From Rubrobacter xylanophilus (lineage in GTDB: Bacteria; Actinomycetota; Rubrobacteria; Rubrobacterales; Rubrobacteraceae), in contig NZ_AP019791.1 in the NCBI RefSeq assembly GCF_007164525.1, forward strand, positions 248,001-312,000: a stretch of DNA of 64,000 bases, given 5' to 3'. Within the stretch, counting starts at the first letter, position 1. Every line of letters starts with the position of its first letter. Shown piece after piece: positions 1-64,000 of this stretch. The notes under the pieces were generated by a model that was not told the DNA's origin, did no database searches, and saw nothing but the letters and a program-made list of their open reading frames with translations. Both the position numbers and the translations under genes were made by a program.

Positions 1-197
1 TCGCCGCCTACGAGCTGGGGCTGGATACCGGCTGGATGTGTGCCCCGCTCTTCTGTCCGGAGAGGGTGGTGGAGGCGCTGGGGCTGGACCCCGAGCTCGT
101 TCCGCACGCGCTTATCACGCTCGGCTACGCCGAGGGCGACCCGCCCCGGCGCCGCGGGCGGCGGCCGCTCGGGGAGCTCGTCGTCTACCGGGAGTAG
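1..197 (+). CDS. nitroreductase-family protein, C-terminal end (FbiB C-domain-like)
   Basis: This is the last 64 residues of a gene that begins before the window, read in frame from base 3 to a TAG at 195-197. The pattern GLDTGWMCAPLFCPE, then LGLDPELVPHALITLGY and a closing LGELV, is the typical end of the FMN-dependent nitroreductase fold found alone or as the C-terminal domain of FbiB, the F420 gamma-glutamyl ligase. The fbiC gene 0.5 kb away on the other strand makes a role in coenzyme F420 biosynthesis the best guess. A stand-alone nitroreductase cannot be excluded because the N-terminal part is missing. Its last 13 bases overlap the convergent gene at 185-655. Confidence 0.65.
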   Translation, partial: AAYELGLDTGWMCAPLFCPERVVEALGLDPELVPHALITLGYAEGDPPRRRGRRPLGELVVYRE

Positions 198-655
198 GGT
201 TCGCCCTCTCTGCCGGAGAGGGTGCGGTAGCGCTCGGCGCGGGCCTCGAACGCCGCGAGCCTGCGGTCGGCCGAGCGCTGGGCGCCGCGGGGCATCCGGC
301 CGCTTCTGGCGAGCCGGATAAAGCTCTCGGTGACCCGCAGGGCGTCTCGGTAACGCCGCCGGCGCTCGTAGATGGCGGCGAGCCGCTCGTAGGGGCGGCT
401 CTCCACGAACCCGGAGGCGACGAGCTCCTCGTAGAGCCGTACCGCACGCTCGGTGTCGCCGCCCTGCTCGGTCCGCAACGCCTCGAGGCTGCGGGCGGCG
501 GCCTCCTCGTAGTCGCGCAGCGGGTCTTCCTCCGTCCCGATCCTCGTCAGCTCCTCGTCGCTCAGGAGGAAGGAGCTCCGGCTCCCTCCTCCTGAGCGCT
601 CCTCGCGGCCGGAGAGCCGGGAGAGGAGTCGCCGGAGGAGGGAAGCCGAGATCAC
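185..655 (-). CDS. hypothetical TPR-like protein
   Basis: A 156-residue protein with a GTG start, lying 7 nt downstream of fbiC on the same strand, so probably in its operon. Residues about 65-115 form two helical repeats (ERAVRLYEELVASG, then YERLAAIYERRRRYRDAL) that look like tetratricopeptide units. The N-terminus is basic and low in complexity, and no signal peptide or catalytic motif is seen. The function is unknown; TPR-like folds usually serve protein contacts. Its 3' end overlaps the convergent nitroreductase gene by 13 nt. Confidence 0.6.
   Translation of the reverse strand: MISASLLRRLLSRLSGREERSGGGSRSSFLLSDEELTRIGTEEDPLRDYEEAAARSLEALRTEQGGDTERAVRLYEELVASGFVESRPYERLAAIYERRRRYRDALRVTESFIRLARSGRMPRGAQRSADRRLAAFEARAERYRTLSGREGEPYSR
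204..222. terminator. hairpin in the coding tail at a convergent junction
   Basis: CCCTCTC and GAGAGGG form a perfect 7-bp stem around TGCCG. It lies just past the stop of the nitroreductase gene and inside the last codons of the opposing TPR-like gene. There is no clear T-run, so it could act as a bidirectional terminator or simply stabilise the 3' ends. Confidence 0.4.
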
Positions 656-662
656 GGCGCCC

Positions 663-3035
663 TCATCCCGCGCTGCGGGCGAGCCGATCCTCCCCGGGGC
701 GGCCGTAGAGGGTGGTCCTCTGGCGGGGGATGCGCCCCATCCCGCGGATGAGGTCCTCCATCTCCTTGGGGAGCATCTGTTGGCCGTGGCTCGCCCCGGC
801 TGCCCGCGAGATGTTCTCGTCCATCAGCGTTCCGCCCAGGTCGTTGCATCCGGCCTGCAGGCAGACCTTGACGCCCTCGGTGCCCATCTTCACCCACGAG
901 ACCTGTACGTTGTCCACGTGGCCGTGCAGCGCGATCCTGGCCACCGCGTGCATCTTCACCGCTTCGGCGAAGGTCGGGCCCCGGCGGGAGCGGCCCTGCA
1001 GGTAGAGCGGCGCGCCCATGTGCACGAACGGCAGCGGGACGAACTCGGTGAAGCCGCCGGTCTCGGCCTGTATCTCCCGGATCACCGCCAGGTGCCGCGC
1101 CCAGTGCTTCGGGCGCTCCACGTGGCCGTACATGATGGTTGCCGTGGAGCGCAGCCCCAGCGAGTGCGCCGTGCGCATCACGTCGGCCCACTCGCCGGTG
1201 CTGAGCTTGTCCGGGCAGATGATGGCCCGGATGTCGTCGTCGAGGATCTCGGCCGCCGTGCCGGGCAGGGTGCCGAGGCCGGCTTCCTTGAGCTCCCGGA
1301 GGAACTCCTCCACGGAGAGGCCGAGCGTCTTCGCCCCCTGCCGGACCTCCAGCGGCGAGAAGGCGTGTACGTGCATCCCGGGGACCGCCTCCTTGACCGC
1401 CCGGAGGTACCGCAGGTAGTTCTCCCCGGTGAACCGGCCGTGGATGCCCCCCTGCATGCACACCTCGGTGGCGCCCCTCTCCCACGCCTCGCGGGCCCGG
1501 CGGGCGACCTCGGCCTCGTCCAGCAGGTACGGCTCGCCGCGCAGGTTCAGCGACTTCGGACCCTTGGAGAAGGCGCAGAAGCGGCACCGGAAGTAGCACA
1601 TGTTGGTGTAGTTGATGTTGCGGTTGACGACGTAGGTGACCACATCGCCGTTGACCTCGCGCCTGAGACCGTCGGCGACCCGGCACAGCTCGTGCAGCTC
1701 GGTGCCGCGCGCGGTGAAGAGGAGGGCCACCTCCCGCTCGTCCAGATCCCGCTCCCCGGCCCCGGCGAGCACCCGGGCGAACTCCGGCCGCATCCTGGTG
1801 CGGCGGAGGCCCCGGATCTCCCGGAGGGGTCTCTCGGGGATCTCCTCGTTCGCCCCGGGGGCCCAGTCCTCCTCCCGCGCGAACCCCTCAGCGTCCTGGG
1901 CGGCCCAGACCCGCGGGCGCAGCCCCTCGTCCACCCACCGCCCGGCGGCGAGCGCGTATCGCGGGTGGATCGCGAGCCGCTCGACGAGCAGGTGTCCCTT
2001 CTCCTCCGTCGCCCGTTCCAGCTCCTCCAGGTGCGGCCACGGACGCTCGGGGTTGACGTGGTCCGGGGTCACCGGCGAGACGCCGCCCCAGTCGTTGATC
2101 CCGGCGTCTATGTAGCGGGCGTAGCCCTTCCCGGCCAGGTTGGGCGGGGCCTGTACCGCGACCTCCGGCGGCAGGAGCAGCCGGGCGAGCGCTATGGTGG
2201 CGAGCATCTCCCTCTCCGAAGGCTCGGGATGGTTCGCCATCCGCGTCCCCGGCTTGGCCCGGAAGTTCTGTACGATGCACTCCTGGATGTGCCCGTGCTT
2301 CGCGTGCGCCTCCCGGATGGCCAGCAGGGCGTCCGCCCGCTCCTCGATGGTCTCCCCGATGCCGATGAGGATGCCCGTGGTGAACGGCACGGAGAGCCTC
2401 CCCGCGGCCGCGATGGTCGCGAGCCGCCGCTCCGGCACCTTGTCCGGGGAGGCCCAGTGGGCCATGCCCCGGCCTAGCAGCCGCTCGGAGACGCTCTCGA
2501 GCATCATCCCCTGCGAGACCGATACCTCCCGCAGCGCCCGCACCTCTTCCTCCGAGAGCGCGCCGGGGTTGGCGTGCGGCAGGAGGCCGGTCTGCTGCAG
2601 GACGAGCCGGCAGCAGTGGACCAGGTACTCGACCGTCGTCCCGAAGCCCATCTCCCGAAGCTCCCTTCTTGCCTCCGGGTAGCGCTTCTCGGGCCTGTCC
2701 CCGAGCGTGAAGAGCGCCTCCTTGCAGCCGGCCGCGGCCCCCGCGCGGGCTATCTCCAGCACCTCCTCCGGCCTCAGGTAGGCCCGCTCGCCCTCCGCGG
2801 GGGGGCGGGCGAAGGTGCAGTAGCCGCAGTTGTCCCGGCACAGCCGGGTGAGCGGGATGAAGACCTTGCGCGAGTAGCTCACCCGCACCCCGAAGGCCCG
2901 GTCCCGCAGGGCCGCCGCCGCCCGCATCGCCGGCAGCGGATCGGCGCCGACGAGCCTGGCCAGCTCGCGCGCCTCCTCCCGCTCCAGCTCTCCGGCTGCT
3001 CCGATCAACTCCCCGTATCTTCCCTTGGCTTCCAT
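663..3035 (-). CDS. fbiC: 7,8-didemethyl-8-hydroxy-5-deazariboflavin (FO) synthase, fused CofG/CofH
   Basis: A 790-residue bifunctional radical-SAM enzyme that makes the F420 chromophore FO from tyrosine and 5-amino-6-ribitylaminouracil. The first half carries the cluster motif CRDNCGYC (CofG-like domain) and the second carries CYFRCRFC (CofH-like domain). The fusion is the actinobacterial arrangement; archaea usually have two genes. Mycobacterial FbiC is longer, mostly through an N-terminal extension absent here. ATG at 3035 is chosen because it lies 7 nt behind a TATACT box and no Shine-Dalgarno sequence is present, which suggests a leaderless mRNA. The reading frame stays open upstream, but that stretch has no FbiC-like features and runs through the intergenic region into the antisense strand of the sulfurtransferase gene. 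Confidence 0.95.
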   Translation of the reverse strand: MEAKGRYGELIGAAGELEREEARELARLVGADPLPAMRAAAALRDRAFGVRVSYSRKVFIPLTRLCRDNCGYCTFARPPAEGERAYLRPEEVLEIARAGAAAGCKEALFTLGDRPEKRYPEARRELREMGFGTTVEYLVHCCRLVLQQTGLLPHANPGALSEEEVRALREVSVSQGMMLESVSERLLGRGMAHWASPDKVPERRLATIAAAGRLSVPFTTGILIGIGETIEERADALLAIREAHAKHGHIQECIVQNFRAKPGTRMANHPEPSEREMLATIALARLLLPPEVAVQAPPNLAGKGYARYIDAGINDWGGVSPVTPDHVNPERPWPHLEELERATEEKGHLLVERLAIHPRYALAAGRWVDEGLRPRVWAAQDAEGFAREEDWAPGANEEIPERPLREIRGLRRTRMRPEFARVLAGAGERDLDEREVALLFTARGTELHELCRVADGLRREVNGDVVTYVVNRNINYTNMCYFRCRFCAFSKGPKSLNLRGEPYLLDEAEVARRAREAWERGATEVCMQGGIHGRFTGENYLRYLRAVKEAVPGMHVHAFSPLEVRQGAKTLGLSVEEFLRELKEAGLGTLPGTAAEILDDDIRAIICPDKLSTGEWADVMRTAHSLGLRSTATIMYGHVERPKHWARHLAVIREIQAETGGFTEFVPLPFVHMGAPLYLQGRSRRGPTFAEAVKMHAVARIALHGHVDNVQVSWVKMGTEGVKVCLQAGCNDLGGTLMDENISRAAGASHGQQMLPKEMEDLIRGMGRIPRQRTTLYGRPGEDRLARSAG

Positions 3036-3042
3036 GCGGCCC

Positions 3043-3048
3043 AGTATA
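3043..3048 (-). promoter_or_regulatory. -10 box of fbiC, leaderless configuration
   Basis: TATACT on the minus strand, followed by 7 nt (GGGCCGC) and then the fbiC ATG. Transcription starting at the usual distance would begin at or within a base or two of the start codon. No convincing -35 box is seen. Confidence 0.5.
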
Positions 3049-3173
3049 CGCCCCGGCGCATCCGGGATAAATCCTACCGAGCAGGTCGGATTTTGGCCCC
3101 GGCATGCTATACAATGCTGCGCGTGAGTTGAAAGAGGCCGCATACGCAAGAAGACGGGAGGAGAGTACGCACA

Positions 3174-4055
3174 ATGGTAGAGCGGGAGATAGCGGAGAAG
3201 GGATATGCGCACCCGGAGAAGCTGGTGACGACCGAGTGGGTTGCCGAGCACCTGGAGGACACCGAGAACGTACGCATCGTGGAGAGCGACGAGGACGTGC
3301 TCTTGTATGAGGTGGGGCACATCCCCAACGCGGTGAAGATAGACTGGGTTGAGGAGCTCAACGACCCGCTGGTGCGCGACTACATCTCTGCTGAGCGCTT
3401 TGCCGAGCTGATGAGCGAGAAGGGGATAACCCCTCAGACGAAGGTTGTCTTCTACGGGGACAAGAACAACTGGTGGGCTACGTATGCTCTGTGGGTCTTT
3501 GAGCTCTTTGGGCACACCAACACGGCGGTGATGGACGGGGGGAGGCAGAAGTGGGAGGCCGAGGGGCGGCCGATGACCAAGGAGGTGCCCGAGTTCCCCA
3601 AGACCGACTACCCGCTGCCCCGGCGCGACGACTCTGGGATAAGGGCGTTCAAGGCCGAGGTGGAGGAGGTTTTGGGGAAGGTGGGAGAGGGGGTATCGCT
3701 TGTTGACGTGCGCTCTCCTGGGGAGTACAGGGGGGAGCTTTTGCACATGCCGGACTATCCGCAGGAGGGGGCTTTGCGGGGAGGGCACATTCCCGGGGCT
3801 TCCAACGTACCGTGGGCGAGGGCGGTGAGGGAGGATGGGACGTTCAAGAGTGCCGAGGAGCTGCGGGAGATCTACGAGGGGGAGGCAGGGCTCTCTGCGG
3901 GTGACGAGCAGGTCATAGCCTACTGCCGGATAGGGGAGCGCTCTTCGCACACCTGGTTTGTGCTGAAGTACCTGCTTGGCTACGGCAACGTCAGGAACTA
4001 CGATGGGTCCTGGACGGAGTGGGGCAACGCCGTAAGGGCCCCCATAGAGCGGTAG
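3174..4055 (+). CDS. thiosulfate sulfurtransferase (two-domain rhodanese, CysA-like)
   Basis: A 293-residue protein with two rhodanese domains. It matches the CysA2/SseA-like sulfurtransferases of actinobacteria in length and in the C-terminal active loop CRIGERSS, whose Cys carries the persulfide. The N-terminal domain lacks the active cysteine, as in the family. The substrate-site motif [11 protein letters not shown] and [11 protein letters not shown] are also present. The start is ATG at 3174 behind GGGAGGAGAG, with a TATACAAT box about 60 nt upstream. The SufU/NifU-like gene follows after 3 nt, so the two are very probably cotranscribed and may form a sulfur-relay pair. Confidence 0.9.
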
Positions 4056-4058
4056 GCC

Positions 4059-4481
4059 TTGGATCGCCGGCAGCGCGTGACCCGTCTGGTGGAGCACGCC
4101 CGCAGCCCCCGCCACAGGGGGGTCATCCCGGACGCCGACGTTGCGATGCCCGGCGGCAGCCCGGAGTGCGGTGGGTCGGTAGTCGTCTACCTGAAGGCGG
4201 ACGGTGACGGAGGCATAGCCGGGCTCTCCTTCACCGGAGAGGGCGACACCATAAGCCAGGGGGCGACGGATCTGGCCATAGAGAAGGTGCTCGGAGAGAG
4301 GCTTTCTCTGGAGGAGGTGCTTGCCCTCGGCTACGACGGGTTCATAGAGGAGATCGGGCGGGACGTGGTGGGCAGCCGGACCCGTAACGCGACGCTGGGT
4401 CTCTCAACCATCAAGAACGCCATCAGGCGCTACCTGCGGGAGCGGGACGGCCGAACGCCGTCCCGCTCGGCCTCCTCCTGA
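4059..4481 (+). CDS. SufU/NifU-N-like scaffold protein with only one of three cluster cysteines
   Basis: A 140-residue protein starting at TTG 4059, 3 nt after the sulfurtransferase. The IscU/SufU fold is recognisable: the first ligand loop SPECGG, then GEGDTISQGATDLA and RTRNATLGLSTIKNAIRRYL. In IscU and SufU the second and third loops carry Cys (GxGCAI and RxxC). Here they read GD and RN, so only the first cysteine remains. A normal three-Cys cluster site therefore cannot form. It may accept sulfur as a single-cysteine carrier from the neighbouring rhodanese, or it may have another role. The C-terminal end is basic and is encoded by an 11-bp hairpin. Confidence 0.75.
   Translation: MDRRQRVTRLVEHARSPRHRGVIPDADVAMPGGSPECGGSVVVYLKADGDGGIAGLSFTGEGDTISQGATDLAIEKVLGERLSLEEVLALGYDGFIEEIGRDVVGSRTRNATLGLSTIKNAIRRYLRERDGRTPSRSASS
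4440..4468. terminator. 11-bp perfect hairpin inside the SufU-like coding tail
   Basis: GAGCGGGACGG and CCGTCCCGCTC pair perfectly around a 7-nt loop. The hairpin lies inside the last codons of the SufU-like gene and just before the stop of the convergent TetR gene. It is a candidate bidirectional terminator, although no T-run follows in either direction. Confidence 0.55.
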
Positions 4482-4484
4482 AGG

Positions 4485-5051
4485 CTAGACCGGGGCACGG
4501 TCCAGCAAGAGGCGCACGAAGATCCGCTTCAGGATCCTGCGGTAGCGCCCTATGTCTCCCGTCCTCCACACCAGGCACTCGTAGATCGCCCGCTCCATCA
4601 GGCTGGCGAGGAGGTTGGCGAGCACCGGGGCGTCGCCCGGGAGCAGGTTGGGGGGGAGTCCCTGCTCCTCCAGGCTCTCGGCGAGGGCGCCCACCATCTG
4701 CTCGCGGAAGCTCTGGGCCGACCTCTCCGGGAGCTTCTCTATCTCGAACAGGACGCGCTCTTCCTCCGCCACCGCGAGCGCGGCGTCCACCACCGCTTCG
4801 ATCCTCTGAGGGGTGGAGAGGTCGGCGAACATGGGCACCACCCGGTCGGAGATCTTCTCGAAGAACCGCTCCGTGAGCGCGCCCGCGATGGCGTCCTTGG
4901 AGTCGAAGTACAGGTACAGCGTGCCGACGGCCACGCCCGCGCCGGCGGCGATCTTCGCCACCCGGGCGCCTTCGTAGCCGTCCTCCAGGAACACCCTGCG
5001 GGCCGATTCCAGTATCCGCTCGCGCTTTTCGGGGTCGGTGCGGCGCGCCAA
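4485..5051 (-). CDS. TetR/AcrR-family transcriptional repressor
   Basis: A 188-residue regulator. Residues about 10-55 hold the TetR helix-turn-helix (RERILESARRVFLEDGYEG, then AGAGVAVGTLYLYFDSKD). The rest is a helical ligand-binding domain with a C-terminal dimer region. The start is TTG at 5051, one base after the stop of the MMPL exporter, so the repressor is the second gene of the exporter transcript. It most likely controls its own operon through the palindrome at 7603-7618 and responds to a substrate of the pump. The ligand is unknown. Confidence 0.9.
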   Translation of the reverse strand: MARRTDPEKRERILESARRVFLEDGYEGARVAKIAAGAGVAVGTLYLYFDSKDAIAGALTERFFEKISDRVVPMFADLSTPQRIEAVVDAALAVAEEERVLFEIEKLPERSAQSFREQMVGALAESLEEQGLPPNLLPGDAPVLANLLASLMERAIYECLVWRTGDIGRYRRILKRIFVRLLLDRAPV

Positions 5052-5052
5052 G

Positions 5053-7581
5053 CTATCCCTTCTTCCTCCCCGAGGGCCACCAGATCCACTCTCCCAGCAG
5101 CTTCATTATCGCGGGGACGAGGAGCATCTGCATGACGAAGGCCGCGATGAACACGGCGGCGGCTATCCCGATGCCGAGGGCCTTTATCTGCAGGATGTCG
5201 GCGAAGGCGAAGGCTCCGGTGACGGTGATGAGGATGGCGGCGGCGGAGGCGATGATCCTGCCTATCGCGCCCAGCCCCTCTTCCACGCTCTCCTCCGGCG
5301 TCGCGCCGGCGTCCCGGGCCTCCTTGATGCGCGAGAGCAAGAAGACTTCGTAGTCCATGGAGATCCCGAAGACCACGCAGAAGGTGAGTATCGGGACCAG
5401 CGCGTCCACGAAGCCGGTGGTGGAGAGGCCCAGGAGGCCCGAGAGATGTCCCTCCTGGAAGATCAGGACCAGCAGCCCCATGCTCGCCGCCAGGCTGAGA
5501 CCGTTGACGAGCAGGCCCTTGAGCGGCGCGACGAGCGAGCGGAAGCTTGCCGCGAGCGTGAGGTAGGTGGCTCCGAGCACGAAGAGGCCGGTGTAGAGGA
5601 GCGGCGCGCCGAAGAGGCTCGCGAGGACGTCGTGCTGCTGCGCGGGGAGGCCGCCGACCGCCACCTCCACGCCCTTGGGCTCTTCGAGCTCCCTCAGCGC
5701 CTCGACGGTCCTGCGCGCCTCTCCGGAGTATGGGTCGGAGGCGGGGATCACCTGCACGACGGCGGCATCCCCCGCGACGAAGGTCTCGAGTGCGTCCCGG
5801 AGTTGTTCGTTCTCCCGGGCCGCCTCGGTGTCGAGGAAGTTCGCCACCCCTTCGGGTGTGATCTCACCCTCGGCCGAGACGCCTTGGGGGAGGTCGGGGA
5901 GGCGCTCTTCTATGCGCCGTCGGATTTGTTTTTCGACCTCCGCCCGTATCTTCCGTCGCGCCCCGGCCTGCTCCAGCGCCTGGCGGACCTGCGGTTCCGT
6001 CTGGGAGCGGATCTCCTCCTCCGCCCCCGGCGGCACGGTCCCGTACCGCTCCCGGAGCCCGGCGAGCCGCTCCTCCACCACCCGGTCGGTGCGGGCTTCG
6101 ACCTGCCGCTCGAACTGTCGGTCCACCACCTCGTCGGTCCGGGCCGCAGCCTCGGCTTCGGCCTGCCGGCGGGCCTCGGCGACCCGCCCGGCGTACTGTC
6201 TGGCCGCCCGTTCTCCTACGGTGTAGACGCTCCTCAGGCCGTCCACGCCCTCCACTTCCCGGACCCGCCGGCCGACGTCCCGGATCTCGCGCAGGCTCTC
6301 GGCGGTCGTCGGGTCACCGCCGGTCCTGACCACGAGCTGTATGGGGTTGAGGTTCGCGTAGCGGAAGTCTTCGCGGAGGATGTCGTCCCCGGCGCGCGAC
6401 TCGGCGCTCGCGGGCAGGGCCCGGGCGTTGGCGAGCCCGGTCCGGAGATCGCCGAGCGGGTAGAGGAGCAACCCGCAGAGCACCGCCACCGCCGCGACGG
6501 TGAAGACGGGACGCCGCATCCCCAGAGCTCCGATCCTCTGCCACGGGCTGCGCCCTCCTGCGCCGGACGGCCGGCGCAGGGAGAGGCGGTTGATCCGGTC
6601 CCCCAGAACCCCCATCACCGCCGGAGCAAGCGTCAGCGCGGCCAGAACCGTGGTGCATACCACGAGCACGCCGCCGATTCCGACCGAGCGCAGTATTGGA
6701 AACGGGAAGAAGAAGAGCCCGGCGAGCCCGATGAGTACCGCCGCGCCCGAGAAGAAGATGGTGCGCCCGGCCGTGCCCACGGTGCGCGCCACCGCCTCGG
6801 GCGCCGAGCCCCGCGCCAGCTCCTCCCGGAAGCGGCTCACGACCAGCAGCGCGTAGTCGATGCCCAGCCCCAGCCCGAGCATCGTCGCCACCTGCGAGAC
6901 GAAGATGGACATTTCGTAGAAGGTGCTCACCAGGTAGATCAGACCAAAGGTGGCGAGCACGCTGCAGACGCCGACGATCATGGGAAGGCTCGCCGCGACG
7001 ACGCCCCCGAAGGCGACCACCAGGATCACGAGGGCCAGGGGCAGCGCGAAGGTCTCGGCCCGCCGGATGCTCTCCTCGGCGGCCCGCTGCAGATCCTCCT
7101 CCACCGCCGCTTGACCGGTCACGTAGGTCCGGAGCTCACCAGAGGCGGCCGCCCGCCGGAGCTTCTCCAGCAGCTCCTCCCCGCCCGCCCCCTCGACCAC
7201 GGCGTAGCTCTCTCGCCCGTCCTCGGAGAGGAAGTCCTCGTCCCCGGTGCTCCCGTAGCCGGTCACCCCCGAAACACCGGGGAGCTCGCGCACCCGCTCG
7301 AGGATCCTGGATTCGGCCCGACGAAAGCCCTCGCTCCGGGCGCTCATCTCCTCGCTCCGGAAGACGATCACGTAGACCTCGGAGCCCGAAGCGCCCCGCC
7401 CCTCCAGCACCCGCTGAACCTCGGCGGACTCCGAGTCCGGCAGTACGACCTCGCCGCCGCTGAGCCGCTCGCCCACCTGCGGCGCCACATAGACCCCGAC
7501 CCCCAGCACCACCACCCACAGCCCGATCACCACCCACCGCAGCCGGTAGACGAACTCCCCCAACCGGTGAAAGCCGCCCAT
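5053..7581 (-). CDS. MMPL/RND-family transporter
   Basis: An inner-membrane exporter of about 842 residues with two MMPL repeats. Each has one TM helix, a large outside loop, then a block of five TM helices (first block about residues 180-350, second about 650-840). The second loop contains a long charged helical part. Such proteins export lipids or drugs by proton motive force. ATG at 7581 is preferred because GGAGG lies 4 nt upstream; TTG 7599 and ATG 7593 are in-frame alternatives. The TetR gene follows directly, so the pair is a self-regulated efflux unit. The substrate cannot be told from sequence. Confidence 0.9.
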   Translation of the reverse strand: MGGFHRLGEFVYRLRWVVIGLWVVVLGVGVYVAPQVGERLSGGEVVLPDSESAEVQRVLEGRGASGSEVYVIVFRSEEMSARSEGFRRAESRILERVRELPGVSGVTGYGSTGDEDFLSEDGRESYAVVEGAGGEELLEKLRRAAASGELRTYVTGQAAVEEDLQRAAEESIRRAETFALPLALVILVVAFGGVVAASLPMIVGVCSVLATFGLIYLVSTFYEMSIFVSQVATMLGLGLGIDYALLVVSRFREELARGSAPEAVARTVGTAGRTIFFSGAAVLIGLAGLFFFPFPILRSVGIGGVLVVCTTVLAALTLAPAVMGVLGDRINRLSLRRPSGAGGRSPWQRIGALGMRRPVFTVAAVAVLCGLLLYPLGDLRTGLANARALPASAESRAGDDILREDFRYANLNPIQLVVRTGGDPTTAESLREIRDVGRRVREVEGVDGLRSVYTVGERAARQYAGRVAEARRQAEAEAAARTDEVVDRQFERQVEARTDRVVEERLAGLRERYGTVPPGAEEEIRSQTEPQVRQALEQAGARRKIRAEVEKQIRRRIEERLPDLPQGVSAEGEITPEGVANFLDTEAARENEQLRDALETFVAGDAAVVQVIPASDPYSGEARRTVEALRELEEPKGVEVAVGGLPAQQHDVLASLFGAPLLYTGLFVLGATYLTLAASFRSLVAPLKGLLVNGLSLAASMGLLVLIFQEGHLSGLLGLSTTGFVDALVPILTFCVVFGISMDYEVFLLSRIKEARDAGATPEESVEEGLGAIGRIIASAAAILITVTGAFAFADILQIKALGIGIAAAVFIAAFVMQMLLVPAIMKLLGEWIWWPSGRKKG

Positions 7582-7602
7582 CGAACCTCCCATGATCAAT
7601 AA

Positions 7603-7618
7603 TGAATGAATTCACTCA
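7603..7618. promoter_or_regulatory. TetR-type operator palindrome
   Basis: TGAATGAA followed by TTCACTCA forms a near-perfect 16-bp palindrome (7 of 8 positions pair) centred on GAATTC. It lies 21 bp upstream of the exporter start codon. TGAATGA half sites are common among FadR/AcrR-like TetR regulators. It is probably the binding site of the repressor encoded at the end of this transcript. Confidence 0.6.
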
Positions 7619-7619
7619 C

Positions 7620-7634
7620 AGACTGAGACAGTCT
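7620..7634. promoter_or_regulatory. second inverted repeat next to the TetR operator
   Basis: AGACTG and CAGTCT are perfect 6-bp arms with a 3-nt centre. The repeat starts one base after the TGAATGAA palindrome, in the divergent region between the exporter and argH. It could be a second regulator site or part of the exporter promoter. Confidence 0.35.
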
Positions 7635-7723
7635 ACGCGGTGGCCGGGTGGATTCAAGCGTGGATGTGAGGGTTTTCGCCGGCTCTGGGGTCATGGTCTG
7701 CGGTAGAGGGGTGTGTGAGCCGC

Positions 7724-7729
7724 TAAACT
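7724..7729 (+). promoter_or_regulatory. -10 box of argH, leaderless configuration
   Basis: TAAACT is followed by 7 nt (GGGTGGC) and then the GTG start of argH, the same spacing as at fbiC. No Shine-Dalgarno sequence lies in between, which suggests that the mRNA begins at the start codon. Confidence 0.5.
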
Positions 7730-7736
7730 GGGTGGC

Positions 7737-9152
7737 GTGAGCGAGAAGGGGCATCTGTGGGGCGGGCGGTTCGGCTCGGGGCCGGCGGAGGCTTTCGAGC
7801 GGTTGAACGCCTCCATCCCCTTCGACATCCGGCTCGCGCCCTACGACGTACGCGGCTCCATCGCCCACGCCAGGATGCTCGGTGAGGTGGGGATAATCTC
7901 CCGGGAGGAGGCGGAGGCGCTCGTGGGCGGTCTCGAGGCGGTGCTCGCGGAGATAGAGGCCGGGGAGTTCGAGTGGACCCTCACCGACGAGGACGTGCAC
8001 ACCGCCGTCGAGCGGCGGCTGCGGGAGAAGGTGGGGGAGGTGGCGCTCAAGCTGCACACGGGGCGCAGCCGCAACGACCAGGTTGCCCTCGACCTGCACC
8101 TCTTCTGCCGCGACGCCGCAGAGCGAATAAGGGACGGCGTGCTCGATACGATGCTGGCTCTCGTGCAGGTGGCCGAGAGGCACCGAGACCTCGTGATCCC
8201 CGGCTACACGCACCTCCAGCGGGCGCAGCCCCTCCTCCTTGCGCACCACCTGCTAGCCCACTTCTGGGCCCTTGGGCGCGATCTGCGGCGTCTGGAGGCG
8301 GCGCGCGAGGCCGCGAACGTCTCCCCGCTCGGTGCGGCGGCGCTGGGGGGGACTCCCCACCCGGTGGACCCTGCCTTCACGGCGGCGGAGCTGGAGATGG
8401 AGCCGTTCGTCAACTCGCTGGATGCCGTCTCCGAGCGGGACTTCGCGCTCGACCTCCTGTATGCCTGTGCGGTGCTCGGGGTGCATCTGAGCCGGATGGG
8501 GGAGGAGTGGGTGCTCTGGACCTCGCAGGAGTTCGGCTTCGCCGAGCTCGACGACGCGTACTCCTCCGGGTCTTCGATCATGCCGCAGAAGAAAAACCCC
8601 GACGCCTACGAGCTGATGCGCGGCAAGGCGGGGCGGCTCATTGGGGACCTCAACGCGCTCCTGGTCGTGTTGAAGGGGTTGCCGCTCGGCTACTCCAAGG
8701 ATCTGCAGGAGGACAAGGAGCCCCTCTTCGACGCGGTGGACGGCGTGCTGGCGGTGCTCGACGTGCTGCCGGGGATGCTCAGGACGGCCAGGTTCCGCAG
8801 GGAGAGGATGGAGCGGGCGGCGGGCGGCTTCGCGCTCGCCACCGAGCTCGCCGATTTCCTGGCGATGCGGGGGGTTCCGTTCCGGGAGGCGCACCGGGTG
8901 GTGGGGCGGCTCGTCAGGCGCTGCGAGGAGCTTGGGGTCTCGCTGGAGGAGGTACCGCGGGAAGAGCTTGCGGCGGCTCACCCGGCGTTCGGGGGGCTTC
9001 CCGAGGGGCTTCTCACGCCGCGGGGGAGCGTGGCGGGCAAGAAGAGCCCCGGCTCCACCTCGCCTGCCGCGGTGGAGGAGCAGCTGCGGCGGGCGCGGGA
9101 GCTGCTCGAGACCCGCCGCGGCGGGGCAGGTACCGTCGACGACAGGGGGTAG
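7737..9152 (+). CDS. argH: argininosuccinate lyase
   Basis: A 471-residue member of the fumarase/aspartase superfamily. It splits argininosuccinate into arginine and fumarate, the last step of arginine biosynthesis, and works as a tetramer in the cytosol. The family signature GSSIMPQKKNPD is present near residue 280, with the N-terminal LWGGRF and the TGRSRNDQVA substrate motif near residue 108. Length is close to the family norm. GTG at 7737 follows a -10 box by 7 nt. No other arginine gene is nearby, and a phosphoesterase follows after 9 nt. Confidence 0.97.
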   Translation: MSEKGHLWGGRFGSGPAEAFERLNASIPFDIRLAPYDVRGSIAHARMLGEVGIISREEAEALVGGLEAVLAEIEAGEFEWTLTDEDVHTAVERRLREKVGEVALKLHTGRSRNDQVALDLHLFCRDAAERIRDGVLDTMLALVQVAERHRDLVIPGYTHLQRAQPLLLAHHLLAHFWALGRDLRRLEAAREAANVSPLGAAALGGTPHPVDPAFTAAELEMEPFVNSLDAVSERDFALDLLYACAVLGVHLSRMGEEWVLWTSQEFGFAELDDAYSSGSSIMPQKKNPDAYELMRGKAGRLIGDLNALLVVLKGLPLGYSKDLQEDKEPLFDAVDGVLAVLDVLPGMLRTARFRRERMERAAGGFALATELADFLAMRGVPFREAHRVVGRLVRRCEELGVSLEEVPREELAAAHPAFGGLPEGLLTPRGSVAGKKSPGSTSPAAVEEQLRRARELLETRRGGAGTVDDRG

Positions 9153-9161
9153 GCAGGAGCC

Positions 9162-9977
9162 GTGCGCATAGTACAGATGTCCGACATCCACGTGGGTTCC
9201 GGTCTCTTCCGGCCGGAGCTGCTCGAGGCGGCGGTCCGGGAGACCAACGAGCTACGGCCGGATCTCGTGGCCGTGGCCGGCGATCTCACGATGGAGGGCT
9301 ACCGGTGGGAGTTCGAGGAGGCCCGGCGACACCTCGACCGCCTCGAGTGTCCCCACGTCGTGGTGGTAATGGGCAATCACGACGCCAAGAGCGTCGGCTA
9401 CCGGCACTTCGAGGACATCTTCGGCAGCCGGGCCCGCTCGCTCGTCGTTCCCTCGCCGCAGGGAGAGGCCAAGGTGGTGGCCATAGACTCCACCAAGCCC
9501 GACCTCGACGAGGGGGAGGTCGGGCGGGAGTACTATGCCTGGATCGACTCCGAGTTCCGGGGTTGGGAGCGGGGGCCCAAGATCCTCATCGTGCACCACC
9601 ACATCCTCGCCGTCCCCGGCACCGGACGGGACGTCAACATCCTGCGCGACGCCGGGGACGTCATGGCCATGCTGCGGGAGCTGAGGGTGGACATGGTCCT
9701 CTCCGGGCACCGGCACGTGCCTTACGTGTGGAGCATCTCCGGCGTCCGGGTAATCCACTCCGGCACCGTCTCGAGCCTCCGGGTGCGGGGAACCATGCCC
9801 CCCTCGTACAACCTCATCGAGCTGGACTCGGAGACCGTCAGGATCACCCTCCGCGAGCCGGGGAAGGGAAAGGAGGGGGAGATGCCGCTCGCCAGCTTCT
9901 CCCGCCGACCCGTGACGACCAGCCGGTTCTACGTGGAGATGGAGCGCTTCGTCCGCTACGAGGAGATGCCCTTCTAG
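9162..9977 (+). CDS. calcineurin-like metallophosphoesterase (CpdA/Icc-like)
   Basis: A 271-residue phosphoesterase with the full set of metal-site motifs in order: SDIHVG, GDLT, GNHD, HHH and GHRH. The layout resembles class III cyclic nucleotide phosphodiesterases of the Icc/CpdA group, which cleave cAMP or other phosphodiesters using two metals. The start is GTG at 9162, 9 nt after argH, so it is probably cotranscribed with it. The substrate is not fixed by sequence. Its last 4 bases overlap the convergent gene at 9974. Confidence 0.85.
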   Translation: MRIVQMSDIHVGSGLFRPELLEAAVRETNELRPDLVAVAGDLTMEGYRWEFEEARRHLDRLECPHVVVVMGNHDAKSVGYRHFEDIFGSRARSLVVPSPQGEAKVVAIDSTKPDLDEGEVGREYYAWIDSEFRGWERGPKILIVHHHILAVPGTGRDVNILRDAGDVMAMLRELRVDMVLSGHRHVPYVWSISGVRVIHSGTVSSLRVRGTMPPSYNLIELDSETVRITLREPGKGKEGEMPLASFSRRPVTTSRFYVEMERFVRYEEMPF

Positions 9978-10333
9978 CCGGGGAGGAAGGCCAGCCCTTC
10001 GGGCTGGCCGGTCTTCTCGAAGGCCCGGCGGAGCAGGTTGCGGCCTTCCTCGAGCTCCTCCTCCGAGCGGGCCTTCTCTTCGATGGTGCGGACCGATTCC
10101 TCCAGGGCGGTCTCGTCGAAGACTATCCCCGGCAGGGCGATGATGACCTCCCGGATCTGGCGGTAGATGAAGTCCGGCTCCCCGGCGTAGACCCAGGCCC
10201 GGCGGCTGTTGACCCAGGCCCAGCCCTTCATCCGGAGGGTGTTCTCGATGTCCTCGTCCTCGAGCCCGTAGAGCTCGATGCGCGCCCGGTGGGCCGTGAT
10301 GAGCTCGGGCCGTATCCTGACCTTCGCCGCCAC
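9974..10333 (-). CDS. hypothetical protein
   Basis: A 119-residue soluble protein with a GTG start at 10333. The middle is rich in aromatic residues (GWAWVNSRRAWVYAGEPDF) and the C-terminal third is a charged helix. No known family is recognised. It starts 5 nt downstream of the osmolyte-binding protein on the same strand, so it may be the last gene of that transcript. Its 3' end overlaps the convergent phosphoesterase by 4 nt and contains a 9-bp hairpin. Confidence 0.6.
   Translation of the reverse strand: MAAKVRIRPELITAHRARIELYGLEDEDIENTLRMKGWAWVNSRRAWVYAGEPDFIYRQIREVIIALPGIVFDETALEESVRTIEEKARSEEELEEGRNLLRRAFEKTGQPEGLAFLPG
9989..10009. terminator. 9-bp hairpin in a coding tail at a convergent junction
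   Basis: GGCCAGCCC and GGGCTGGCC pair perfectly around TTC. The hairpin is inside the final codons of the minus-strand gene, just past the stop of the phosphoesterase, and may terminate both transcripts. Confidence 0.45.
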
Positions 10334-10338
10334 GGCCG

Positions 10339-11310
10339 CTAGTTTATCAGACCCTCCTGCTCCAGATACTCCCGGGCCACGTCCTCCGGGTCCTCCTTCT
10401 GGAGGTCGACCCGGCCGTTGAGCCTGCGCATGGTCTGTATGTCGAGGCTGGCCGAGACCTCGTTGAGGACCTCCCTGATCTTTGGGTTCTTTTCGAGCAC
10501 CTCGGTGCGGACCACGGGCGCGGGCTGGTAGAAGGGCCAGATGTTCTTGGGGTCCTCCAGCACCACCAGCCGGTCGGAGGCCAGCTGGCCGTCGGTGGTG
10601 AAGCCGATCCCGACGTCTCCTTCGCCCTGCAGCACTCCCTGGTAGCGGAGCCCGATGCTGTTGACGATCTGGACGTCTTTGAAGTCGAGCGCCGGGTAGT
10701 TCTCCTTCATGTTGGGGAAGCCGTCGTCGCGGTTCTGGAACTCGGAGAAGGAGACGAAGACCAGGTTCGGCGAGGCCTCGGCGAGGTCCGAGAGCGTCTT
10801 CAGGTCGTAGCGCTCGGCGGCCTCCCGCCGGACGAAGATGCCGTAGGTGTTGTTGAAGGGCGCGGGCTCGAGCATGGTGTCGGCCGGTTCGCGCTCGGCG
10901 TAGAGCTCCTTTGCCTGGCGATAGGTCTCCTCAGGGGTGTCCAGCCGGGCGAGCCGTTCTTCCCCGTAGTCCAGGATGGCCACCAGGGCGGTGCCCGTGT
11001 ACTCCGGGTAGAGGTCTATGCGGCCGTTCTGCAGGGCTCTGTCGGCGATCTGCTCGCTCCCCAGGTTCAGCCGCCGCTCGACCTCGAAGCCGGCGTTCTC
11101 CAGCGCGAGGGCATACATGTTGCCCAGGATGTACTGCTCGGTGAAGTTCTTGGAGCCGACGGTTATCGTGCCGGCTCCGCCTCTGCCTTCCCCGGAGGGG
11201 CCGGAGCCCCCGCTCTCGCCCACGTTGCCGCAGGCGACCAGCGCCGCGGCGAGCAGCGCGGCCAGAAAGAGCCCGGCCACGCGCAGGATGCTTCTTCTTG
11301 CCGTAATCAT
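10339..11310 (-). CDS. OpuC/ProX-type osmolyte ABC transporter, substrate-binding lipoprotein
   Basis: A 323-residue binding protein. A basic start and hydrophobic signal lead to the lipobox LVAC, with lipidated Cys27, so it is tethered to the outer face of the membrane. The mature part has the OpuAC/OpuCC fold (VGSKNFTEQYILGNMY near the start, then DLYPEYTGTALVAIL). These proteins bind glycine betaine, carnitine, choline or related solutes. It is the last of four genes in an osmolyte importer operon, with a good GAGAGGAG ribosome site before ATG 11310. Confidence 0.9.
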   Translation of the reverse strand: MITARRSILRVAGLFLAALLAAALVACGNVGESGGSGPSGEGRGGAGTITVGSKNFTEQYILGNMYALALENAGFEVERRLNLGSEQIADRALQNGRIDLYPEYTGTALVAILDYGEERLARLDTPEETYRQAKELYAEREPADTMLEPAPFNNTYGIFVRREAAERYDLKTLSDLAEASPNLVFVSFSEFQNRDDGFPNMKENYPALDFKDVQIVNSIGLRYQGVLQGEGDVGIGFTTDGQLASDRLVVLEDPKNIWPFYQPAPVVRTEVLEKNPKIREVLNEVSASLDIQTMRRLNGRVDLQKEDPEDVAREYLEQEGLIN

Positions 11311-11323
11311 CTGAGTCTCCTCT

Positions 11324-11983
11324 CTACTTGGTCTGTTTTCTACGGGAGAGGCGCAGGCCCTTTGGGGTGAGGGCCTTCTCCAGCGCGCCGAAGAGCACCT
11401 CCGTGGCCACGGCCAGCGCCGCCACCGAGATGGCCCCGGCCAGCAGGATCGCCTCGTCCCCCCGCTGGAAGCCCTCCACGATCAGGTCTCCCAGCCCTCC
11501 GCCTCCGATGAAGGTGGCCAGGGTAGCGCTGGCCACCACCTGCACCGCCGAGGTACGCACCCCGGCGAAGATCACGGGGGCGGCTATGGGCAGCTGGATG
11601 TCCCGCAGGATCTGGGCCTCCGAGAGCCCCATGCCTCGGGCGGCATCCACGATCTCTCCACTGACCTCCCGCAGCCCGGTGGTGGCGTTGATGAGGATCG
11701 GGGGGACGGCGAGCGCGGTGAGCGCCACGAGCGAGGGGGCGAAGCCGAAGCCCAGGAAGGGCAGCGCGAGCGCCAGGAGCGCCAGCGAGGGCACCGCCCG
11801 CCCCACGTTGCCCACGTTGATGGCGATGGCGGTCCCCAAAGGGGTGTTGCGGACCGCGAGCGCCACCGGCAAGGCGATGAGCGCCGCGATGCCCACGGCG
11901 AGGGCGGAGAGCTCCACGTGGGTGAGCAGCAGCTCCGGAAACTGCGGTCGCAGGAACACCCGAATGATTTCCCCCGGCATCAT
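11324..11983 (-). CDS. OpuC-type ABC transporter permease (second)
   Basis: A 219-residue membrane protein with about five or six TM helices and the binding-protein-dependent permease loop (DAARGMGLSEAQILRDIQLP) that contacts the ATPase. The start at 11983 overlaps the stop of the previous permease by 4 nt (ATGA), so translation is probably coupled. Together with the other permease it forms the heterodimeric channel of a glycine-betaine or choline-type importer. Confidence 0.9.
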   Translation of the reverse strand: MMPGEIIRVFLRPQFPELLLTHVELSALAVGIAALIALPVALAVRNTPLGTAIAINVGNVGRAVPSLALLALALPFLGFGFAPSLVALTALAVPPILINATTGLREVSGEIVDAARGMGLSEAQILRDIQLPIAAPVIFAGVRTSAVQVVASATLATFIGGGGLGDLIVEGFQRGDEAILLAGAISVAALAVATEVLFGALEKALTPKGLRLSRRKQTK

Positions 11984-12690
11984 CCCTGACCTCCGGCCCG
12001 GCGGGCCCAGGGTCTCAGGCGCCGCTCCAGTAGCAGGAGGCCCACGTCGGCGGCCACGGCCAGCGCGGTTGCCAGCACCGCTCCGGTGATGATCATCGTC
12101 GGAAACAGCCGGTCTATGCCGTCGAAGATCAGCTGCCCCAGACCCCCGCCCGCGATGTAGGCCCCGATGGTGGCGATCCCGATGACGGTCACCGTGGCGA
12201 TCCTCACGCCCGCCACGATGACCGGCAGCGCCAGCGGCAGCTCTACCTTGAAGAGGATCTGGCGGGAGGTGAGCCCCATGCCGCGGGCGGCGTCGATGGT
12301 CTCGGGGGGGACGGAGTCCAGCCCGGCCACGGTGTTCCGGACGAGGACGAGGATGGAATAGGCCACCAGCGCGATGATGACCGCGTTGGGGCCGATCCCG
12401 ACGCCGGGGACGGTGACCAGGATGGCGAAGAGCGCCAGGCTGGGGATGGTGAACAGCAGCCCGGCCAGGAACACCACCGGCGGGTAGGCCTTGCGGTGCC
12501 GGGCCACGAATACCCCGGTCGGCAGCGAGACGGCGAGCGCTATGGCCAGCGAGACCCCCGAGAGGTAGACGTGCCCGACGAGGGCCGGCAGGATGTCCTC
12601 AGTGAAGTTCTCCCGGATCCACCCCCAGTCCAGGATCCGACTCTCCAGCTGCAGAAGCAGGGCGAAGCCCGCCGGGAGGGTGTACCCCAT
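11980..12690 (-). CDS. OpuC-type ABC transporter permease (first)
   Basis: A 236-residue permease with about six TM helices and the EAA-type loop DAARGMGLTSRQILFKVELP. The N-terminal end, before the first TM helix, carries a short charged segment (WIRENFTEDILPAL) typical of OpuCB. It starts 7 nt after the ATPase gene and overlaps the next permease by 4 nt. It is a paralogue of its neighbour, as is usual in OpuB/OpuC systems. Confidence 0.9.
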   Translation of the reverse strand: MGYTLPAGFALLLQLESRILDWGWIRENFTEDILPALVGHVYLSGVSLAIALAVSLPTGVFVARHRKAYPPVVFLAGLLFTIPSLALFAILVTVPGVGIGPNAVIIALVAYSILVLVRNTVAGLDSVPPETIDAARGMGLTSRQILFKVELPLALPVIVAGVRIATVTVIGIATIGAYIAGGGLGQLIFDGIDRLFPTMIITGAVLATALAVAADVGLLLLERRLRPWARRAGGQG

Positions 12691-12697
12691 GACGACC

Positions 12698-13654
12698 CTA
12701 CCCGGCCCTGCCGGAGAGCCGCCGGAGCTCGTCGAGGCTCAGCGAGCCCCGCACCTCGCCCTCCCCGGAGAGCACCAGCACCCGCTCGGTGCCGGAGCCG
12801 ATCATCTCCGAGAGCGCGTCCTTGAGGCTGGCCTGTTCGGGGAGCTTCGGCAGTCCGCCGTTGCCCCGCGGGGGGGAGAGCTCCACCTCCTCGAGCCGGG
12901 TGAGGGAGAGCCGCTTGAGCACCCGGTCGGCCCCCACGAAGGAGGCCACGAACTCCGAGGCGGGGTTGGTGAGGATGTTCTCCGGGCTGTCGTACTGGGC
13001 GAGGGTGCCGCCCTCCTCCAGGATGGCGATCCTGTCGCCCAGCTTTATGGCCTCGTCTATGTCGTGGGTGACGAAGACGATGGTCTTCTTTATGTCCTGC
13101 TGGATCTTCAGAAACTCGTCCTGCAGCCGCTCGCGGGTTATGGGGTCCACCGCCCCGAAGGGCTCGTCCATGAGCATGATGGGCGGGTCCGCGGCGAGGG
13201 CCCGGGCCACCCCGACCCGCTGCTGCTGGCCCCCGGAGAGCTCGGCCGGGTAGCGGTCCCTGAACCCTGCCGGGTTGAGGCCGACCAGCTCCAGCAGCTC
13301 GTCCACCCGCCGCCGGATACGTTCCCTGTCCCACTCCAGCAGCCTGGGGACGGTCCCCACGTTCTCGGCGATGGTCCGGTGGGGGAAGAGGCCTATCTGC
13401 TGGATGGCGTACCCGATCTTGCGCCGCAGCTCCGTGCCGCTTATCCGGGTGTTGGGCTCGCCGCCGATGAGGATCTCGCCCTCCGTGGGCTCGATGAGGC
13501 GGTTGATCATCCGCATGGTGGTGGTCTTGCCGCACCCCGACGGACCTACGAGGACGCAGATCTCCCCCTCTGGGACCTCGAAGGAGAGGTTGTCGACGGC
13601 GGGTCGCTCCGAACCGGGATAGGTCTTGGTGACGCCCCTGAACTCGATCACCAC
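12698..13654 (-). CDS. OpuC/ProV-type ABC transporter ATP-binding protein with partial CBS tail
   Basis: A 318-residue ATPase and first gene of the importer operon. Walker A is GPSGCGKTT near residue 37, the signature LSGGQQQR follows, then Walker B IMLMDEP and the switch His in FVTHD. The C-terminal 75 residues look like a single CBS-type unit (LKDALSEMIGSGTERVLVL), the region that senses ionic strength in OpuA-type ATPases. Two GTG codons stand together at the start. Import of a compatible solute under osmotic stress is the likely role. Confidence 0.92.
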   Translation of the reverse strand: MVIEFRGVTKTYPGSERPAVDNLSFEVPEGEICVLVGPSGCGKTTTMRMINRLIEPTEGEILIGGEPNTRISGTELRRKIGYAIQQIGLFPHRTIAENVGTVPRLLEWDRERIRRRVDELLELVGLNPAGFRDRYPAELSGGQQQRVGVARALAADPPIMLMDEPFGAVDPITRERLQDEFLKIQQDIKKTIVFVTHDIDEAIKLGDRIAILEEGGTLAQYDSPENILTNPASEFVASFVGADRVLKRLSLTRLEEVELSPPRGNGGLPKLPEQASLKDALSEMIGSGTERVLVLSGEGEVRGSLSLDELRRLSGRAG

Positions 13655-13798
13655 CCCACCTCCCGTGTGCCCGGCTCTGCCCCATGCGACGCCTTACAGG
13701 CCTCGACACGCGCCATGATAAGGGTTCCTCCAAGGTTTCTCGCGGGCTGCTTTGCAACAGTATACTTCATCGCCACGGCCGTTTTGCGGGGACGGGTC

Positions 13799-14071
13799 TC
13801 AGTCCCCTACGCCGAGCAGCAGGTAGAGCAGGAGGTATCCGGCGGCGGAGACGAGGGCGACGGCGTAGAAGTTCGCCGGGTCCAGCCACGCCGGAAGGCT
13901 CTCCCCAAGCGCGTTCAACGCGACGACCGTCGGCGACTCGAACAGAACCCCGAGGCCGTAGATCCCCTCGGTGAGAGCGTTCGTGGAACGTTCTATTCCC
14001 GTGAAGACCAGTGCCGCGTGGGTCACGATGAGGAGGATTACCAGTGCCAGGATGGTCCTCAGGAGGGACAT
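13799..14071 (-). CDS. small membrane protein (about 2-3 TM)
   Basis: A 90-residue hydrophobic protein. A helix at residues 1-23, a weaker hydrophobic middle and a strong helix at 70-88 suggest an integral membrane protein. ATG 14071 shares one base with the stop of the upstream gene (TGATG), which supports both the start and translational coupling. No family is recognised. The osmolyte importer operon begins about 145 nt downstream on the same strand; that gap holds TATACT- and TATCAT-like boxes that may serve it. Confidence 0.6.
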   Translation of the reverse strand: MSLLRTILALVILLIVTHAALVFTGIERSTNALTEGIYGLGVLFESPTVVALNALGESLPAWLDPANFYAVALVSAAGYLLLYLLLGVGD

Positions 14072-14418
14072 CAGGAGGCCGCCCTCCGCCGTCGGGTGCC
14101 GTTCCTGGTCCGGTTCTCGCGGGTGGTCCTCTCGGACGTTGCCCGCCGCGAGCGGCCCCTCCTGGATCTTCCGATGTCCCGGTTCGCGGCCGCGAACGCC
14201 GCTCCTGCCACGCAGAAGCAGAAGAGCCCCACCGCGAAGGTCACCGGATCCCGCATCAGAACGCCCACGGCCGCGGCGGCCCCGGAGACCCACCACAGCG
14301 CGAAGTATGCCCCGGACCGGCGGGTGTTCGGGAAGATAGACATGAAGATGCCAAACGCGATACCCAACACCGTTGCGAAGAGGAGCAGAGCTCCGACGAG
14401 GCTGAGGAGGAAGCTCAC
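14071..14418 (-). CDS. small membrane protein with basic tail (3 TM)
   Basis: A 115-residue protein with three hydrophobic helices in the first 80 residues and an Arg/Thr-rich tail of about 30 residues that should lie in the cytosol. GTG 14418 follows a TAGGAT box by 8 nt with no ribosome site, another possible leaderless start. It is coupled by TGATG to the next small membrane protein. The function is unknown. Confidence 0.55.
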   Translation of the reverse strand: MSFLLSLVGALLLFATVLGIAFGIFMSIFPNTRRSGAYFALWWVSGAAAAVGVLMRDPVTFAVGLFCFCVAGAAFAAANRDIGRSRRGRSRRATSERTTRENRTRNGTRRRRAAS

Positions 14419-14451
14419 GGGGCTAGATCCTACAGCAACACCCGGGGTTTT

Positions 14452-14841
14452 TCATGACTTTTTGCGGGCCATCGAGCGGCGGTATTCGCGCATCTCCTCG
14501 AGCAGCTCCTCCCAACTCTTCACCGGGGACTCGAGCCGGTTGCCGTAGAGGGAGAGTTTGTGCACGAACTCGTGCAGCGCGCTCTGCGTCTCGGAGATGC
14601 AGCGCGGGTCGGCCACCACCAGAACCTCCCACTCCTCGAGTTCTTTTATGTTTCTTATGGCCTCCTTGAGGGCCGGTTTGTGGTAGAGGAGGTGGCCCGG
14701 AGCCTCTACGTCCTCGTAGGTCTCGACCAGCTCGTAGCCGCGTCCTTCGGCGTAGCGCCTCACCGCGGCGCGCTGTTCCTCGAGCGAGGGAAGGCCCGAG
14801 GAGCTCTCGGTCCGTATGTACGCGGCCGCCCTGACCTCCAT
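14452..14841 (-). CDS. stand-alone resolvase-like N-terminal domain, catalytically doubtful
   Basis: A protein of about 129 residues with the outline of a serine-recombinase catalytic domain: AAYIRTESSSG, SLEEQRAAVRRYAEGRGYELVETYED and LVVADPRCISET. In active enzymes the first motif reads YxRxS with the nucleophile two residues after Arg. Here that position is Glu and serines follow. There is no DNA-binding domain. It may be a domesticated or structural relative of resolvases. ATG 14841 is preferred; GTG 14844 is one codon earlier and sits 6 nt after a TATCAT box. Confidence 0.6.
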   Translation of the reverse strand: MEVRAAAYIRTESSSGLPSLEEQRAAVRRYAEGRGYELVETYEDVEAPGHLLYHKPALKEAIRNIKELEEWEVLVVADPRCISETQSALHEFVHKLSLYGNRLESPVKSWEELLEEMREYRRSMARKKS

Positions 14842-14906
14842 CACCGCGGCATGATATCACGGGGTGTGTCTGTGGTATGATCTAGTGCGCGCAGGCGAGA
14901 GCGCGG

Positions 14907-14980
14907 CGGGACGTGGCGCAGTCTGGTAGCGCACTCGGCTGGGGGCCGAGTGGTCGCCGGTTCAAATCCGGCCGTCCCGA
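14907..14980 (+). tRNA. tRNA-Pro (GGG anticodon)
   Basis: A full cloverleaf of 74 nt. The acceptor arms CGGGACG and CGTCCCG pair, with discriminator A. The anticodon stem CTCGG/CCGAG holds the loop CTGGGGG with anticodon GGG at 14941-14943, and the T loop GTTCAAATC is standard. CCA is not encoded. A TATGAT box lies at 14876-14881. Confidence 0.95.
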
Positions 14981-15058
14981 CTCGATGGGCAGGCCGCCGG
15001 GGATCGACATCTCCGGCCGGCGCGTGAAGGCTGGCTGGAAAGGCTGTGTAAGAGGGCT

Positions 15059-15178
15059 TTGGAGACTATCTACCTGGTCATCGGTATCCTGGGGTTCTTC
15101 CTGGTCATGGCGCTCGCCTTCTTCGGCAGCTTCGTCCTGCTCGATTTTCTGTGGGGCCGTTCCGGCGGGGATCCGTAG
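15059..15178 (+). CDS. small single-TM protein
   Basis: A 39-residue open frame from TTG 15059 to TAG 15176-15178. It encodes one strongly hydrophobic helix (IYLVIGILGFFLVMALAFF) with an acidic and glycine tail. It fills the gap between tRNA-Pro and the serine-kinase homologue. Only composition and position support it, and a better start codon is not seen. Confidence 0.35.
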   Translation: METIYLVIGILGFFLVMALAFFGSFVLLDFLWGRSGGDP

Positions 15179-15230
15179 CGGCCCGTCCGGGCGCCGCTGC
15201 CGGAGGAGAGACGGAGAAGTTGTCGGAGCC

Positions 15231-15995
15231 GTGATCCCCGCGCTCGACGCACTGCGGATAGTGGCGCTGGAGCGGCTGGCGCTCCACGAGGAGCACGACC
15301 CCGCCCGGCTGGAGAGCCTGCGGACCAGGATGGCCGCGGAGGGGGTCCAGCTCAACCCGGTGATCGTCTCGCCCTGCGAGGGGCGGCTCCTGGTCCTCGA
15401 CGGCGCGCATCGCTTCCGGGCACTCACCGAGCTCGGCTGCCGGCTGGTCCTCGTGCAGGTCGTGCGGCTCCCGGAGAGGGTGGAGGGCTGGCAGCATCTC
15501 CTGCGCGGCCTCTCGCCCTCCCTCCTGCGGAGCGACACCTCTGCTTTCTCGGTCTCCGAAGACTCGGCGCCGGAGGCGCTCGCGGAGGTGCTGTTCGCTG
15601 GTGAGGGGCCTCTCCGCGTCCTCCCGAGGGAGGACGGCTTGCGGGGCAGGGTGAGGGCGCTCCGCGCCCTGCAGGCGCTCTATCCCGCTGGCTCCTCAAT
15701 CCGCCGGGTGGAGCCCGAGGGGCGGGTGGAGCCTGGAGAGGGAGAGGCGCTCGTCAGGTACCGGTCCTTCAGCCCGGGGGAACTGCTCGAGGTGGTCGCC
15801 GCCGGAGAGGTGCTGCCCGCGGGGATAACCCGCTTTCGCATCCCGGAGCGGGTGCTCGGGGTCCGCTACCCGCTGGAGGGGCTCATGGGCGGGGATCCGG
15901 AGGAGCGCACCGCCGGGCTCAGGGAGCTCGTGCGCCGGCGGTGGGAGGAGAACCGGGTGCGGTACTACAGCGAGCCGGTGGTGCTCTTTGAGTAG
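15231..15995 (+). CDS. ParB/Srx-fold free-serine kinase homologue (SbnI/SerK-like)
   Basis: A 254-residue protein from GTG 15231. It follows staphylococcal SbnI along its length: LHEEHDPARLE near residue 18, then LVLDGAHRFRALTELGC, and the late motif PAGITRFRIPERVLGVRYPL. The length also equals SbnI. SbnI and archaeal SerK phosphorylate free serine to O-phosphoserine. Glu20 and Asp57 sit where the family's catalytic and metal residues are expected. O-phosphoserine could feed cysteine synthesis here, since no siderophore genes are nearby. A ParB-like DNA-binding role is less likely because the usual HTH domain is absent. Annotation pipelines often call such genes ParB nuclease-like. Confidence 0.75.
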   Translation: MIPALDALRIVALERLALHEEHDPARLESLRTRMAAEGVQLNPVIVSPCEGRLLVLDGAHRFRALTELGCRLVLVQVVRLPERVEGWQHLLRGLSPSLLRSDTSAFSVSEDSAPEALAEVLFAGEGPLRVLPREDGLRGRVRALRALQALYPAGSSIRRVEPEGRVEPGEGEALVRYRSFSPGELLEVVAAGEVLPAGITRFRIPERVLGVRYPLEGLMGGDPEERTAGLRELVRRRWEENRVRYYSEPVVLFE

Positions 15996-16115
15996 AGCTC
16001 CCGACCGACACCGGGAAAATTCAAAACCGGCTGGCCATATGCTACGCTGCGGCGCGTGGAAGCCAACCTCTGTGCCGGGCTCCGGCATGGTCCATCCTGA
16101 GTCGGAGGTGGAGTC

Positions 16116-17405
16116 TTGACGGCCACGGTTGTCCTCGGGCTGGCCTGGGGAGACGAGGGCAAGGGCAGGGTCTGTGACCTGCTGGCCCACGACGTCCGGT
16201 ACGTCTCCCGCTACTCCGGCGGCAACAACGCCGGGCACACCGTTCGGGTCGGCCGGGAGGAGTTCAAGCTGCACCTGGTGCCCTCGGGGATCGTCAGGGA
16301 GGGGGTCGTCTGCACCATCGGCAACGGGGTGGTGGTAAACCCCGAGGTGCTCGAGCGGGAGGTCGTGGCGCTCGAGAAGCGGGGGGTGGGCGACGTCCGG
16401 GAGCGGATCAAGGTGGACGGCCGGGCGCACCTGATCATGCCCTACCACATCGCGCTGGACTCCCACCGGGAGATCGCGCTCGGCGAGGCCAGAATCGGGA
16501 CCACCAACCGGGGGATAGGCCCGGCCTACGAGGACAAGGTGGCCCGCAGCGGCATCCGGGTGCAGGACGTCTTCGACGAGGGGATTTTGCGGGCCAAGCT
16601 GAAGGCCGCCCTGCGGGAGAAGAACGCCATCTTCGAGGCGGTCTACGGGGAGCGGCCCTACGAGGTGGACGGGCTGCTCTCGTGGCTGCTCTCCTTCCGG
16701 GAGCTCCTCGCCCCGATGGTCGCGGACACCGGGGCGCTGCTGCGCGAGGCCCTGGGCCGGGGGGAGCGGGTGCTGCTGGAGGGGGCACAGGCCACGCTTC
16801 TGGACAACGACCACGGCACCTACCCCTTCGTCACCTCCTCCAACCCCACCATCGGTGGAGCGGTCGTCGGGTCCGGGGTTCCGCCGGGGTACATAGACCA
16901 GATCATCGGGGTCACCAAAGCCTACACCACCCGGGTCGGCGACGGGCCGATGCCCACCGAGCTCTTCGACTCGACCGGGGACGCCATAAGGGACGCAGGG
17001 CGGGAGTACGGGACCACCACCGGGCGCCCGCGCCGGGTGGGGTGGCTGGATCTGCCGGCCATAAAGTTCGCCGCCTCGCTCAACGGCATAACCCACCTGG
17101 CGCTCACCCTGCTCGACGTGCTCTCGGTGGTGGAGACCGTGAAGGTCTGCGTGGGGTACGAGGTGGACGGCAAGTCCTTCTCCGGCTACCCGATGCACCA
17201 GACCGATCTGCACCACGCCCGGCCCGTCTACAAGGAGATGCCCGGCTGGGGTGAGGACATCACGGGTTGCCGGATGCGGGGGGATCTTCCCGCCCCGGCG
17301 CGGGAGTTCGTCGAGTTCGTCGAGTCCGAGGTCGGGGTCCCGCTGTGCATGATCAGCGTGGGGCCCGAGCGGGAGCAGGCCATCGTGGAGAAGATAGGGG
17401 CCTAG
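16116..17405 (+). CDS. purA: adenylosuccinate synthase
   Basis: A 429-residue GTP-dependent enzyme that joins IMP and aspartate, the first step from IMP to AMP. The P-loop-like GDEGKGR and the GGNNAGHTV loop are at the N-terminus, and GTTNRGIGPAYEDK and TTTGRPRRVGWLD are present. The start is TTG 16116 with a strong GGAGGTGG site 6 nt upstream. It is the first gene of an 11-gene purine operon and is followed by purD after 4 nt. The leader of about 65 nt behind a TATGCT box shows no recognised purine riboswitch. Confidence 0.97.
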   Translation: MTATVVLGLAWGDEGKGRVCDLLAHDVRYVSRYSGGNNAGHTVRVGREEFKLHLVPSGIVREGVVCTIGNGVVVNPEVLEREVVALEKRGVGDVRERIKVDGRAHLIMPYHIALDSHREIALGEARIGTTNRGIGPAYEDKVARSGIRVQDVFDEGILRAKLKAALREKNAIFEAVYGERPYEVDGLLSWLLSFRELLAPMVADTGALLREALGRGERVLLEGAQATLLDNDHGTYPFVTSSNPTIGGAVVGSGVPPGYIDQIIGVTKAYTTRVGDGPMPTELFDSTGDAIRDAGREYGTTTGRPRRVGWLDLPAIKFAASLNGITHLALTLLDVLSVVETVKVCVGYEVDGKSFSGYPMHQTDLHHARPVYKEMPGWGEDITGCRMRGDLPAPAREFVEFVESEVGVPLCMISVGPEREQAIVEKIGA

Positions 17406-17409
17406 CGGC

Positions 17410-18687
17410 GTGCGGGTGCTGGTCGTCGGCAGCGGGGGCCGCGAGCACGCGCTCGTGGAGGCGATCGCCGCCAGCCACCTGGAGCCCGAGGTCTACGCCG
17501 CCCCCGGCAACCCCGGGATAGCCCGGGTCGCCGAGACCGTGGACATCCCGGCCGACGACCTGGTCGCCCTGCGGGACTTCGCCGCCGGGCGGCGGATCGA
17601 CCTCACCGTCGTGGGGCCCGAGGTGCCGCTCATCGGCGGCATCCGCGAGTGCTTCGAGGAGGCCGGGTTGCGCGTCTTCGGCCCGTCGCGGGCCGCCGCC
17701 CGGATAGAGGGCTCCAAGGTCTTCGCCAAGGAGGTCATGCGCCACGCCGGGGTGCCGACCGCACGCTTCGAGGTCTTCGACCGGGAGTATCGGGCGCTGG
17801 ACTACCTGCGCTCGCGGGAGGCCGAGTTTCCCATCGTCGTCAAGGCCGACGGGGCGGCCGCCGGGAAGGGGGTCACCGTAGCCCGCGACCGCGCCGAGGC
17901 CGAGAGCGCGGTGCGGGCCGCCTTCGGGGGGAAGTTCGGCAAGGCCGGGGAGCGGATCGTCATCGAGGAGTACCTGGAGGGCCGGGAGGCCTCGGTCTTC
18001 GTGATCACCGACGGGCACGAGATGCTGCCCTTCCTGCCGGCCCAGGACTACAAGCGGATCTACGACGGCGACGAGGGACCCAACACCGGCGGGATGGGCG
18101 CCTACTCGCCGCTGATGTGGATGCGCCCCGAGACCTACGGGGCGATCCTGGAGGAGATAGTCCGCCCGACCCTGCACCAGCTGGCCCTGATCGGGACGCC
18201 CTACACGGGGTTGCTCTACGCCGGGGTGATCGTGACCTCCAGCGGACCGAAGGCGCTGGAGTTCAACTGCCGCTTCGGGGATCCCGAGACCCAGGTCATC
18301 CTCCCCAGGATGCGCTCGGACCTCCTGGAGCTGCTGCTCGCCGCCGAGGAGGGGAACGTCTCGGGGCGGGAGATCTCCTGGTCCTCGGACAAGGCGGTGT
18401 GCGTCGTGCTGGCCTCCGAGGGCTACCCGGAGTCCTACTCTACCGGGGATGAGATCTCGGGTCTCTCCGAGCTGCCGAGCGGGGTCTACGTCTACCACGC
18501 CGGGACGGAGGAGCGCGACGGCCGCTTCTACACCGCCGGGGGCCGGGTGCTGAACGTCGTGGGCACCGGCTCCACGATCATCGAGGCCCGGGCCCGGGCT
18601 TACGCCGGGGTGGAGGCCATACACTTCCGGGGGATGCAGTACCGGACGGACATCGCGCTGGAGGCGATAGAGCTGGAGGACTTCTGA
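17410..18687 (+). CDS. purD: phosphoribosylamine-glycine ligase (GAR synthetase)
   Basis: A 425-residue ATP-grasp enzyme that makes GAR from phosphoribosylamine and glycine, the second de novo purine step. It has the N-terminal GSGGREHAL, the ATP-grasp segment VVKADGAAAGKGV, and FNCRFGDPETQV at the metal site. The length is standard. GTG 17410 is 4 nt after purA. The product passes to PurN encoded further along the operon. Confidence 0.97.
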   Translation: MRVLVVGSGGREHALVEAIAASHLEPEVYAAPGNPGIARVAETVDIPADDLVALRDFAAGRRIDLTVVGPEVPLIGGIRECFEEAGLRVFGPSRAAARIEGSKVFAKEVMRHAGVPTARFEVFDREYRALDYLRSREAEFPIVVKADGAAAGKGVTVARDRAEAESAVRAAFGGKFGKAGERIVIEEYLEGREASVFVITDGHEMLPFLPAQDYKRIYDGDEGPNTGGMGAYSPLMWMRPETYGAILEEIVRPTLHQLALIGTPYTGLLYAGVIVTSSGPKALEFNCRFGDPETQVILPRMRSDLLELLLAAEEGNVSGREISWSSDKAVCVVLASEGYPESYSTGDEISGLSELPSGVYVYHAGTEERDGRFYTAGGRVLNVVGTGSTIIEARARAYAGVEAIHFRGMQYRTDIALEAIELEDF

Positions 18688-18709
18688 GCGTGGCACCCGG
18701 GGGGCGCCC

Positions 18710-20017
18710 GTGATCGAGCGCTACACTCTCCCGGAGATCGGCGGCCTCTGGACGGAGGAGGCGAAGTACGGCGCCTGGCTGGAGGTGGAGCTCGCCGTGT
18801 GCCGGGCGCGGGCGAAGCTCGGCGAGATCCCGCAGGAAGAGGTGCGCGAGCTCTCGGAGCGGGCAGGGTTCTCCGTGGAGCGCATACGCGAGATAGAGGC
18901 CGAGACGAACCACGACGTCATCGCCTTCGTCTCCGCCGTGCAGGAGCGGGTTGCGAGCCCGGTCGCCCGCCACCTGCACTTTGGGCTGACGAGCTCGGAC
19001 GTGCTGGACACCGCAGGCGCCCTGCAGCTGCGGCGGGCGCTCGACCTCATCCTCGGACAGGCGCGCTCTCTCGCCCGCCTGCTGTGCGCGATGGCCCTCG
19101 AGCACCGGGGTACGGTGATGGTGGGGAGGACCCACGGGGTGCACGCCGAACCCACCGTCTTCGGGCACAAGCTCGCGGTGTGGGCCTTCGAGATGGAGCG
19201 CAACCTGAGGAGGCTGGAGCGGGCGCGCGAGACGGCGGCGGTGGGGAAGATCTCCGGGGCCGTCGGCACCTACGCCAGCGTGGACCCCCGGGTCGAGGCG
19301 CTCGTCTGCGAGGAGCTGGGGTTGGGCTGCGAGCCGGCCTCCACCCAGATCGTCCAGCGCGACCGGCACGCCGAGGTGCTCGCCGCGCTCGCCGTGCTCG
19401 GCTCCACCCTGGAGAAGATCGCGCTGGAGATAAGGGGCGCCCAGCGCACCGAGGTGCGGGAGCTGGCCGAGCCCTTCGGCCGGGGACAGAAGGGCTCCTC
19501 GGCGATGCCCCACAAGCGCAACCCGATCCTCTGCGAGCGGTTGTGCGGGATGGCCCGCCTCCTGCGCGGCTACGCCCAGGTCGGCTTCGAGGACAACGCC
19601 CTCTGGCAGGAGCGGGACATCTCCCACTCCTCGGCCGAGAGGGTCGTGCTGCCCGACGCCACCATCCTCGCCTACTACATGCTCCGCACCACCCGGCGGG
19701 TGCTGGAGGGGCTGGAGGTGGACGTGAAGCGGATGCGCGGGAACCTGAACCTGGGCGGCGGCATCGTCTTCTCCGGGCGGGTGCTCCTGGCGCTGGTGGA
19801 GGCCGGGATGAGCCGGGACGACGCCTACGCCCTCGTCCAGCGGGCCGCGATGCGCGCCTGGGAGGGGGAGGGAGATTTCAGGGCGCTGCTGGAGGAGGAA
19901 GAGGAGGTCAGGGAGAGGCTCGGGGAGGAGCTGGAGGGGCTCTTCGACCCCTCGTACCACCTCAGGAACCTGGACGTCGTCTTCGACCGTGTGAGGGAGC
20001 TGGAGGCGAGGCTGTAA
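18710..20017 (+). CDS. purB: adenylosuccinate lyase
   Basis: A 435-residue fumarase-superfamily lyase acting twice in the pathway, on SAICAR and on adenylosuccinate, releasing fumarate each time. The signature SSAMPHKRNP is present near residue 263, as are TSSDVLDT and the catalytic-loop GRTHGVHAEPT. The start is GTG 18710, 22 nt after purD, one of the larger gaps in the operon. It shares its fold with ArgH in this window. Confidence 0.97.
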   Translation: MIERYTLPEIGGLWTEEAKYGAWLEVELAVCRARAKLGEIPQEEVRELSERAGFSVERIREIEAETNHDVIAFVSAVQERVASPVARHLHFGLTSSDVLDTAGALQLRRALDLILGQARSLARLLCAMALEHRGTVMVGRTHGVHAEPTVFGHKLAVWAFEMERNLRRLERARETAAVGKISGAVGTYASVDPRVEALVCEELGLGCEPASTQIVQRDRHAEVLAALAVLGSTLEKIALEIRGAQRTEVRELAEPFGRGQKGSSAMPHKRNPILCERLCGMARLLRGYAQVGFEDNALWQERDISHSSAERVVLPDATILAYYMLRTTRRVLEGLEVDVKRMRGNLNLGGGIVFSGRVLLALVEAGMSRDDAYALVQRAAMRAWEGEGDFRALLEEEEEVRERLGEELEGLFDPSYHLRNLDVVFDRVRELEARL

Positions 20018-20022
20018 GAGCG

Positions 20023-20736
20023 ATGGGACGCACGCTTCTCTACGAGGGGAAGGCCAAGCAGATCTTCGAGACCGACGAGGCGGGGGTGCTCCTGCACCGC
20101 TACAAGGACGAGGCCACCGCCTTCAACGCCAGGAAGAGAGGTTCCTGGGCGGGCAAGGGGCGGGCCAACGCCGCCATAAGCGCGGCCATCTTCGCCTACC
20201 TGGAGCGGCGAGGCATCCCGACCCACTTCATCGAGCAGGTCGACGAGGTGACCCTCAAGACCCGCAGGCTCCAGATGCTCCCCGTTGAGGTCGTAGTGCG
20301 CAACGTGGCCGCGGGTTCCCTGTCCAGGCTGCTCGGCTACGAAGAAGGGAGACCGCTCAGGGCGCCGATCGTCGAGCTGTGCTACAAGAACGACGCTCTG
20401 GGCGACCCGATGCTCAACTGGTACCACTTCCGGGAGCTCGGGCTCACCGACGAGGAGCTGGGCTTCTGCGAGGGGCTGGGATTGAGGGTCAACGCGGCGT
20501 TGAGACCCTTCTTCGGGGAGCGGGGGCTGGAACTGGTGGACTTCAAGATAGAGGTCGGGCGGGACGCCGAGGGGCGCATGATGCTGGCCGATGAGATCTC
20601 CCCGGACACCTGCCGCCTCTGGGACAAAAAGACCGGGGAGAGGCTGGACAAGGATCGCTTCCGGCGCGACCTGGGCGGCGTGGAGGAGGCCTACGAGGAG
20701 GTGCTGCGGCGAGTGACGGGCGGGGAGGACTCGTGA
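20023..20736 (+). CDS. purC: SAICAR synthetase
   Basis: A 237-residue enzyme that condenses CAIR with aspartate using ATP. The N-terminal LLYEGKAKQIFET, the EVVVRN(V)AAGS segment and DEISPDTCRLWD near the end are family marks. ATG 20023 is 5 nt after purB. The 3' end overlaps purS by 4 nt (GTGA). The substrate CAIR needs PurE and PurK, which are not in this window. Confidence 0.97.
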   Translation: MGRTLLYEGKAKQIFETDEAGVLLHRYKDEATAFNARKRGSWAGKGRANAAISAAIFAYLERRGIPTHFIEQVDEVTLKTRRLQMLPVEVVVRNVAAGSLSRLLGYEEGRPLRAPIVELCYKNDALGDPMLNWYHFRELGLTDEELGFCEGLGLRVNAALRPFFGERGLELVDFKIEVGRDAEGRMMLADEISPDTCRLWDKKTGERLDKDRFRRDLGGVEEAYEEVLRRVTGGEDS

Positions 20737-20957
20737 GGGTCCGGGTGCTGGTGCGCCCCAAGCAGGGAATCCTCGACCCCCAGGGCGAGGCGGTGAGGAG
20801 TGCGCTGCCCGCGCTGGGCTTCGAGGGGGTACGATCGGTGCGCGTGGGGCGTCTCATCGAGCTGGAGCTCGAGAGCGACGCCGAGGTCGAGGCCATGTGC
20901 CGGCGCCTGCTGGCCAACCCCACCACCGAGGAGTACGAGTGGGAGGTGGTCGGGTGA
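20733..20957 (+). CDS. purS: FGAM synthetase subunit PurS
   Basis: A 74-residue protein that bridges PurQ and PurL in the three-part FGAM synthetase of Gram-positive bacteria. The VRVLVRPKQGILDPQGEAV start and the LLANPTTEEYEW end are typical. GTG 20733 overlaps the purC stop, and its own stop overlaps the purQ GTG, both as GTGA, so the chain is tightly coupled. Confidence 0.95.
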   Translation: MRVRVLVRPKQGILDPQGEAVRSALPALGFEGVRSVRVGRLIELELESDAEVEAMCRRLLANPTTEEYEWEVVG

Positions 20958-21616
20958 GGGTGGGTGTCGTGATCTTCCCCGGCTCCAACTGCGACCGCGA
21001 CGCCATGTGGGCCGTGGAGCGGGCCGGTGCGGAGCCGGTGGAGCTCTGGCACGCCGACGCCGATCTGAAGGGCGCCGACGCCGTGATCCTCCCCGGCGGC
21101 TTCTCCTACGGCGACTACCTGCGCCCCGGGGCCATCGCCCGCTTCGCCAGGGTGATGGGTCCTCTCGAGAGATTCGCCCGGGAGGGCGGTCCGGTGCTCG
21201 GGATCTGCAACGGTTTTCAGGTGCTCTGCGAGGCGCACCTCCTGCCCGGTGCGTTGCTGCAGAACCGCGGGCTGCGCTTCGTCTGCCGCAGGGTGCGGGT
21301 GCGGGTGGAGCGTGCGGACACCCCCTGGACGGCCGCCTGCGAAATGGGTGAGGAGCTCACCCTCCCCGTGGCCCACAACGAGGGCAACTACTTCGCCGAC
21401 CCCGCCACCCTCGCGCGCCTCGAGGAGGAGGGGCGGGTGGTGCTGCGCTACCTGGAGAACCCCAACGGTTCGGCCAGCGACATCGCCGGCGTCTGCAGCG
21501 AGGACCGCAACGTGGTAGGCATGATGCCGCACCCCGAGCGTGCCTCGGACCCGCTGCTCGGATCGGAGGACGGGCTCGGGATTCTGTGCTCGGTGCTCGC
21601 GGGGGTGAGGGCTTGA
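20954..21616 (+). CDS. purQ: FGAM synthetase, glutaminase subunit PurQ
   Basis: A 220-residue class I glutamine amidotransferase supplying ammonia to PurL. The nucleophile Cys is in GICNGFQ, and the His-Glu pair is in MMPHPER near the C-terminus. It starts [17 protein letters not shown] 20954 overlaps the purS stop by 4 nt, and an upstream in-frame start at 20897 would overlap purS heavily and is rejected. The stop overlaps the purL start as TTGA. Confidence 0.96.
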
Positions 21617-23799
21617 GCGTCCGGGAGACCTACGGCGCTTTGGGGCTCTCGGACCGCGAGTACGAGCGCATCCTGAAGCTCCTGGGACGGGCGCCGAACT
21701 TCCTGGAGCTCTCGCTCTTCAGCGTGATGTGGAGCGAGCACTGCGGCTACAAGAACTCCCGCCCTCTCCTCGGGCGCTTCCCGAACGAGGGGCCGAGGGT
21801 GCTGCAGGGGCCGGGGGAGAACGCCGGCGTGGTAGAGGCGGGGGACGGTTGGGCGCTCGCGTTCAAGATCGAGAGCCACAACCATCCCTCGGCGGTCGAG
21901 CCCTACGAGGGGGCGGCCACGGGCGTCGGCGGGATCATCCGGGACATCCTGGCGATGGGGGCGCGTCCGGTTGCGCTCCTCGATTCGCTGCGCTTCGGGC
22001 CGCTCGATGAGGAGCGCAACCGCTACCTCTTCCGGGAGGTCGTGCGCGGGATCGGCGGCTACGGAAACGCCGTCGGGGTCCCGACCGTCGGGGGGGAGGT
22101 GGAGTTCGCCCCGGCCTATTCGGGAAACCCGCTGGTGAACGCGATGTGTGTCGGGCTTGTGCGGGTGGAGGATCTGGTCCGCTCGCGCGCGAGCGGGGTC
22201 GGGAACCTCGTGATGCTGCTCGGCTCCAGGACGGGGCGCGACGGCATCCACGGGGCCACCTTCGCCTCCGACGAGCTCACGGGAGAGTCCGAGTCCAGGC
22301 GCTCAAACGTGCAGGTCGGAGACCCGTTCGCGGAGAAGATGCTCATCGAGTGCTGCCTCGAGCTGCTCGAGGAGGATCTGCTCGTCTCGCTGCAGGATCT
22401 GGGTGCGGCGGGGATCACCTCCTCCGCCTCCGAGATGGCGGCCAAGGGCAAGGTGGGGATAGAGATAGAGACCGACCGGGTGCCGCTGCGGGAGGAGGGG
22501 ATGGAACCCGTCGAGATAATGCTCTCCGAGTCCCAGGAGCGGATGCTTGCGGTGGTGGAGCCGCAGAAGGCGGAGCGGGTGAGGAAGCTGGCGCGCCGCT
22601 ACGGGGTCGGGGCCGCCGTGATAGGCCGGGTCGCGGACCACGGCGAGCTGCGGGTCGTCCACGGGGGCGAGGTGGTGGGCTCGGTGCCGGCGGAGCACCT
22701 GGCCGATGCGCCGCTCTACGAGCGGGAGGTGGTCCGCCCGGCGTATCTGGACGGCGCGCGGCGGCTGGACCTCGCCGCGGTGCCCCCGCCGCGCGACTAC
22801 GGGACGGCGCTCCTGCGGCTCCTCTCCCACCCCAGCCTCCGCTCCCGCCGCTCCGTCTACGAGCAGTACGACCACGAGGTCGGCACCTGCACCGTGGTCC
22901 GCCCGGGCGCCGACGCGGCCGTGATGCGGATAAGGGGCACGAATCGGGGCTACGCGATCACCACCGACGGGCGGGGCCGGCACTGCTATCTCGACCCGCG
23001 CGGCGGCGGCGCGGCGACCGTCGCCGAGGCGTACCGCAACCTCTCCTGTGTCGGAGCCGAGCCGGTGGCCCTCACCAACTGCCTGAACTTCGGCAGCCCC
23101 GAGAAGCCCGAAGGCTACTACCAGCTCGCCGAGTGCATCGAGGGGATGGCCGGGGCGTGCGAGGCGCTCGGCACGCCGGTCGTGAGCGGCAACGTCAGCC
23201 TGTACAACGAGACCGAGAGGGGCGCCGTCTACCCCACGCCGGTGGTGGGGATGGTGGGGCTGCTGGAGGACGTGCGCCGGCACGCCACCCCGGAGATAAA
23301 GCGGGAGGGGGACGCGCTGGTGCTGGTGGGGCGCTTCCGGCCCTCCCTCGCGGGCTCGGCCTGCCTGGAGGCGCTGCACGGGCTGGTGCGCGGCGCTCCC
23401 CCGACGCCGGACCTTCCCTCCGAGAAGTCCGTAGCGGACGCGGTGCGCGCCGCGATAGCGGCTGGGCTGGTGGACACCGCGCACGACCTCTCCTGCGGGG
23501 GGCTCGCGGTCGCGCTCGCGGAGATGGCCGTATCGGGCGGCATCGGGGTGGAGGTAGGGCTCCTTCCCGGCGGGCGGCAGGACGTCGCGCTCTTCGGGGA
23601 GTGCGGCGGGTGCATCCTGGTGGCCGTGTCGGAGGAGAGGCTCGGGGAGCTCGAGGAGGCGCTCGCGGGCGTGCCGCACGCCAGGATCGGGCGTACGGGG
23701 GGCGATGGTATAAAGGTGGTGGGGCTCGTCGACGTCGGGCTCTCGGAGCTCGTGGAAGTCTACTGCCGGGATCTCTTCGAGGAGGCGGGGGAGAGCTGA
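21613..23799 (+). CDS. purL: FGAM synthetase, large subunit PurL (small-type)
   Basis: A 728-residue ATP-dependent synthetase that turns FGAR into FGAM with ammonia from PurQ. It shows [33 protein letters not shown] and two related halves of the PurM-like fold. The length fits the PurSQL type rather than the long single-chain type, which agrees with purS and purQ upstream. The start is TTG 21613 in a TTGA overlap with purQ. The end overlaps purF by one base (TGATG). Confidence 0.96.
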
Positions 23800-25232
23800 T
23801 GGAGCGCCGCGATAATATGGAGAAGCCGAGGGAGGCCTGCGGGGTCTTCGGGATCTACTCGCGCGCGCTGGCCGGGGAGCTCGCGCGCCGCACGTACTTC
23901 GGGCTCTACGCCCTGCAGCACCGGGGGCAGGAGTCGGCGGGGATCGCCATCTCCGACGGTGAGCGCACGACCGCCGTCAGGGACATGGGGCTCGTCTCCC
24001 AGGTCTTCGACGAGACGCGGCTCGCGGCGCTGGAGGACGGGCACATCTCCCTCGGGCACGTCCGGTACTCCACCACCGGCTCGGCCTCCTGGGAGAACGC
24101 CCAGCCGGAGTTCATCGGGCGGGGAGAGGTCAACGTCGCCGTGGCCCACAACGGCAACCTGGTCAACGCCCGGGCGCTGCGCGACGATCTCGCGGAGGAG
24201 GGCTTCACCTTCAACTCCACCTCCGACACCACCTTCATCGCCGCGGCGGTGGTCGCCGAGCTGGAGCGGGGGCTGCCGGTGGGGGAGGCGGTGCGGGCCG
24301 CGATGGGGAGGCTGAAGGGGGCCTACTCGGTGGCCATGATCTGCCGGGACCGGCTGGTGGCCTTCCGCGACCCGCACGGCTTCCGGCCGCTGTGTATCGG
24401 GAGGGTGGAGGGAGGGTACGCCGTCTCCAGCGAGACCTGCGGCCTGGACATCATCGGGGCGGAGTTCGTGCGGGAGGTCGAGCCCGGGGAGGTCGTGGTC
24501 ATCGACGACGGGGGGATCTCCAGCCTGCGGGCCGCGCCGGCCAGGACGGCGCTGTGCGTCTTCGAGTACGTGTACTTCGCCCGCCCCGACTCCCGCTTCG
24601 ACGGGCGGGAGGTAGCCGACGCCCGCAGGAGGATGGGGGAGTTGCTGGCCGAGGAGGCCCCTGCCGAGGCCGACGTGGTCATCCCGGTGCCCGACTCCGG
24701 GATCATGGCCGCCGTGGGCTACTCGGCGCGCAGCGGCATCCCCTACGCCGAGGGGCTCATCAAGAACCGCTACGTCGGCAGGACGTTCATCCAGCCCACC
24801 GACGGGATGCGCCAGCTCGGCATCCGGCTGAAGCTGAACCCGCTGCCCTCCGTCATAGCCGGGCGCCGGGTGGTGGTTGTGGACGACTCGATCGTGCGGG
24901 GCAACACGAGCCGGAAGCTGGTGCGGCTCCTCTTCGAGGCGGGGGCGAAGGAGGTGCACTTCCGGGTCTCCTCGCCCCCGGTGACCGGCCCCTGCTACTA
25001 CGGGATAGACATGGACACCGCCGAGCAGCTGGTGGGCGCCCGGCACCCGGTGGAGGAGATCCGGCGTCAGATCGGGGCGACCACCCTGGCCTACCTCTCG
25101 GTGGAGGCGATGGTGGAGGCGACCGGGAGGCCAAAGGGTCACCTATGCCGGGCCTGCTTCGACGGTGAGTACCCGGTGCGGGGCTCCTCTCAGAAGTTCG
25201 CCCTGGAGCGGGCCGGCGCCCGGGAGGGTTGA
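23799..25232 (+). CDS. purF: amidophosphoribosyltransferase, iron-sulfur type
   Basis: A 477-residue enzyme that makes phosphoribosylamine from PRPP and glutamine, the committed purine step. The N-terminal nucleophile is Cys14 in ACGVFG, so a 13-residue propeptide must be removed, as in the Bacillus enzyme. Cysteines in LCVFEYVYFARPDS, GPCYYGID and HLCRACF match the four [4Fe-4S] ligands of that subgroup. The PRPP motif VVVVDDSIVRGNTS is present. ATG 23799 is in a TGATG overlap; ATG 23817 is a less likely alternative. Confidence 0.95.
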   Translation: MERRDNMEKPREACGVFGIYSRALAGELARRTYFGLYALQHRGQESAGIAISDGERTTAVRDMGLVSQVFDETRLAALEDGHISLGHVRYSTTGSASWENAQPEFIGRGEVNVAVAHNGNLVNARALRDDLAEEGFTFNSTSDTTFIAAAVVAELERGLPVGEAVRAAMGRLKGAYSVAMICRDRLVAFRDPHGFRPLCIGRVEGGYAVSSETCGLDIIGAEFVREVEPGEVVVIDDGGISSLRAAPARTALCVFEYVYFARPDSRFDGREVADARRRMGELLAEEAPAEADVVIPVPDSGIMAAVGYSARSGIPYAEGLIKNRYVGRTFIQPTDGMRQLGIRLKLNPLPSVIAGRRVVVVDDSIVRGNTSRKLVRLLFEAGAKEVHFRVSSPPVTGPCYYGIDMDTAEQLVGARHPVEEIRRQIGATTLAYLSVEAMVEATGRPKGHLCRACFDGEYPVRGSSQKFALERAGAREG

Positions 25233-25235
25233 GGC

Positions 25236-26261
25236 GTGTCCGGGGGCGGTGCCTACGAGGCTTCCGGGGTCTCCATAGAGCGCGGCGAGCACGCCGCCCG
25301 CATGATGCGGACGGCGGTGGAGAGGACCCACGGGCCGCGGGTTCTCGGGGGAACGGGGGGCTTCGCCGGTCTGTACGACCTCTCGGGCTACCGGGAGCCG
25401 GTGCTGGCCTCCACGGTGGACGGCGTGGGGACCAAGGTGCTGGTGGCGCGGACGGTGGGCCGCTACCGCTCGCTTGGCGCTGACGTCGTCAACCACTGCG
25501 CCAACGACGTGCTGACCGTCGGCGCCCGTCCGCTCCTGTTTCTGGACTACCTGGGCACGGGGAGGCTGGAGCCGGAGGCCGCCGCGGAGGTCGTTGGGGC
25601 GATGGCCGAGGCCTGCGCCGCGCTGGGCGTGGCGCTCGTGGGCGGGGAGACGGCCGAGATGCCGGGGCTCTACGCTGCGGGGGATTTCGAGATCGTGGGG
25701 ATGTGCGTGGGAGCCTGCGAGCGGGGCGAGGTCGTTACGGGCGAGGGGGTGCGCCCGGGGGACGCAGTTATCGGGCTGGCCTCCAGCGGCCTGCACACCA
25801 ACGGGTACACGCTGGCCCGGAGGGTCGTCGAGGAGGCCGGCCTCTCCTACGACGACACCCCGGAGGGTCTGGACCGTCCGCTCGGGGAGGTCTACCTGGA
25901 GCCGCACCGCCCGTACCTGCGGGAGGTGGAGGCCCTACGGTCCGAGGTCGAGGTGCGGGGGATGGCCCACATCACCGGCGGCGGCCTTCCCGGGAACCTC
26001 CCGCGGGCGCTCGGGGGCTTCGGGGTGGAGTTGGACCCCTCCTCCTGGGAGGAGCCGCCGGTCTTCGGTTTTATCCGCGACAGGGGAGGCATCCCCGAGG
26101 AGGAGATGCGGAGGGTGTTCAACCTCGGGGTGGGCTTCTGCGCCGTCGTGCCTGCCCGGCAGGCTGAGCGGGCCGTCGGGGTGGTGCGCGAGGCGGGGTG
26201 TGCGGCCTGGCACATCGGGACGGTCGTGGGGGAGAGGGGGGTGCGCTTTGTCTCCACCTGA
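25236..26261 (+). CDS. purM: AIR synthetase (phosphoribosylaminoimidazole synthetase)
   Basis: A 341-residue ATP-dependent cyclase that closes the imidazole ring of FGAM to AIR. It has STVDGVGTKVLVA, VNHCANDVLTVGARPLLFLDY and HITGGGLPGNLPRAL. GTG 25236 is 3 nt after purF. The 3' end overlaps the purN start by 14 nt. Confidence 0.96.
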   Translation: MSGGGAYEASGVSIERGEHAARMMRTAVERTHGPRVLGGTGGFAGLYDLSGYREPVLASTVDGVGTKVLVARTVGRYRSLGADVVNHCANDVLTVGARPLLFLDYLGTGRLEPEAAAEVVGAMAEACAALGVALVGGETAEMPGLYAAGDFEIVGMCVGACERGEVVTGEGVRPGDAVIGLASSGLHTNGYTLARRVVEEAGLSYDDTPEGLDRPLGEVYLEPHRPYLREVEALRSEVEVRGMAHITGGGLPGNLPRALGGFGVELDPSSWEEPPVFGFIRDRGGIPEEEMRRVFNLGVGFCAVVPARQAERAVGVVREAGCAAWHIGTVVGERGVRFVST

Positions 26262-26835
26262 GAGGCTCCCCGCCGGGGCGCGCTTCGCCGTGCTCGTCTC
26301 CGGCTCCGGGACGAACCTGCAGGCGCTGCTCGACGCCTACCCCGGGCACGTGGCGGTGGTCGCCGGAGACAGGAAGGAGGCCTACGCCTTCGAGCGGGCC
26401 CGGAGGGTGGGGGTGCCGGTCGAGCACGTGGACCCGCGGGGTTTCGAGACCCGCGAGGACTACGACCGGGAGCTTGCCGAGAGGGTCGGCGCCTACGACG
26501 TGGGGCTGGTGGTGGGGGCGGGGTACATGCGCATCCTCTCGCGGGCCTTTCTGGACCGCTTCCCGGCCATCCTCAACGTGCACCCCTCCCTGCTGCCCGC
26601 CTTCCGGGGGCTCGGGGCGGTCCGGCGGGCGCTCGAGGCGGGGGTGGAGGAGACCGGGGTTACGGTGCATTTCATGACCGAGGAGGTCGACGCCGGGCCG
26701 GTGGTGGCCCAGGAGAGGGTGCCGGTGTTGCCCGGGGACACGGAGGAGACGCTGCTTGGGCGGTTGCATCCGGTCGAGCACCGCCTGCTGGTGCGGGCCG
26801 TCGCGGATTACTTTTGGGGGAGGGTGAGGCCATGA
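26248..26835 (+). CDS. purN: GAR transformylase (formyltetrahydrofolate type)
   Basis: A 195-residue enzyme that formylates GAR using 10-formyl-THF. The N-terminal FAVLVSGSGTNLQALLD, the catalytic Asn-His in ILNVHPSLLPAF and HFMTEEVDAGPVVAQ are family marks. The start is TTG 26248 inside the last codons of purM, with GGAGAGGGGG upstream. ATGA joins its stop to purH. It is a little shorter than some homologues but complete. Confidence 0.93.
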   Translation: MSPPERLPAGARFAVLVSGSGTNLQALLDAYPGHVAVVAGDRKEAYAFERARRVGVPVEHVDPRGFETREDYDRELAERVGAYDVGLVVGAGYMRILSRAFLDRFPAILNVHPSLLPAFRGLGAVRRALEAGVEETGVTVHFMTEEVDAGPVVAQERVPVLPGDTEETLLGRLHPVEHRLLVRAVADYFWGRVRP

Positions 26836-28355
26836 GGCGGAGGGCTTTGATCTCCGTTTCCGACAAGAGGGGGGTCGTGGACTTCGCACGGCGCCTGGGC
26901 GAGCTGGGCTTCGAGATAATCTCCACCGGAGGGACGGCGCGGGTGCTGCAGGAGGGCGGTGTGGAGGTCACGCCGGTCTCCGAGGTGACCGGGGAGCCCG
27001 AGATCCTGGGCGGCCGGGTGAAGACGCTGCACCCGAAGATCCACGGCGGCATCCTGGCCGACCGCCGGAGGGAAGAGCACCTCCGGCAGCTCGAGGAGCG
27101 CGGCATAGCCCAGATCGACCTGGTGTGCATCGACCTCTACCCCTTCGAGCGCGCCGTGGCCGGCGGGGCGGATCGGGACGAGGCCGTGGAACAGATAGAC
27201 ATCGGCGGCCCCGCGATGCTGCGGGCCGCCGCCAAGAACTTCCGCTCGGTGATCGTGGTCCCGGGCTCGGGATTCTACGGAGAGGTGCTCTTCGGGCTGG
27301 AGTCCGGAGATGTGCCGGAGGAGACCCGAAGGCGCCTCGCGGCCGCGGCCTTCAGGCGCACGGCGCTCTACGACGCCGCCATCGCCCGCTGGATGGCCGA
27401 TGGGGAGGAGTTCCCCGAGGTGCTCGTGCGCGCCTACGGGCGGGTGCTCCCGCTGCGCTACGGAGAGAACCCTCACCAGAGTGCCGCCTACTATGCCGAA
27501 GAAGGCTCTCCCGACCACCTGCTCTCCGGCGTCAGGCGCCTGCAGGGCAAGGATCTCTCCTTCAACAACCTCTACGACGTGGACGCCGCCCGCTCGCTGC
27601 TCGCCACCCTCGGGGAGGGGCCGGCGGCGGTCATCGTCAAGCACGCCAACCCCTGCGGGGCGGCCGTCGGAGAGACCGTGGAGGAGGCCTACCGGAGGGC
27701 CCTCGACTCCGACCGGGTCTCGGCCTTCGGGGGGATCGTCGCCCTCAACCGCGAGGTGAGCGGGGCCCTGGCGCGCCGGATCTCGGAGGTCTTCACGGAG
27801 GTTCTCGTCGCTCCGGGTTTCACCCCGGAGGCCCGGGAGGCCTTCTCAGAGAGGGAGGCTATGATCCTCCTGGAGGCCGGTCCGCTGCAGCAGCCGCCCC
27901 TCTCCGCCAAGTACGTGACGGGTGGGGTGCTCCTGCAGGAGACGGATGCGGTGGTCCGGGAGGATGCCGCCGACTACGAGACCGTCGTCGGCAAGCCCCC
28001 CTCCGGTGAGATGCTGCGGGATCTCCTCCTCGCCTGGCGCGTCGCCGCCCGGGTCAAGAGCAACGCCGTCGTCCTCGCGCGGGACGGGGGCACCGTGGGG
28101 ATAGGGGCCGGGCAGATGAGCCGGGTGGACGCCGCGCGGATCGCCGTCGGGAAGGCCGGCGACGGGAGCCGCGGGGCCGTTGCGGCGAGCGACGCCTTCT
28201 TCCCGTTCGCCGACGGGGTGGAGGTGCTCGCCGACGCGGGGGTCGTTGCGGTCATACAGCCCGGAGGCTCCAGGCGGGACGCGGAGGTGATCGAGGCTGC
28301 CCGGAGAAGGGGGATGACGATGGTCTTCACCGGCAGGAGGCATTTTTTCCACTGA
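26832..28355 (+). CDS. purH: bifunctional AICAR transformylase/IMP cyclohydrolase
   Basis: A 507-residue enzyme for the last two steps to IMP. The N-terminal cyclohydrolase domain begins RRALISVSDKRGVVDFA. The transformylase half has KHANPCGAAVG and the late SDAFFPFADGVE segment. ATG 26832 shares ATGA with the purN stop. The final TGA is overlapped by a possible CTG start of the next gene. Confidence 0.97.
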   Translation: MRRRALISVSDKRGVVDFARRLGELGFEIISTGGTARVLQEGGVEVTPVSEVTGEPEILGGRVKTLHPKIHGGILADRRREEHLRQLEERGIAQIDLVCIDLYPFERAVAGGADRDEAVEQIDIGGPAMLRAAAKNFRSVIVVPGSGFYGEVLFGLESGDVPEETRRRLAAAAFRRTALYDAAIARWMADGEEFPEVLVRAYGRVLPLRYGENPHQSAAYYAEEGSPDHLLSGVRRLQGKDLSFNNLYDVDAARSLLATLGEGPAAVIVKHANPCGAAVGETVEEAYRRALDSDRVSAFGGIVALNREVSGALARRISEVFTEVLVAPGFTPEAREAFSEREAMILLEAGPLQQPPLSAKYVTGGVLLQETDAVVREDAADYETVVGKPPSGEMLRDLLLAWRVAARVKSNAVVLARDGGTVGIGAGQMSRVDAARIAVGKAGDGSRGAVAASDAFFPFADGVEVLADAGVVAVIQPGGSRRDAEVIEAARRRGMTMVFTGRRHFFH

Positions 28356-28801
28356 GCAGGGAGAGAAGAAGCGCCGCTTTCACGGGCTATGTACAGCTCG
28401 CCGGACGGGCCGTCTACTACGCTGCGGCCTTCTTTCTGCTCGCGACCATAGCCCTGCTCTTTATCTCCGCCGTCGCCGCCCTGCTCCGGGCTCCCGAGGC
28501 CGGGCTGCTCGACACCGCCCTGACGATCCTCGACCGGGTGCTCCTCATCTTCATCTTCGTCGAGCTGCTCAACACCGTCGAGATCGTCGTCCGAGAGGCG
28601 GAGATCTCCGCCGAGCCCTTCATCCTCATCGGGCTCATCGCGGTCGTGCGGCGCATCCTCACCGTCACGGCGGAGATCGAACAGTCCCTCGGCACCCCCG
28701 CCTTTGAGGATCTCGTACTGGAGCTCGGGGTGCTCACCTTGCTCGTAGTGGCACTCTCGGGAGCCCTCTTCTTTACCCGCCGCGTCGCCTCCGGCGACTA
28801 A
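28352..28801 (+). CDS. PsiE-family membrane protein with apparent CTG start
   Basis: A 149-residue integral membrane protein with four TM helices and the PsiE-type core ELLNTVEIVVREAEISAEPF followed by AVVRRIL. The frame has no ATG, GTG or TTG before 28538, yet the clearly homologous first helix (AAAFFLLATIALLF) lies upstream of that codon. The only good start is CTG 28352 in a CTGA overlap with the purH stop, matching the GTGA, TTGA and ATGA overlaps inside the operon. AGGAGG lies 12 nt before it. PsiE proteins are linked to phosphate starvation, but the function is unclear. Confidence 0.7.
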   Translation: MSRERRSAAFTGYVQLAGRAVYYAAAFFLLATIALLFISAVAALLRAPEAGLLDTALTILDRVLLIFIFVELLNTVEIVVREAEISAEPFILIGLIAVVRRILTVTAEIEQSLGTPAFEDLVLELGVLTLLVVALSGALFFTRRVASGD

Positions 28802-28833
28802 AAAATTTCGCCTCTTTTGGTAAACTCACTGAC

Positions 28834-28905
28834 GGGCCAGTAGCTCAGTGGTAGAGCAGGGGACTTTTAATCCTCGTGTCGTAGGTTCGATTCCTACCTG
28901 GCTCA
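28834..28905 (+). tRNA. tRNA-Lys (TTT anticodon)
   Basis: A 72-nt cloverleaf. The anticodon loop is CTTTTAA in a GGGGA/TCCTC stem, the acceptor arms are GGGCCAG and CTGGCTC with one G-U pair, and the discriminator is A. A TAAACT box ends 7 nt before the first base, the same spacing seen before leaderless coding genes here. Confidence 0.95.
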
Positions 28906-28908
28906 CGA

Positions 28909-28981
28909 GCCCCCATCGTCTAGCGGCCTAGGATTCCGCCCTTTCAAGGCGGCGGCACGGGTTCGAATCCCGTTGGGGGCA
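28909..28981 (+). tRNA. tRNA-Glu (TTC anticodon)
   Basis: A 73-nt cloverleaf starting 3 nt after tRNA-Lys, so probably processed from one transcript. Acceptor arms are GCCCCCA and TGGGGGC. The loop CTTTCAA in a CCGCC/GGCGG stem gives anticodon TTC. Confidence 0.95.
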
Positions 28982-28991
28982 CACGATCGGA

Positions 28992-29063
28992 GGGCGATTA
29001 GCTCAGGGGTAGAGCGCCTCCCTTACAAGGAGGAGGTCGGTGGTTCGAACCCACCATCGCCCA
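28992..29063 (+). tRNA. tRNA-Val (TAC anticodon)
   Basis: A 72-nt cloverleaf with acceptor arms GGGCGAT and ATCGCCC. The loop CTTACAA in a CCTCC/GGAGG stem gives anticodon TAC. It is third in the Lys-Glu-Val cluster. Confidence 0.95.
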
Positions 29064-29125
29064 CTGAAGGTGGCAGGAAGATAGAAAAAATGCCCTTCGT
29101 TTGTTAAACTCCTGCTGCCCGACGC

Positions 29126-29199
<74 letters not shown>

Positions 29200-29235
29200 C
29201 TCTGTTTTTGGGTCTGAAGTTTTCGGAGGTGGATT

Positions 29236-29568
29236 TTGTCCGAGCCGGTGGCCGTCACGGCCGATTCCTTTGAGAGCGAGGTGCTTGAGTCCGAGGTTCC
29301 CGTGCTGGTGGATTTCTGGGCCGAGTGGTGTCCGCCGTGCCGCCAGCTGGAGCCGGTCATGGAGGAGCTCGCCCGGGAGTACGCCGGCAGGGTGAAGGTG
29401 GCAAAGGTGGACGTGGACGCCGAGAGCTCGCTGGCCGGGAGCTTTGGGATCTCCAGCATCCCCACCATAGCCTTCTTCGAGCCGGGCGAGCGGCCGAAGG
29501 CCATCATGGGTGCGATGCCGAAGGAGATGATCGAGTCGGCCTTCGGACTCGAGCGTTTCTCGGGCTGA
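29236..29568 (+). CDS. thioredoxin
   Basis: A 110-residue thioredoxin with the active site WAEWCPPCRQ and the cis-Pro loop SSIPTIAFF. The CPPC pair differs from the classic CGPC and tends to shift the redox potential, so a more specialised reductant is possible. The start is TTG 29236 with GGAGGTGG just upstream. It lies between tRNA-Asp and tRNA-Phe and may be cotranscribed with them. Confidence 0.9.
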   Translation: MSEPVAVTADSFESEVLESEVPVLVDFWAEWCPPCRQLEPVMEELAREYAGRVKVAKVDVDAESSLAGSFGISSIPTIAFFEPGERPKAIMGAMPKEMIESAFGLERFSG

Positions 29569-29619
29569 GGCTCTTGTCAGGGCGGGGGGCGTACTCTAGA
29601 ATCTCCCCGGCCGCTTATT

Positions 29620-29692
29620 GGCGGGATAGCTCAGGTGGTAGAGCACGTGACTGAAAATCACGGTGTCCCCGGTTCGAGTCCGGGTCCCGCCA
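29620..29692 (+). tRNA. tRNA-Phe (GAA anticodon), attachment site of the integrated element
   Basis: A 73-nt intact cloverleaf with arms GGCGGGA and TCCCGCC. The loop CTGAAAA in a CGTGA/TCACG stem gives anticodon GAA. From base 29649 to the end its sequence is repeated exactly at 45283-45328, so the element integrated into the 3' part of this gene and restored it. Confidence 0.96.
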
Positions 29693-29694
29693 CT
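29649..29694 (+). repeat. attL (tRNA-Phe side)
   Basis: The 46-bp copy of the direct repeat that covers the anticodon loop, T arm and acceptor end of the intact tRNA-Phe. Identity with 45283-45328 stops exactly at both ends. Confidence 0.93.
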
Positions 29695-29726
29695 CATAAA
29701 ATCCCTGCAAAGCGCAGGGAAAGCGA

Positions 29727-29756
29727 AGAGCCCCGGTTCGGCACCGGGGCTCTTTT
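29727..29756. terminator. strong hairpin with T-run after tRNA-Phe
   Basis: AGAGCCCCGG and CCGGGGCTCT form a 10-bp stem with a 7-nt loop, followed by TTTT. It should end transcription leaving tRNA-Phe and, read the other way, may act behind the integrase gene. A second shorter hairpin (TCCCTGC and GCAGGGA) lies at 29702-29720. Confidence 0.75.
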
Positions 29757-29773
29757 ACACCAGTTTTACACCA
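29752..29773 (+). repeat. left arm-type integrase site (tandem TTTTACACCA)
   Basis: Two direct copies of the 10-mer TTTTACACCA separated by one G, just inside attL. The same 22-bp block in the same orientation is at 45156-45177 near attR. Tandem decamers outside the core are typical arm-binding sites of tyrosine integrases. Confidence 0.7.
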
Positions 29774-29781
29774 ACCGGCCT

Positions 29782-30912
29782 CTAGCCCAAAGCCTCCTCC
29801 ATCGCCGCAGCGAGGGTGTCTCCCATGCCGGGCAAAACGTGGGAGTAGGTATCAAGGGTGATGGCGATGGTCGAGTGCCCTAGAAGCTCCTGGACGAGCT
29901 TTGGATGCTGGCCTTTTGAGAGCAGGAGGGTTGCCGCGGTGTGCCTGAGGTCGTGGAAGCGTATCTTTGGCAGCCCGGCGCGCCGGAGGAGGGGCAGGAA
30001 GGAGCGCTGGATGAGGTTGTGGCGGTCTATGGGGGTGCCTGCCTCGGTGGTGAAGACGAGCCCGTAGTCCTTCCAGAGGGGAGAGCGCAGCTTCTCTTCG
30101 GCCTGGCGCACTTTGTGGGCCTTTAGGGCGGCAACGGCACCGGGGGTGAGCCTTATGCTGCGGCGTCCCTTTGCGGTCTTGGGAGAGGAGAAGAGGGGGC
30201 GTCCGCCTTCGGCTGCGGTGAGGGTGCGCCTTACGGTGAGGGTGGCGGCATCGAGGTCTATGTCCTCCCACTTGAGCCCTAGCAGCTCGCCCTGGCGCAT
30301 CCCGGTGGTGAGGGCCAGGACGTACAGAGCTTCGAGCCTGTCGCCCTCTGCTGCTTCGAGAAAGCGCCGCGCCTCCTCGGGGGAGAGCGGCCGCATCTCC
30401 TCTTTGCGTACCTTTGGGGGGTCTACCGCCTCTGCGGGGTTGCGGGAGATCAAGCCCCACCTCAGGGCCTGCTTTAGCGCCCGGTGCAGTACCACGTGCA
30501 GGTACTGGACGGTGCGCGGCGAGAGCCCACCATCCAGCTTGGCCCGGTAGAGCCCCTGCAGGTGGGCGGGGGTGAGCTTCTTAAGCTTGATGTGCCCGAT
30601 GGCCGGGATGGCGTGCCGCTGCATCAGCCAGGCGTAGCTCTTGTGGGTGGTGGGCCTGACGCTGCCCCTCACGCAGTCCTCAAGCCAGCGCGTGAGATAG
30701 TCAGCTAGAGTGGCATCCTCCGCGTCGTAGACGAGCCCGTTTGACGCCTCCGCCAGCGCAGCAGCAAGTTTATCTGCTACCTCCTTGCGGGTGTCTGCGT
30801 AGAGGGTCCGCCTTTTTCTACCCTCGGGCGTCTCAACCCAGTAGCGGGCCATCCACTTACCCGACTTCTTGTGGCGGGTAATCGAACCCTCGCCGTTGCC
30901 CCTTCTGCCCAT
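29782..30912 (-). CDS. int: tyrosine recombinase/integrase
   Basis: A 376-residue phage-type integrase. The first 60 residues hold an arm-binding domain (SGKWMARYWVETPEGRKR), residues about 65-150 are the SAM-like core-binding domain, and the catalytic part has Arg206 (TGMRQGE), His320 and Arg323 (HDLRH), His346 (LLGHS) and Tyr356 (DTYSH). All key residues are present, so it should be active. It lies next to attL and points toward it, and 3 nt separate it from the excisionase-like gene upstream. Confidence 0.95.
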   Translation of the reverse strand: MGRRGNGEGSITRHKKSGKWMARYWVETPEGRKRRTLYADTRKEVADKLAAALAEASNGLVYDAEDATLADYLTRWLEDCVRGSVRPTTHKSYAWLMQRHAIPAIGHIKLKKLTPAHLQGLYRAKLDGGLSPRTVQYLHVVLHRALKQALRWGLISRNPAEAVDPPKVRKEEMRPLSPEEARRFLEAAEGDRLEALYVLALTTGMRQGELLGLKWEDIDLDAATLTVRRTLTAAEGGRPLFSSPKTAKGRRSIRLTPGAVAALKAHKVRQAEEKLRSPLWKDYGLVFTTEAGTPIDRHNLIQRSFLPLLRRAGLPKIRFHDLRHTAATLLLSKGQHPKLVQELLGHSTIAITLDTYSHVLPGMGDTLAAAMEEALG

Positions 30913-30915
30913 CGC

Positions 30916-31113
30916 CTACCTCCTTCCCTTCTCTTGGCGCTCTCGCCGGAGCCGCTCCACGTCCTGTGGATCCACCAGCCAGCCCAATCTGGTCTTCGCC
31001 CCCCGCAGCCTACGGTGCTCCAGAAGCCAAGTTGCTCCCTGCCTGCTGATGCCCAACCTGTCGGCCGCTTGCTTGCTGGTTAGCCATCTCTCCAACTCTT
31101 TTATCGTTGGCAT
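30916..31113 (-). CDS. excisionase-like helix-turn-helix protein
   Basis: A 65-residue protein with a winged-helix excisionase (HTH_17) outline: WLTSKQAADRLGISRQGATWLLEHRRL, then GWLVDPQDVERLR. It directly precedes int on the same transcript, so it is the probable directionality factor for excision. The ATG at 31113 has GGGAG upstream and a TATATT box just before that. Direct binding to sites near attL is expected but not shown. Confidence 0.75.
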   Translation of the reverse strand: MPTIKELERWLTSKQAADRLGISRQGATWLLEHRRLRGAKTRLGWLVDPQDVERLRRERQEKGRR

Positions 31114-31144
31114 AAACTCCCTTTAATATACGGGGTTTTCCCGG

Positions 31145-31180
31145 AAGTAATTGTCTCACATTACTTGCTAAAAGACAAGT
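31145..31180. promoter_or_regulatory. two overlapping inverted repeats upstream of xis-int
   Basis: AAGTAAT and ATTACTT form a 7-bp inverted repeat with an 8-nt centre (31145-31166). ACTTG and CAAGT form a second, overlapping one, also with an 8-nt centre (31163-31180). They lie 32-67 bp upstream of the excisionase start in AT-rich DNA and look like operators controlling the xis-int transcript. Confidence 0.45.
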
Positions 31181-31346
31181 TAAATCTTTCGCTCTTTTCT
31201 CTTCTTTAAGTACGCGGGCGTAATAGCGGCTGAGCTATTCACCGGGGCCACATCATCTGAGAGCAAGGTAAAATGGTCTTCCGAGCTTAGTATCAAAACG
31301 GTTGGAGGCGGCAGCTCTCCATAGCGCCAGTGATTTCATTCTAGAG

Positions 31347-31558
31347 ATATCTGGGGACGACAAGGGGAGGCAAACACCGGAGGGCTAGCTGTGGGCCAAC
31401 ACGGTCGAAGAAGCAATTCTCTGCTGCGCCGTGGCGAGGTCGTTGAGGTCTCGCTGGATCACGACCTTGACGGTGATACATTGGAAGACTATGCCCCTGT
31501 CCCGTGGATGTCGGAGCACGGTCATTGGCCCGAGCTTGCCATGCGAGCTATCTAGACG
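31347..31558 (+). pseudogene. broken cyclic-phosphate-processing receiver-domain gene
   Basis: In one frame the segment reads SGDDKGRQTPEG, a TAG at 31386-31388, then LWANTVEEAI. After about base 31421 the homology continues in another frame as LLRRGEVVEVSLDHDLDGD and WMSEHGHWPEL, ending at TAG near 31556. This order (DD near the start, TVEEAI, GEVVEVSLDHDL, then a W-rich end) is that of small cREC-type receiver proteins thought to process cyclic phosphates. One nonsense change and one frameshift, with loss of the 3' end, show decay. Confidence 0.55.
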
Positions 31559-32207
31559 TGCCATAGACGTCCGCCTGGTGCCTTGGCTCTCTCCCAAGGC
31601 CTTGTGTGGCCGCTCTGGCTACTACCTGTACTCGGAGGTCTCGCTTTCAGAACCGGGGGACGGTCTGATCGGCGAGGAGTTCGGTTGAGAGGACCGGGCC
31701 GTGGACGCCGCCTCCGCGAGTGCTGCCGGAGAGACCTGTACAACACGCACGTCGAAATGGTAGAGGTCGCGGCGCTCGCTATGATATCCGAGCTGGAGGA
31801 AGATGAGTGGCCCGGCTTGTTTCGCCCGCTCTCCGCTTGGGAGCGCTGGGAGAGGGCGTCTCTTCAGCGGCCTCCGGGGTAAGCAGGTTGCTGCGCCACT
31901 GACTCTCCGCCGGATTCACCGGTGGGGAGGTCCTGCCAGTGGAAGAGCCTGAGGCCAGAGGTCTCGGCCTCAAGCTCCAGCAGCAGGTGGGCTTCCTCTG
32001 GTGTCATCCCGACGGGGCCTGGAAGCCATGCTCGGCGTCGAGGATACGCACGACGCAAAACAGCCGCCGTCGGCGGAAATTCTCCATCTTGGTGGCGCAT
32101 CGAAACCGTTGCGGATACCTTACGGTCTCCCGTAAACTTTGAGTCTTAAGGAAGAGGAGTACAAACACGCTCTGTACCACACTATTCGATGAATTGGAGA
32201 CTTTGCC
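31559..32207. other. no convincing gene
   Basis: Between the receiver pseudogene and mod there are only short overlapping frames. One plus-strand frame ends with EMVEVAALAMISELEEDEWPG, and one minus-strand frame contains MTPEEAHLLLELEAETSG; both look protein-like but neither has a clear start or family. The last 60 bases hold the ribosome site TTGGAG for mod. This is probably decayed cargo. Confidence 0.5.
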
Positions 32208-35200
32208 ATGACCGATGCTCTTGAGAAGCTGCAAGGACTTCTGAGGGAACTCTTTCAGTTTGATCGCGAGGACCTGGATTTCGGTATCTACCGCATCATG
32301 AACCACAAGCGAGACGAGGTCTTAAAGTTCCTCGACCAGGATCTCTTGCCACAAGTGAAAGAGGCGTTTGCCGGGTTTCGTTCCAGCGAGCAGGAGAAGT
32401 TGTACGAGCGCAAGTCCGTCCTCGAAGCGGAGATCTCCAACATCATCGAGCAGGCCGCTGTCTATGGCGGCTCTCCGGAGAAGAACCCGCGCTACGGGGA
32501 GGCTACCCAGGAGCTTGCCGAGGTGAAAGAGAAACTCGAATCGGATGAGATCTCGAACCGCCTCGAAAACGAGGTCTACTCCGACCTCTACACCTTCCTT
32601 CGCCGCTACTACAAGGACGGCGACTTCATAAGCCTGCGCCGCTACAAGCCCGGCGTCTACGCCATCCCCTACGAAGGCGAGGAGGTCAAGCTATACTGGG
32701 CCAACGCCGACCAGTATTACGTCAAGACCGCCGAGAACTTCCAGAACTACGCCTACAGGACGAAGGCCGGGGTGAGGGTCCGGTTCAGGCTCGTCGCCGC
32801 CGCCACGGAACAGAACAATGTGAAAGGCGGCGACCGCTACTTCATCTGCCGGGCAGAAGAGGCGGAGTATGACGACGATACCCGCACCCTGACCGTGCCC
32901 TTCGAGTACCGGCCCTTGAGCACGGAGGAGAAGGACGAGTACGGGAAACAGCGCAAAACCATCCGCACCCGGCTCATGGAGCGTGCGGAAGATGATTTGA
33001 TCCGTCATTTCAAAGGTAGGCCGGAGGCGCTGGACGCGCTGGAGGGCGAATGCCGCAGGGACTCCAAAAACAACCCGGTCAGCTATCTGAAGCACCACCT
33101 GGGCCGGTACACCGCCAAAAACGAGTTCGACTACTTCATCCACAAGGACCTCGGGGGTTTCCTGCGGCGGGAGCTGGACTTTTTCCTCAAGAACGAGGTC
33201 ATGCACATAGACGACCTCGATACCGAGAACGAGCGGCGCGTCGAGCAGTACCTCTCGAAGCTCAAGGTTATCAAGCGGATCGGTTACAAGATCATAGACT
33301 TCCTCGCCCAGATTGAGGACTTCCAGAAGAAGCTCTTCCTCAAGAAGAAGTTCGTCGTCTCCTCAGGCTACTGTCTCACCCTCGACAACGTGCCCGAGGA
33401 GCTTTACGAGGAGATCGCCGCCAACGACGCCCAGTACGAGGAGTGGGAGAGGCTCTTCGCCATAAGCGAGATACCAAACACCCTGGAGAACGGCGGCAAC
33501 CAGCGGAGCGTGGAGTGGCTGAAGGCCAACCCCTACCTCGTCCTCGACACCAAGCACTTTAACGAAGACTTCAAGAACCGGCTCCTCTCAAACATCGAAG
33601 ATCTGGACGAGAAGACCGACGGGCTCCTCATAAACAGCGAGAACTTTCAGGCCCTCAACCTCTTGCAAGAGCGTTACCGTGAGCAGGTCAGGTGTATCTA
33701 CATAGACCCTCCATACAACACGGGCAAGGATGAGTTTCTCTATAAGGACAACTACCAGCACTCAAGCTGGTTGACGATGATGGAGAATCGGCTGCACTTG
33801 GCAAGAGATATGCTACCCAAAGATGGGGTTCTCTTCGTTAGCACCGATGACATCGAACACGCTAACCTTGAGTACGTTGTAAACCGAATCTTCGGTAGGG
33901 AAAACTTTGTCGCCAACATAATATGGCAGAAGAAGTATGCTAAGCAGAGCGATGCCAAATGGTTCAGTACAAGTCACGATCACATAACTCTTTACGCGAA
34001 GAATAAAGAGGTTTGGCGTCCCAAACGGTTGGAACGCACGCAAGAACAAGCCAAGAACTACGACAACCCTGACAACGATCCTCGTGGTCCCTGGCAATCT
34101 GTGGTCTATACGTGCAATAAGACACGCACCGAGAGACCTAATCTCTACTACCCTATCAAGCATCCGCGAACGGGTAAAGAGATTTACCCAAGCGAGACAC
34201 GAGTGTGGGGTTACAGCTCGGAGCTGTATGAAAAACACGCTGCTGATAACCGACTCTGGTGGGGCAAGAACCAAGAAAAAGACAAGCCACGCTTGAAGGT
34301 GTTCCTCAGCGAGTTACGTGATGGCATCGTGCCAGACACCATCTGGTTGAGAAAGGAAGTTGGAGATACTCAAGACGCGAAACGCGCAATATTGAATCTC
34401 TTTTCGGACTCCGTATTCGATACGCCGAAGCCTACAAAACTGGTGGGGCGCATGTCGCAAATTGCCAGTGAAGATAACCAGGGGCACCTTATGCTGGACT
34501 TCTTCGCTGGCTCCGGTACCACCGGCCACGCGGTCATTGACTTGAACCGGGAGGACGGCGGCAACCGGAAGTACGTCCTCGTGGAGATGGGCGAGTACTT
34601 CGACACGGTGATGAAGCCGCGCATCCAGAAGGTGACCTACTCGAAGGACTGGAAGGAGGGCAAGCCCGTCTCCCGCGAGGGCACGAGCCACATCTTCAAG
34701 TACATGACGCTTGAGTCCTACGAGGACACGCTGAACAACCTTGAGTTGAGGCGCACCGATACACAGGACGACCTCATCGAGTCGGACCGCGCACTGCGCG
34801 AGGAGTACATGCTCTCCTACATGCTCGACTTCGAGACGAAGGGCAGCCCCTCGCTTCTGAACCTCGATGCCTTCGAGGACCCGTTCTCCTACAGGCTCAA
34901 CATCACCCGTAACGACGAGACCTGGCCGGAGAAAGTTGACCTGGTCGAGACCTTCAACTACCTCCTTGGCCTCACCGTCTCCCGCACGTACACCAGAGAC
35001 GGATACCGGGTGGTGGAGGGCAAAAATCCGGTGGGGGAGAGGGTGCTCGTGATCTGGCGCAACACGAAGGAGAAGACGAACGACGACCTCGACGCCTTCT
35101 TCGAGGAGCGGGGCTACGCCGGAGCAGGTTTCAACCACGTCTACGTAAACGGGGACAACACTCTGGCTCTAAGAGATCCGGACAGCAAGGTCCACCTCAT

Positions 35201-35246
35201 CGAGGAGGAGTTCTCGCGCCTCATGTTCGAAACGGAAGGCTCCTGA
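32208..35246 (+). CDS. type III-like DNA adenine methyltransferase (Mod)
   Basis: A 1012-residue modification subunit. Residues 1-460 are a long helical N-terminal region. The catalytic motif DPPYNTG is at about 500-506 and the SAM-binding motif DFFAGSGTTGHA at about 764-775, so it is a beta-class N6-adenine or N4-cytosine methyltransferase with the target-recognition part between them. That middle part (bases about 33740-34480) is visibly more AT-rich than the flanks, as if swapped in. The end overlaps the helicase-nuclease gene by one base (TGATG). It is longer than typical type III Mod proteins because of its N-terminus. Methylation protects host DNA from the Res partner. Confidence 0.88.
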   Translation: MTDALEKLQGLLRELFQFDREDLDFGIYRIMNHKRDEVLKFLDQDLLPQVKEAFAGFRSSEQEKLYERKSVLEAEISNIIEQAAVYGGSPEKNPRYGEATQELAEVKEKLESDEISNRLENEVYSDLYTFLRRYYKDGDFISLRRYKPGVYAIPYEGEEVKLYWANADQYYVKTAENFQNYAYRTKAGVRVRFRLVAAATEQNNVKGGDRYFICRAEEAEYDDDTRTLTVPFEYRPLSTEEKDEYGKQRKTIRTRLMERAEDDLIRHFKGRPEALDALEGECRRDSKNNPVSYLKHHLGRYTAKNEFDYFIHKDLGGFLRRELDFFLKNEVMHIDDLDTENERRVEQYLSKLKVIKRIGYKIIDFLAQIEDFQKKLFLKKKFVVSSGYCLTLDNVPEELYEEIAANDAQYEEWERLFAISEIPNTLENGGNQRSVEWLKANPYLVLDTKHFNEDFKNRLLSNIEDLDEKTDGLLINSENFQALNLLQERYREQVRCIYIDPPYNTGKDEFLYKDNYQHSSWLTMMENRLHLARDMLPKDGVLFVSTDDIEHANLEYVVNRIFGRENFVANIIWQKKYAKQSDAKWFSTSHDHITLYAKNKEVWRPKRLERTQEQAKNYDNPDNDPRGPWQSVVYTCNKTRTERPNLYYPIKHPRTGKEIYPSETRVWGYSSELYEKHAADNRLWWGKNQEKDKPRLKVFLSELRDGIVPDTIWLRKEVGDTQDAKRAILNLFSDSVFDTPKPTKLVGRMSQIASEDNQGHLMLDFFAGSGTTGHAVIDLNREDGGNRKYVLVEMGEYFDTVMKPRIQKVTYSKDWKEGKPVSREGTSHIFKYMTLESYEDTLNNLELRRTDTQDDLIESDRALREEYMLSYMLDFETKGSPSLLNLDAFEDPFSYRLNITRNDETWPEKVDLVETFNYLLGLTVSRTYTRDGYRVVEGKNPVGERVLVIWRNTKEKTNDDLDAFFEERGYAGAGFNHVYVNGDNTLALRDPDSKVHLIEEEFSRLMFETEGS

Positions 35247-38200
35247 TGCCGCGCAGAAAGAAAGAAAAGCTTCGCTTCGAGCAGCGCCTGGTCCTCAACC
35301 AGTACATGCTCGGGCTCTTCGGGGTCGAGACCTTCGATGAGCTGGCCGAGGGACTCAAGGAGCCGGAGTACGAAGAGTGGGACGAGAACAACGTCTCGCG
35401 TATCCACCACGTGCTCGCCGCTCGCTTCTTTGACCTCCCCGAGAGAACCGGCGGACCATCGGTGGATGATTTGCTGCGCTACGATCAGAACATCGTCGGC
35501 CACACGCTCAAGATCAGCGAGAAGCGAGACGAGCGCGTCCGCTGGAAGTACTTCCAGTACCTCTCGTTTCTGTTCGCCGAGATCTACCTCGACCGCTACT
35601 TCCGCGACCCCGAGGCCCTGCTCGACGGGCTCAACAACCGGGTTCGCTCCTTCAACGAGGGTAAGGCGGAAGCTAGTCAGGTGCCCGAGTACGTCCCCGA
35701 TGACCTCCGCAAACTAGCCTTCTGGATGGCAACGGGCTCCGGCAAGACGCTCCTGATGCACGTGAACGTCTTGCAATACCGGCACTACCTGGAGCTGCAC
35801 GGCCGGACCGGCGAGCTGGACAGGATCATCCTGCTCACCCCCAACGAGGGACTCTCCCGCCAGCACCTGCGCGAACTGGAGAAGTCCGGTTTTGAGGCCG
35901 AGCTCTTCTCCAGGAGCAGCGAGAGCCTGTTCACGAGCCAGCGCATCCAGATCCTGGAGATTACCAAGCTCCGTGAGGACACCGGTGTCAAGACGGTCGC
36001 CGTAGAGGCCTTTGAGGGCAACAACCTCGTCCTCGTGGACGAAGGACACCGCGGAACCTCCAAAGCCTCCGACGTGATCGGTGACAAGGGCTGGAAGCCC
36101 ATGCGTGACGCGCTCTGCAAGGACGGCTTCTCCTTCGAGTACTCGGCCACCTTCGGGCAGGCAATGAAGGCCGCGAAAAACAAGAAGCTCACCGACGAGT
36201 ACGCGAAGTGCATCCTCTTCGACTACTCCTACCGCTACTTCTACGGCGACGGCTACGGCAAAGACTACAGGATTCTCAACCTCGAAGAAGGCTCGGACGA
36301 ATCTTTCCGCCACCGCTACTTGGTGGCGGCCCTGCTCTCCTTCCACCAGCAGCAGCTCCTCTACAGGGACCGGGAAAAGGAGCTTCAGCCCTACGGCATA
36401 GAGCGTCCTCTCTGGATGTTCGTCGGCTCTAGCGTCACCAAAAGCCCTAGCAAGGACGACAGGACAGACGTGATCAACATCCTGCGCTTTCTCGCCCGCT
36501 TCGTGCGGGAGCGGGAGGAGAGCGTCGGTATCCTGAAGCGCCTCTTAAGAGGGCGCACGGGTCTCAGCTATAAGGGGCGCGACCTCTTTGCTGACAGCTT
36601 TGGCTATCTCAAAGAAAAGGGGCTCGCCGCTGAAAAGCTCTACGACTCCATCCTCTCCGGCTTCTTCAACGCGGCCGGCCGCGCCATGCTGCACGCCAGC
36701 GTGCTCAAGGAGGCGGAGGGTGAGATCTCCCTCCATCTTGGGGATAACAAGCCTTTCGGTGTCATCAACGTGGGCGACCCTTCGGCGCTCTCGAAGCTCC
36801 TGGAGGAGCAGGAGGAGATCGTGGTCTCCGAGCGGAGCGTCTCCGGCTCGCTCTTCGACGCACTCAACACCCGCGAATCCGGCATCAACCTGCTCGTCGG
36901 GGCCAGGAAGTTCACCGAAGGCTGGAGTAGCTGGCGGGTCAGCAGCATGGGTCTCATGAACGTGGGTAAGAACGAGGGCTCTCAGATCATCCAGCTCTTC
37001 GGCCGTGGTGTCCGCCTCAAGGGGCTGAACTTCAGCCTCAAGCGCAGCTCCCAGATACCGTACACGCGCCACCCCCGGCACATCGAGATTCTGGACCGGC
37101 ACATCGAGATTCTGGAGACACTGAACGTCTTCGGCGTCAGCGCTGACTACATGCAGCAGTTCAAAGAGCACCTGGAAGAGGAGGGGCTCCCCTCAAACGA
37201 CAACATCGAGGAGATAATCCTTCCGGTCAGCAAGACCCTGAATGGCAAGAAGCTTAAGACCATCCGTCTCAAGGAGGGTGTAGATTTCAGGGAGAACGGT
37301 CCCCGCCCCGAGCTCGACACCCCCAACTCTCTATGCGATGCCCTAGCAAGGAAACTCCCCGTAAAGCTGGACTGGTACCCCAAAGTGAGTGCTCTGGAAA
37401 GCAGGAACGGTGCCGTCACCGCCGTGCGCGATGCCGGAAAACTGGAGCCCCGGCACCTTGCTTTCATTAACCTCGACGAGGTCTACTTCGATCTCGTGCG
37501 CTACAAGAACGAGCGCGGCTGGCACAACCTCACCATCTCCAAGGAGAAGGTGGTCGAGCTGCTGAAAAACCCGGGCTGGTACGAGCTTGCGATCCCCTCC
37601 GAAGATCTGGAGTTCTCCCCTGGAAACCTTGGGCAACAGGTACGCACCTGGCAGGAGATTGCCACTTCGCTCCTCAAGGCGTACTGCAAGAAATACTACG
37701 ACACCCGGCGCGCCGAGTTCGAGTCCAAGTACCTCCGGTATCAGGAATTGAGCGAAGAGGACGATAACTTCTTGGAGGAATACCGATTCCAGGTTGAGGC
37801 ATCTAAAGAGGACTACATCCGGGAGCTTCGGGACCTTAAAACAGCTATAGAGAGCGGACAGATGAAGCCTGTGTCGTGGGGCGCCCTGGACATCTTCTCC
37901 TTCGACCGGCACCTCTACAGGCCGCTCGTGCACCTTAAGAACAAAGATGTCTCCGTGAAGCCCGTCGCCTTGAACGAAGGCGAGCGACAGTTCGTGAAGG
38001 ATCTTAAATCATACTACCAGACGCACCCCGATTTCTTCGAAGAGCGGGAGCTGTACCTGCTGCGGAACATGAGCCGGGGTAGGGGCATCGGATTCTTCGA
38101 GGCTGGAAACTTCTACCCGGACTTCATACTCTGGCTGCTGGCCGGAGATCACCAGTACGTCGCGTTCATCGATCCCAAGGGCATCACTAGGCTACGGGGC

Positions 38201-38431
38201 GTAGAAGACCCCAAGATCGCGTTCAAGGACACCATCAAGGAGATAGAGGAGCGCCTCACGGACCCAAACGTGACCCTGAGCTCCTTTATCATCTCCAACA
38301 CCCCATACGACGAGATCGCGTACTGGGGTATGAGCAAGAAAGACCTGGAAGACCGCCACGTCCTCTTCCAGAAAGATGACAAGAACACCTACATAGAGGA
38401 TATGCTGAAGCGCATTCTCGCCCACAGTTGA
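35246..38431 (+). CDS. type III-like restriction subunit (DEAD/DEAH helicase-nuclease, Res)
   Basis: A 1061-residue protein coupled to mod by TGATG. Walker A is ATGSGKT at about residues 162-168, the box-II motif is DEGH at 265-268, followed by SATFGQ, and the second RecA-like domain contains GRGVRLKG. Near the C-terminus, PDF at about 958-960 and IDPKG at 975-979 form a PD-(D/E)xK nuclease site. The reading frame is intact. It should translocate on DNA and cut unmodified invaders in complex with Mod. An IS630-type element begins 76 bp after its stop. Confidence 0.88.
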   Translation: MPRRKKEKLRFEQRLVLNQYMLGLFGVETFDELAEGLKEPEYEEWDENNVSRIHHVLAARFFDLPERTGGPSVDDLLRYDQNIVGHTLKISEKRDERVRWKYFQYLSFLFAEIYLDRYFRDPEALLDGLNNRVRSFNEGKAEASQVPEYVPDDLRKLAFWMATGSGKTLLMHVNVLQYRHYLELHGRTGELDRIILLTPNEGLSRQHLRELEKSGFEAELFSRSSESLFTSQRIQILEITKLREDTGVKTVAVEAFEGNNLVLVDEGHRGTSKASDVIGDKGWKPMRDALCKDGFSFEYSATFGQAMKAAKNKKLTDEYAKCILFDYSYRYFYGDGYGKDYRILNLEEGSDESFRHRYLVAALLSFHQQQLLYRDREKELQPYGIERPLWMFVGSSVTKSPSKDDRTDVINILRFLARFVREREESVGILKRLLRGRTGLSYKGRDLFADSFGYLKEKGLAAEKLYDSILSGFFNAAGRAMLHASVLKEAEGEISLHLGDNKPFGVINVGDPSALSKLLEEQEEIVVSERSVSGSLFDALNTRESGINLLVGARKFTEGWSSWRVSSMGLMNVGKNEGSQIIQLFGRGVRLKGLNFSLKRSSQIPYTRHPRHIEILDRHIEILETLNVFGVSADYMQQFKEHLEEEGLPSNDNIEEIILPVSKTLNGKKLKTIRLKEGVDFRENGPRPELDTPNSLCDALARKLPVKLDWYPKVSALESRNGAVTAVRDAGKLEPRHLAFINLDEVYFDLVRYKNERGWHNLTISKEKVVELLKNPGWYELAIPSEDLEFSPGNLGQQVRTWQEIATSLLKAYCKKYYDTRRAEFESKYLRYQELSEEDDNFLEEYRFQVEASKEDYIRELRDLKTAIESGQMKPVSWGALDIFSFDRHLYRPLVHLKNKDVSVKPVALNEGERQFVKDLKSYYQTHPDFFEERELYLLRNMSRGRGIGFFEAGNFYPDFILWLLAGDHQYVAFIDPKGITRLRGVEDPKIAFKDTIKEIEERLTDPNVTLSSFIISNTPYDEIAYWGMSKKDLEDRHVLFQKDDKNTYIEDMLKRILAHS

Positions 38432-38507
38432 CGTTTACTCTGTTTGTTCTATTTCCCAGAGCATAATCCGAGCACACTTATCACGCTCAGGAGATTTCGT
38501 GCAGTGC

Positions 38508-39682
38508 TAGTGCACGATCAGGCGACATTTTGTGGGACGGTGAGATGCTCGTAATGGGGACACCCAAACACCCGGCACACCCTCTCGGCAAGCTCGTACG
38601 CTCCGAGAAGCCCGTCGGCCTCCACGACTTTGCGCTTGCCATGAACCCACTTCGGCTCGATGGGGTTCAACCACGGACTCTTCTTCGGGAGAAAGCAGCT
38701 CACGATCCTCACTCCTTCGCCGCTGTTTTTGACCTTGCGATTGTGTTTTCCGAGCCAGCGTCTGACCTCTTTGGAGACGTGCCAGCTTGCGTTGTCCCAG
38801 ATGAGAAGAAAAACCTTCTTGCCCATCTCTTCGAGCTTCTCGGCGCACCACCCGAGAAACTGGGTGGTTACGCAGCTTACGGGCCTTCCGTCCACGAATC
38901 TTAGCCACGTCTGCCCGTCAAGTTCGGGAAGGTAGAGTCCGTAGCAAGAGATCGCCTTCGGCTCGGGGTCGTCTTTGGCGACCGAACGCTGGATGAGGCG
39001 CAGCGGCTCCCCGTCCTCGCTCCAGGCGTTGAGGGTAGGCAAAGCCTCCCGGCTCCACCAGCATTCGTCCGAAAAGCCGGTGGCCCACCCCGGATCGGAG
39101 GCGGAGATCTCCATCAGCCGGTCGCGCCTTCTTTTTTCTCTCGTACAGGGGGTCCGGGGAAGTGATCCACCGCTTAGCCCGCATCCACTTCACCGAGAGA
39201 AGGCGCGACAAGGTGGCCCGGATGGTCTCCCCTGAGACTCGCTCCTCGGTGAGCCCCTCCTCGAAGGCGACGTCTGCGGCCATCTCCAGAGTCCACAGGC
39301 TGCTCTCGCGTCCGAACTCCCTCGGCGAGCGGTGGAGCATCTCCCGCAAAGCCTCGGCGCTCCTCTCGTCGAAGGCGGCGTACACGCGCTTGGGGCGAGA
39401 GGAGCCAGGCGTGAGGGCGTCGAGGCCGCGCTCGTTGAAGGCTCGGATGGCGTTCCTCACCGTTTGCGAAGCGCACCCGAGGTCTTGGGCGATCTTCGGA
39501 GGAGACTTCCCGCGGGCACTCGCCAGAAGGATCTGGCACCGGCGAAGTACGAAAGCGTCTCCTGCGCGCAGCCCCGCCTGGAGTCTCTTGCGCTCCTCGT
39601 CTGACAATTCCCGGACAAATATTGGAGGTTTCATGAAAGGAACTATAGCCCATCACACACAACCCTCTCTGAGGATGCACTA
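38508..39682 (-). mobile_element. IS630-family insertion sequence
   Basis: An element of about 1.17 kb holding an IS630 transposase. The ends read CTAGTGCA, three mismatches, then TCAG inward on both sides, giving imperfect terminal inverted repeats. The TA inside each CTAG fits the TA target used by this family. It sits just after res and does not break it. Confidence 0.65.
38518..39634 (-). CDS. IS630-family transposase in two frames (frameshift at an A6 run)
   Basis: The first frame (from ATG 39634) has the helix-turn-helix part (KSPPKIAQDLGCASQTVRNAI) and reads into KWMRAKRW. The homology then moves to a +1 frame that begins RRDRLMEIS and carries the DDE residues: SDECWW, LIWDNASWH and PWLNPIEPKW. 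The switch point lies at the run of six A (minus strand) at 39132-39137. IS630 elements are often expressed by frameshifting, but usually -1, so a simple disabling indel is also possible. Confidence 0.75.
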
Positions 39683-39800
39683 GGAGCAACACTAGGAAGC
39701 CGCTGATTTACTCCAAGACAAAGGCTGGGTTCTCGGGAACACCCGCAGGCTCTCTCACAGCGGTGCCCGTAAGTATTGATCCATGTGTTAGCCTCTGGAA

Positions 39801-39857
39801 ATGAAACCGTATTCGAAGGATCTGAAGATGAGGGTGGATCAAGTCCTAAAGTTTCTG
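39801..39857 (+). pseudogene. N-terminal fragment of a second IS630-like transposase
   Basis: ATG 39801 starts MKPYSKDLKMRV, which matches the usual first residues of another branch of IS630-type transposases, then runs into a stop 19 codons in. The end coincides with the left border of the IS256-type remains, so it was probably cut by that insertion or by a deletion. Confidence 0.45.
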
Positions 39858-39885
39858 TAAATTCCTCTAAGAGGCAAACTTGCTC

Positions 39886-41059
39886 TCATTGCTGCGTGAG
39901 GACCACCTCCTCCCGCGCTTGCTCCTCCGAGGGCCACTCTTTTAGCTGTTCCATGTCCAGGTAGCGCCTGCCCGTAACCCACTCCTCCGATTGCTCGACG
40001 GCTAAGGCCGTAACCAACCTCAGACACGCCCCCCTGTTAGGGAAGATCCTCACTACCCTCGTTCTGCGCTTTATCTCCTGGTTGAACCTCTCAAGCCCGC
40101 CCTGAGGTGCGGATGCGCCTGCGATGGCTCTCCGGGAAGGCCAGGCAGGTAAGGCACTCCTCAAGATGCTCCTCCACGTGCTCAGCCACCTTCTCGTTAC
40201 CCCTCTTGCGCCACTTCTGGGCCACGCTCGAAGCGATCTCTGGAGGGCTTGCTCCTTAGCAGGGGCTGAGAAGATGGCCCGGAGGTCTGCCCCAAGCTCC
40301 TTGCGGCTTGCGTAGCTCACCATCCCGAGGAGGTTCCTTACGTAGTGCACCACGCACCGTTGCCACTCCGCCAGAGGGTAGACCCAGCGGATGGTCTCCT
40401 CTATCCTTGGCAGGCCATCCGTGATGAAGAGCAAAACCCTCCGCAAACTCCTCTCCCATAGCTCCTGTAACACCCCCTGCCACAGGGGGGCACTCTCGGT
40501 GGGTAGGAGCCAGAAACCGAGGATCTGCCTCTCCCCTAGAGGGGTAATCACCAAGGCCACATAGACGGCTTCCCGCTCCACCCCTAGAGGCCTTCCCTGT
40601 GCACCTTCAGGAAGAAGCCATCCAGGTAGACGAAGGCCATCTCCTCGGGTAGCGGCCTCCCTCTCTGAAGGCCTTGACCTTCTCCAGCACCTGGTCGGTG
40701 ATGGCGCTGACGGTCTCGTGGGTGTAGCGGTGGCCAAGGAGGAGGCTCATCACCTCCGCCGCCTTGCGCTGGCTCACCCCGGCGGCGTAGAGCACCACCG
40801 CCACCTCCCCCACGTCCACCAGGCGCCGGGGTGTAGGGGGTGAGGAAGGTGGGGTAGTACCACCCTTCCCGATCCCGCGGGACCTTGAGGCTCACCTAGC
40901 CGAAGGAGGTCTCCAGCCTTCTCGGGTAGTAGCCGTTTTTCCTTCCGCCTTGTTCCCGCAAAAAGCCTCTCGGTCAAGCTCCATGAGGCCCTGGAGCACC
41001 TCGGCCACCACTTCGCGCACCGCTTCCCTCAGCATCGCCCGTAGGGTATCCTGATCCAT
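39886..41059 (-). pseudogene. decayed IS256-family (mutator type) transposase
   Basis: The pieces lie in several frames. ATG 41059 starts MDQDTLRAMLREAVREVV, then frameshifts near AFLREQGGRKNGYYPRR. A TAG interrupts just before VSLKVPRDREGWYYP, and later frames carry the body, including VLLFITDGLP, WQRCVVHYVRNLL and GLERFNQEIKRR. The family order of catalytic segments is clear, yet at least two frameshifts and one stop break it. TGTAA at 39856 and its complement at 41121-41125 may mark the element ends; the flanks do not show a target duplication. Confidence 0.8.
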
Positions 41060-41121
41060 GGGGTACCTCCTTCATCCCTTGGGCACCTCCACTTATACAC
41101 AAACCCCTACACATAATTCCT

Positions 41122-41424
41122 TACACGACCCTCGGAGAGCTCATCTACGGAGCGCACAGACTCAGGGAGCATACCGCCACCCTCATGCAGAAGATCGAAG
41201 ACACCCTGCTCCCCAACCTGCCCGTCTTGCCCTTCGATGCTGCCGCTGCCAGGCGCTACGGAGAGCTCCGGGCCGAGCTGGAGCGGTTGGGCACGCCCAT
41301 AGGCGACGTCGACATGCGGATAGCTGCCATCGCCCTCACGCACGGCCTCAAGGTGGTGACCGGCAACGAGCGCCACTTCCGGCGGGTGCCCGGGCTGAGG
41401 ATGGAGAACTGGCTGAAGCAGTAA
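41122..41424 (+). pseudogene. VapC-like PIN-domain toxin, N-terminus lost
   Basis: The frame reads TTLGELIYGAHR, then LPFDAAAARRYGELRAELERLGTPIGDVDMRIAAIAL, KVVTGNERHF and LRMENW. This is the C-terminal two thirds of a VapC ribonuclease with the later acidic residues of the active site. The first beta strand and its catalytic Asp are missing because the IS256-type element lies directly upstream. ATG 41185 could start a shorter product, but that would not be active. No antitoxin gene is seen beside it. Confidence 0.65.
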
Positions 41425-41828
41425 GCTCCACCAGCTCCGTCGGCCGGGACACGGGGGTTCTTGGCGGTCCCTCCGAAGCCGCAAGGGGGCTCTCTCTGGC
41501 TTGCGGTGAGCCTGGCAACCCTCCCGCGAGACTACCGGCCTGTGGCCCCACGGCTGGGTGGCGAACGTCTCATCTCCATGACCGGCTCTTTGCCGCATTC
41601 TGTGCGGTCCTGCCGGAGGCTGCCGCCCGTGGGTGCCCGGGTAGTGCGCCGGAGGTGGGTGCCGGGCTTCGAAATCCTAGAAGGTTGCCTGTGCCAAGAG
41701 GCTGGATCCTCGTCGGCGGACGGCCGATCCAGAGCTCCTCGCCGCCCATGATGAGAGCGAGCTCCAAGGAGGAGCTACTTCTCTCTGTACGACCTTCTCC
41801 GCCCGCCGGAGCCGGTGGGCGGTGTTGC
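41425..41828. other. no convincing gene
   Basis: This 404-bp GC-rich stretch lies between the PIN remnant and the small phage-like genes. Both strands have short open frames typical of high-GC DNA, with no recognisable motif, ribosome site or repeat. Confidence 0.5.
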
Positions 41829-42047
41829 TCACCGCCTCATACCAAGCTTCTTCAGCTCTTCCGCCAGCTCGGCCTCGATGTCCTCGCGGCTCTTGCCCGT
41901 GCGTTCGCTCCTTTCGGCGATGAACCTCTCCCATTCTTCCTCTATCTCCGCAGCCGGTTTCCCGAGGGACAGAGCCGCAGACTGCTCGCCTCGCAGTAGC
42001 CGCAGTTCCAGCCTCTCCAGACGCCGCCGCAGCGGATCACCAGACAT
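41829..42047 (-). CDS. small charged helical protein
   Basis: A 72-residue protein made mostly of amphipathic helix (RRRLERLELRLLRGE, then EDIEAELAEELKKLG). ATG 42047 lies inside the last codons of the upstream zinc-finger-type gene (11-nt overlap), so it is probably coupled to it. No family is recognised. It is the last gene of the element's right-hand operon. Confidence 0.5.
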   Translation of the reverse strand: MSGDPLRRRLERLELRLLRGEQSAALSLGKPAAEIEEEWERFIAERSERTGKSREDIEAELAEELKKLGMRR

Positions 42048-42402
42048 GCCCGTTGCCCCCCGTCACCCTCTCCTCCAACCGCTCGATTCTCCCCGCCAGC
42101 TCCTCGGTTTCCCGCCACCGGCGCTCAAGCTCCAGAGCGCGGAGCGCGGCATTGCTCAGCTGAGCGATCGCGCCGGCCCGTTTGGGGTCCAGCCGTCCGG
42201 TCTCGACGGACTCTATCAGCCGGGCGAGTTTGTCCTTGAGTGCCTGAAGCTCTCCCCTGGCGCGGCCCCGGCTCCTGCCCGCCTTGGAGGCGTTGCGCCG
42301 GCGCTCTGCGGACCGCAACGGGGTGTGCAGGTGGCAGTAACCATCGTAGACCGCGGGGAGGGTACACCGCTTGCCGCCGCGGGTTACTCCGGTGCACCGC
42401 AT
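42037..42402 (-). CDS. small protein with CxnCxnCxxH zinc-binding motif and coiled coil
   Basis: A 121-residue protein from ATG 42402. The first 30 residues hold CTGVTRGGKRCTLPAVY and GYCHLHTP, a likely zinc site of a type common in phages and plasmids. The rest is helical and charged (LQALKDKLARLIESVETG). The start is fixed by TGATG coupling to the 35-residue gene upstream; GTG 42405 and TTG 42408 are alternatives. The function is unknown; similar proteins often accompany replication genes. Confidence 0.6.
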   Translation of the reverse strand: MRCTGVTRGGKRCTLPAVYDGYCHLHTPLRSAERRRNASKAGRSRGRARGELQALKDKLARLIESVETGRLDPKRAGAIAQLSNAALRALELERRWRETEELAGRIERLEERVTGGNGHVW

Positions 42403-42509
42403 CACCAACGCACCCCCTCCCCCCGGTCCCATTCCTCCTCCTCCTGCCCAGCCGGCGGCCGCTCCAGCTTGGCAGGGGGGCTTGCGGTTTCCCTCTCAGT
42501 CTCGCTCAT
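42402..42509 (-). CDS. 35-residue acidic microprotein
   Basis: ATG 42509 has a strong GGAGGTGAGC ribosome site, and the stop overlaps the next start as TGATG. The product is acidic and disordered-looking (AKLERPPAGQEEEEWDRGEG). Its start lies 20 nt after the stop of the primase-helicase gene. Strong initiation plus coupling on both sides makes a real gene or a translational lead-in for the zinc-type protein likely. Confidence 0.5.
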   Translation of the reverse strand: MSETERETASPPAKLERPPAGQEEEEWDRGEGVRW

Positions 42510-42528
42510 GCTCACCTCCTCGTATCCC

Positions 42529-44490
42529 TTAGCTCCAGGGTGTATGTCCCTTCGAAGAGGGTGCGTGCGTGCATGCGTCGTTGCCCGCAAGGTCTGCGGC
42601 GTGGCCGTTTGGGGTTGGTTTTCTTTCTTCCGCTATATAGGTAGAAGTTGCGGACGAATAAAACTTACGCTCGTTCCCGCTCTCCCCGGCCGGACGATGG
42701 TAGCGGTAAGGGTCGCCGCGCCTGCCGCTGCCGGAGCGCAGAACCACACCCTCCTCTACGAGCCGGGTCAAGGTAGCCGCAGCCACAGTCCGCCCGACAC
42801 CGCGGCCTCTCACCGCGTCAACCACCTCAGCCGTGGTCATGGCATGCTCCTGTAGGGCGGGGAGCGTGTCCAGGATGGCTTCTCGGGCCTGCTGTTGTGC
42901 GAACGCCGCGGTGTCGCCAAGGGCTCTGTAGCCCTCGTCGGTAAGCTCGATAACGAGCTTGTCGGGCGTGCCGTCAAACCGGCTCAGGCTCTCGATCACG
43001 CGCACCGTCGGGCGTGTGTTGCCCTCCGGTCGCCGCAGCGAGAGGATAATGTCAACCGCCCCGCCAAACGCGCTGCTGCCGCGGGCGGCCTCGCCAACCT
43101 CTCCACCGCCCTTTCGCTCGTGGCGGCAGAAGAGCACCGCCAGCCCTTCGCCCGCCGCACGCTGCAACGGCTGGACGGCCCGCAGCGCCTCGCCTGCGCT
43201 ATTCTCGGCGTCGCCCCGCAGCCCTGCGAACTGCCCCAGCGTGTCAACGACCAGCACGCCAGCCCCCACTTCGCGGGCGAACTCTGTTGCAGCGTCTGCG
43301 AGTTCGGGCCACGGTACGTCTGGGTGTTCGTGCCAGTAGAGAACATGCAGGTCGTCCCGGTCCCCGAGCCCGGCCCGCTCCAGTGCCTGCCGGAACGACG
43401 CGGGCTGCTGCTCCGTGAGAAAAACCGCGGCAGTTTTCTTGGTCGGCCGGCCAAGGAATGACCGCCCGTCCAACACAGCGCGGAGCATGTGGGTGACGAG
43501 CGTGGTCTTGCCCGCGCTCTTGATCTTGCCGTCCAACTCGGTTATCGCACCGGAGGCCAGGAACCCCTGCACTATCCACGCGGGCTCTGAAGGCGTCTCT
43601 TCGCTGATCTCGCGGGCGGTCCGGAACCTGATCTTTCTTTCGTCCGCAACTCCCATCCTATACGCGGACGAAAGAAAATCGTTCCCCGAGTCCGGCTCAT
43701 AACGGGCCACGGAGCGAGCGATGGCCGCGACCTCCGTCTCCGGCAAGGGAGGTTTGCAACGCCGCTCGTTGACCGCGAGCAGTACGGCCATGATTGTCTC
43801 CGGATCGGTGCCGTGCCGCCGGAGGGAGCCCGCAATCCTCGTCAGCGCCTCGTTCCTTTTGCCCTTGCGGATCGGCCCCTCCCCGACCGGCTCGCCGTGC
43901 TGTCGCCGCCCCTCCTCCTCGGGCGGCAGCTCGTTTGCCACGCCCCGGAGGTCGCGTTCCTCGGGCTTAAGCCACAGGAGCCGCACGGCTGGCCGGTCCG
44001 GGTACTTTAGATTCCGACCGGTCGGCAGCCGGAGCAGTTGAACCAGGTCAGCCCCGCTCGGATCCGCGCCCAGGACTTGCGCGACCCTCCGGTTCATCTG
44101 CGCTGCCAGCTGCGGCGGGCAGGAACGCGACAGCCTCCAGAAGGCGTGGTAGCGGCCCGGCGAAGTCGTGACCACAGCGGTGGGGCGCAGCGGCTCCGTC
44201 TCAGGCAGCTCCCCGCCACCGTCCAGATCAGCCCAGATGACGCGCACAGGGCCTGCGTTCTCGGTGATCCTGCGGGGTTTCCCAAGCGGCGCGGGGCAGA
44301 AAAAGACCTCGCGGTCGCGGGCCGCCTCGTTCTCGGCCCAATTCGCGGCCTCCCGGAGGCCTCCGGGGAGCGGGAAGAACCGCTCACTGAGTCCGGCAAG
44401 CCGTCCATCGCGCCTCCCAGCGCTAACGACAGCCACAAAACCCCTGGCTCCGCCGAGGGTGTGGCGGAGGAACCGCTCGCAGCTGCTCAT
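42529..44490 (-). CDS. primase-helicase (AEP-like primase, PriCT, RepA-like AAA ATPase)
   Basis: A 653-residue replication protein. The N-terminal part has a RepB/D5-type primase-like segment (VRVIWADLDGGG, then TTSPGRYHAFWRL). Residues about 210-270 resemble a PriCT linker domain (RNEALTRIAGSLRRHG). Then comes a RepA-like ATPase with P-loop GKIKSAGKTT, one residue longer than the classic Walker A, and Walker B VLVVDTLG. A winged helix lies near the C-terminus (MTTAEVVDAVRGRG). ATG 44490 has GGAGG 7 nt upstream. It suggests that the element replicates or did so as a plasmid or satellite. Confidence 0.82.
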   Translation of the reverse strand: MSSCERFLRHTLGGARGFVAVVSAGRRDGRLAGLSERFFPLPGGLREAANWAENEAARDREVFFCPAPLGKPRRITENAGPVRVIWADLDGGGELPETEPLRPTAVVTTSPGRYHAFWRLSRSCPPQLAAQMNRRVAQVLGADPSGADLVQLLRLPTGRNLKYPDRPAVRLLWLKPEERDLRGVANELPPEEEGRRQHGEPVGEGPIRKGKRNEALTRIAGSLRRHGTDPETIMAVLLAVNERRCKPPLPETEVAAIARSVARYEPDSGNDFLSSAYRMGVADERKIRFRTAREISEETPSEPAWIVQGFLASGAITELDGKIKSAGKTTLVTHMLRAVLDGRSFLGRPTKKTAAVFLTEQQPASFRQALERAGLGDRDDLHVLYWHEHPDVPWPELADAATEFAREVGAGVLVVDTLGQFAGLRGDAENSAGEALRAVQPLQRAAGEGLAVLFCRHERKGGGEVGEAARGSSAFGGAVDIILSLRRPEGNTRPTVRVIESLSRFDGTPDKLVIELTDEGYRALGDTAAFAQQQAREAILDTLPALQEHAMTTAEVVDAVRGRGVGRTVAAATLTRLVEEGVVLRSGSGRRGDPYRYHRPAGESGNERKFYSSATSTYIAEERKPTPNGHAADLAGNDACTHAPSSKGHTPWS

Positions 44491-44728
44491 CGTCCCACCT
44501 CCCCGGCAAGTTGCGCCAGCTCGGGCATGGGGGTGTAACGATGGTGGAAAATCCGTTGGCGATGGGTTATAGTTTGCATGTTCCGTTTCAGTCCGATCCT
44601 CCCGTCCGTTCCTTGCTTGATCAGGGGGGACCGGCTCTTTTCTCTCACCTCCTATGTGATAGTTTTTTGAGCTCTCCAGTATTGGGCATTATAACTCACA
44701 ATTTGCATACAATGTATAATTGTACACG
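44491..44728. promoter_or_regulatory. AT-rich spacer with a TACAAT-N5-ATTGTA palindrome
   Basis: The gap between the AlpA-like gene and the primase-helicase is far more AT-rich than the surroundings. TACAAT and ATTGTA (44708-44724) form a 6-bp inverted repeat with a 5-nt centre. The hexamer TTTGCA occurs three times near 44570, 44702 and 44735. This could be a promoter-operator for the primase operon or part of a replication origin. Confidence 0.4.
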
Positions 44729-44920
44729 CTATTCCGTATGCGTTTGCAATATGCGCCGCAGCTCCGCTACTGGAACGAGTCGACGCCCGCCGATTTTGAT
44801 GGCTCGGATCTCTTTGCGGCGAATTGCTCTGTAGAGGGTGGTGCGACCAATCCCCAGCAGCCGCGCTGCCTCCTCGGGGCTGACCGCCAGCCGTTCGCCG
44901 TTCTCGTTCAGGATGCTCAC
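44729..44920 (-). CDS. AlpA-like excisionase/regulator with HTH_17 domain
   Basis: A 63-residue DNA-binding protein: LAVSPEEAARLLGIGRTTLYRAIRRKEI, then IKIGGRRLVPVAELRRIL. GTG 44920 is chosen because AAAGGAGGTTGCG lies right before it; longer in-frame starts to 44986 lack a ribosome site. It heads the element's right-hand operon. AlpA-type proteins switch on integrase or replication genes of cryptic elements. It differs from the excisionase-like protein beside int. Confidence 0.8.
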   Translation of the reverse strand: MSILNENGERLAVSPEEAARLLGIGRTTLYRAIRRKEIRAIKIGGRRLVPVAELRRILQTHTE

Positions 44921-44956
44921 CGCAACCTCCTTTAGGTCGCGGCGCTCCCGGAAACG

Positions 44957-45021
44957 CCGAAAGGGCACGCCGGAGAAGACCGGCAAATAGGCCGGTGCTT
45001 AACCCCGGCGCACCCTTTCGG
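44957..45021 (-). ncRNA. structured 65-nt leader element before the AlpA-like gene
   Basis: CCGAAAGGG and CCCTTTCGG form a perfect 9-bp outer stem. A symmetric CA/CA internal loop follows, then a 6-bp stem CGCCGG/CCGGCG, and inside it a hairpin ACCGGC/GCCGGT with a 6-nt loop. It lies between a TATAAT promoter and the AlpA-like start codon, so it would be in the 5' leader. It could be an attenuator, a small regulatory RNA or, as DNA, a cruciform origin. No known riboswitch class is recognised. Confidence 0.45.
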
Positions 45022-45098
45022 ATACCATCGTGGTTCGGTTGGCTATTTTGGAAAGCTAGGCGTTCGGGTGCGCCTGTTTCTTCAATTATCCAACCCTC

Positions 45099-45104
45099 AT
45101 TATA
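45099..45104 (-). promoter_or_regulatory. extended -10 promoter of the AlpA-primase operon
   Basis: TGGTATAAT on the minus strand is a full consensus -10 with an extended TG. No clear -35 is seen. It points toward the AlpA-like gene and would give a leader of about 170 nt containing the hairpin element. Confidence 0.55.
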
Positions 45105-45155
45105 CCACGAGGGCGCTGTGAGACCACGTTTTTCTCTCCGGTCTGCGTGATATGC

Positions 45156-45177
45156 CTTTTACACCAGTTTTACACCA
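45156..45177 (+). repeat. right arm-type integrase site (tandem TTTTACACCA)
   Basis: The same 22-bp block as at 29752-29773, in the same orientation, about 105 bp inside attR. Its identity on both ends of an otherwise unrelated sequence supports a role in integrase binding. Confidence 0.7.
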
Positions 45178-45282
45178 GTGCATATCTGTACCGCCCGGTG
45201 CCGCGCGGCGCCGCTGGGGGAATTTTCGTTGATTTGCAGCTATTTTGGCACATCCTGGCACGCCACGGTACGCCTCTTGCTG

Positions 45283-45328
45283 GACTGAAAATCACGGTGT
45301 CCCCGGTTCGAGTCCGGGTCCCGCCACT
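45283..45328 (+). repeat. attR (tRNA-Phe 3' fragment)
   Basis: A 46-bp exact copy of the 3' part of tRNA-Phe, lacking the 5' half, so it cannot make a tRNA. It marks the right border of the element. The next chromosomal gene ends 6 bp further on. Confidence 0.93.
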
Positions 45329-45333
45329 TCTCC

Positions 45334-45702
45334 TTAACTGCCGAAGAGGCGGCCGGAGGACGCCGGTCCTTCGGCTCTGAGTTTCTCCAGGAGGTCCGTG
45401 GCGTTGAGGTAGCGGATCCTTAGCCCCGCAAGCTTCCGGCTGGCCTCCAGGTACTCCTCGTGATCCATGCGGGTAGCCGCCCTCTCGGCCGCGTGCCGGA
45501 CGTCGGTGAGCTGCTGGCCGGTCAGGTCCCGTTCCAGCTCCACCACCTGCACCCTCAGCCGCCATATCTTCTCGTAGAGCTCCTGCTTGCGCGCGGGGTC
45601 GAGCAGGCCCTTTCTGGCCCCGAGCGTGTCCATGACCGCTTGTTCGAGATCTCTTCGAGCCCGCTCCAGCCGCGCCTCGAGGTCTCCCGCAGGTTGTGCC
45701 AC
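45334..45702 (-). CDS. hypothetical coiled-coil protein
   Basis: A 122-residue charged helical protein (LEARLERARRDLEQAV, then YEKIWRLRVQVVELERDL) from GTG 45702. It has no TM segment or known motif. It is the first chromosomal gene beyond attR and would have faced tRNA-Phe before the element integrated. It follows the Vps62-type gene on the same strand after about 90 nt. Confidence 0.65.
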   Translation of the reverse strand: MAQPAGDLEARLERARRDLEQAVMDTLGARKGLLDPARKQELYEKIWRLRVQVVELERDLTGQQLTDVRHAAERAATRMDHEEYLEASRKLAGLRIRYLNATDLLEKLRAEGPASSGRLFGS

Positions 45703-45789
45703 GTCCTTCCCTCCGCCTTTTCGCTCGTGTTGCAGGCAAACGATACCCTGCCTCCCGGGGCTCTGCAGGGAATCGCTTCGCCCGCCGGC

Positions 45790-47631
45790 TCAGGTCTTGA
45801 GCTCCCTGAGGTTCTCCCAGAGCATGTAGCCCGCCGCGAGGAGCACCGCCGCCACCACCGTCTCCCAGAAGAACTCGTAGAGCAGGACGAGCGCGGAGAC
45901 GGTCGCCAGCCCGACGGTTACGCTGGTCGTGAGCTCGACGAGCCGCCGCCTGAATCCCGACTCTATGAAGACGAGCAGCGACACGAGGCCTACGAGCCCG
46001 AGGGCGAGGTACTCGCGGGCGAAGAGCGCCAGGAGCACGAACCCCACCATCGTGAGCGCGATGCTCACTGCGGCCCAGGCCTCCGCCAGCCTGCCGAAGC
46101 GCAGATTCCCGTCGGAGGCGGGCTCGGCGGCCCGCCGGATGTGGGAGCGGGGATCTCCCTTCTCGCCGGAGCGTAGGCGCTCCTCACTGGCCCGCAGGGC
46201 CTCTATGAGCACCTCCTCGGAGGCCAGCTCTTCCCGCATCCGGGCCAGCTCCCGCGACGCTTCCTCCAGGGCTCTCTTCTTTTTCTCGAGCTGTTTGCCC
46301 GTGTGCGGCTGACCGGCGAGCGCCTCCACCTCGATACCGAGACCGGCCACCTCGGCACCCTTGCGGTCGACCTCCTCCTGCAGCCGTCGACAGCGCTCCT
46401 CGGCCCGGCGCCGCCGGCCTGCGGCGTGCACGAGTACCTGATCGGGGGGCGGCACCTTCTCTAGACCGGCCCAGCCGGTGGGGTCGTGCCAGGAGCGGCG
46501 CACGGTGCCGTCCCGGTTGTACATGGGGCCGGCGGGGGCATCCTCTCCGGCCACCGGATCCCGGGCGTAGAGCCCCCACAGTCCCCGGTATCCCGAGACC
46601 CAGCCGGGCACGGGGTCCAGCAGGTGGACCACGCACCACTCCCGTTCGCCGCCGGGGCCGATGCTCACCCCGTCCCCCCGGGCGTAGTCGACGAAGGGGA
46701 TCTTGAGTGCGTGGTGGTCGCTGTTCTCGTCCCCGTTGCGCTCCCTGTACTGGCGGAACGCCCGGTGCCAGAGGCCGCGGGCGCCGTCCAGAGCCCGCAC
46801 CACGGGAGCGAGCAGCGGTAGCTCCAGCTCGGCGAGGTAGTCGCCGGGGGAGAAGTACTTGGCGTGGGAGCCGGCGGCGGCGTAGATGACCGGATGCTCA
46901 CCGACTTTCTCCAGCTCCGGATCGTCCCAGCGGCGCCGGAGGTCGTCTCCGGAGAGGTCGTGGGAGGCGCAGGCGACCCACTCCGGACGCAGCTCGCCAT
47001 CCTCCGCCCGGTAAAGGTAGATGCAGACCATCTCCCAGTCGGCCTCGTGGTCGTTGAGCCCGAAGAAGCCACTGCGCCAGTTGTTGAAAGGGTAGAAGAA
47101 CCAGTACTGCAGAACGACCCACCCGCCCTGTTCCACCACCCGCCCGTAGTAGCAGTGGCGTTCCCGCCCACCGGTCATCTTCTCGTACGCTATGGAAGCG
47201 GCCGCCGCCGTGTCCCCAGAGACCCGCCCCCGCACCAGCAGGGTGAGCGAGAAGAGCACGTCCAGAAACCGCGGCACGTATCCGACCCGGGCGAGACGGC
47301 CCCTCCCGGCCCGAAACTCCTCTTCTTTGCCGTGCCGCCGGGCCCGGCTCTGCTGGACCTTGTATGCGGCGAACTGCGCTACGTTTAGCGGGTCGATGAA
47401 CTTGAGATAATACACCGCATCGGAGTCCCAATCGCGGAGCTCGGCGAGCCGCTCCAGCGTGAGCTCGCCCTCCGGCACCAGACAGACCGGCTCCTCGTTC
47501 GGCCTCTGGACCCAGAGGCTGCATGCCCGGACGTACTCCCCGACGTCCACCGGCAGAAAGCGCTCTCCCCTGGTGTAACGGACCACGGGCTCGAAGCGCC
47601 GGAGCAGCGCTTCTCTCTCGGCGTCGTTCAT
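45790..47631 (-). CDS. Vps62-domain protein with coiled coil and C-terminal membrane segments
   Basis: A 613-residue protein. The central part has the Vps62/DUF946 marks YWFFYPFNNW, NDHEADWEMV and HPVIYAAAGSHAKYF. A coiled coil of about 100 residues follows (RRRRAEERCRRLQEEVDRKG and KKKRALEEASRELARM), then three or four TM helices at the end. Vps62-like domains occur in yeast and plants and sporadically in bacteria, often in long surface or toxin-like proteins; their chemistry is unsettled. ATG 47631 shares ATGA with the stop of the upstream membrane gene, which fixes the start. Confidence 0.75.
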   Translation of the reverse strand: MNDAEREALLRRFEPVVRYTRGERFLPVDVGEYVRACSLWVQRPNEEPVCLVPEGELTLERLAELRDWDSDAVYYLKFIDPLNVAQFAAYKVQQSRARRHGKEEEFRAGRGRLARVGYVPRFLDVLFSLTLLVRGRVSGDTAAAASIAYEKMTGGRERHCYYGRVVEQGGWVVLQYWFFYPFNNWRSGFFGLNDHEADWEMVCIYLYRAEDGELRPEWVACASHDLSGDDLRRRWDDPELEKVGEHPVIYAAAGSHAKYFSPGDYLAELELPLLAPVVRALDGARGLWHRAFRQYRERNGDENSDHHALKIPFVDYARGDGVSIGPGGEREWCVVHLLDPVPGWVSGYRGLWGLYARDPVAGEDAPAGPMYNRDGTVRRSWHDPTGWAGLEKVPPPDQVLVHAAGRRRRAEERCRRLQEEVDRKGAEVAGLGIEVEALAGQPHTGKQLEKKKRALEEASRELARMREELASEEVLIEALRASEERLRSGEKGDPRSHIRRAAEPASDGNLRFGRLAEAWAAVSIALTMVGFVLLALFAREYLALGLVGLVSLLVFIESGFRRRLVELTTSVTVGLATVSALVLLYEFFWETVVAAVLLAAGYMLWENLRELKT

Positions 47632-48101
47632 GCCCGCCCGGGTCCGCCCGGACGGAAGGAGGCCCTTATCCCCTGGGAGTTGAGATAGAAGACCATCACC
47701 GTAGAGTAGGCCATGACGGCATACAGATAGCCGGGCACCTCCTCCAAGAGCAGGTACAGGGTGAGCGAGACCGCGAGGCTGAGCCCTTGCAGCATCATGG
47801 CGATCAACCACGCCGTCCCCCACAGCCGGAAGAAGCCCACGGCGGCGGTCAGCGCCAGCGGCGCCAGCACCAGAAAGCCCACCGCGACCGGCGTGCCCCA
47901 CGGTCGCAGCTCCGGAAAGAGCTCCACCAAAACCGGGCTCGTGAAGTTCAGGGTTCCCGCAACCGCAAGCCCCGTTGCCTCGAGCAACAACAAGCCGCCG
48001 ACGAGGTGCAGCGGCCACCGGCTCACGCCGAGCTCCTTCATCCGGCGCTCGACCGCCCGATCCGTCTTTTCTTCTTCAGAAGCCCCCACAACACCGGACA
48101 T
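47628..48101 (-). CDS. membrane protein (4 TM), unknown
   Basis: A 157-residue protein with an acidic cytosolic start and about four TM helices (LHLVGGLLLLEATGLAVAG, VAVGFLVLAPLALTAAVGFF and others). It ends in a short basic tail. It overlaps the Vps62-type gene by 4 nt, so the two are likely made together and may work as a membrane pair. No family name is recognised. Confidence 0.7.
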   Translation of the reverse strand: MSGVVGASEEEKTDRAVERRMKELGVSRWPLHLVGGLLLLEATGLAVAGTLNFTSPVLVELFPELRPWGTPVAVGFLVLAPLALTAAVGFFRLWGTAWLIAMMLQGLSLAVSLTLYLLLEEVPGYLYAVMAYSTVMVFYLNSQGIRASFRPGGPGRA

Positions 48102-48170
48102 TTTACTCCTCGCGGAGTCGGGATCCCGAGTCTCTCTCTGTTAACTTTGGATTAAGCCCTCCATACCGTG

Positions 48171-48200
48171 TTGACCGTCGCGCAATGGACAAGATATAGT
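48171..48200 (+). promoter_or_regulatory. promoter of the Cys-rich small gene
   Basis: TTGACC at 48171-48176 and TATAGT at 48195-48200 are 18 nt apart in an AT-rich divergent region. Transcription would start about 50 nt before the GTG at 48259. Confidence 0.55.
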
Positions 48201-48258
48201 TGTTAGATACAAAAATATCATTATTCTATGGTGAGGCGTGTGGGGGAAGGAGGCTTCG

Positions 48259-48567
48259 GTGAGGGTTCTGGATCGCCGGGGCGGCTGCTACGAGGTCAGG
48301 GAGTTCGTGTGCGGCAGGGACTATGTGTGGCGTCCTGGATGCGTTGTGGTGGAGTGCGACTGCGGGCGGCGGGAGGTCTTCACGTTCTTACGGAGCGTCT
48401 GCGGCTGCGGGGCGGACCATGCGGAGGTGGTGAGGAGGGAGCTACTCGCGGGTGGGCTGGTGGAGGAGCCTCCGTGGGAGAGGGACTACCGGGAGTGGTT
48501 GCTCGGGGGAGGGAGGAGACTTCTCCGTTCCGAGCTGTGCGACCGGGAGGAGTGGGAGGAGATCTAG
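48259..48567 (+). CDS. small Cys-rich protein, possible zinc site
   Basis: A 102-residue protein. VECDCGRR and SVCGCGADH give two CxC pairs 15 residues apart, a likely metal-binding ribbon. GTG 48259 is chosen over GTG 48238 because AAGGAGG lies 6 nt before it. The C-terminus is rich in Trp, Arg and Glu. The next gene begins at the base after its stop. No family is recognised. Confidence 0.6.
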   Translation: MRVLDRRGGCYEVREFVCGRDYVWRPGCVVVECDCGRREVFTFLRSVCGCGADHAEVVRRELLAGGLVEEPPWERDYREWLLGGGRRLLRSELCDREEWEEI

Positions 48568-48936
48568 GTGAGCGAGGATACACTGCATGCCGGGCTTCTG
48601 CCCTCCCGGTCGGAGGTGTGTATCCACTACCTCATCGTGCCGCTGCGCCGGCGGGGGGTGGAGACGCCGCATACCCTGCTCGACTCCGGCGAGGAGGTTC
48701 TGCCCGTCTTCTGCTCCCGGGAGGCCGCCCAGCGGTTCCTGAAGCAGCGGCGGCTGGGGGAAGGGTGGGGCGTGCGGGAGTTCTCGAGCGGCGAGCTGAT
48801 CTCACTGCTCTTCGCCCTGCACGGGAGGGTGCGCTGCGTTTTGCCGAACCCGCTCCCGGATCATCCCCGCAGGGCCGACCCGCTCGCCACACCGGTGAGC
48901 TGGGACCGGTTCATGGAGTTTCTGATCGGCGGCTGA
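48568..48936 (+). CDS. hypothetical protein, weakly SseB-like
   Basis: A 122-residue protein starting at GTG 48568, directly after the upstream stop. The segment EVLPVFCSREAAQRFL resembles the SseB N-terminal pattern in which a strand is followed by FxSxEAAxxF. The resemblance is short, so the function stays open. It is cotranscribed with the Cys-rich gene and ends before a hairpin shared with the sigma factor gene. Confidence 0.6.
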   Translation: MSEDTLHAGLLPSRSEVCIHYLIVPLRRRGVETPHTLLDSGEEVLPVFCSREAAQRFLKQRRLGEGWGVREFSSGELISLLFALHGRVRCVLPNPLPDHPRRADPLATPVSWDRFMEFLIGG

Positions 48937-48944
48937 AAGAGAAC

Positions 48945-48977
48945 GCCGGCCGCCCTCTTCGCGTGAGGACGGCCGGC
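48945..48977. terminator. bidirectional hairpin between convergent genes
   Basis: GCCGGCCG and CGGCCGGC form an 8-bp stem, continued after one C-A mismatch by CCTC/GAGG. It lies in the 66-bp gap between the SseB-like gene and the sigma factor gene. There is no T-run. Confidence 0.6.
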
Positions 48978-49002
48978 AGGGTGTCCGGTCGCGCGGCTTA
49001 TA

Positions 49003-49872
49003 TCAGGCGGCCGCGCCGCCGAGGACGGCGCCGAACTCGCTCTCCTGGATCATGCGCTCCGCCTCCCGCTGGAGCTGCCGCACCCGCTCCCGGGAGACCC
49101 CCAGCTCCTCGCTGAGCTCGGCCAGCGTCGCGGGCTCTCGGTCGTCCAGCCCGTAGCGCCGGACCAGCACGTGGCGGTTGCGCTCGGGCAGGCGCTCGAT
49201 GGCCTTGCGGAGCGCCGCGTTCTCGATGTCGCGGGCCACGGTGCCGGCCGTGTCGGAGGCCCGCTCGTCCTCCACGAACTCCCCGATCTCCGAGGAGTCC
49301 TCCTCGGAGCTGAGGGGCTGGTTCAGGCTGGTGGCATCGGGCATCGCGCCCTTCACCTCGCGCACCTCCTCCGGCGTCCAGCCGAGCTCCTCGGCCACCT
49401 CCTCGTCGGTGGGCTCCCGCTCGAGCCGGGCGGAGAGCTCGTTGTAGGTGCGGGCCATCTTGCGGATCTTCTCGGTCATGTGAACCGGTACCCTTATCGT
49501 GCGGCCCTTGTCCGCAACCGCCCGCTGTACCGCCTGCCTGATCCACCAGGTGGCGTAGGTGGAGAAGCGGAAGCCCCTCTCGGGGTCGAACTTCTCAACC
49601 GCCTTCATCAGCCCTATGTTGCCCTCCTGGATGAGATCCTCAAAGGGCAGCCCGTAGCCGCGGTACTTCTTGGCCACCGAGACGACGAGCCTCAGGTTCT
49701 TCTCGATGAGCTTCTGACGGGCCTTCTTGTCCCCGGCCTTCGCCCTCCTTGAGAGCTCTATCTCCTCCTGGTGCGTCAGAAGTTCTCCCTTGTCTATGCG
49801 GGCGAAGTAGCCGGGAATGAGCTCCGGCGTCTCGTTGTCGCGCTCTGTTCGCTGCGACCTCGCGTTCTCCAT
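49003..49872 (-). CDS. primary-type sigma-70 factor (RpoD/SigA family)
   Basis: A 289-residue sigma factor. Region 1.2 begins [18 protein letters not shown]. Region 2 has [34 protein letters not shown] and the -10 helix [13 protein letters not shown]. Regions 3 and 4 follow, with the -35 [19 protein letters not shown]. Region 1.1 is absent and the protein is shorter than most SigA, so it may be a group 2 paralogue (SigB/HrdB-like). ATG 49872 has AGGAGG upstream. The promoter is a perfect consensus TTGACA/TATAAT with a leader of about 160 nt. Confidence 0.92.
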
Positions 49873-50040
49873 TGCTACCTCCTCTTCTTGTGCTGGGTTC
49901 CCTCAACGCGCCTCTCCGGCCACCGGGCGAGCTTACCCACCCTCCACGCGGGCAAAACCGCGGAGGCATCCTCCTTGCCGATGCGCTACAGGGGGATTTG
50001 CAGGGGTTTTTGGCTACCCGGCTCTCCCGGCGAAACCCAA

Positions 50041-50068
50041 ATTATATTCCTCGAGCGGGGTTTGTCAA
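50041..50068 (-). promoter_or_regulatory. perfect consensus promoter of the sigma factor gene
   Basis: On the minus strand TTGACA (50068-50063) and TATAAT (50046-50041) are separated by 16 nt. Both hexamers match the consensus exactly, which is rare in this GC-rich DNA. It overlaps the last codons of the XRE regulator gene upstream. Confidence 0.8.
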
Positions 50069-50553
50069 GGGGTTCGCCGGTTCTCCGGGTGAGCGAGGAT
50101 GGAGGCTTCGACGGAGCCGGAGTCTGCGGCCACCCGCCGGATCCTGGCCTTCAAGACCCTGCGCTGTTCGCTTTCTTCGGGCAGGGTTTCGTAGAGTTTC
50201 CGGAGGCGCTCCATCTCCTGTGCGAGGGCGCGCGAGAGAGCGCGGAGCCCTTCGAGCGGCGCGTGCTCGAGGCCACGCTCGAACTCCTCCTCACCGGAGG
50301 AGAGGGCCCACTCCAGGGAGAGCGGCGCGCGCTCCGTACCATCCCGGGGGGCCAGGAGATCCTCGGGCCGCACCCCGAGAGCCCGGGCCAGCTTGCGCAG
50401 CGTGCCGAAGTGCGGGCGTTCGATCCGGCCGCTCTCTATCCCTGAGACCGTCGTGGGGCTTACCCCCGCCTCCCGGGCCAGCCGGATCTGGGTCCACATC
50501 CGACTCTCCCGGATGCTGATCAAATTCTCCCCAGCATTCCTCCTCCTGCTCAT
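50065..50553 (-). CDS. XRE-family helix-turn-helix regulator
   Basis: A 162-residue regulator. Residues about 10-65 hold the Cro/CI-type HTH (WTQIRLAREAGVSPTTVSGIESGRIERPHFGTLRKLARAL). The rest is a helical charged domain that probably mediates dimer or partner contact. ATG 50553 is used; the frame stays open to 50667 but the added part is AT-rich intergenic DNA. The gene is divergent from hsp20 across a 136-bp AT-rich spacer and may control it. Confidence 0.85.
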   Translation of the reverse strand: MSRRRNAGENLISIRESRMWTQIRLAREAGVSPTTVSGIESGRIERPHFGTLRKLARALGVRPEDLLAPRDGTERAPLSLEWALSSGEEEFERGLEHAPLEGLRALSRALAQEMERLRKLYETLPEESEQRRVLKARIRRVAADSGSVEASILAHPENRRTP

Positions 50554-50675
50554 GATATGAACAAATCTATCATAAAACCCGGAGAAATTCTGCCTTTTGT
50601 CTGAAATTATTGTCCTAAAGCTGTTTTGAAATTGTATGAAGAGGGTAAAAATAAACAACAAAGACACACGTTGGA

Positions 50676-50685
50676 GGAGGTGATC
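50676..50685 (+). promoter_or_regulatory. near-perfect Shine-Dalgarno site of hsp20
   Basis: GGAGGTGATC pairs along its full length with the usual 3' end of bacterial 16S rRNA and ends 4 nt before ATG 50690. It is far stronger than other sites in the window, which fits a heat-shock gene needing high output. Confidence 0.75.
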
Positions 50686-50689
50686 ATAG

Positions 50690-51151
50690 ATGCTGAGTCC
50701 GTTCAGAGGTTTTCTGGACGTTCGCAGTGAGATGGATCGGATGTTCGACGAGCTGCTGCGGGATACGTTCCGGCTGTGGCGAGACGAGGGACGTGCTCCG
50801 AGGGCGGTCGGGTGGTCTCCTGCGGTGGACGTCTACAGCAAGGACGGCGACCTGGTGATAAAGGCCGAGCTGCCGGGGATGAAGGCCGAGGATGTGGACA
50901 TAACGCTGCAGGAGGGGGTGCTGACCATCTCCGGGGAGCGCAAGGCCGAGGAGGAGCGCGAGGGCGCCGGCTACTTCGTGAGGGAGCGGCGCTACGGTTC
51001 GTTCCGCAGGAGCATGCGGCTGCCGGAGGGGGTTGACGAGAGCAAGATCCACGCCCGCTTTGAGGACGGGGTGCTCGAGGTAGTGGTTGAGGGGGCTGGT
51101 GCCGTGACCGAGCCCCGCCGCATCCAGATAGAGGGGCCGAAGGAGGGCTAG
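50690..51151 (+). CDS. small heat-shock protein (Hsp20/alpha-crystallin)
   Basis: A 153-residue chaperone that holds unfolding proteins without ATP. The alpha-crystallin core runs from WSPAVDVYSKDGDLVIKAEL to GVLEVVVEG, and IQIEG near the end fits the oligomer-forming I-x-I motif. The N-terminus (MLSPFRGFLDVRSEMDRMF) is typical. A candidate -35/-10 pair (TTGAAA, AAATAA) lies in the AT-rich spacer. The divergent XRE gene is a candidate regulator. Confidence 0.93.
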   Translation: MLSPFRGFLDVRSEMDRMFDELLRDTFRLWRDEGRAPRAVGWSPAVDVYSKDGDLVIKAELPGMKAEDVDITLQEGVLTISGERKAEEEREGAGYFVRERRYGSFRRSMRLPEGVDESKIHARFEDGVLEVVVEGAGAVTEPRRIQIEGPKEG

Positions 51152-51168
51152 AAAAGCTCGCCTTCGCT

Positions 51169-51201
51169 CGGGGGGCGGGAGACTCCCGCCCCCCGTGTTT
51201 T
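51169..51201 (+). terminator. terminator of hsp20
   Basis: CGGGGGGCGGGAG and CTCCCGCCCCCCG form a very GC-rich hairpin with a tiny loop, followed after TG by TTTT. It is a clear intrinsic terminator 17 nt past the hsp20 stop. Confidence 0.85.
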
Positions 51202-51264
51202 GTGCGGGGTTCTACTGTAATCTGGGGCCGCTTTGGAGGTTCGCGGGAGAAGAGCGGAGAGGCG

Positions 51265-52158
51265 TTGAAGGGGGAGCGGCGCCTGCGCACCCTCCTCCTG
51301 TTCCTTTTGCTGGTGCTCTTCTGGGGGACAGCCTTCGCGGCCATAAAGCTCGGGCTGCACTACTGCCCGCCGCTGCTCTTCGCCGGTCTGCGCTCTCTGC
51401 TCGGTGGGGTGGTCCTGGTGCCGGTGGCGTTCGTGCGCGACGGAGTGCCGGATCTGAGGCGCAACTGGCCTGTCTTCGGGGTTCTGGCGCTCCTGAACGT
51501 CGTGCTCTTCTTCGGTTTGCAGACCTACGCCGTGCTCCTGCTGCCCTCGGGTTCGGCGGCGCTGCTGGTGTACCTGCAGCCCATGCTGGTCGGGCTCCTG
51601 GCCTGGCCGCTGCTGGGGGAGAGGCTCTCCGTGGGTGGCGTGGTGGGGCTGCTGTTCGGTTTCGCCGGGATCGCGGTGGTCGGCGCCGGGAGCCTCTTGG
51701 GGGAGCTGCGGGGGCTCTCGCCGGCTGGCGTGGCGCTTGGGGCGGCCTCCGCGCTGGCCTGGGCGTCGGGGACCGTGTACTTCAAGATGGTGCAGGAGAG
51801 CGTCTCCACGCTGTGGTCCGTGGCGGTGCAGTTCGTCGTTGGGGGAATGCTGCTCACGGCGGCCGGTTCTTTGGTGGAAGGTTGGGGAGGGGTGAGCTGG
51901 GGTGCGGTGCTCTTCTGGGGCTATCTTCTGTACGCAGCGCTGGTGGGGGTCTCGCTCGCCTGGATCATCTGGTTCTCCCTCGTGAGGGCCGGCGAGGCCA
52001 GCCGGGTCTCCGCGTACATCTTCGCCGTGCCGCTGACGGCGGTGGCGGTGGGGGTGGTCTTTCTGGGGGAGCCTTTCGGGCCGGGGCTGCTGGTGGGGGC
52101 GGCGCTGGTGGTCGCCGGGATCTACCTGGTCAACCGCTCGGGACGGGTCGCGGCCTAG
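51265..52158 (+). CDS. EamA/DMT-family transporter
   Basis: A 297-residue membrane protein with ten TM helices in two EamA repeats (FWGTAFAAIKLGL in the first, WASGTVYFKMV in the second). Family members export amino acids, metabolites or drugs; the substrate is not predictable. TTG 51265 is chosen because GGAGAGG lies just before it. GTG 51202 is in frame but abuts the hsp20 terminator. The 3' end overlaps the convergent gene by 4 nt. Confidence 0.85.
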   Translation: MKGERRLRTLLLFLLLVLFWGTAFAAIKLGLHYCPPLLFAGLRSLLGGVVLVPVAFVRDGVPDLRRNWPVFGVLALLNVVLFFGLQTYAVLLLPSGSAALLVYLQPMLVGLLAWPLLGERLSVGGVVGLLFGFAGIAVVGAGSLLGELRGLSPAGVALGAASALAWASGTVYFKMVQESVSTLWSVAVQFVVGGMLLTAAGSLVEGWGGVSWGAVLFWGYLLYAALVGVSLAWIIWFSLVRAGEASRVSAYIFAVPLTAVAVGVVFLGEPFGPGLLVGAALVVAGIYLVNRSGRVAA

Positions 52159-52523
52159 GAGAGCCGTCGGAGGAGCCGCCCGTAGAGATCCTCGGCGAGC
52201 CCGCGGGGGCCGGAGGAGCGCTCTTGGAGGAGACGGGTCGCCTCCTCCGGGGTGGCGGTGCCCGGGATCTCGAAGGTCAGCACGACGGGTGCCAGGTCGT
52301 CGAGGCCGAGCTCCTGGCGCACCGCCTCACCTGCCTCCCCGGGAGATCTCCCGGCGCGGGCGGCGAGCTCCCGCGCCAGCTGCTCCGGGTCCAGCTCCTG
52401 ACAGATCCTCAGACCCCCGTCCAGGCTCCGCTCCCACCACCAGCGCTCCCTCACCCCGGCGAAGCCGGCGCGCACGATCTCCTCGGCCCTTCCGGCGAGC
52501 AGCTGATCCAGGCGCTCCTCCAT
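52155..52523 (-). CDS. hypothetical protein
   Basis: A 122-residue acidic, mostly helical protein from ATG 52523 (GTG 52526 adjoins it). It has a Trp-rich spot (RERWWWERSLDGG) and Ala/Glu-rich helices. No motif is recognised. It is divergent from the AcuB-like gene and convergent with the EamA gene. Confidence 0.55.
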   Translation of the reverse strand: MEERLDQLLAGRAEEIVRAGFAGVRERWWWERSLDGGLRICQELDPEQLARELAARAGRSPGEAGEAVRQELGLDDLAPVVLTFEIPGTATPEEATRLLQERSSGPRGLAEDLYGRLLRRLS

Positions 52524-52612
52524 CACCGCTTCTTTATACGGCTCCTCCCCGCCGTGTACAATGCGGGGTATAGCCCGGCGTTGTGCTGTTCTACGGGTGG
52601 GGAGGGCCGCGA

Positions 52613-53266
52613 GTGCTGCTGGTGGAAGACTCGATGACCCGCGAGGTCGTCACCGTCTCCCCCCAGACGCGGGCCGACGAGGCGCTCGCGCTGTGCAGGG
52701 AGCGCCGGATCCGGCACCTGCCCGTGCTCGAGGACGGGAACCTCGTCGGGGTCGTCTCCGACCGCGACCTCCGCTCCGCCACCCCGGCGCTCGGCGACCC
52801 GGCGCGGGCTGCGGCGCTGCGGCGGTTGCGGGTGGGAGAGGTCATGAGCCGGGAGGTCCTGACCGCCCGGCCCGACGAGCCGATCGAGGTCGCCGCCAAC
52901 CGGATGCGGGAGAAGGGCATAGGCTGCCTGCCCGTCGTGGAGGACGGGAGCCTCGTCGGGATCCTCACCACCTCCGACGTGATGGAGACCCTGGTCTACC
53001 TGGTGGGGGCCAACGAGCCCGGGAGCCGCCTCGAAGTGCTCATGCCCGACCGGCCGGGGACCCTCGCCGGGGTCGCCGGCATCTTCGGCGAGCTCGGGAT
53101 AAACATCGTGAGCGTGGCGACGGGCCCGCGACAGAAGTTCCCCGACGGGGAGACCCCGGGCCGGGTGACGGTCTTCCGGGTGGACACCATAGACCCCTCC
53201 CGGGCGATAGAGTTGCTCCGGCGGGCGGGCTACGTCGTCCTCTGGCCTCCGCAGGCCTCGCCATGA
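52613..53266 (+). CDS. CBS-CBS-ACT protein (AcuB-like)
   Basis: A 217-residue regulatory protein. Two CBS motifs (MTREVVTVSPQTRADEAL and MSREVLTARPDEPIEV) form an adenosine-nucleotide-binding pair, followed by an ACT domain (DRPGTLAGVAGIFGELGINI). This is the layout of Bacillus AcuB. GTG 52613 is preferred because GGGGAGG lies 6 nt upstream; GTG 52583 is in frame. It overlaps acuC by 4 nt (ATGA). AcuA, the acetyltransferase of the Bacillus operon, is not present here. Confidence 0.8.
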   Translation: MLLVEDSMTREVVTVSPQTRADEALALCRERRIRHLPVLEDGNLVGVVSDRDLRSATPALGDPARAAALRRLRVGEVMSREVLTARPDEPIEVAANRMREKGIGCLPVVEDGSLVGILTTSDVMETLVYLVGANEPGSRLEVLMPDRPGTLAGVAGIFGELGINIVSVATGPRQKFPDGETPGRVTVFRVDTIDPSRAIELLRRAGYVVLWPPQASP

Positions 53267-54426
53267 GCGGCCGCGCCGCCATAGTCCACGACCGCTCCCT
53301 CGAGGACTACGGCTTCGGCGAAGACCACCCCTTCAACCCCTTGCGCATTCGGCTCACCCTGGAGCTCTGCGACGCTCTGGGCCTGCTCGAGGACCACCGG
53401 TTTCTCCGTCCCGAGCCCGTCTCCGAGGAGGAGCTGACCTCCGTCCACACCCTCACCTACGTCCGGATGGTCCAGCGGGCGGGCGCTGGATCGGGAGACC
53501 CCGCGAAGCTTCTGGATTACGGCATCGGAACCCCGGACAACCCCGTCTTCCCGGGGATGCACGAGGCGTGCAGCCGGGTGGTGGGGGGGACGGTGCTGGC
53601 CTCGCGGCTCGTGGCCTCGGGAGAGGTCGAGCACGCCATGTGCATATCCGGGGGGCTGCACCACGCGCTCCGCTCCAAGGCCAGCGGCTTCTGCGTCTAC
53701 AACGACGCCGCCGTGGCCATCGCCCTGCTCAAGCGGGAGCATCCCGGCATCAGGATAGCCTACGTGGACACCGACGCCCACCACGGCGACGGGGTGCAGT
53801 GGATGTTCTACGAGGATCCGGAGGTGCTCACGGTCTCCATGCACGAGTCCGGACGCTACCTCTTCCCGGGCACCGGCGGGGTGGACGAGAAGGGCCGCGG
53901 GGAGGGGGTGGGGTACTCGGTCAACGTTCCGCTCGAGCCCTTCACCGGCGACGATTCCTGGGTGGAGTGCTTCGAGGCCGTGGTCCCGGAGGTGCTGAGG
54001 GCATTCGGTCCGGACCTGATCTTCTCCCAGAACGGCTGCGACGGCCACGCCCTGGACCCCCTGACCCACCTCTGTGCCACCACCCGGCTCTACGAGCACA
54101 TCCCCCGCCGGATGCACGAGCTCGCGCACGAGCTGTGCGACGGGCGCTGGGTGGCGCTCGGTGGCGGCGGCTACGACCACTGGCGGGTCGTGCCCCGGGC
54201 CTGGAGCGCGCTCTGGGCGGCGGTCTCCCATCAGCCGTTGCCCGAGAACCTTCCGGAGGGCTGGCTGCTGGAGCACGCCGCCGACAGCCCGGTCGAGCTG
54301 CCGCGCCGGATGCACGACGATCCGACGGACTACCCGCCCGTGCCCCGCGCCAAGGAGATAGTCGCCGCCAACCGTCGGGCGGCCGAGGCAGCCCTGGAGA
54401 CGGTGCTGCACCTCATCCGGCGCTGA
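53263..54426 (+). CDS. acuC: AcuC-type protein deacetylase (class I histone-deacetylase fold)
   Basis: A 387-residue zinc deacetylase. Active-site motifs are GGLHHALRSKASGFCVYNDAA, DTDAHHGDGVQWMF and the late GGGGYDHWRVV, with zinc ligands in DAH and in a downstream Asp. The length equals typical AcuC. In Bacillus AcuC removes acetyl groups from acetyl-CoA synthetase, switching it on. Coupling with the CBS-ACT gene suggests control by nucleotides or amino acids. No acetyl-CoA synthetase gene is in the window. Confidence 0.9.
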   Translation: MSGRAAIVHDRSLEDYGFGEDHPFNPLRIRLTLELCDALGLLEDHRFLRPEPVSEEELTSVHTLTYVRMVQRAGAGSGDPAKLLDYGIGTPDNPVFPGMHEACSRVVGGTVLASRLVASGEVEHAMCISGGLHHALRSKASGFCVYNDAAVAIALLKREHPGIRIAYVDTDAHHGDGVQWMFYEDPEVLTVSMHESGRYLFPGTGGVDEKGRGEGVGYSVNVPLEPFTGDDSWVECFEAVVPEVLRAFGPDLIFSQNGCDGHALDPLTHLCATTRLYEHIPRRMHELAHELCDGRWVALGGGGYDHWRVVPRAWSALWAAVSHQPLPENLPEGWLLEHAADSPVELPRRMHDDPTDYPPVPRAKEIVAANRRAAEAALETVLHLIRR

Positions 54427-54462
54427 AGAGCATCTCCCGCTGTGTTAACCTAATAAAACACG

Positions 54463-54783
54463 ATGGGTGTTCTGGAGCGCGACATCCGGTGCTCGGCGGC
54501 CACGGAGACCGTTCCGAAGCGCAAGACCCGCCGCGCTCCCTCCCGCGAGCCTCGCTACCGCGTCATCCTCCACAACGATGACTGGACCCCCATGGACCAC
54601 GTGGTGAGCGCGCTCATGAAGGTCATCCCCCGGCTCTCGCTGCGGCGGGCCGTCTCCATCATGCTGGAGGCCCATACCAGGGGACAGGCCGTGGTCACCC
54701 GCTGTCACAAGGAGCTCGCCGAGCTCTACCGGGAGGGGCTCAAGGCCGAGGGGCTCATCTCCACCATCGAACCCGACGGCTGA
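54463..54783 (+). CDS. clpS: ClpS adaptor protein
   Basis: A 106-residue adaptor that delivers N-degron substrates to the ClpA or ClpC protease. The core YRVILHNDDWTPMDHVV and IMLEAHTRGQAVV match the ClpS fold, and the N-terminal 25 residues are disordered, as usual. ATG 54463 follows TAACCT by 11 nt without a ribosome site, so a nearly leaderless mRNA is likely. No clp protease gene is adjacent. Confidence 0.93.
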   Translation: MGVLERDIRCSAATETVPKRKTRRAPSREPRYRVILHNDDWTPMDHVVSALMKVIPRLSLRRAVSIMLEAHTRGQAVVTRCHKELAELYREGLKAEGLISTIEPDG

Positions 54784-54868
54784 TGCCGGCCGGCGCTTTG
54801 CGTTAATATCTTTCCGCCGGGCTGCGGTACGGTGTGAGGTCAGGACTCGTCTCGCCGGGGAGGTGGGG

Positions 54869-56062
54869 GTGAGCGAACCCCTCTTCAGAAACGGGCGTTT
54901 CGTGCGGCTGTGGGCCGGCCAAGGCGTCTCGTTCGTGGGGGATGCCATAACCATGGTCGCCCTGGTGGTGCTGGTGGTGGACCTGACCGGCAGCGCGGTC
55001 GACGTGGGCGGGGTGCTCCTCGCCCGGCTGCTCCCCACCCTCGCCGGTCCGCTGATCGGGGTGGTGGCCGACCGCCTCCACGATCGCCGGAGGCTTCTGG
55101 TCGCTGTGGACCTCGCGCGGGCCGGGTTGGTCTCGGGTATGATCTTCGCCTCCAGCATGCCCATCCTGTACGCGCTGGCCTTCCTCCTCGGGCTCTGCCA
55201 GACGCTCTTCAACCCCACCATAAGGGCCTCCTTCCCCGGGGTGGTCGGCGGCGGGGATCTCACCCGGGCGAACGCCGTCATCTCCGGGACTTTCAGCTGC
55301 GCCCTCGCCGCCGGGCCCGCACTCGGCGGGGTGGTCGTGGCCGCCGCCGGGGTGGATGCCGCCTTCGCGCTGGACGCGGCGACCTACCTCGTCTCGGCCG
55401 CCCTGCTCGCCTCGGTGCCGATGCCCCGCCCGCCCGGGGGGGAGGGGGGAGCCGGCTTTCTACGGGAGCTCACCGCCGGTCTCGGCTACCTGCGGCGGAC
55501 GCGGGTCCCGCTCGCCCTGGTCGTCGGGGCCGGGCTTTTGATGCTGGCCGAGAACGCCACCGTCCCGGCGGAGGTCTTTCTCGCCAAGCAGACCTTCGGG
55601 GCGGGGGACGCGGGCTACGGAGCGCTGGTCGGCACCTGGGGTGCCGGGATGATAGCGGGTTCCGGGCTCATGGCCGCCCTGGGCGACCGGGCGCGGTTGC
55701 TGGTCTGGTATCTCGCCAGCGTCTTCACGGCCGCCGCCGCGCTCGCCGCAACGGGTGCCGCTCCCTTTTTCTGGGCGGCGCTCTGCGCGTTCACCCTGGC
55801 CGGGGTATGCAACGGGGTGGACAACGTCTCCACCGACGCCCTGCTGCAGAAACAGGTCTCCGGACCCTTCCTCGGGCGGGTGTACTCGGTGCTCTTCACC
55901 GCCCGCACCGCCGGTGAGAGCCTGGCCCTCCTCTCGGGAGGGCTTTTGGTCGAGGCCACCGGTCCGCGGGCCACGTACGTGCTCTCCGCGGCGGCGGTGG
56001 CGGCCGTGGGGCTCTTCGTGCTCTCGCTGCTCGCCTCCTCCGGCCGCCAGGCTGCCTTGTAG
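54869..56062 (+). CDS. MFS transporter
   Basis: A 397-residue major facilitator protein with about twelve TM helices. The N-terminal part (RNGRFVRLWAGQGVSFVGDAI) and the A-like loop ADRLHDRRRLLVAVDLARAG are of the kind seen in enterobactin- or macrolide-exporter-like groups (MFS_3). GTG 54869 has GGGGAGG 5 nt upstream. Export of a drug or small molecule is likely, substrate unknown. Confidence 0.88.
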   Translation: MSEPLFRNGRFVRLWAGQGVSFVGDAITMVALVVLVVDLTGSAVDVGGVLLARLLPTLAGPLIGVVADRLHDRRRLLVAVDLARAGLVSGMIFASSMPILYALAFLLGLCQTLFNPTIRASFPGVVGGGDLTRANAVISGTFSCALAAGPALGGVVVAAAGVDAAFALDAATYLVSAALLASVPMPRPPGGEGGAGFLRELTAGLGYLRRTRVPLALVVGAGLLMLAENATVPAEVFLAKQTFGAGDAGYGALVGTWGAGMIAGSGLMAALGDRARLLVWYLASVFTAAAALAATGAAPFFWAALCAFTLAGVCNGVDNVSTDALLQKQVSGPFLGRVYSVLFTARTAGESLALLSGGLLVEATGPRATYVLSAAAVAAVGLFVLSLLASSGRQAAL

Positions 56063-56096
56063 GGTGGTCGGACGTGTGCGAAGATCATGGTTCGCA

Positions 56097-57443
56097 ATGG
56101 ATGTTATACGGCTTTCCGCTCCGGAGCACCCGGGCGGCGCCAGAAAGGGGAGCTACTCCGGCGCCCTCGCCGCCTTCGCCCTCGCCTCCTGCGCCTCGTG
56201 GGCTTACTGGTACGGGGTGCCGCTCTCGGCGGAGCTCGCTGTGCTCGCCGGGCTTCTGGCGGCGCTGCTGTGCGTCGGGCTTCCGTTCGCGGTCCGGATG
56301 CCGGGAGGGGCCGTGGTGGATGCCTCGGAGGCCCCGCGGGCGCTGGCGGCGGTGCTGCTCGGTCCCCTGTGGGCCTCGCTGGTGTGCCTCCCCTACGCGC
56401 TGGCCGTCGCTCGGCGGAACCGGACGGGCGTTCTCTACGAGGTGAGTCGCAACGCGGCCGGCGTCTCGGTCGCCGCGACCGCATTCTCGGCCATCCACGG
56501 TTTGCCGCTCGCCGCCGGTGCCGCGGCCGGAGGGCCGGTTACGGCCGCGTACGCGGCGCTGGCTGCGGCCCTCGCGCTGGTCGCAGCCGACGTCGTGGCG
56601 GCGCTGGGGCTCCTCTGCTTCGTGTACGGTCGGAAAACCGCGGAGGCCTGGGGCGTGGTGGCTCCCGGCCTCCCTCCGGCCCTCGTCGGGGCTCTCGCCT
56701 GCTCGCTGGCCGTGGCGGCGTTCGCCGCCTCTGGCGCTGCGGCCGCACCCGCGCTGGTCTTCGGCCTCCTGGCCGTTCACCTCGTCGCTCGCCGCATCAG
56801 GGACTGGCGGGCCGGGGAGCTGCGCCTCCGCGAGCGGGCCGAGAGGCTCGAGGGAGCCGCGCTCGCCGCGGGCATGGTCTTCGGGGCGGCCATGCTGGAG
56901 GAACTCGGGCGCGAGGACGGCTGCGCTCACCGGCACGCGGCGGCGACGGCGGTCTATTCCGAGGACATCGCGCGCGAGATGGGGCTGGACCGGCGCCGGA
57001 CGGAGCGGCTGCGCGTCGCGGCCTTTCTGCACGACATCGGGAGGTTCGGGCCCTCCGGCGAGAATTCAGCCCACCCCGAACGGGGAGCCCGTATGCTGGA
57101 GGAGGCCGGGCTCGGGGAGCTCGCGGCGTGGGTCCGCTACCATCACGAGCGACCCGACGGACGGGGCTACCCGCAGGGGTTGAGGGGGCCCTGGATCCCG
57201 CTGGAGTCCAGGATCCTCGCCGTGGCGGAGGCGTACGCGGCGATGGTCCTCTCGGGAGACGCAGGGCACGAGGCCGCACGCCGGGAGCTCTGTGATGGAG
57301 CGGACACCCGGTTCGACGCCGGGGTCGTCCGGGCCTTCCTGCGGGTGCTGGACACCGCCCCGGAATCCTACAAGACGGCCGACGGGCCGCGCTTCGCCCA
57401 CCCGCCGGGGCCGCGGGGCGGTTCCGCGCGCCAGGTTGTATGA
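56097..57443 (+). CDS. membrane protein with divergent HD/HD-GYP domain
   Basis: A 448-residue protein. Residues 1-230 hold about six TM helices rich in Ala. The cytosolic part carries LHDIGRFG and YHHERPDGRGYPQG, marks of HD-GYP phosphodiesterases. It is not canonical: the stretch after HDIG is shortened, and the metal-ligand region that normally reads VADAYDAM is VAEAYAAM. Cyclic-di-GMP cleavage is therefore uncertain. Its neighbour 39 nt downstream is a fuller HD-GYP protein, so the two may have arisen by duplication. Confidence 0.8.
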   Translation: MDVIRLSAPEHPGGARKGSYSGALAAFALASCASWAYWYGVPLSAELAVLAGLLAALLCVGLPFAVRMPGGAVVDASEAPRALAAVLLGPLWASLVCLPYALAVARRNRTGVLYEVSRNAAGVSVAATAFSAIHGLPLAAGAAAGGPVTAAYAALAAALALVAADVVAALGLLCFVYGRKTAEAWGVVAPGLPPALVGALACSLAVAAFAASGAAAAPALVFGLLAVHLVARRIRDWRAGELRLRERAERLEGAALAAGMVFGAAMLEELGREDGCAHRHAAATAVYSEDIAREMGLDRRRTERLRVAAFLHDIGRFGPSGENSAHPERGARMLEEAGLGELAAWVRYHHERPDGRGYPQGLRGPWIPLESRILAVAEAYAAMVLSGDAGHEAARRELCDGADTRFDAGVVRAFLRVLDTAPESYKTADGPRFAHPPGPRGGSARQVV

Positions 57444-57481
57444 TGTGAAACGAGCTGGCTATACTGAGATGATGGAATGTT

Positions 57482-59488
57482 ATGGCCTGCCGGTGCGAGG
57501 TGGAGAGAGGCGGTGGGCGGTTGCGCTCTGGATCCATGCCGGGTGATCCTCTGGCGACCGGCCTGATCCGGTTGGCGGCGGCAGCGGCTCTCACCGTCCT
57601 CCTCTTCGTCTCCGGACTCGGAGAGGGGGCTGCGGCCTACGCGGGCGTGGCGCTGCTTGCGGCCTTCGGGTTGGCGGGCGTCGCCGGACATCCGCGGAGG
57701 CTTTTGCGCGAGCCGCTCGTTCCGCTGCTCGCCGACGCCTGCGCCGCGAGCCTGCTCGTCCTGGGCACCGGCGGCGGGGATTCGCCTCTCTTCCCGCTCT
57801 ACTTCCTGGCGGCGCTCGGGCTGGTCCGGGTGGGCGAGGTGTGGCGTCAGGTCTCCGGCGGCGTTCTGCTCCTCGCCGGGTACGCCTTCGTCTCCGGCGG
57901 AGACCTCTCTGAGGGAAGCCTCGTGCGGGGCGGGCTGCTCGCGGCCTTCTGTCTCGTCACTGTGGTTCTGGGGCGCGAGCTGCGCGGGCTCTCCGGGCGC
58001 GGGCGGGAGCTCGCGGTCCGGGCCGAGCGGGAGCGGGAGCTGGCTGGGCGGCTCGCGGAGTTGGGGGAGAGGTTTGGGCCCGTGCTGGGCCTGCTGGATC
58101 CCGGTCGGGTACTGGAGTGGGCCGTCGGTGCGGCCCGCGGGCTCTCCGGTGCCGCTTACGCGCACGCCGTGCTGATCGACGCCAACGTGCACCGCACGAG
58201 CATGGGCGAGGAGGTCGACACCTGCCCCACGTGGTGGCACCCGGCGGTGCAGGAGCTCGTGCTGCGCAGCGCCCGCAGCGGTGAGCCCGTCCGCCGGCCT
58301 GGGCTCGGGGTGCACGGCGTGGAGGGGTTCCTCGCCGTTCCGGTGGAGGTTCCGGGGGGCGAGCACGGTGGGGCACTGGTCGTCGGCGGGGGGAGGTTCG
58401 GTGAGGTGGAGGAGCGGCTGCTCCGGGTTCTCGCCGGACAGCTCTCCGCCGCCCTGCGGGACGCCGGCGACGCTCCTGGCGGGAGGGATGTGACTACCGG
58501 GCTTCCCAACCGGGCCTCCCTGCACCGGGTGCTGCGACAGGAGCTCTCCTACGGCGGGGCGGCGACGATCGTCTCCGTGCGGCTGGAGGGGCTCGAGGGC
58601 TTCACCCGCTCCAACGGGATGGCGCTGTCCGAGGCGCTGGTGCGCCGGATCGGGGGGCGGCTCGCCGGCCGGCACCGGACCTTCCGCTACGGGGTGGACG
58701 AGTTCTGCCTGTTGGTGCGCGGCGCGGAGGGGGTCCGGGCCCGACGGGTCGCCCGCTGGGCGCGGGACGTGGTACGCGAGGTGGCCGGGGATCTCGAGGC
58801 GTCGGTGGGGTATGCTGTCTCCTCCGGCGGGGCGCGGGAGCCCGAGGAGCTCCTCGCCGAGGCTCGCCGGCCGCGGGAGGAGGGGGAGGCGCGGCGCAGG
58901 CTCGAGGTGGAGGTCAGGGAGGTCGTCGCCGCGCTGCACGAGGCCGCCAGCGTCCGGGATCCGGAGCTGGGCGAGCACATGCGCGAGGTCTCCCGCATAG
59001 CCCGCAGCGTCGGGGAGAAGCTGGGGCTCTCTCCAGCGGAGCTGGAGGCGCTCACCTACGGGGCCCTGCTGCACGACATAGGCAAGCTGGGGGTCCCCGA
59101 CGCCATACTGAGCAAGCCCTCCGCGCTCTCGCCGCGGGAGTACGAGATCGTAAAGCTCCACACCGAACATGGGGCCAGGATCCTGCGGCGCGTCAGGGCG
59201 CTCTCCGAGGCCATGCTCGCCGTCAGGCATCACCACGAGCGCTTCGACGGCGGGGGCTACCCCGACGGGCTGCAGGGCGCGGACATCCCGCTTCTGGCCC
59301 GCATAGTCTTCGTGGCCGACGCCTTCGACTCCATGACCCGCAGCCGACCCTACCGCAGCGGGGCCTCCAGGCGGGAGGCTCTCAAGGAGATAGCCCTCAA
59401 CTCCGGCAGCCAGTTCGACCCGCGGGTGGTGGACGCCCTCTTCGAGGTCATGGAGGAGCTGGAGCGCCGGAGGCTCTCCTCCGCCTGA
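57482..59488 (+). CDS. membrane GAF-GGDEF-HD-GYP signalling protein
   Basis: A 668-residue protein. The first 160 residues hold about five TM helices, a GAF-like sensor follows, then a degenerate GGDEF domain (FRYGVDEFCLLV, so GVDEF instead of GGDEF). The C-terminal HD-GYP domain is complete: LLHDIGKLGVPD, HTEHGARIL, HHHERFDGGGYPDG and VFVADAFDSM. It probably degrades c-di-GMP, with the GGDEF part a GTP sensor. ATG 57482 is used; ATG 57536 is possible. TATACT at 57460-57465 precedes ATG 57472 of a short overlapping frame by 6 nt. Confidence 0.88.
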   Translation: MACRCEVERGGGRLRSGSMPGDPLATGLIRLAAAAALTVLLFVSGLGEGAAAYAGVALLAAFGLAGVAGHPRRLLREPLVPLLADACAASLLVLGTGGGDSPLFPLYFLAALGLVRVGEVWRQVSGGVLLLAGYAFVSGGDLSEGSLVRGGLLAAFCLVTVVLGRELRGLSGRGRELAVRAERERELAGRLAELGERFGPVLGLLDPGRVLEWAVGAARGLSGAAYAHAVLIDANVHRTSMGEEVDTCPTWWHPAVQELVLRSARSGEPVRRPGLGVHGVEGFLAVPVEVPGGEHGGALVVGGGRFGEVEERLLRVLAGQLSAALRDAGDAPGGRDVTTGLPNRASLHRVLRQELSYGGAATIVSVRLEGLEGFTRSNGMALSEALVRRIGGRLAGRHRTFRYGVDEFCLLVRGAEGVRARRVARWARDVVREVAGDLEASVGYAVSSGGAREPEELLAEARRPREEGEARRRLEVEVREVVAALHEAASVRDPELGEHMREVSRIARSVGEKLGLSPAELEALTYGALLHDIGKLGVPDAILSKPSALSPREYEIVKLHTEHGARILRRVRALSEAMLAVRHHHERFDGGGYPDGLQGADIPLLARIVFVADAFDSMTRSRPYRSGASRREALKEIALNSGSQFDPRVVDALFEVMEELERRRLSSA

Positions 59489-59492
59489 GAGG

Positions 59493-60479
59493 CTAGCCCC
59501 CGATCTGGCTCATCGTCCGCCGGCGCGACTGCTCCGGCAGAGCCGTGCCCGCGGCCGGCTTGATGCGGGCTGCGTGCCAGAGCACCTCGTGGATAGCGGG
59601 GATCGGGTCGGGAGAGCGGATCGCCGCCTTCACGTCCACGTCCAGGTCCGTCAGCAGGCAGGGGTGGATCTTGCCGTCCGCCGTGAGCCTCAGGCGGCTG
59701 CAGCGGGCGCAGAACGGGTCGGAGACCGGCGTGATCACGCCGAAGGTCCCGGGGGCGCCGGCGAACTTGAACTCGTCGGCCGGGGCGGCCGGGTCCTCCT
59801 TCTCCACCGGCTCCAGCTCTCCGAGCTCCTCCTGGGCGCGTTCCAGGATCTCCTCCCCCGAGATGAAGAGCTTGCGGAAGCGCGAGCCGTCGGTGTCGCC
59901 GTTCAGGGGCATCAGCTCGATGAAGCGCACGTGCATGGGATACTTCAGCGTCAGCCTGGCCATCTCGGCGATCTCGTCGTCGTTTATCCCGCGCATCGCC
60001 ACCGCGTTTATCTTCACCGGCGAGAGCGGGCTCTCAAGGGCCGCCATGATGGCCTCCCACACCTTGTGGAAGTGGTCTCTGCGGGTGATGAAGGCGAACT
60101 TCTCGGGCTTTAGCGTATCCAGGGAGATGTTTATCCGGTCCAGGCCTGCCTCGACGAGGCCATCGAGGTTCTCCTTGAGCAGGTAGCCGTTGGTGGTCAT
60201 GGTGACCTCGTCGAAGCCGAGGTCCTTCAGCCAGCCCACGAACTTCACCACGCCCCGCCGCACGAGCGGTTCGCCGCCGGTGACGCGCACCTTGGTGACG
60301 CCCAGGGCCAGACAGGCCTCGGCGAAGGTGAGCATCTCCTCGAGGGTGAGGATGTGGCTCTTGTCCTGGAACTTGATGTCCTCGGGCATGCAGTACTGGC
60401 AGCGGAAGTTGCAGCGGTCGGTGACCGAGATCCTCAGGTAATCCATCTTCCGCCGGTAGCTGTCGGTGAGCTGTACCAT
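59493..60479 (-). CDS. moaA: GTP 3',8-cyclase (molybdenum cofactor biosynthesis)
   Basis: A 328-residue radical-SAM enzyme that starts molybdopterin synthesis from GTP. The N-terminal cluster ligands are Cys23, Cys27 and Cys30 (CNFRCQYC). The C-terminal cluster is in FCARCSRLRLTADGKIHPC, and the required Gly-Gly end (SQIGG) is present. ATG 60479 has GGGAGC upstream; the longer open frame continues into the transporter gene and is not coding. No other moa gene is nearby. It converges with the HD-GYP gene with 4 nt between the two stops. Confidence 0.96.
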   Translation of the reverse strand: MVQLTDSYRRKMDYLRISVTDRCNFRCQYCMPEDIKFQDKSHILTLEEMLTFAEACLALGVTKVRVTGGEPLVRRGVVKFVGWLKDLGFDEVTMTTNGYLLKENLDGLVEAGLDRINISLDTLKPEKFAFITRRDHFHKVWEAIMAALESPLSPVKINAVAMRGINDDEIAEMARLTLKYPMHVRFIELMPLNGDTDGSRFRKLFISGEEILERAQEELGELEPVEKEDPAAPADEFKFAGAPGTFGVITPVSDPFCARCSRLRLTADGKIHPCLLTDLDVDVKAAIRSPDPIPAIHEVLWHAARIKPAAGTALPEQSRRRTMSQIGG

Positions 60480-60544
60480 GGCTCCCTTTCCTAGAGTGCC
60501 TGCTCTCCCGGACAATTGTATAACCTGATCCTTCCTCCGTAGCC

Positions 60545-61813
60545 CTAGAGTTCGAAGAGCAGTACGTAGAGCGTGGAGAGCGCGAGGGCCAGAGCGGTCA
60601 GGGGAAGCCCCACCCTCATGAACCGCCAGAAGGTGAGCCCGATGCCCTCCCGCTCGGCCATGCCGGCCACCACCAGGTTGGCCGAGGCCCCGATGAGGGT
60701 GGCGTTGCCTCCCAGGCAGGCCCCCAGCGAGAGCGACCACCACAGCGGCTCCAGAGCCGCCGGGGAATACCCCTTCGCCGCTCCCAGCTCTTCTATCACC
60801 GGGATCATGGTCGCGGTGAACGGGATGTTGTCTATGGTCGCGGAGGCAGCCCCGCTGCCCCAGATGATGAGCGCGGCGGTCGCCGCCCGCGAGTCCGAGG
60901 CGGAGGCCAGTGCGTCGGCGATGGCCCCGACCACCCCGGTGGCTTCGAGCGCCCCGACCATCACGAAGAGCCCCACGAAGAACAGGATCGTCGGCCACTC
61001 CACCTCCTCCAGGCAGCGCTCCACCCGGATACCGCAGACGATCATGGCCACCGACGCCCCGGCCAGGGCGACCACCGCCGGGCTGAGGCCCGTGAGATCC
61101 TGCAGGAAGAAGGTCCCGACCGTGGCCCCGGTGACGAGCCCTGCCCGCACGAGCAGCTTCCGGTCCCGGATTGCCGCGAGGGCGTCCTGCGCCATGACGC
61201 TCTTTCGATGTTCTTCCGAGGCTCGCATCCTCCGCCCGTAGACCGCCCAGAGAATGCCGAGCGTCAGCAGCAGCGTGACCGTGACCGGGGGAGCCAGGTT
61301 CACGATGAACGAGTTGAAGGAGAGCCCGGTGGCGGTTCCGATGATGATGTTCGGCGGGTCGCCGATGAGCGTCGCCGTCCCGCCGATGTTCGAGGAGAGC
61401 ACCTCCACGAGCAGGAAGGGCAGGGGATCCTGGTCCAGGATGCGCGCGATGACCAGCGTCACCGGGAACAGCAGCAGCACGGTGGTCACGTTGTCCAGGA
61501 AGGCGGAGAGCAGGGCGGTGATGAGCCCCAGATAGACCAGGACGCGCCCCGGGCTGCCGCGGGCCAGCTGGGCGCTCCTTATGGCGAGGTAGGTGAAGAG
61601 GCCCGTGTGCTTCAGGATGCCCACCAGGATCATCATCCCCACCAAGAGCCCCAGGGTCTCCCAGTTGACCGCCGCCACGGCCTCCTCTTCGGCTATCGCG
61701 CCGGCGATGAGGAGGAGGGCGGCGCCTGCCAGGACCGCCGGGGTGCGGTGCACGACCTCCAGGGCGAACAGCGCGAGCACCACCACGAAGACCGCGACTG
61801 TGAACGGGGCCAC
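60545..61813 (-). CDS. ArsB/NhaD-superfamily transporter
   Basis: A 422-residue membrane protein with about eleven TM helices. The two half-site motifs SAFLDNVTTVLLLFPV and SATIDNIPFTATMIPV, with NIGGTATLIGDPPNI and GGNATLIGASAN, are those of the ion-transporter superfamily that includes ArsB, NhaD and YbiR-like SLC13 carriers. The transported ion (arsenite, Na+ or an organic anion) is not set by sequence. It follows a CBS-pair gene on the same strand and has a divergent paralogue 0.6 kb away. Confidence 0.88.
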   Translation of the reverse strand: MAPFTVAVFVVVLALFALEVVHRTPAVLAGAALLLIAGAIAEEEAVAAVNWETLGLLVGMMILVGILKHTGLFTYLAIRSAQLARGSPGRVLVYLGLITALLSAFLDNVTTVLLLFPVTLVIARILDQDPLPFLLVEVLSSNIGGTATLIGDPPNIIIGTATGLSFNSFIVNLAPPVTVTLLLTLGILWAVYGRRMRASEEHRKSVMAQDALAAIRDRKLLVRAGLVTGATVGTFFLQDLTGLSPAVVALAGASVAMIVCGIRVERCLEEVEWPTILFFVGLFVMVGALEATGVVGAIADALASASDSRAATAALIIWGSGAASATIDNIPFTATMIPVIEELGAAKGYSPAALEPLWWSLSLGACLGGNATLIGASANLVVAGMAEREGIGLTFWRFMRVGLPLTALALALSTLYVLLFEL

Positions 61814-61852
61814 GCGCTCAGCCCCTTCCTCCCGCAGGATGCCGCCGGGGGA

Positions 61853-62332
61853 TCACGCCTCCTTGAGCCCGATGATCGCCGCGTACAGATCCAGCCGGCT
61901 TACCATCCCGATCATGCGCCCGTTCTCGGTCACCACCACGCTGGAGACCCCCTCCGCCACCATCTCGCGGGCCGCCTCCAGCTCGCTGGTATCGACGTCG
62001 ACCGTGGCTACCTTCTCGCTCATCACCTCCCGTACCGGTCGGTCGGCGGCCTCGGCCAGGTAGTGGACCCACTCGTCGTCGGTCTCCCGCACGAACGAGA
62101 GGTCCTCCATCATCTTCAGGTACTGCGGCAGCGCGGACTCGAGCAGGTTGCCGTCGGAGATGAAGCCAACGGGCCTTCCCTCCCCGTCCACTACCGGAAG
62201 ACCGGGGATCTTGTACTCCAGGAGCAGCTTCAGAGCCTCGCGGGCGGGCGCGTCGGGGCTCACGCTCGCCGAGGGACGTATTAGGTCCCTGAGGTTGAGA
62301 TCCTCCCTGCCGGAATTTTCGCGTTCGGCCAC
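61853..62332 (-). CDS. CBS-pair protein
   Basis: A 159-residue protein made of two CBS motifs (RPSASVSPDAPAREALKLL, then MSEKVATVDVDTSELEAA) around a central insert of about 30 residues. Such pairs bind adenosine nucleotides. GTG 62332 has GGAGGTGGC upstream. It lies 39 nt before the ArsB/NhaD carrier on the same strand, so it may gate or regulate that carrier. Confidence 0.85.
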   Translation of the reverse strand: MAERENSGREDLNLRDLIRPSASVSPDAPAREALKLLLEYKIPGLPVVDGEGRPVGFISDGNLLESALPQYLKMMEDLSFVRETDDEWVHYLAEAADRPVREVMSEKVATVDVDTSELEAAREMVAEGVSSVVVTENGRMIGMVSRLDLYAAIIGLKEA

Positions 62333-62432
62333 ACGCCACCTCCTCTTGCCTTCGCGGCCTCGTCCCGGCGGGCCAATTCTAACGCCGGGGGGCGAGCAAA
62401 TCCCGGGCGCACCGTGCTAACCTGTAAAGACC

Positions 62433-63716
62433 GTGCAAGAGATCGTTGCCGTAGCCGTCTTCGCGGTGGTGCTCGCCCTCATCGGGGCCGAGCGCGTCAA
62501 CCGCACCGTGGCCGCCCTGCTCGGGGCGGCCGTCGTGGTCTCCCTGGGGGTAGTGGAGCAGGAGCGGGCCGCGAGCGAGTTCATAGACTGGAATACCATT
62601 GGCCTGCTGGCGGGGATGATGATCATCGTGGCCATCCTTGACAAGACGGGCATCTTTGAATATCTGGCCATAAAGAGCGCCCAGTGGGGGCGGGCCCGCC
62701 CGGGCAGGATACTCGTCATCCTGGCGCTGGTCACGGCGTTTCTCTCGGCCTTTTTGGACAACGTGACCACCGTGATCCTCATGGTCCCGGTGACCTTCCT
62801 GATCGCCGATGCCCTGGGGATGTCGCCGGTGCCCTTTCTGTTGACCCAGGTCTTCGCCTCCAACATTGGGGGGGCCTCCACCCTCATCGGCGACCCGCCG
62901 AACATCCTGATCGGGAGCGCGGCGGGCCTCTCTTTCCTGGACTTCGTGGTGAACCTCGCCCCCCTGGTGATTCTTGCGCTCGTCCCGGCGCTGGCCTTCC
63001 TCTACCTGGTGTTCCGCAGGGAGTTTCGCCACGACAAGCGGGCTCGTGAGACCATAGAGCGGATGGACGCGCGGGGCGCCATCCGGGACCCCGTGCTCCT
63101 GCGCAGGTCGCTCATCGTCCTCTCGCTGGTTATAGTGGCCTTCTTCCTGCACGGGCTGCTGCATCTCGAGGCCGCGACCATAGCTCTCTTCGGGGCCGCG
63201 GCGCTGATGCTCTACGGTCGCTCGAACGTCGAGGAGGTGCTGCGGGAGGTCGAATGGCCCACCCTGCTCTTCTTCGTGGGGCTCTTCGTGATGGTCGGGG
63301 CGCTTGAGGTCACCGGGTTCGTGGGCCGGGTGGCGGAGTTGCTGACCGGTCTGTCCGACGGTGCTTCGGTCGCCACGGCGCTGGTGGTGATGTGGGGGAG
63401 CGCCTTCGCTTCGGGGATCGTGGACAACATCCCGTTCACCGCGACCATGATCCCGGTGATTCAGGAACTGGCCCAGGCCGAGAACCTCTCTCCGGAGCAG
63501 TTGGAGGCCTTGTGGTGGTCGCTGGCCATCGGCGCGGACTTCGGGGGGAACGCGACCCTGATCGGAGCCTCGGCCAACGTGGTGGTGGCCGGCATGTCCG
63601 AGCGGGCCGGGCGGAAGATCTCCTTCCTGAAGTTCATGGCCTACGGGATCCCCGTGACGGTCATCTCCCTCGCGGTGGCCACCCCCTACGTGGCGCTCCG
63701 CTATTATATCCTCTGA
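62433..63716 (+). CDS. ArsB/NhaD-superfamily transporter (paralogue)
   Basis: A 427-residue carrier closely related to the one at 60545-61813: SAFLDNVTTVILMVPV, NIGGASTLIGDPPNI, SGIVDNIPFTATMIPV and GGNATLIGASAN occur in the same order. GTG 62433 follows a TAACCT box by 9 nt with no ribosome site. The two carriers are divergent with the CBS gene between them, which suggests an inverted duplication. Its 3' end overlaps the glycosyltransferase gene by 13 nt. Confidence 0.88.
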   Translation: MQEIVAVAVFAVVLALIGAERVNRTVAALLGAAVVVSLGVVEQERAASEFIDWNTIGLLAGMMIIVAILDKTGIFEYLAIKSAQWGRARPGRILVILALVTAFLSAFLDNVTTVILMVPVTFLIADALGMSPVPFLLTQVFASNIGGASTLIGDPPNILIGSAAGLSFLDFVVNLAPLVILALVPALAFLYLVFRREFRHDKRARETIERMDARGAIRDPVLLRRSLIVLSLVIVAFFLHGLLHLEAATIALFGAAALMLYGRSNVEEVLREVEWPTLLFFVGLFVMVGALEVTGFVGRVAELLTGLSDGASVATALVVMWGSAFASGIVDNIPFTATMIPVIQELAQAENLSPEQLEALWWSLAIGADFGGNATLIGASANVVVAGMSERAGRKISFLKFMAYGIPVTVISLAVATPYVALRYYIL

Positions 63717-64000
63717 GCTTCCCTGGCCAGCTCCACCAGCCGGCCGGCCAGCGTGTCCCAGCCGAGGTGCCGGACGGTGTTCTCCCGGACGATCCTCCGG
63801 TACCGGTTGCGCTCCTTTACTGGCAGCGAGAGGTGGCGGACGAGCGCCCCGGCGAGCCTCTCTTCGAAGCGGTCCATACCCACCGGGAGCCGAAATGGGA
63901 GCCCACGCCCGACGATGGTCCCCGCCTCCCTCAGCCCCGAGTGGTCGGCGACGAAGGGCACCACCCCGCTCGCGGCGAGCTCCGCCGCCACTAGCCCGAA
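63704..64000 (-). CDS. glycosyltransferase (GT4-like), C-terminal end
   Basis: The gene runs out of the window, leaving the last 98 residues. FGLVAAELAASGVVPFVADHSGL is the nucleotide-sugar-binding motif of group 1 (GT4) glycosyltransferases, normally xxEGFGLVxxEAxAxGxPVV. The C-terminal helix region LVRHLSLPVKERNRYRRIVRE is also typical. Sugar donor and acceptor are unknown. It converges with the second ArsB/NhaD gene. Confidence 0.7.
   Translation of the reverse strand, partial: FGLVAAELAASGVVPFVADHSGLREAGTIVGRGLPFRLPVGMDRFEERLAGALVRHLSLPVKERNRYRRIVRENTVRHLGWDTLAGRLVELAREAQRI

What the first reader, a model, noticed from the sequence alone, without database searches (positions are those of the whole stretch)
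44957..45104. Compound stem-loop in the leader of the element's right-hand operon
A 9-bp stem, a CA/CA symmetric loop, a 6-bp stem and an inner 6-bp hairpin lie between an extended -10 promoter and the AlpA-like start. The symmetry is too regular for chance in 65 nt. It could sense a ligand, attenuate transcription, act as an antisense target, or serve as a nicking or replication origin for the primase-helicase.
Basis: partly seen in the sequence, partly recalled or inferred. Interest (0 to 1): 0.6.

Follow-up and report, generated by a model that had tools for sequence, protein, structure and literature searches.

The report
Structured RNA leader before alpA gene
The hairpin is real and far too regular for chance; it most likely works as RNA in the front end of one message of a mobile DNA element, next to a second fold that hides the start of the alpA gene, but no relatives were found and its exact job is unproven.

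Summary
The hairpin (44957-45021) sits in the ~172-nt leader of alpA, inside a 15.6-kb tRNA-Phe-integrated element of a Rubrobacter chromosome; the sister genome has the empty site. There the "CA/CA loop" becomes U.G/G.U pairs. The result is an unbroken 19-bp stem, about 28 bp in all, and -50.5 versus -42.8 kcal/mol on the + strand. It is the longest short-loop stem in 64 kb. That start is the least accessible of the credible genes in the window and of nine alpA-like genes tested. Best reading: a cis-acting RNA leader that keeps alpA translation low, with the big hairpin as an insulating or RNase III-type stem. This part is inference. I found no homologue of the leader, so covariation cannot be tested. 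Sequence resemblance to C4 antisense RNA is notable (17 identical bases; best of 4227 families), but membership fails. A thermodynamic switch, intrinsic terminator, thermometer and RSF1010-type initiation site are disfavoured.

The parts
29620..29693 (+). tRNA-Phe, left junction (attL side)
   Evidence: ARAGORN/Rfam; bases 29649-29694 repeated exactly at 45283-45328
45283..45328 (+). 46-bp copy of the tRNA-Phe 3' half, right end of the element (attR)
   Evidence: in sister genome G014 (L170) the two flanks meet with the 46 bp present once
45157..45177 (+). arm-type repeat TTTTACACCAGTTTTACACCA, same as 29753-29773 at the other end; probable integrase/excisionase binding site
   Evidence: two exact matches, 0 expected; role inferred
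45099..45107 (-). extended -10 promoter TGGTATAAT; start site inferred near 45092
   Evidence: direct reading; only TGNTATAAT in the window; not found by the two-hexamer scan, no good -35
45040..45092 (-). hairpin HP1 (core GAAACAGGCG...CGCCTAGCTTTC, about 45080-45051), loop region holds GGCGCACCC
44957..45021 (-). hairpin HP2, the reported compound stem-loop: 19 unbroken pairs then a 3+6 bp inner stem
44918..44944 (-). hairpin HP3: 11-bp stem, AAAGG loop; buries half the SD and most of the GTG start of alpA
44926..44933 (-). Shine-Dalgarno AAAGGAGG of alpA
   Evidence: direct reading
44729..44920 (-). AlpA-like excisionase/regulator, 63 aa (HTH_17; phrog_66)
42529..44490 (-). primase-helicase (RepB_primase, PriCT_1, AAA_25), 653 aa
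29782..30912 (-). tyrosine-type integrase, 376 aa
   Evidence: relatives up to 68% identical in the class; family assigned from own knowledge of the sequence

Best explanation
The hairpin is part of a cis-acting RNA leader (about 172 nt, 45092-44921, - strand) of the first gene at the right end of an integrated mobile element. The leader folds into three successive hairpins. The last (HP3) pairs half of the Shine-Dalgarno sequence and most of the GTG start codon of alpA, so the AlpA excisionase/regulator is made at a low, controlled rate. The big hairpin (HP2) is a rigid stem that isolates HP3 from upstream RNA, including read-through from the host gene at 45334-45702 that points into the element, and is long enough to be an RNase III substrate. 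What would open HP3 (a protein, ribosome loading at the exposed AAAGG loop, or cleavage) is not known. Shown: predicted structure, strand preference, position, predicted occlusion of the start. Inferred: translational control, insulation, RNase III.
For: The stem is 7.7 kcal/mol more stable on the transcribed strand, because its three non-Watson-Crick positions are G.U there and A.C on the other strand (sequence). Leader z = -6.5 on the sense strand and -3.8 on the antisense strand. The leader lies between a window-unique extended -10 and the alpA start. Opening the SD/start costs 17.7 kcal/mol, the highest of 27 starts tested except one ORF that is probably spurious, against 3-9 for eight other Rubrobacter alpA-like genes. 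HP2 is the longest short-loop stem in 64 kb. The genome encodes an RNase III.
Against: There is no homologue of the leader in 39 Rubrobacteria genomes, phages or plasmids, so no covariation. Leaders of other alpA-like genes do not show the same fold, except a long hairpin of different design in L040. HP3 leaves AAAGG in the loop, so translation need not be blocked. HP3 is also a DNA palindrome (GCAACCT-N5-AGGTCGC) that could be an operator. No expression data. In GC-rich DNA strong hairpins are common: HP2 is exceptional in length but not alone in energy.
Confidence: 0.42

Rival explanations
1. Cis-acting transcription control: a nascent-RNA element like HK022 put or Tn916 canT that modifies RNA polymerase, or a Rho-dependent attenuator, acting on the alpA-primase operon.
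For: put RNAs are ~70 nt, two stem-loops, putL just downstream of an early promoter (PMC9378689); Tn916 uses a terminal insulator and a cis-RNA antiterminator to control replication genes (PMC11658703). HP1 and HP2 sit just downstream of the promoter.
Against: put stems carry several bulges, HP2 has a 19-bp unbroken stem; no terminator found on the - strand in the region scanned.
Confidence: 0.15
2. P4 CI / P1 C4-type antisense immunity: the leader makes a small RNA that pairs with complementary sites in the same nascent transcript and stops the replication operon.
For: 17-mer CCGAAAGGGTGCGCCGG occurs in C4 RNAs of viral contigs L093 (51.9 bits) and L092 (36 bits); C4 is the best of 4227 Rfam families for 44950-45050 on the - strand, E = 0.026; GGCGCACCC in HP1 is an exact complement of GGGTGCGCC in HP2, chance about 2%. 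P4 also places such an RNA upstream of its primase gene (own knowledge).
Against: 21.3 bits against a cut-off of 45; first C4 hairpin and CCAACCC segment absent; scaled to the window, E would be about 16; the candidate antisense segment is locked in a 19-bp stem.
Confidence: 0.12
3. DNA element: single-strand initiation site or origin for the element's own RepB-type primase.
For: The primase has a RepB_primase domain; RSF1010 RepB' starts at ssi hairpins (PMC4434180). As DNA both strands form the hairpin, -25.0 and -28.3 kcal/mol.
Against: ssiA is a 21-nt hairpin (nt 7-27) with GTG at nt 31-33; here the hairpin is 65 nt and no GTG lies at that place on either strand. No similar hairpin was seen in the leaders checked near related primases. 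The position between promoter and start is that of a leader.
Confidence: 0.12
4. No present function: a chance or relic inverted repeat.
For: No conservation found.
Against: Longest stem in 64 kb, in a 172-nt leader, best paired on the transcribed strand; two further hairpins beside it.
Confidence: 0.15

Closest known systems
RBS-sequestering 5' leaders (translational control hairpins)
   Same: SD and start codon partly paired in a stable hairpin next to the gene
   Different: No ligand, protein or alternative fold identified; AAAGG of the SD is exposed in the loop
Phage lambda N leader RNase III hairpin (own knowledge)
   Same: Long hairpin between an early promoter and the first gene's RBS
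   Different: Cleavage not shown; no nut site sought; different phylum
HK022 put RNA and Tn916 canT
   Same: Cis RNA near a mobile-element promoter (PMC9378689, PMC11658703)
   Different: Stem architecture differs; no sequence comparison was made; activity untested
C4 antisense RNA (RF01695) and P4 CI RNA
   Same: 17 identical bases with C4 cores in L092/L093; CCGG-loop-CCGGU hairpin; place before a replication gene
   Different: 21.3 bits, below cut-off 45; lacks the first hairpin and the conserved CCAACCC segment
RSF1010 ssiA/ssiB
   Same: Hairpin near a RepB-domain primase gene
   Different: Size, flanks and GTG motif do not match

Membership tests
RBS-sequestering translational leader | SD and start codon base-paired in the predicted ensemble | tested here: met
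   SD bases 6-8 and first two start-codon bases 0-7% unpaired at 37 C (AAAGG in loop, third start-codon base mostly open); opening 17.7 kcal/mol
RBS-sequestering translational leader | An alternative fold that frees the start | tested here: not met
   forced 1:2 pairing costs 18 and 1:2+3:4 costs 29 kcal/mol at 37 C (14 and 21 at 60 C)
C4 antisense RNA (RF01695) | Score at or above the family cut-off (45 bits) | tested here: not met
   21.3 bits, E 0.026 for 101 bp
C4 antisense RNA (RF01695) | First internal hairpin and conserved CCGGUuUgCcAACCC segment | tested here: not met
   alignments
RSF1010-type ssi | 21-nt hairpin with GTG 4-6 nt 3' of it | tested here: not met
   sequence of 44940-45035 against PMC4434180
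RSF1010-type ssi | Cognate RepB-type primase encoded nearby | tested here: met
   PF16793, E 1.8e-9, partial domain match
Intrinsic terminator / attenuator | GC-rich stem followed by a U tract on the transcribed strand | tested here: not met
   sequence after HP2 is CGTTTCCGGG
RNA thermometer | Start opens within the growth range | tested here: not met
   still paired at 70 C
HK022 put-like antiterminator | Two bulged stem-loops just downstream of the promoter that bind RNA polymerase | tested here: inconclusive
   position fits, stem design does not; binding not testable
RNase III site | About 20 bp or more of double-stranded RNA and an RNase III in the host | tested here: met
   19 + 9 bp; RNase III hit E 2.7e-46, 158 bits, just under the 166-bit cut-off
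RNase III site | Cleavage in vivo | not testable with these tools
   no RNA data

The most novel reading that the evidence does not exclude
The leader is a new kind of mobile-element immunity or antitermination RNA for actinobacterial integrative elements with a RepB-type primase, a functional counterpart of P4 CI/C4 or put that evolved apart from them, acting on the same nascent transcript.
Probability: 0.1. Interest if true: 0.6.

Novelty: new member of a known kind. Interest (0 to 1): 0.3.

Why it matters
If right, it is an example of leader-RNA control of an excisionase/replication module in deep-branching actinobacteria, where regulation of such elements is little studied as far as I know. 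It would also give a clean test case for how an integrated element keeps its excision gene quiet despite transcription arriving from the host. As a single, unconserved case it is of moderate interest.

Tried and rejected
Searched for copies or relatives: own genome (single copy), 39 Rubrobacteria genomes by DNA, phages and plasmids. The 17-mer gave four viral contigs: two carry C4-type RNA, and the other two showed no family match; I followed the C4 lead and rejected membership. The 29 C4 sequences were chosen by a pattern containing CCAACC, so I rely on the Rfam consensus for that feature. A 1:2/3:4 versus 2:3/4:5 switch looked attractive by eye but is far less stable. A + strand antisense RNA ending at a terminator-like site at 45057-45076 is at chance level. 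A nine-codon ORF (TTG at 45085) in the leader lacks a convincing SD. REP/MITE origin rejected (single copy). Leaders of related primase or alpA genes showed no shared fold. In one search some loci were in the wrong orientation; one search corrects this.

Full report
Context. The window lies in a 3.02-Mb chromosome of the class Rubrobacteria; the sister genome of the same genus has 3,225,748 bp. The finding is at the right end of an integrated element. A 46-bp part of tRNA-Phe (29649-29694) is repeated exactly at 45283-45328. In the sister genome (L170) the left and right flanks meet with a single copy of this 46 bp, which is the empty site. A repeat TTTTACACCAGTTTTACACCA lies inside both ends (29753 and 45157). 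The element encodes an integrase (29782-30912, -), a pair of large genes that look like a type III restriction-modification system (32208-38431), remains of insertion sequences, a primase-helicase (42529-44490, -; RepB_primase, PriCT_1, AAA_25) and a 63-aa AlpA-like protein (44729-44920, -; HTH_17, phrog_66).

Observation. On the + strand the reported stem-loop is exactly as described, at 44957-45021. But the operon is transcribed from the - strand, from an extended -10 TGGTATAAT at 45107-45099, the only such site in 64 kb. On that strand the two C.A mismatches become U.G and G.U pairs and a third wobble extends the stem: 19 unbroken pairs, then 3 and 6 more separated by small bulges. Folding energy is -50.5 kcal/mol against -42.8 on the + strand. 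This is the longest stem with a loop of up to 40 nt on either strand of the window; one such stem of 19 bp arose in 20 simulated windows, so chance within this one leader is small. All three non-Watson-Crick positions favour the transcribed strand, a weak hint by itself (1 in 8) that the RNA is what matters.

The neighbour hairpin. Just downstream, 44944-44918 forms an 11-bp stem with loop AAAGG. It takes in half of the Shine-Dalgarno AAAGGAGG and most of the GTG start of alpA. Opening this start costs 17.7 kcal/mol, the highest of 27 starts tested in the window apart from one ORF at 39162 that overlaps transposase-like ORFs on the other strand and is probably spurious. Eight other Rubrobacter alpA-like genes give 3-9 kcal/mol. 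It remains closed up to 70 C, so it is not a melting thermometer.

Is there a switch? By eye, GGCGCACCC in HP1 pairs perfectly with GGGTGCGCC of HP2, and the other HP2 arm with the 5' arm of HP3, which would free the start. The 9-nt complement has a chance of about 2%. However, forcing 1:2 costs 18 kcal/mol and forcing 1:2 plus 3:4 costs 29 kcal/mol, so this cannot be an equilibrium switch.

Relatives. No DNA relative of the leader was found in 39 genomes of the class, 50,697 phage records or 72,556 plasmid records beyond short chance matches. The helicase half of the primase has relatives at 45-60% identity in Rubrobacteraceae, Chloroflexi and Acidobacteria assemblies and at 47-51% in viral contigs, with other gene contexts. 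The leaders that I folded do not share the fold. In L040, the closest alpA-primase pair, the start lies at the foot of a long G.U-rich hairpin (-95 versus -69 kcal/mol by strand; z -2.8 versus -1.1 for a 260-nt stretch); a parallel of interest but not strong. Covariation therefore could not be tested.

The C4 lead. An exact search with the 17-nt HP2 arm returned four viral contigs. One is a C4 antisense RNA (51.9 bits) and one a weaker C4 (36 bits). Scanning 44950-45050 put C4 first of 4227 families, on the - strand, at 21.3 bits and E = 0.026. That is below the curated cut-off of 45, does not appear in the 421-bp scan, would be about E = 16 if scaled to the window, and the alignment lacks the first hairpin and the conserved CCAACCC segment. 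I do not file it as C4. That it works in a similar way is possible but disfavoured, because the candidate antisense segment is locked in the stem.

Other rivals. There is no U tract or terminator on the - strand. RSF1010 ssiA is a 40-nt site with a 21-nt hairpin and GTG at nt 31-33 (PMC4434180), which does not fit, though as DNA the hairpin forms on both strands and a different origin type cannot be excluded. HK022 put (PMC9378689) and Tn916 canT (PMC11658703) show that mobile elements use cis-acting RNAs to control early transcription; this remains a live rival.

Mechanism. I take the leader to be a cis-acting RNA that limits alpA translation, with HP2 as a rigid, possibly RNase III-cut, stem; the host encodes RNase III. 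Shown by computation: structure, strand preference, promoter motif, start occlusion. Inferred: translational control, insulation against read-through from the host gene at 45334-45702, and cleavage. The primase may have a promoter of its own, since a TATAAT occurs between alpA and the primase gene, so control may be limited to alpA.

Noticed in passing
29649-29694, 45283-45328, L170: Clean element boundaries in tRNA-Phe with the empty site in the sister genome; 15.6-kb element.
   Followed up: yes
29753-29773, 45157-45177: Identical TTTTACACCAG double repeats inside both element ends, probable arm-type integrase sites.
   Followed up: partly
44918-44944: HP3 is also a DNA palindrome GCAACCT-N5-AGGTCGC, single in the element, that could be an AlpA operator over its own start.
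   Followed up: partly
L040 1080-1265: Another alpA-primase pair in Rubrobacteria whose alpA start closes a long G.U-rich hairpin, much weaker on the opposite strand.
   Followed up: partly
L093 8046-8129 (-), L092 9419-9498 (-), L124-L166: C4-type antisense RNAs in IMG/VR contigs; L092 is below the Rfam cut-off and has a GAAA loop.
   Followed up: partly
41185-41424: Truncated PIN/VapC-like ORF inside the element (by eye), near insertion-sequence remains.
   Followed up: no
32208-38431: Type III restriction-modification-like gene pair carried by the element (by eye).
   Followed up: no
about 44688-44697 (-): A second TATAAT between alpA and the primase gene; the primase may have its own promoter.
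   Followed up: no
L051, just downstream of alpA: A 20-bp stem downstream of an alpA-like gene next to an integrase in G003, probably a terminator.
   Followed up: no
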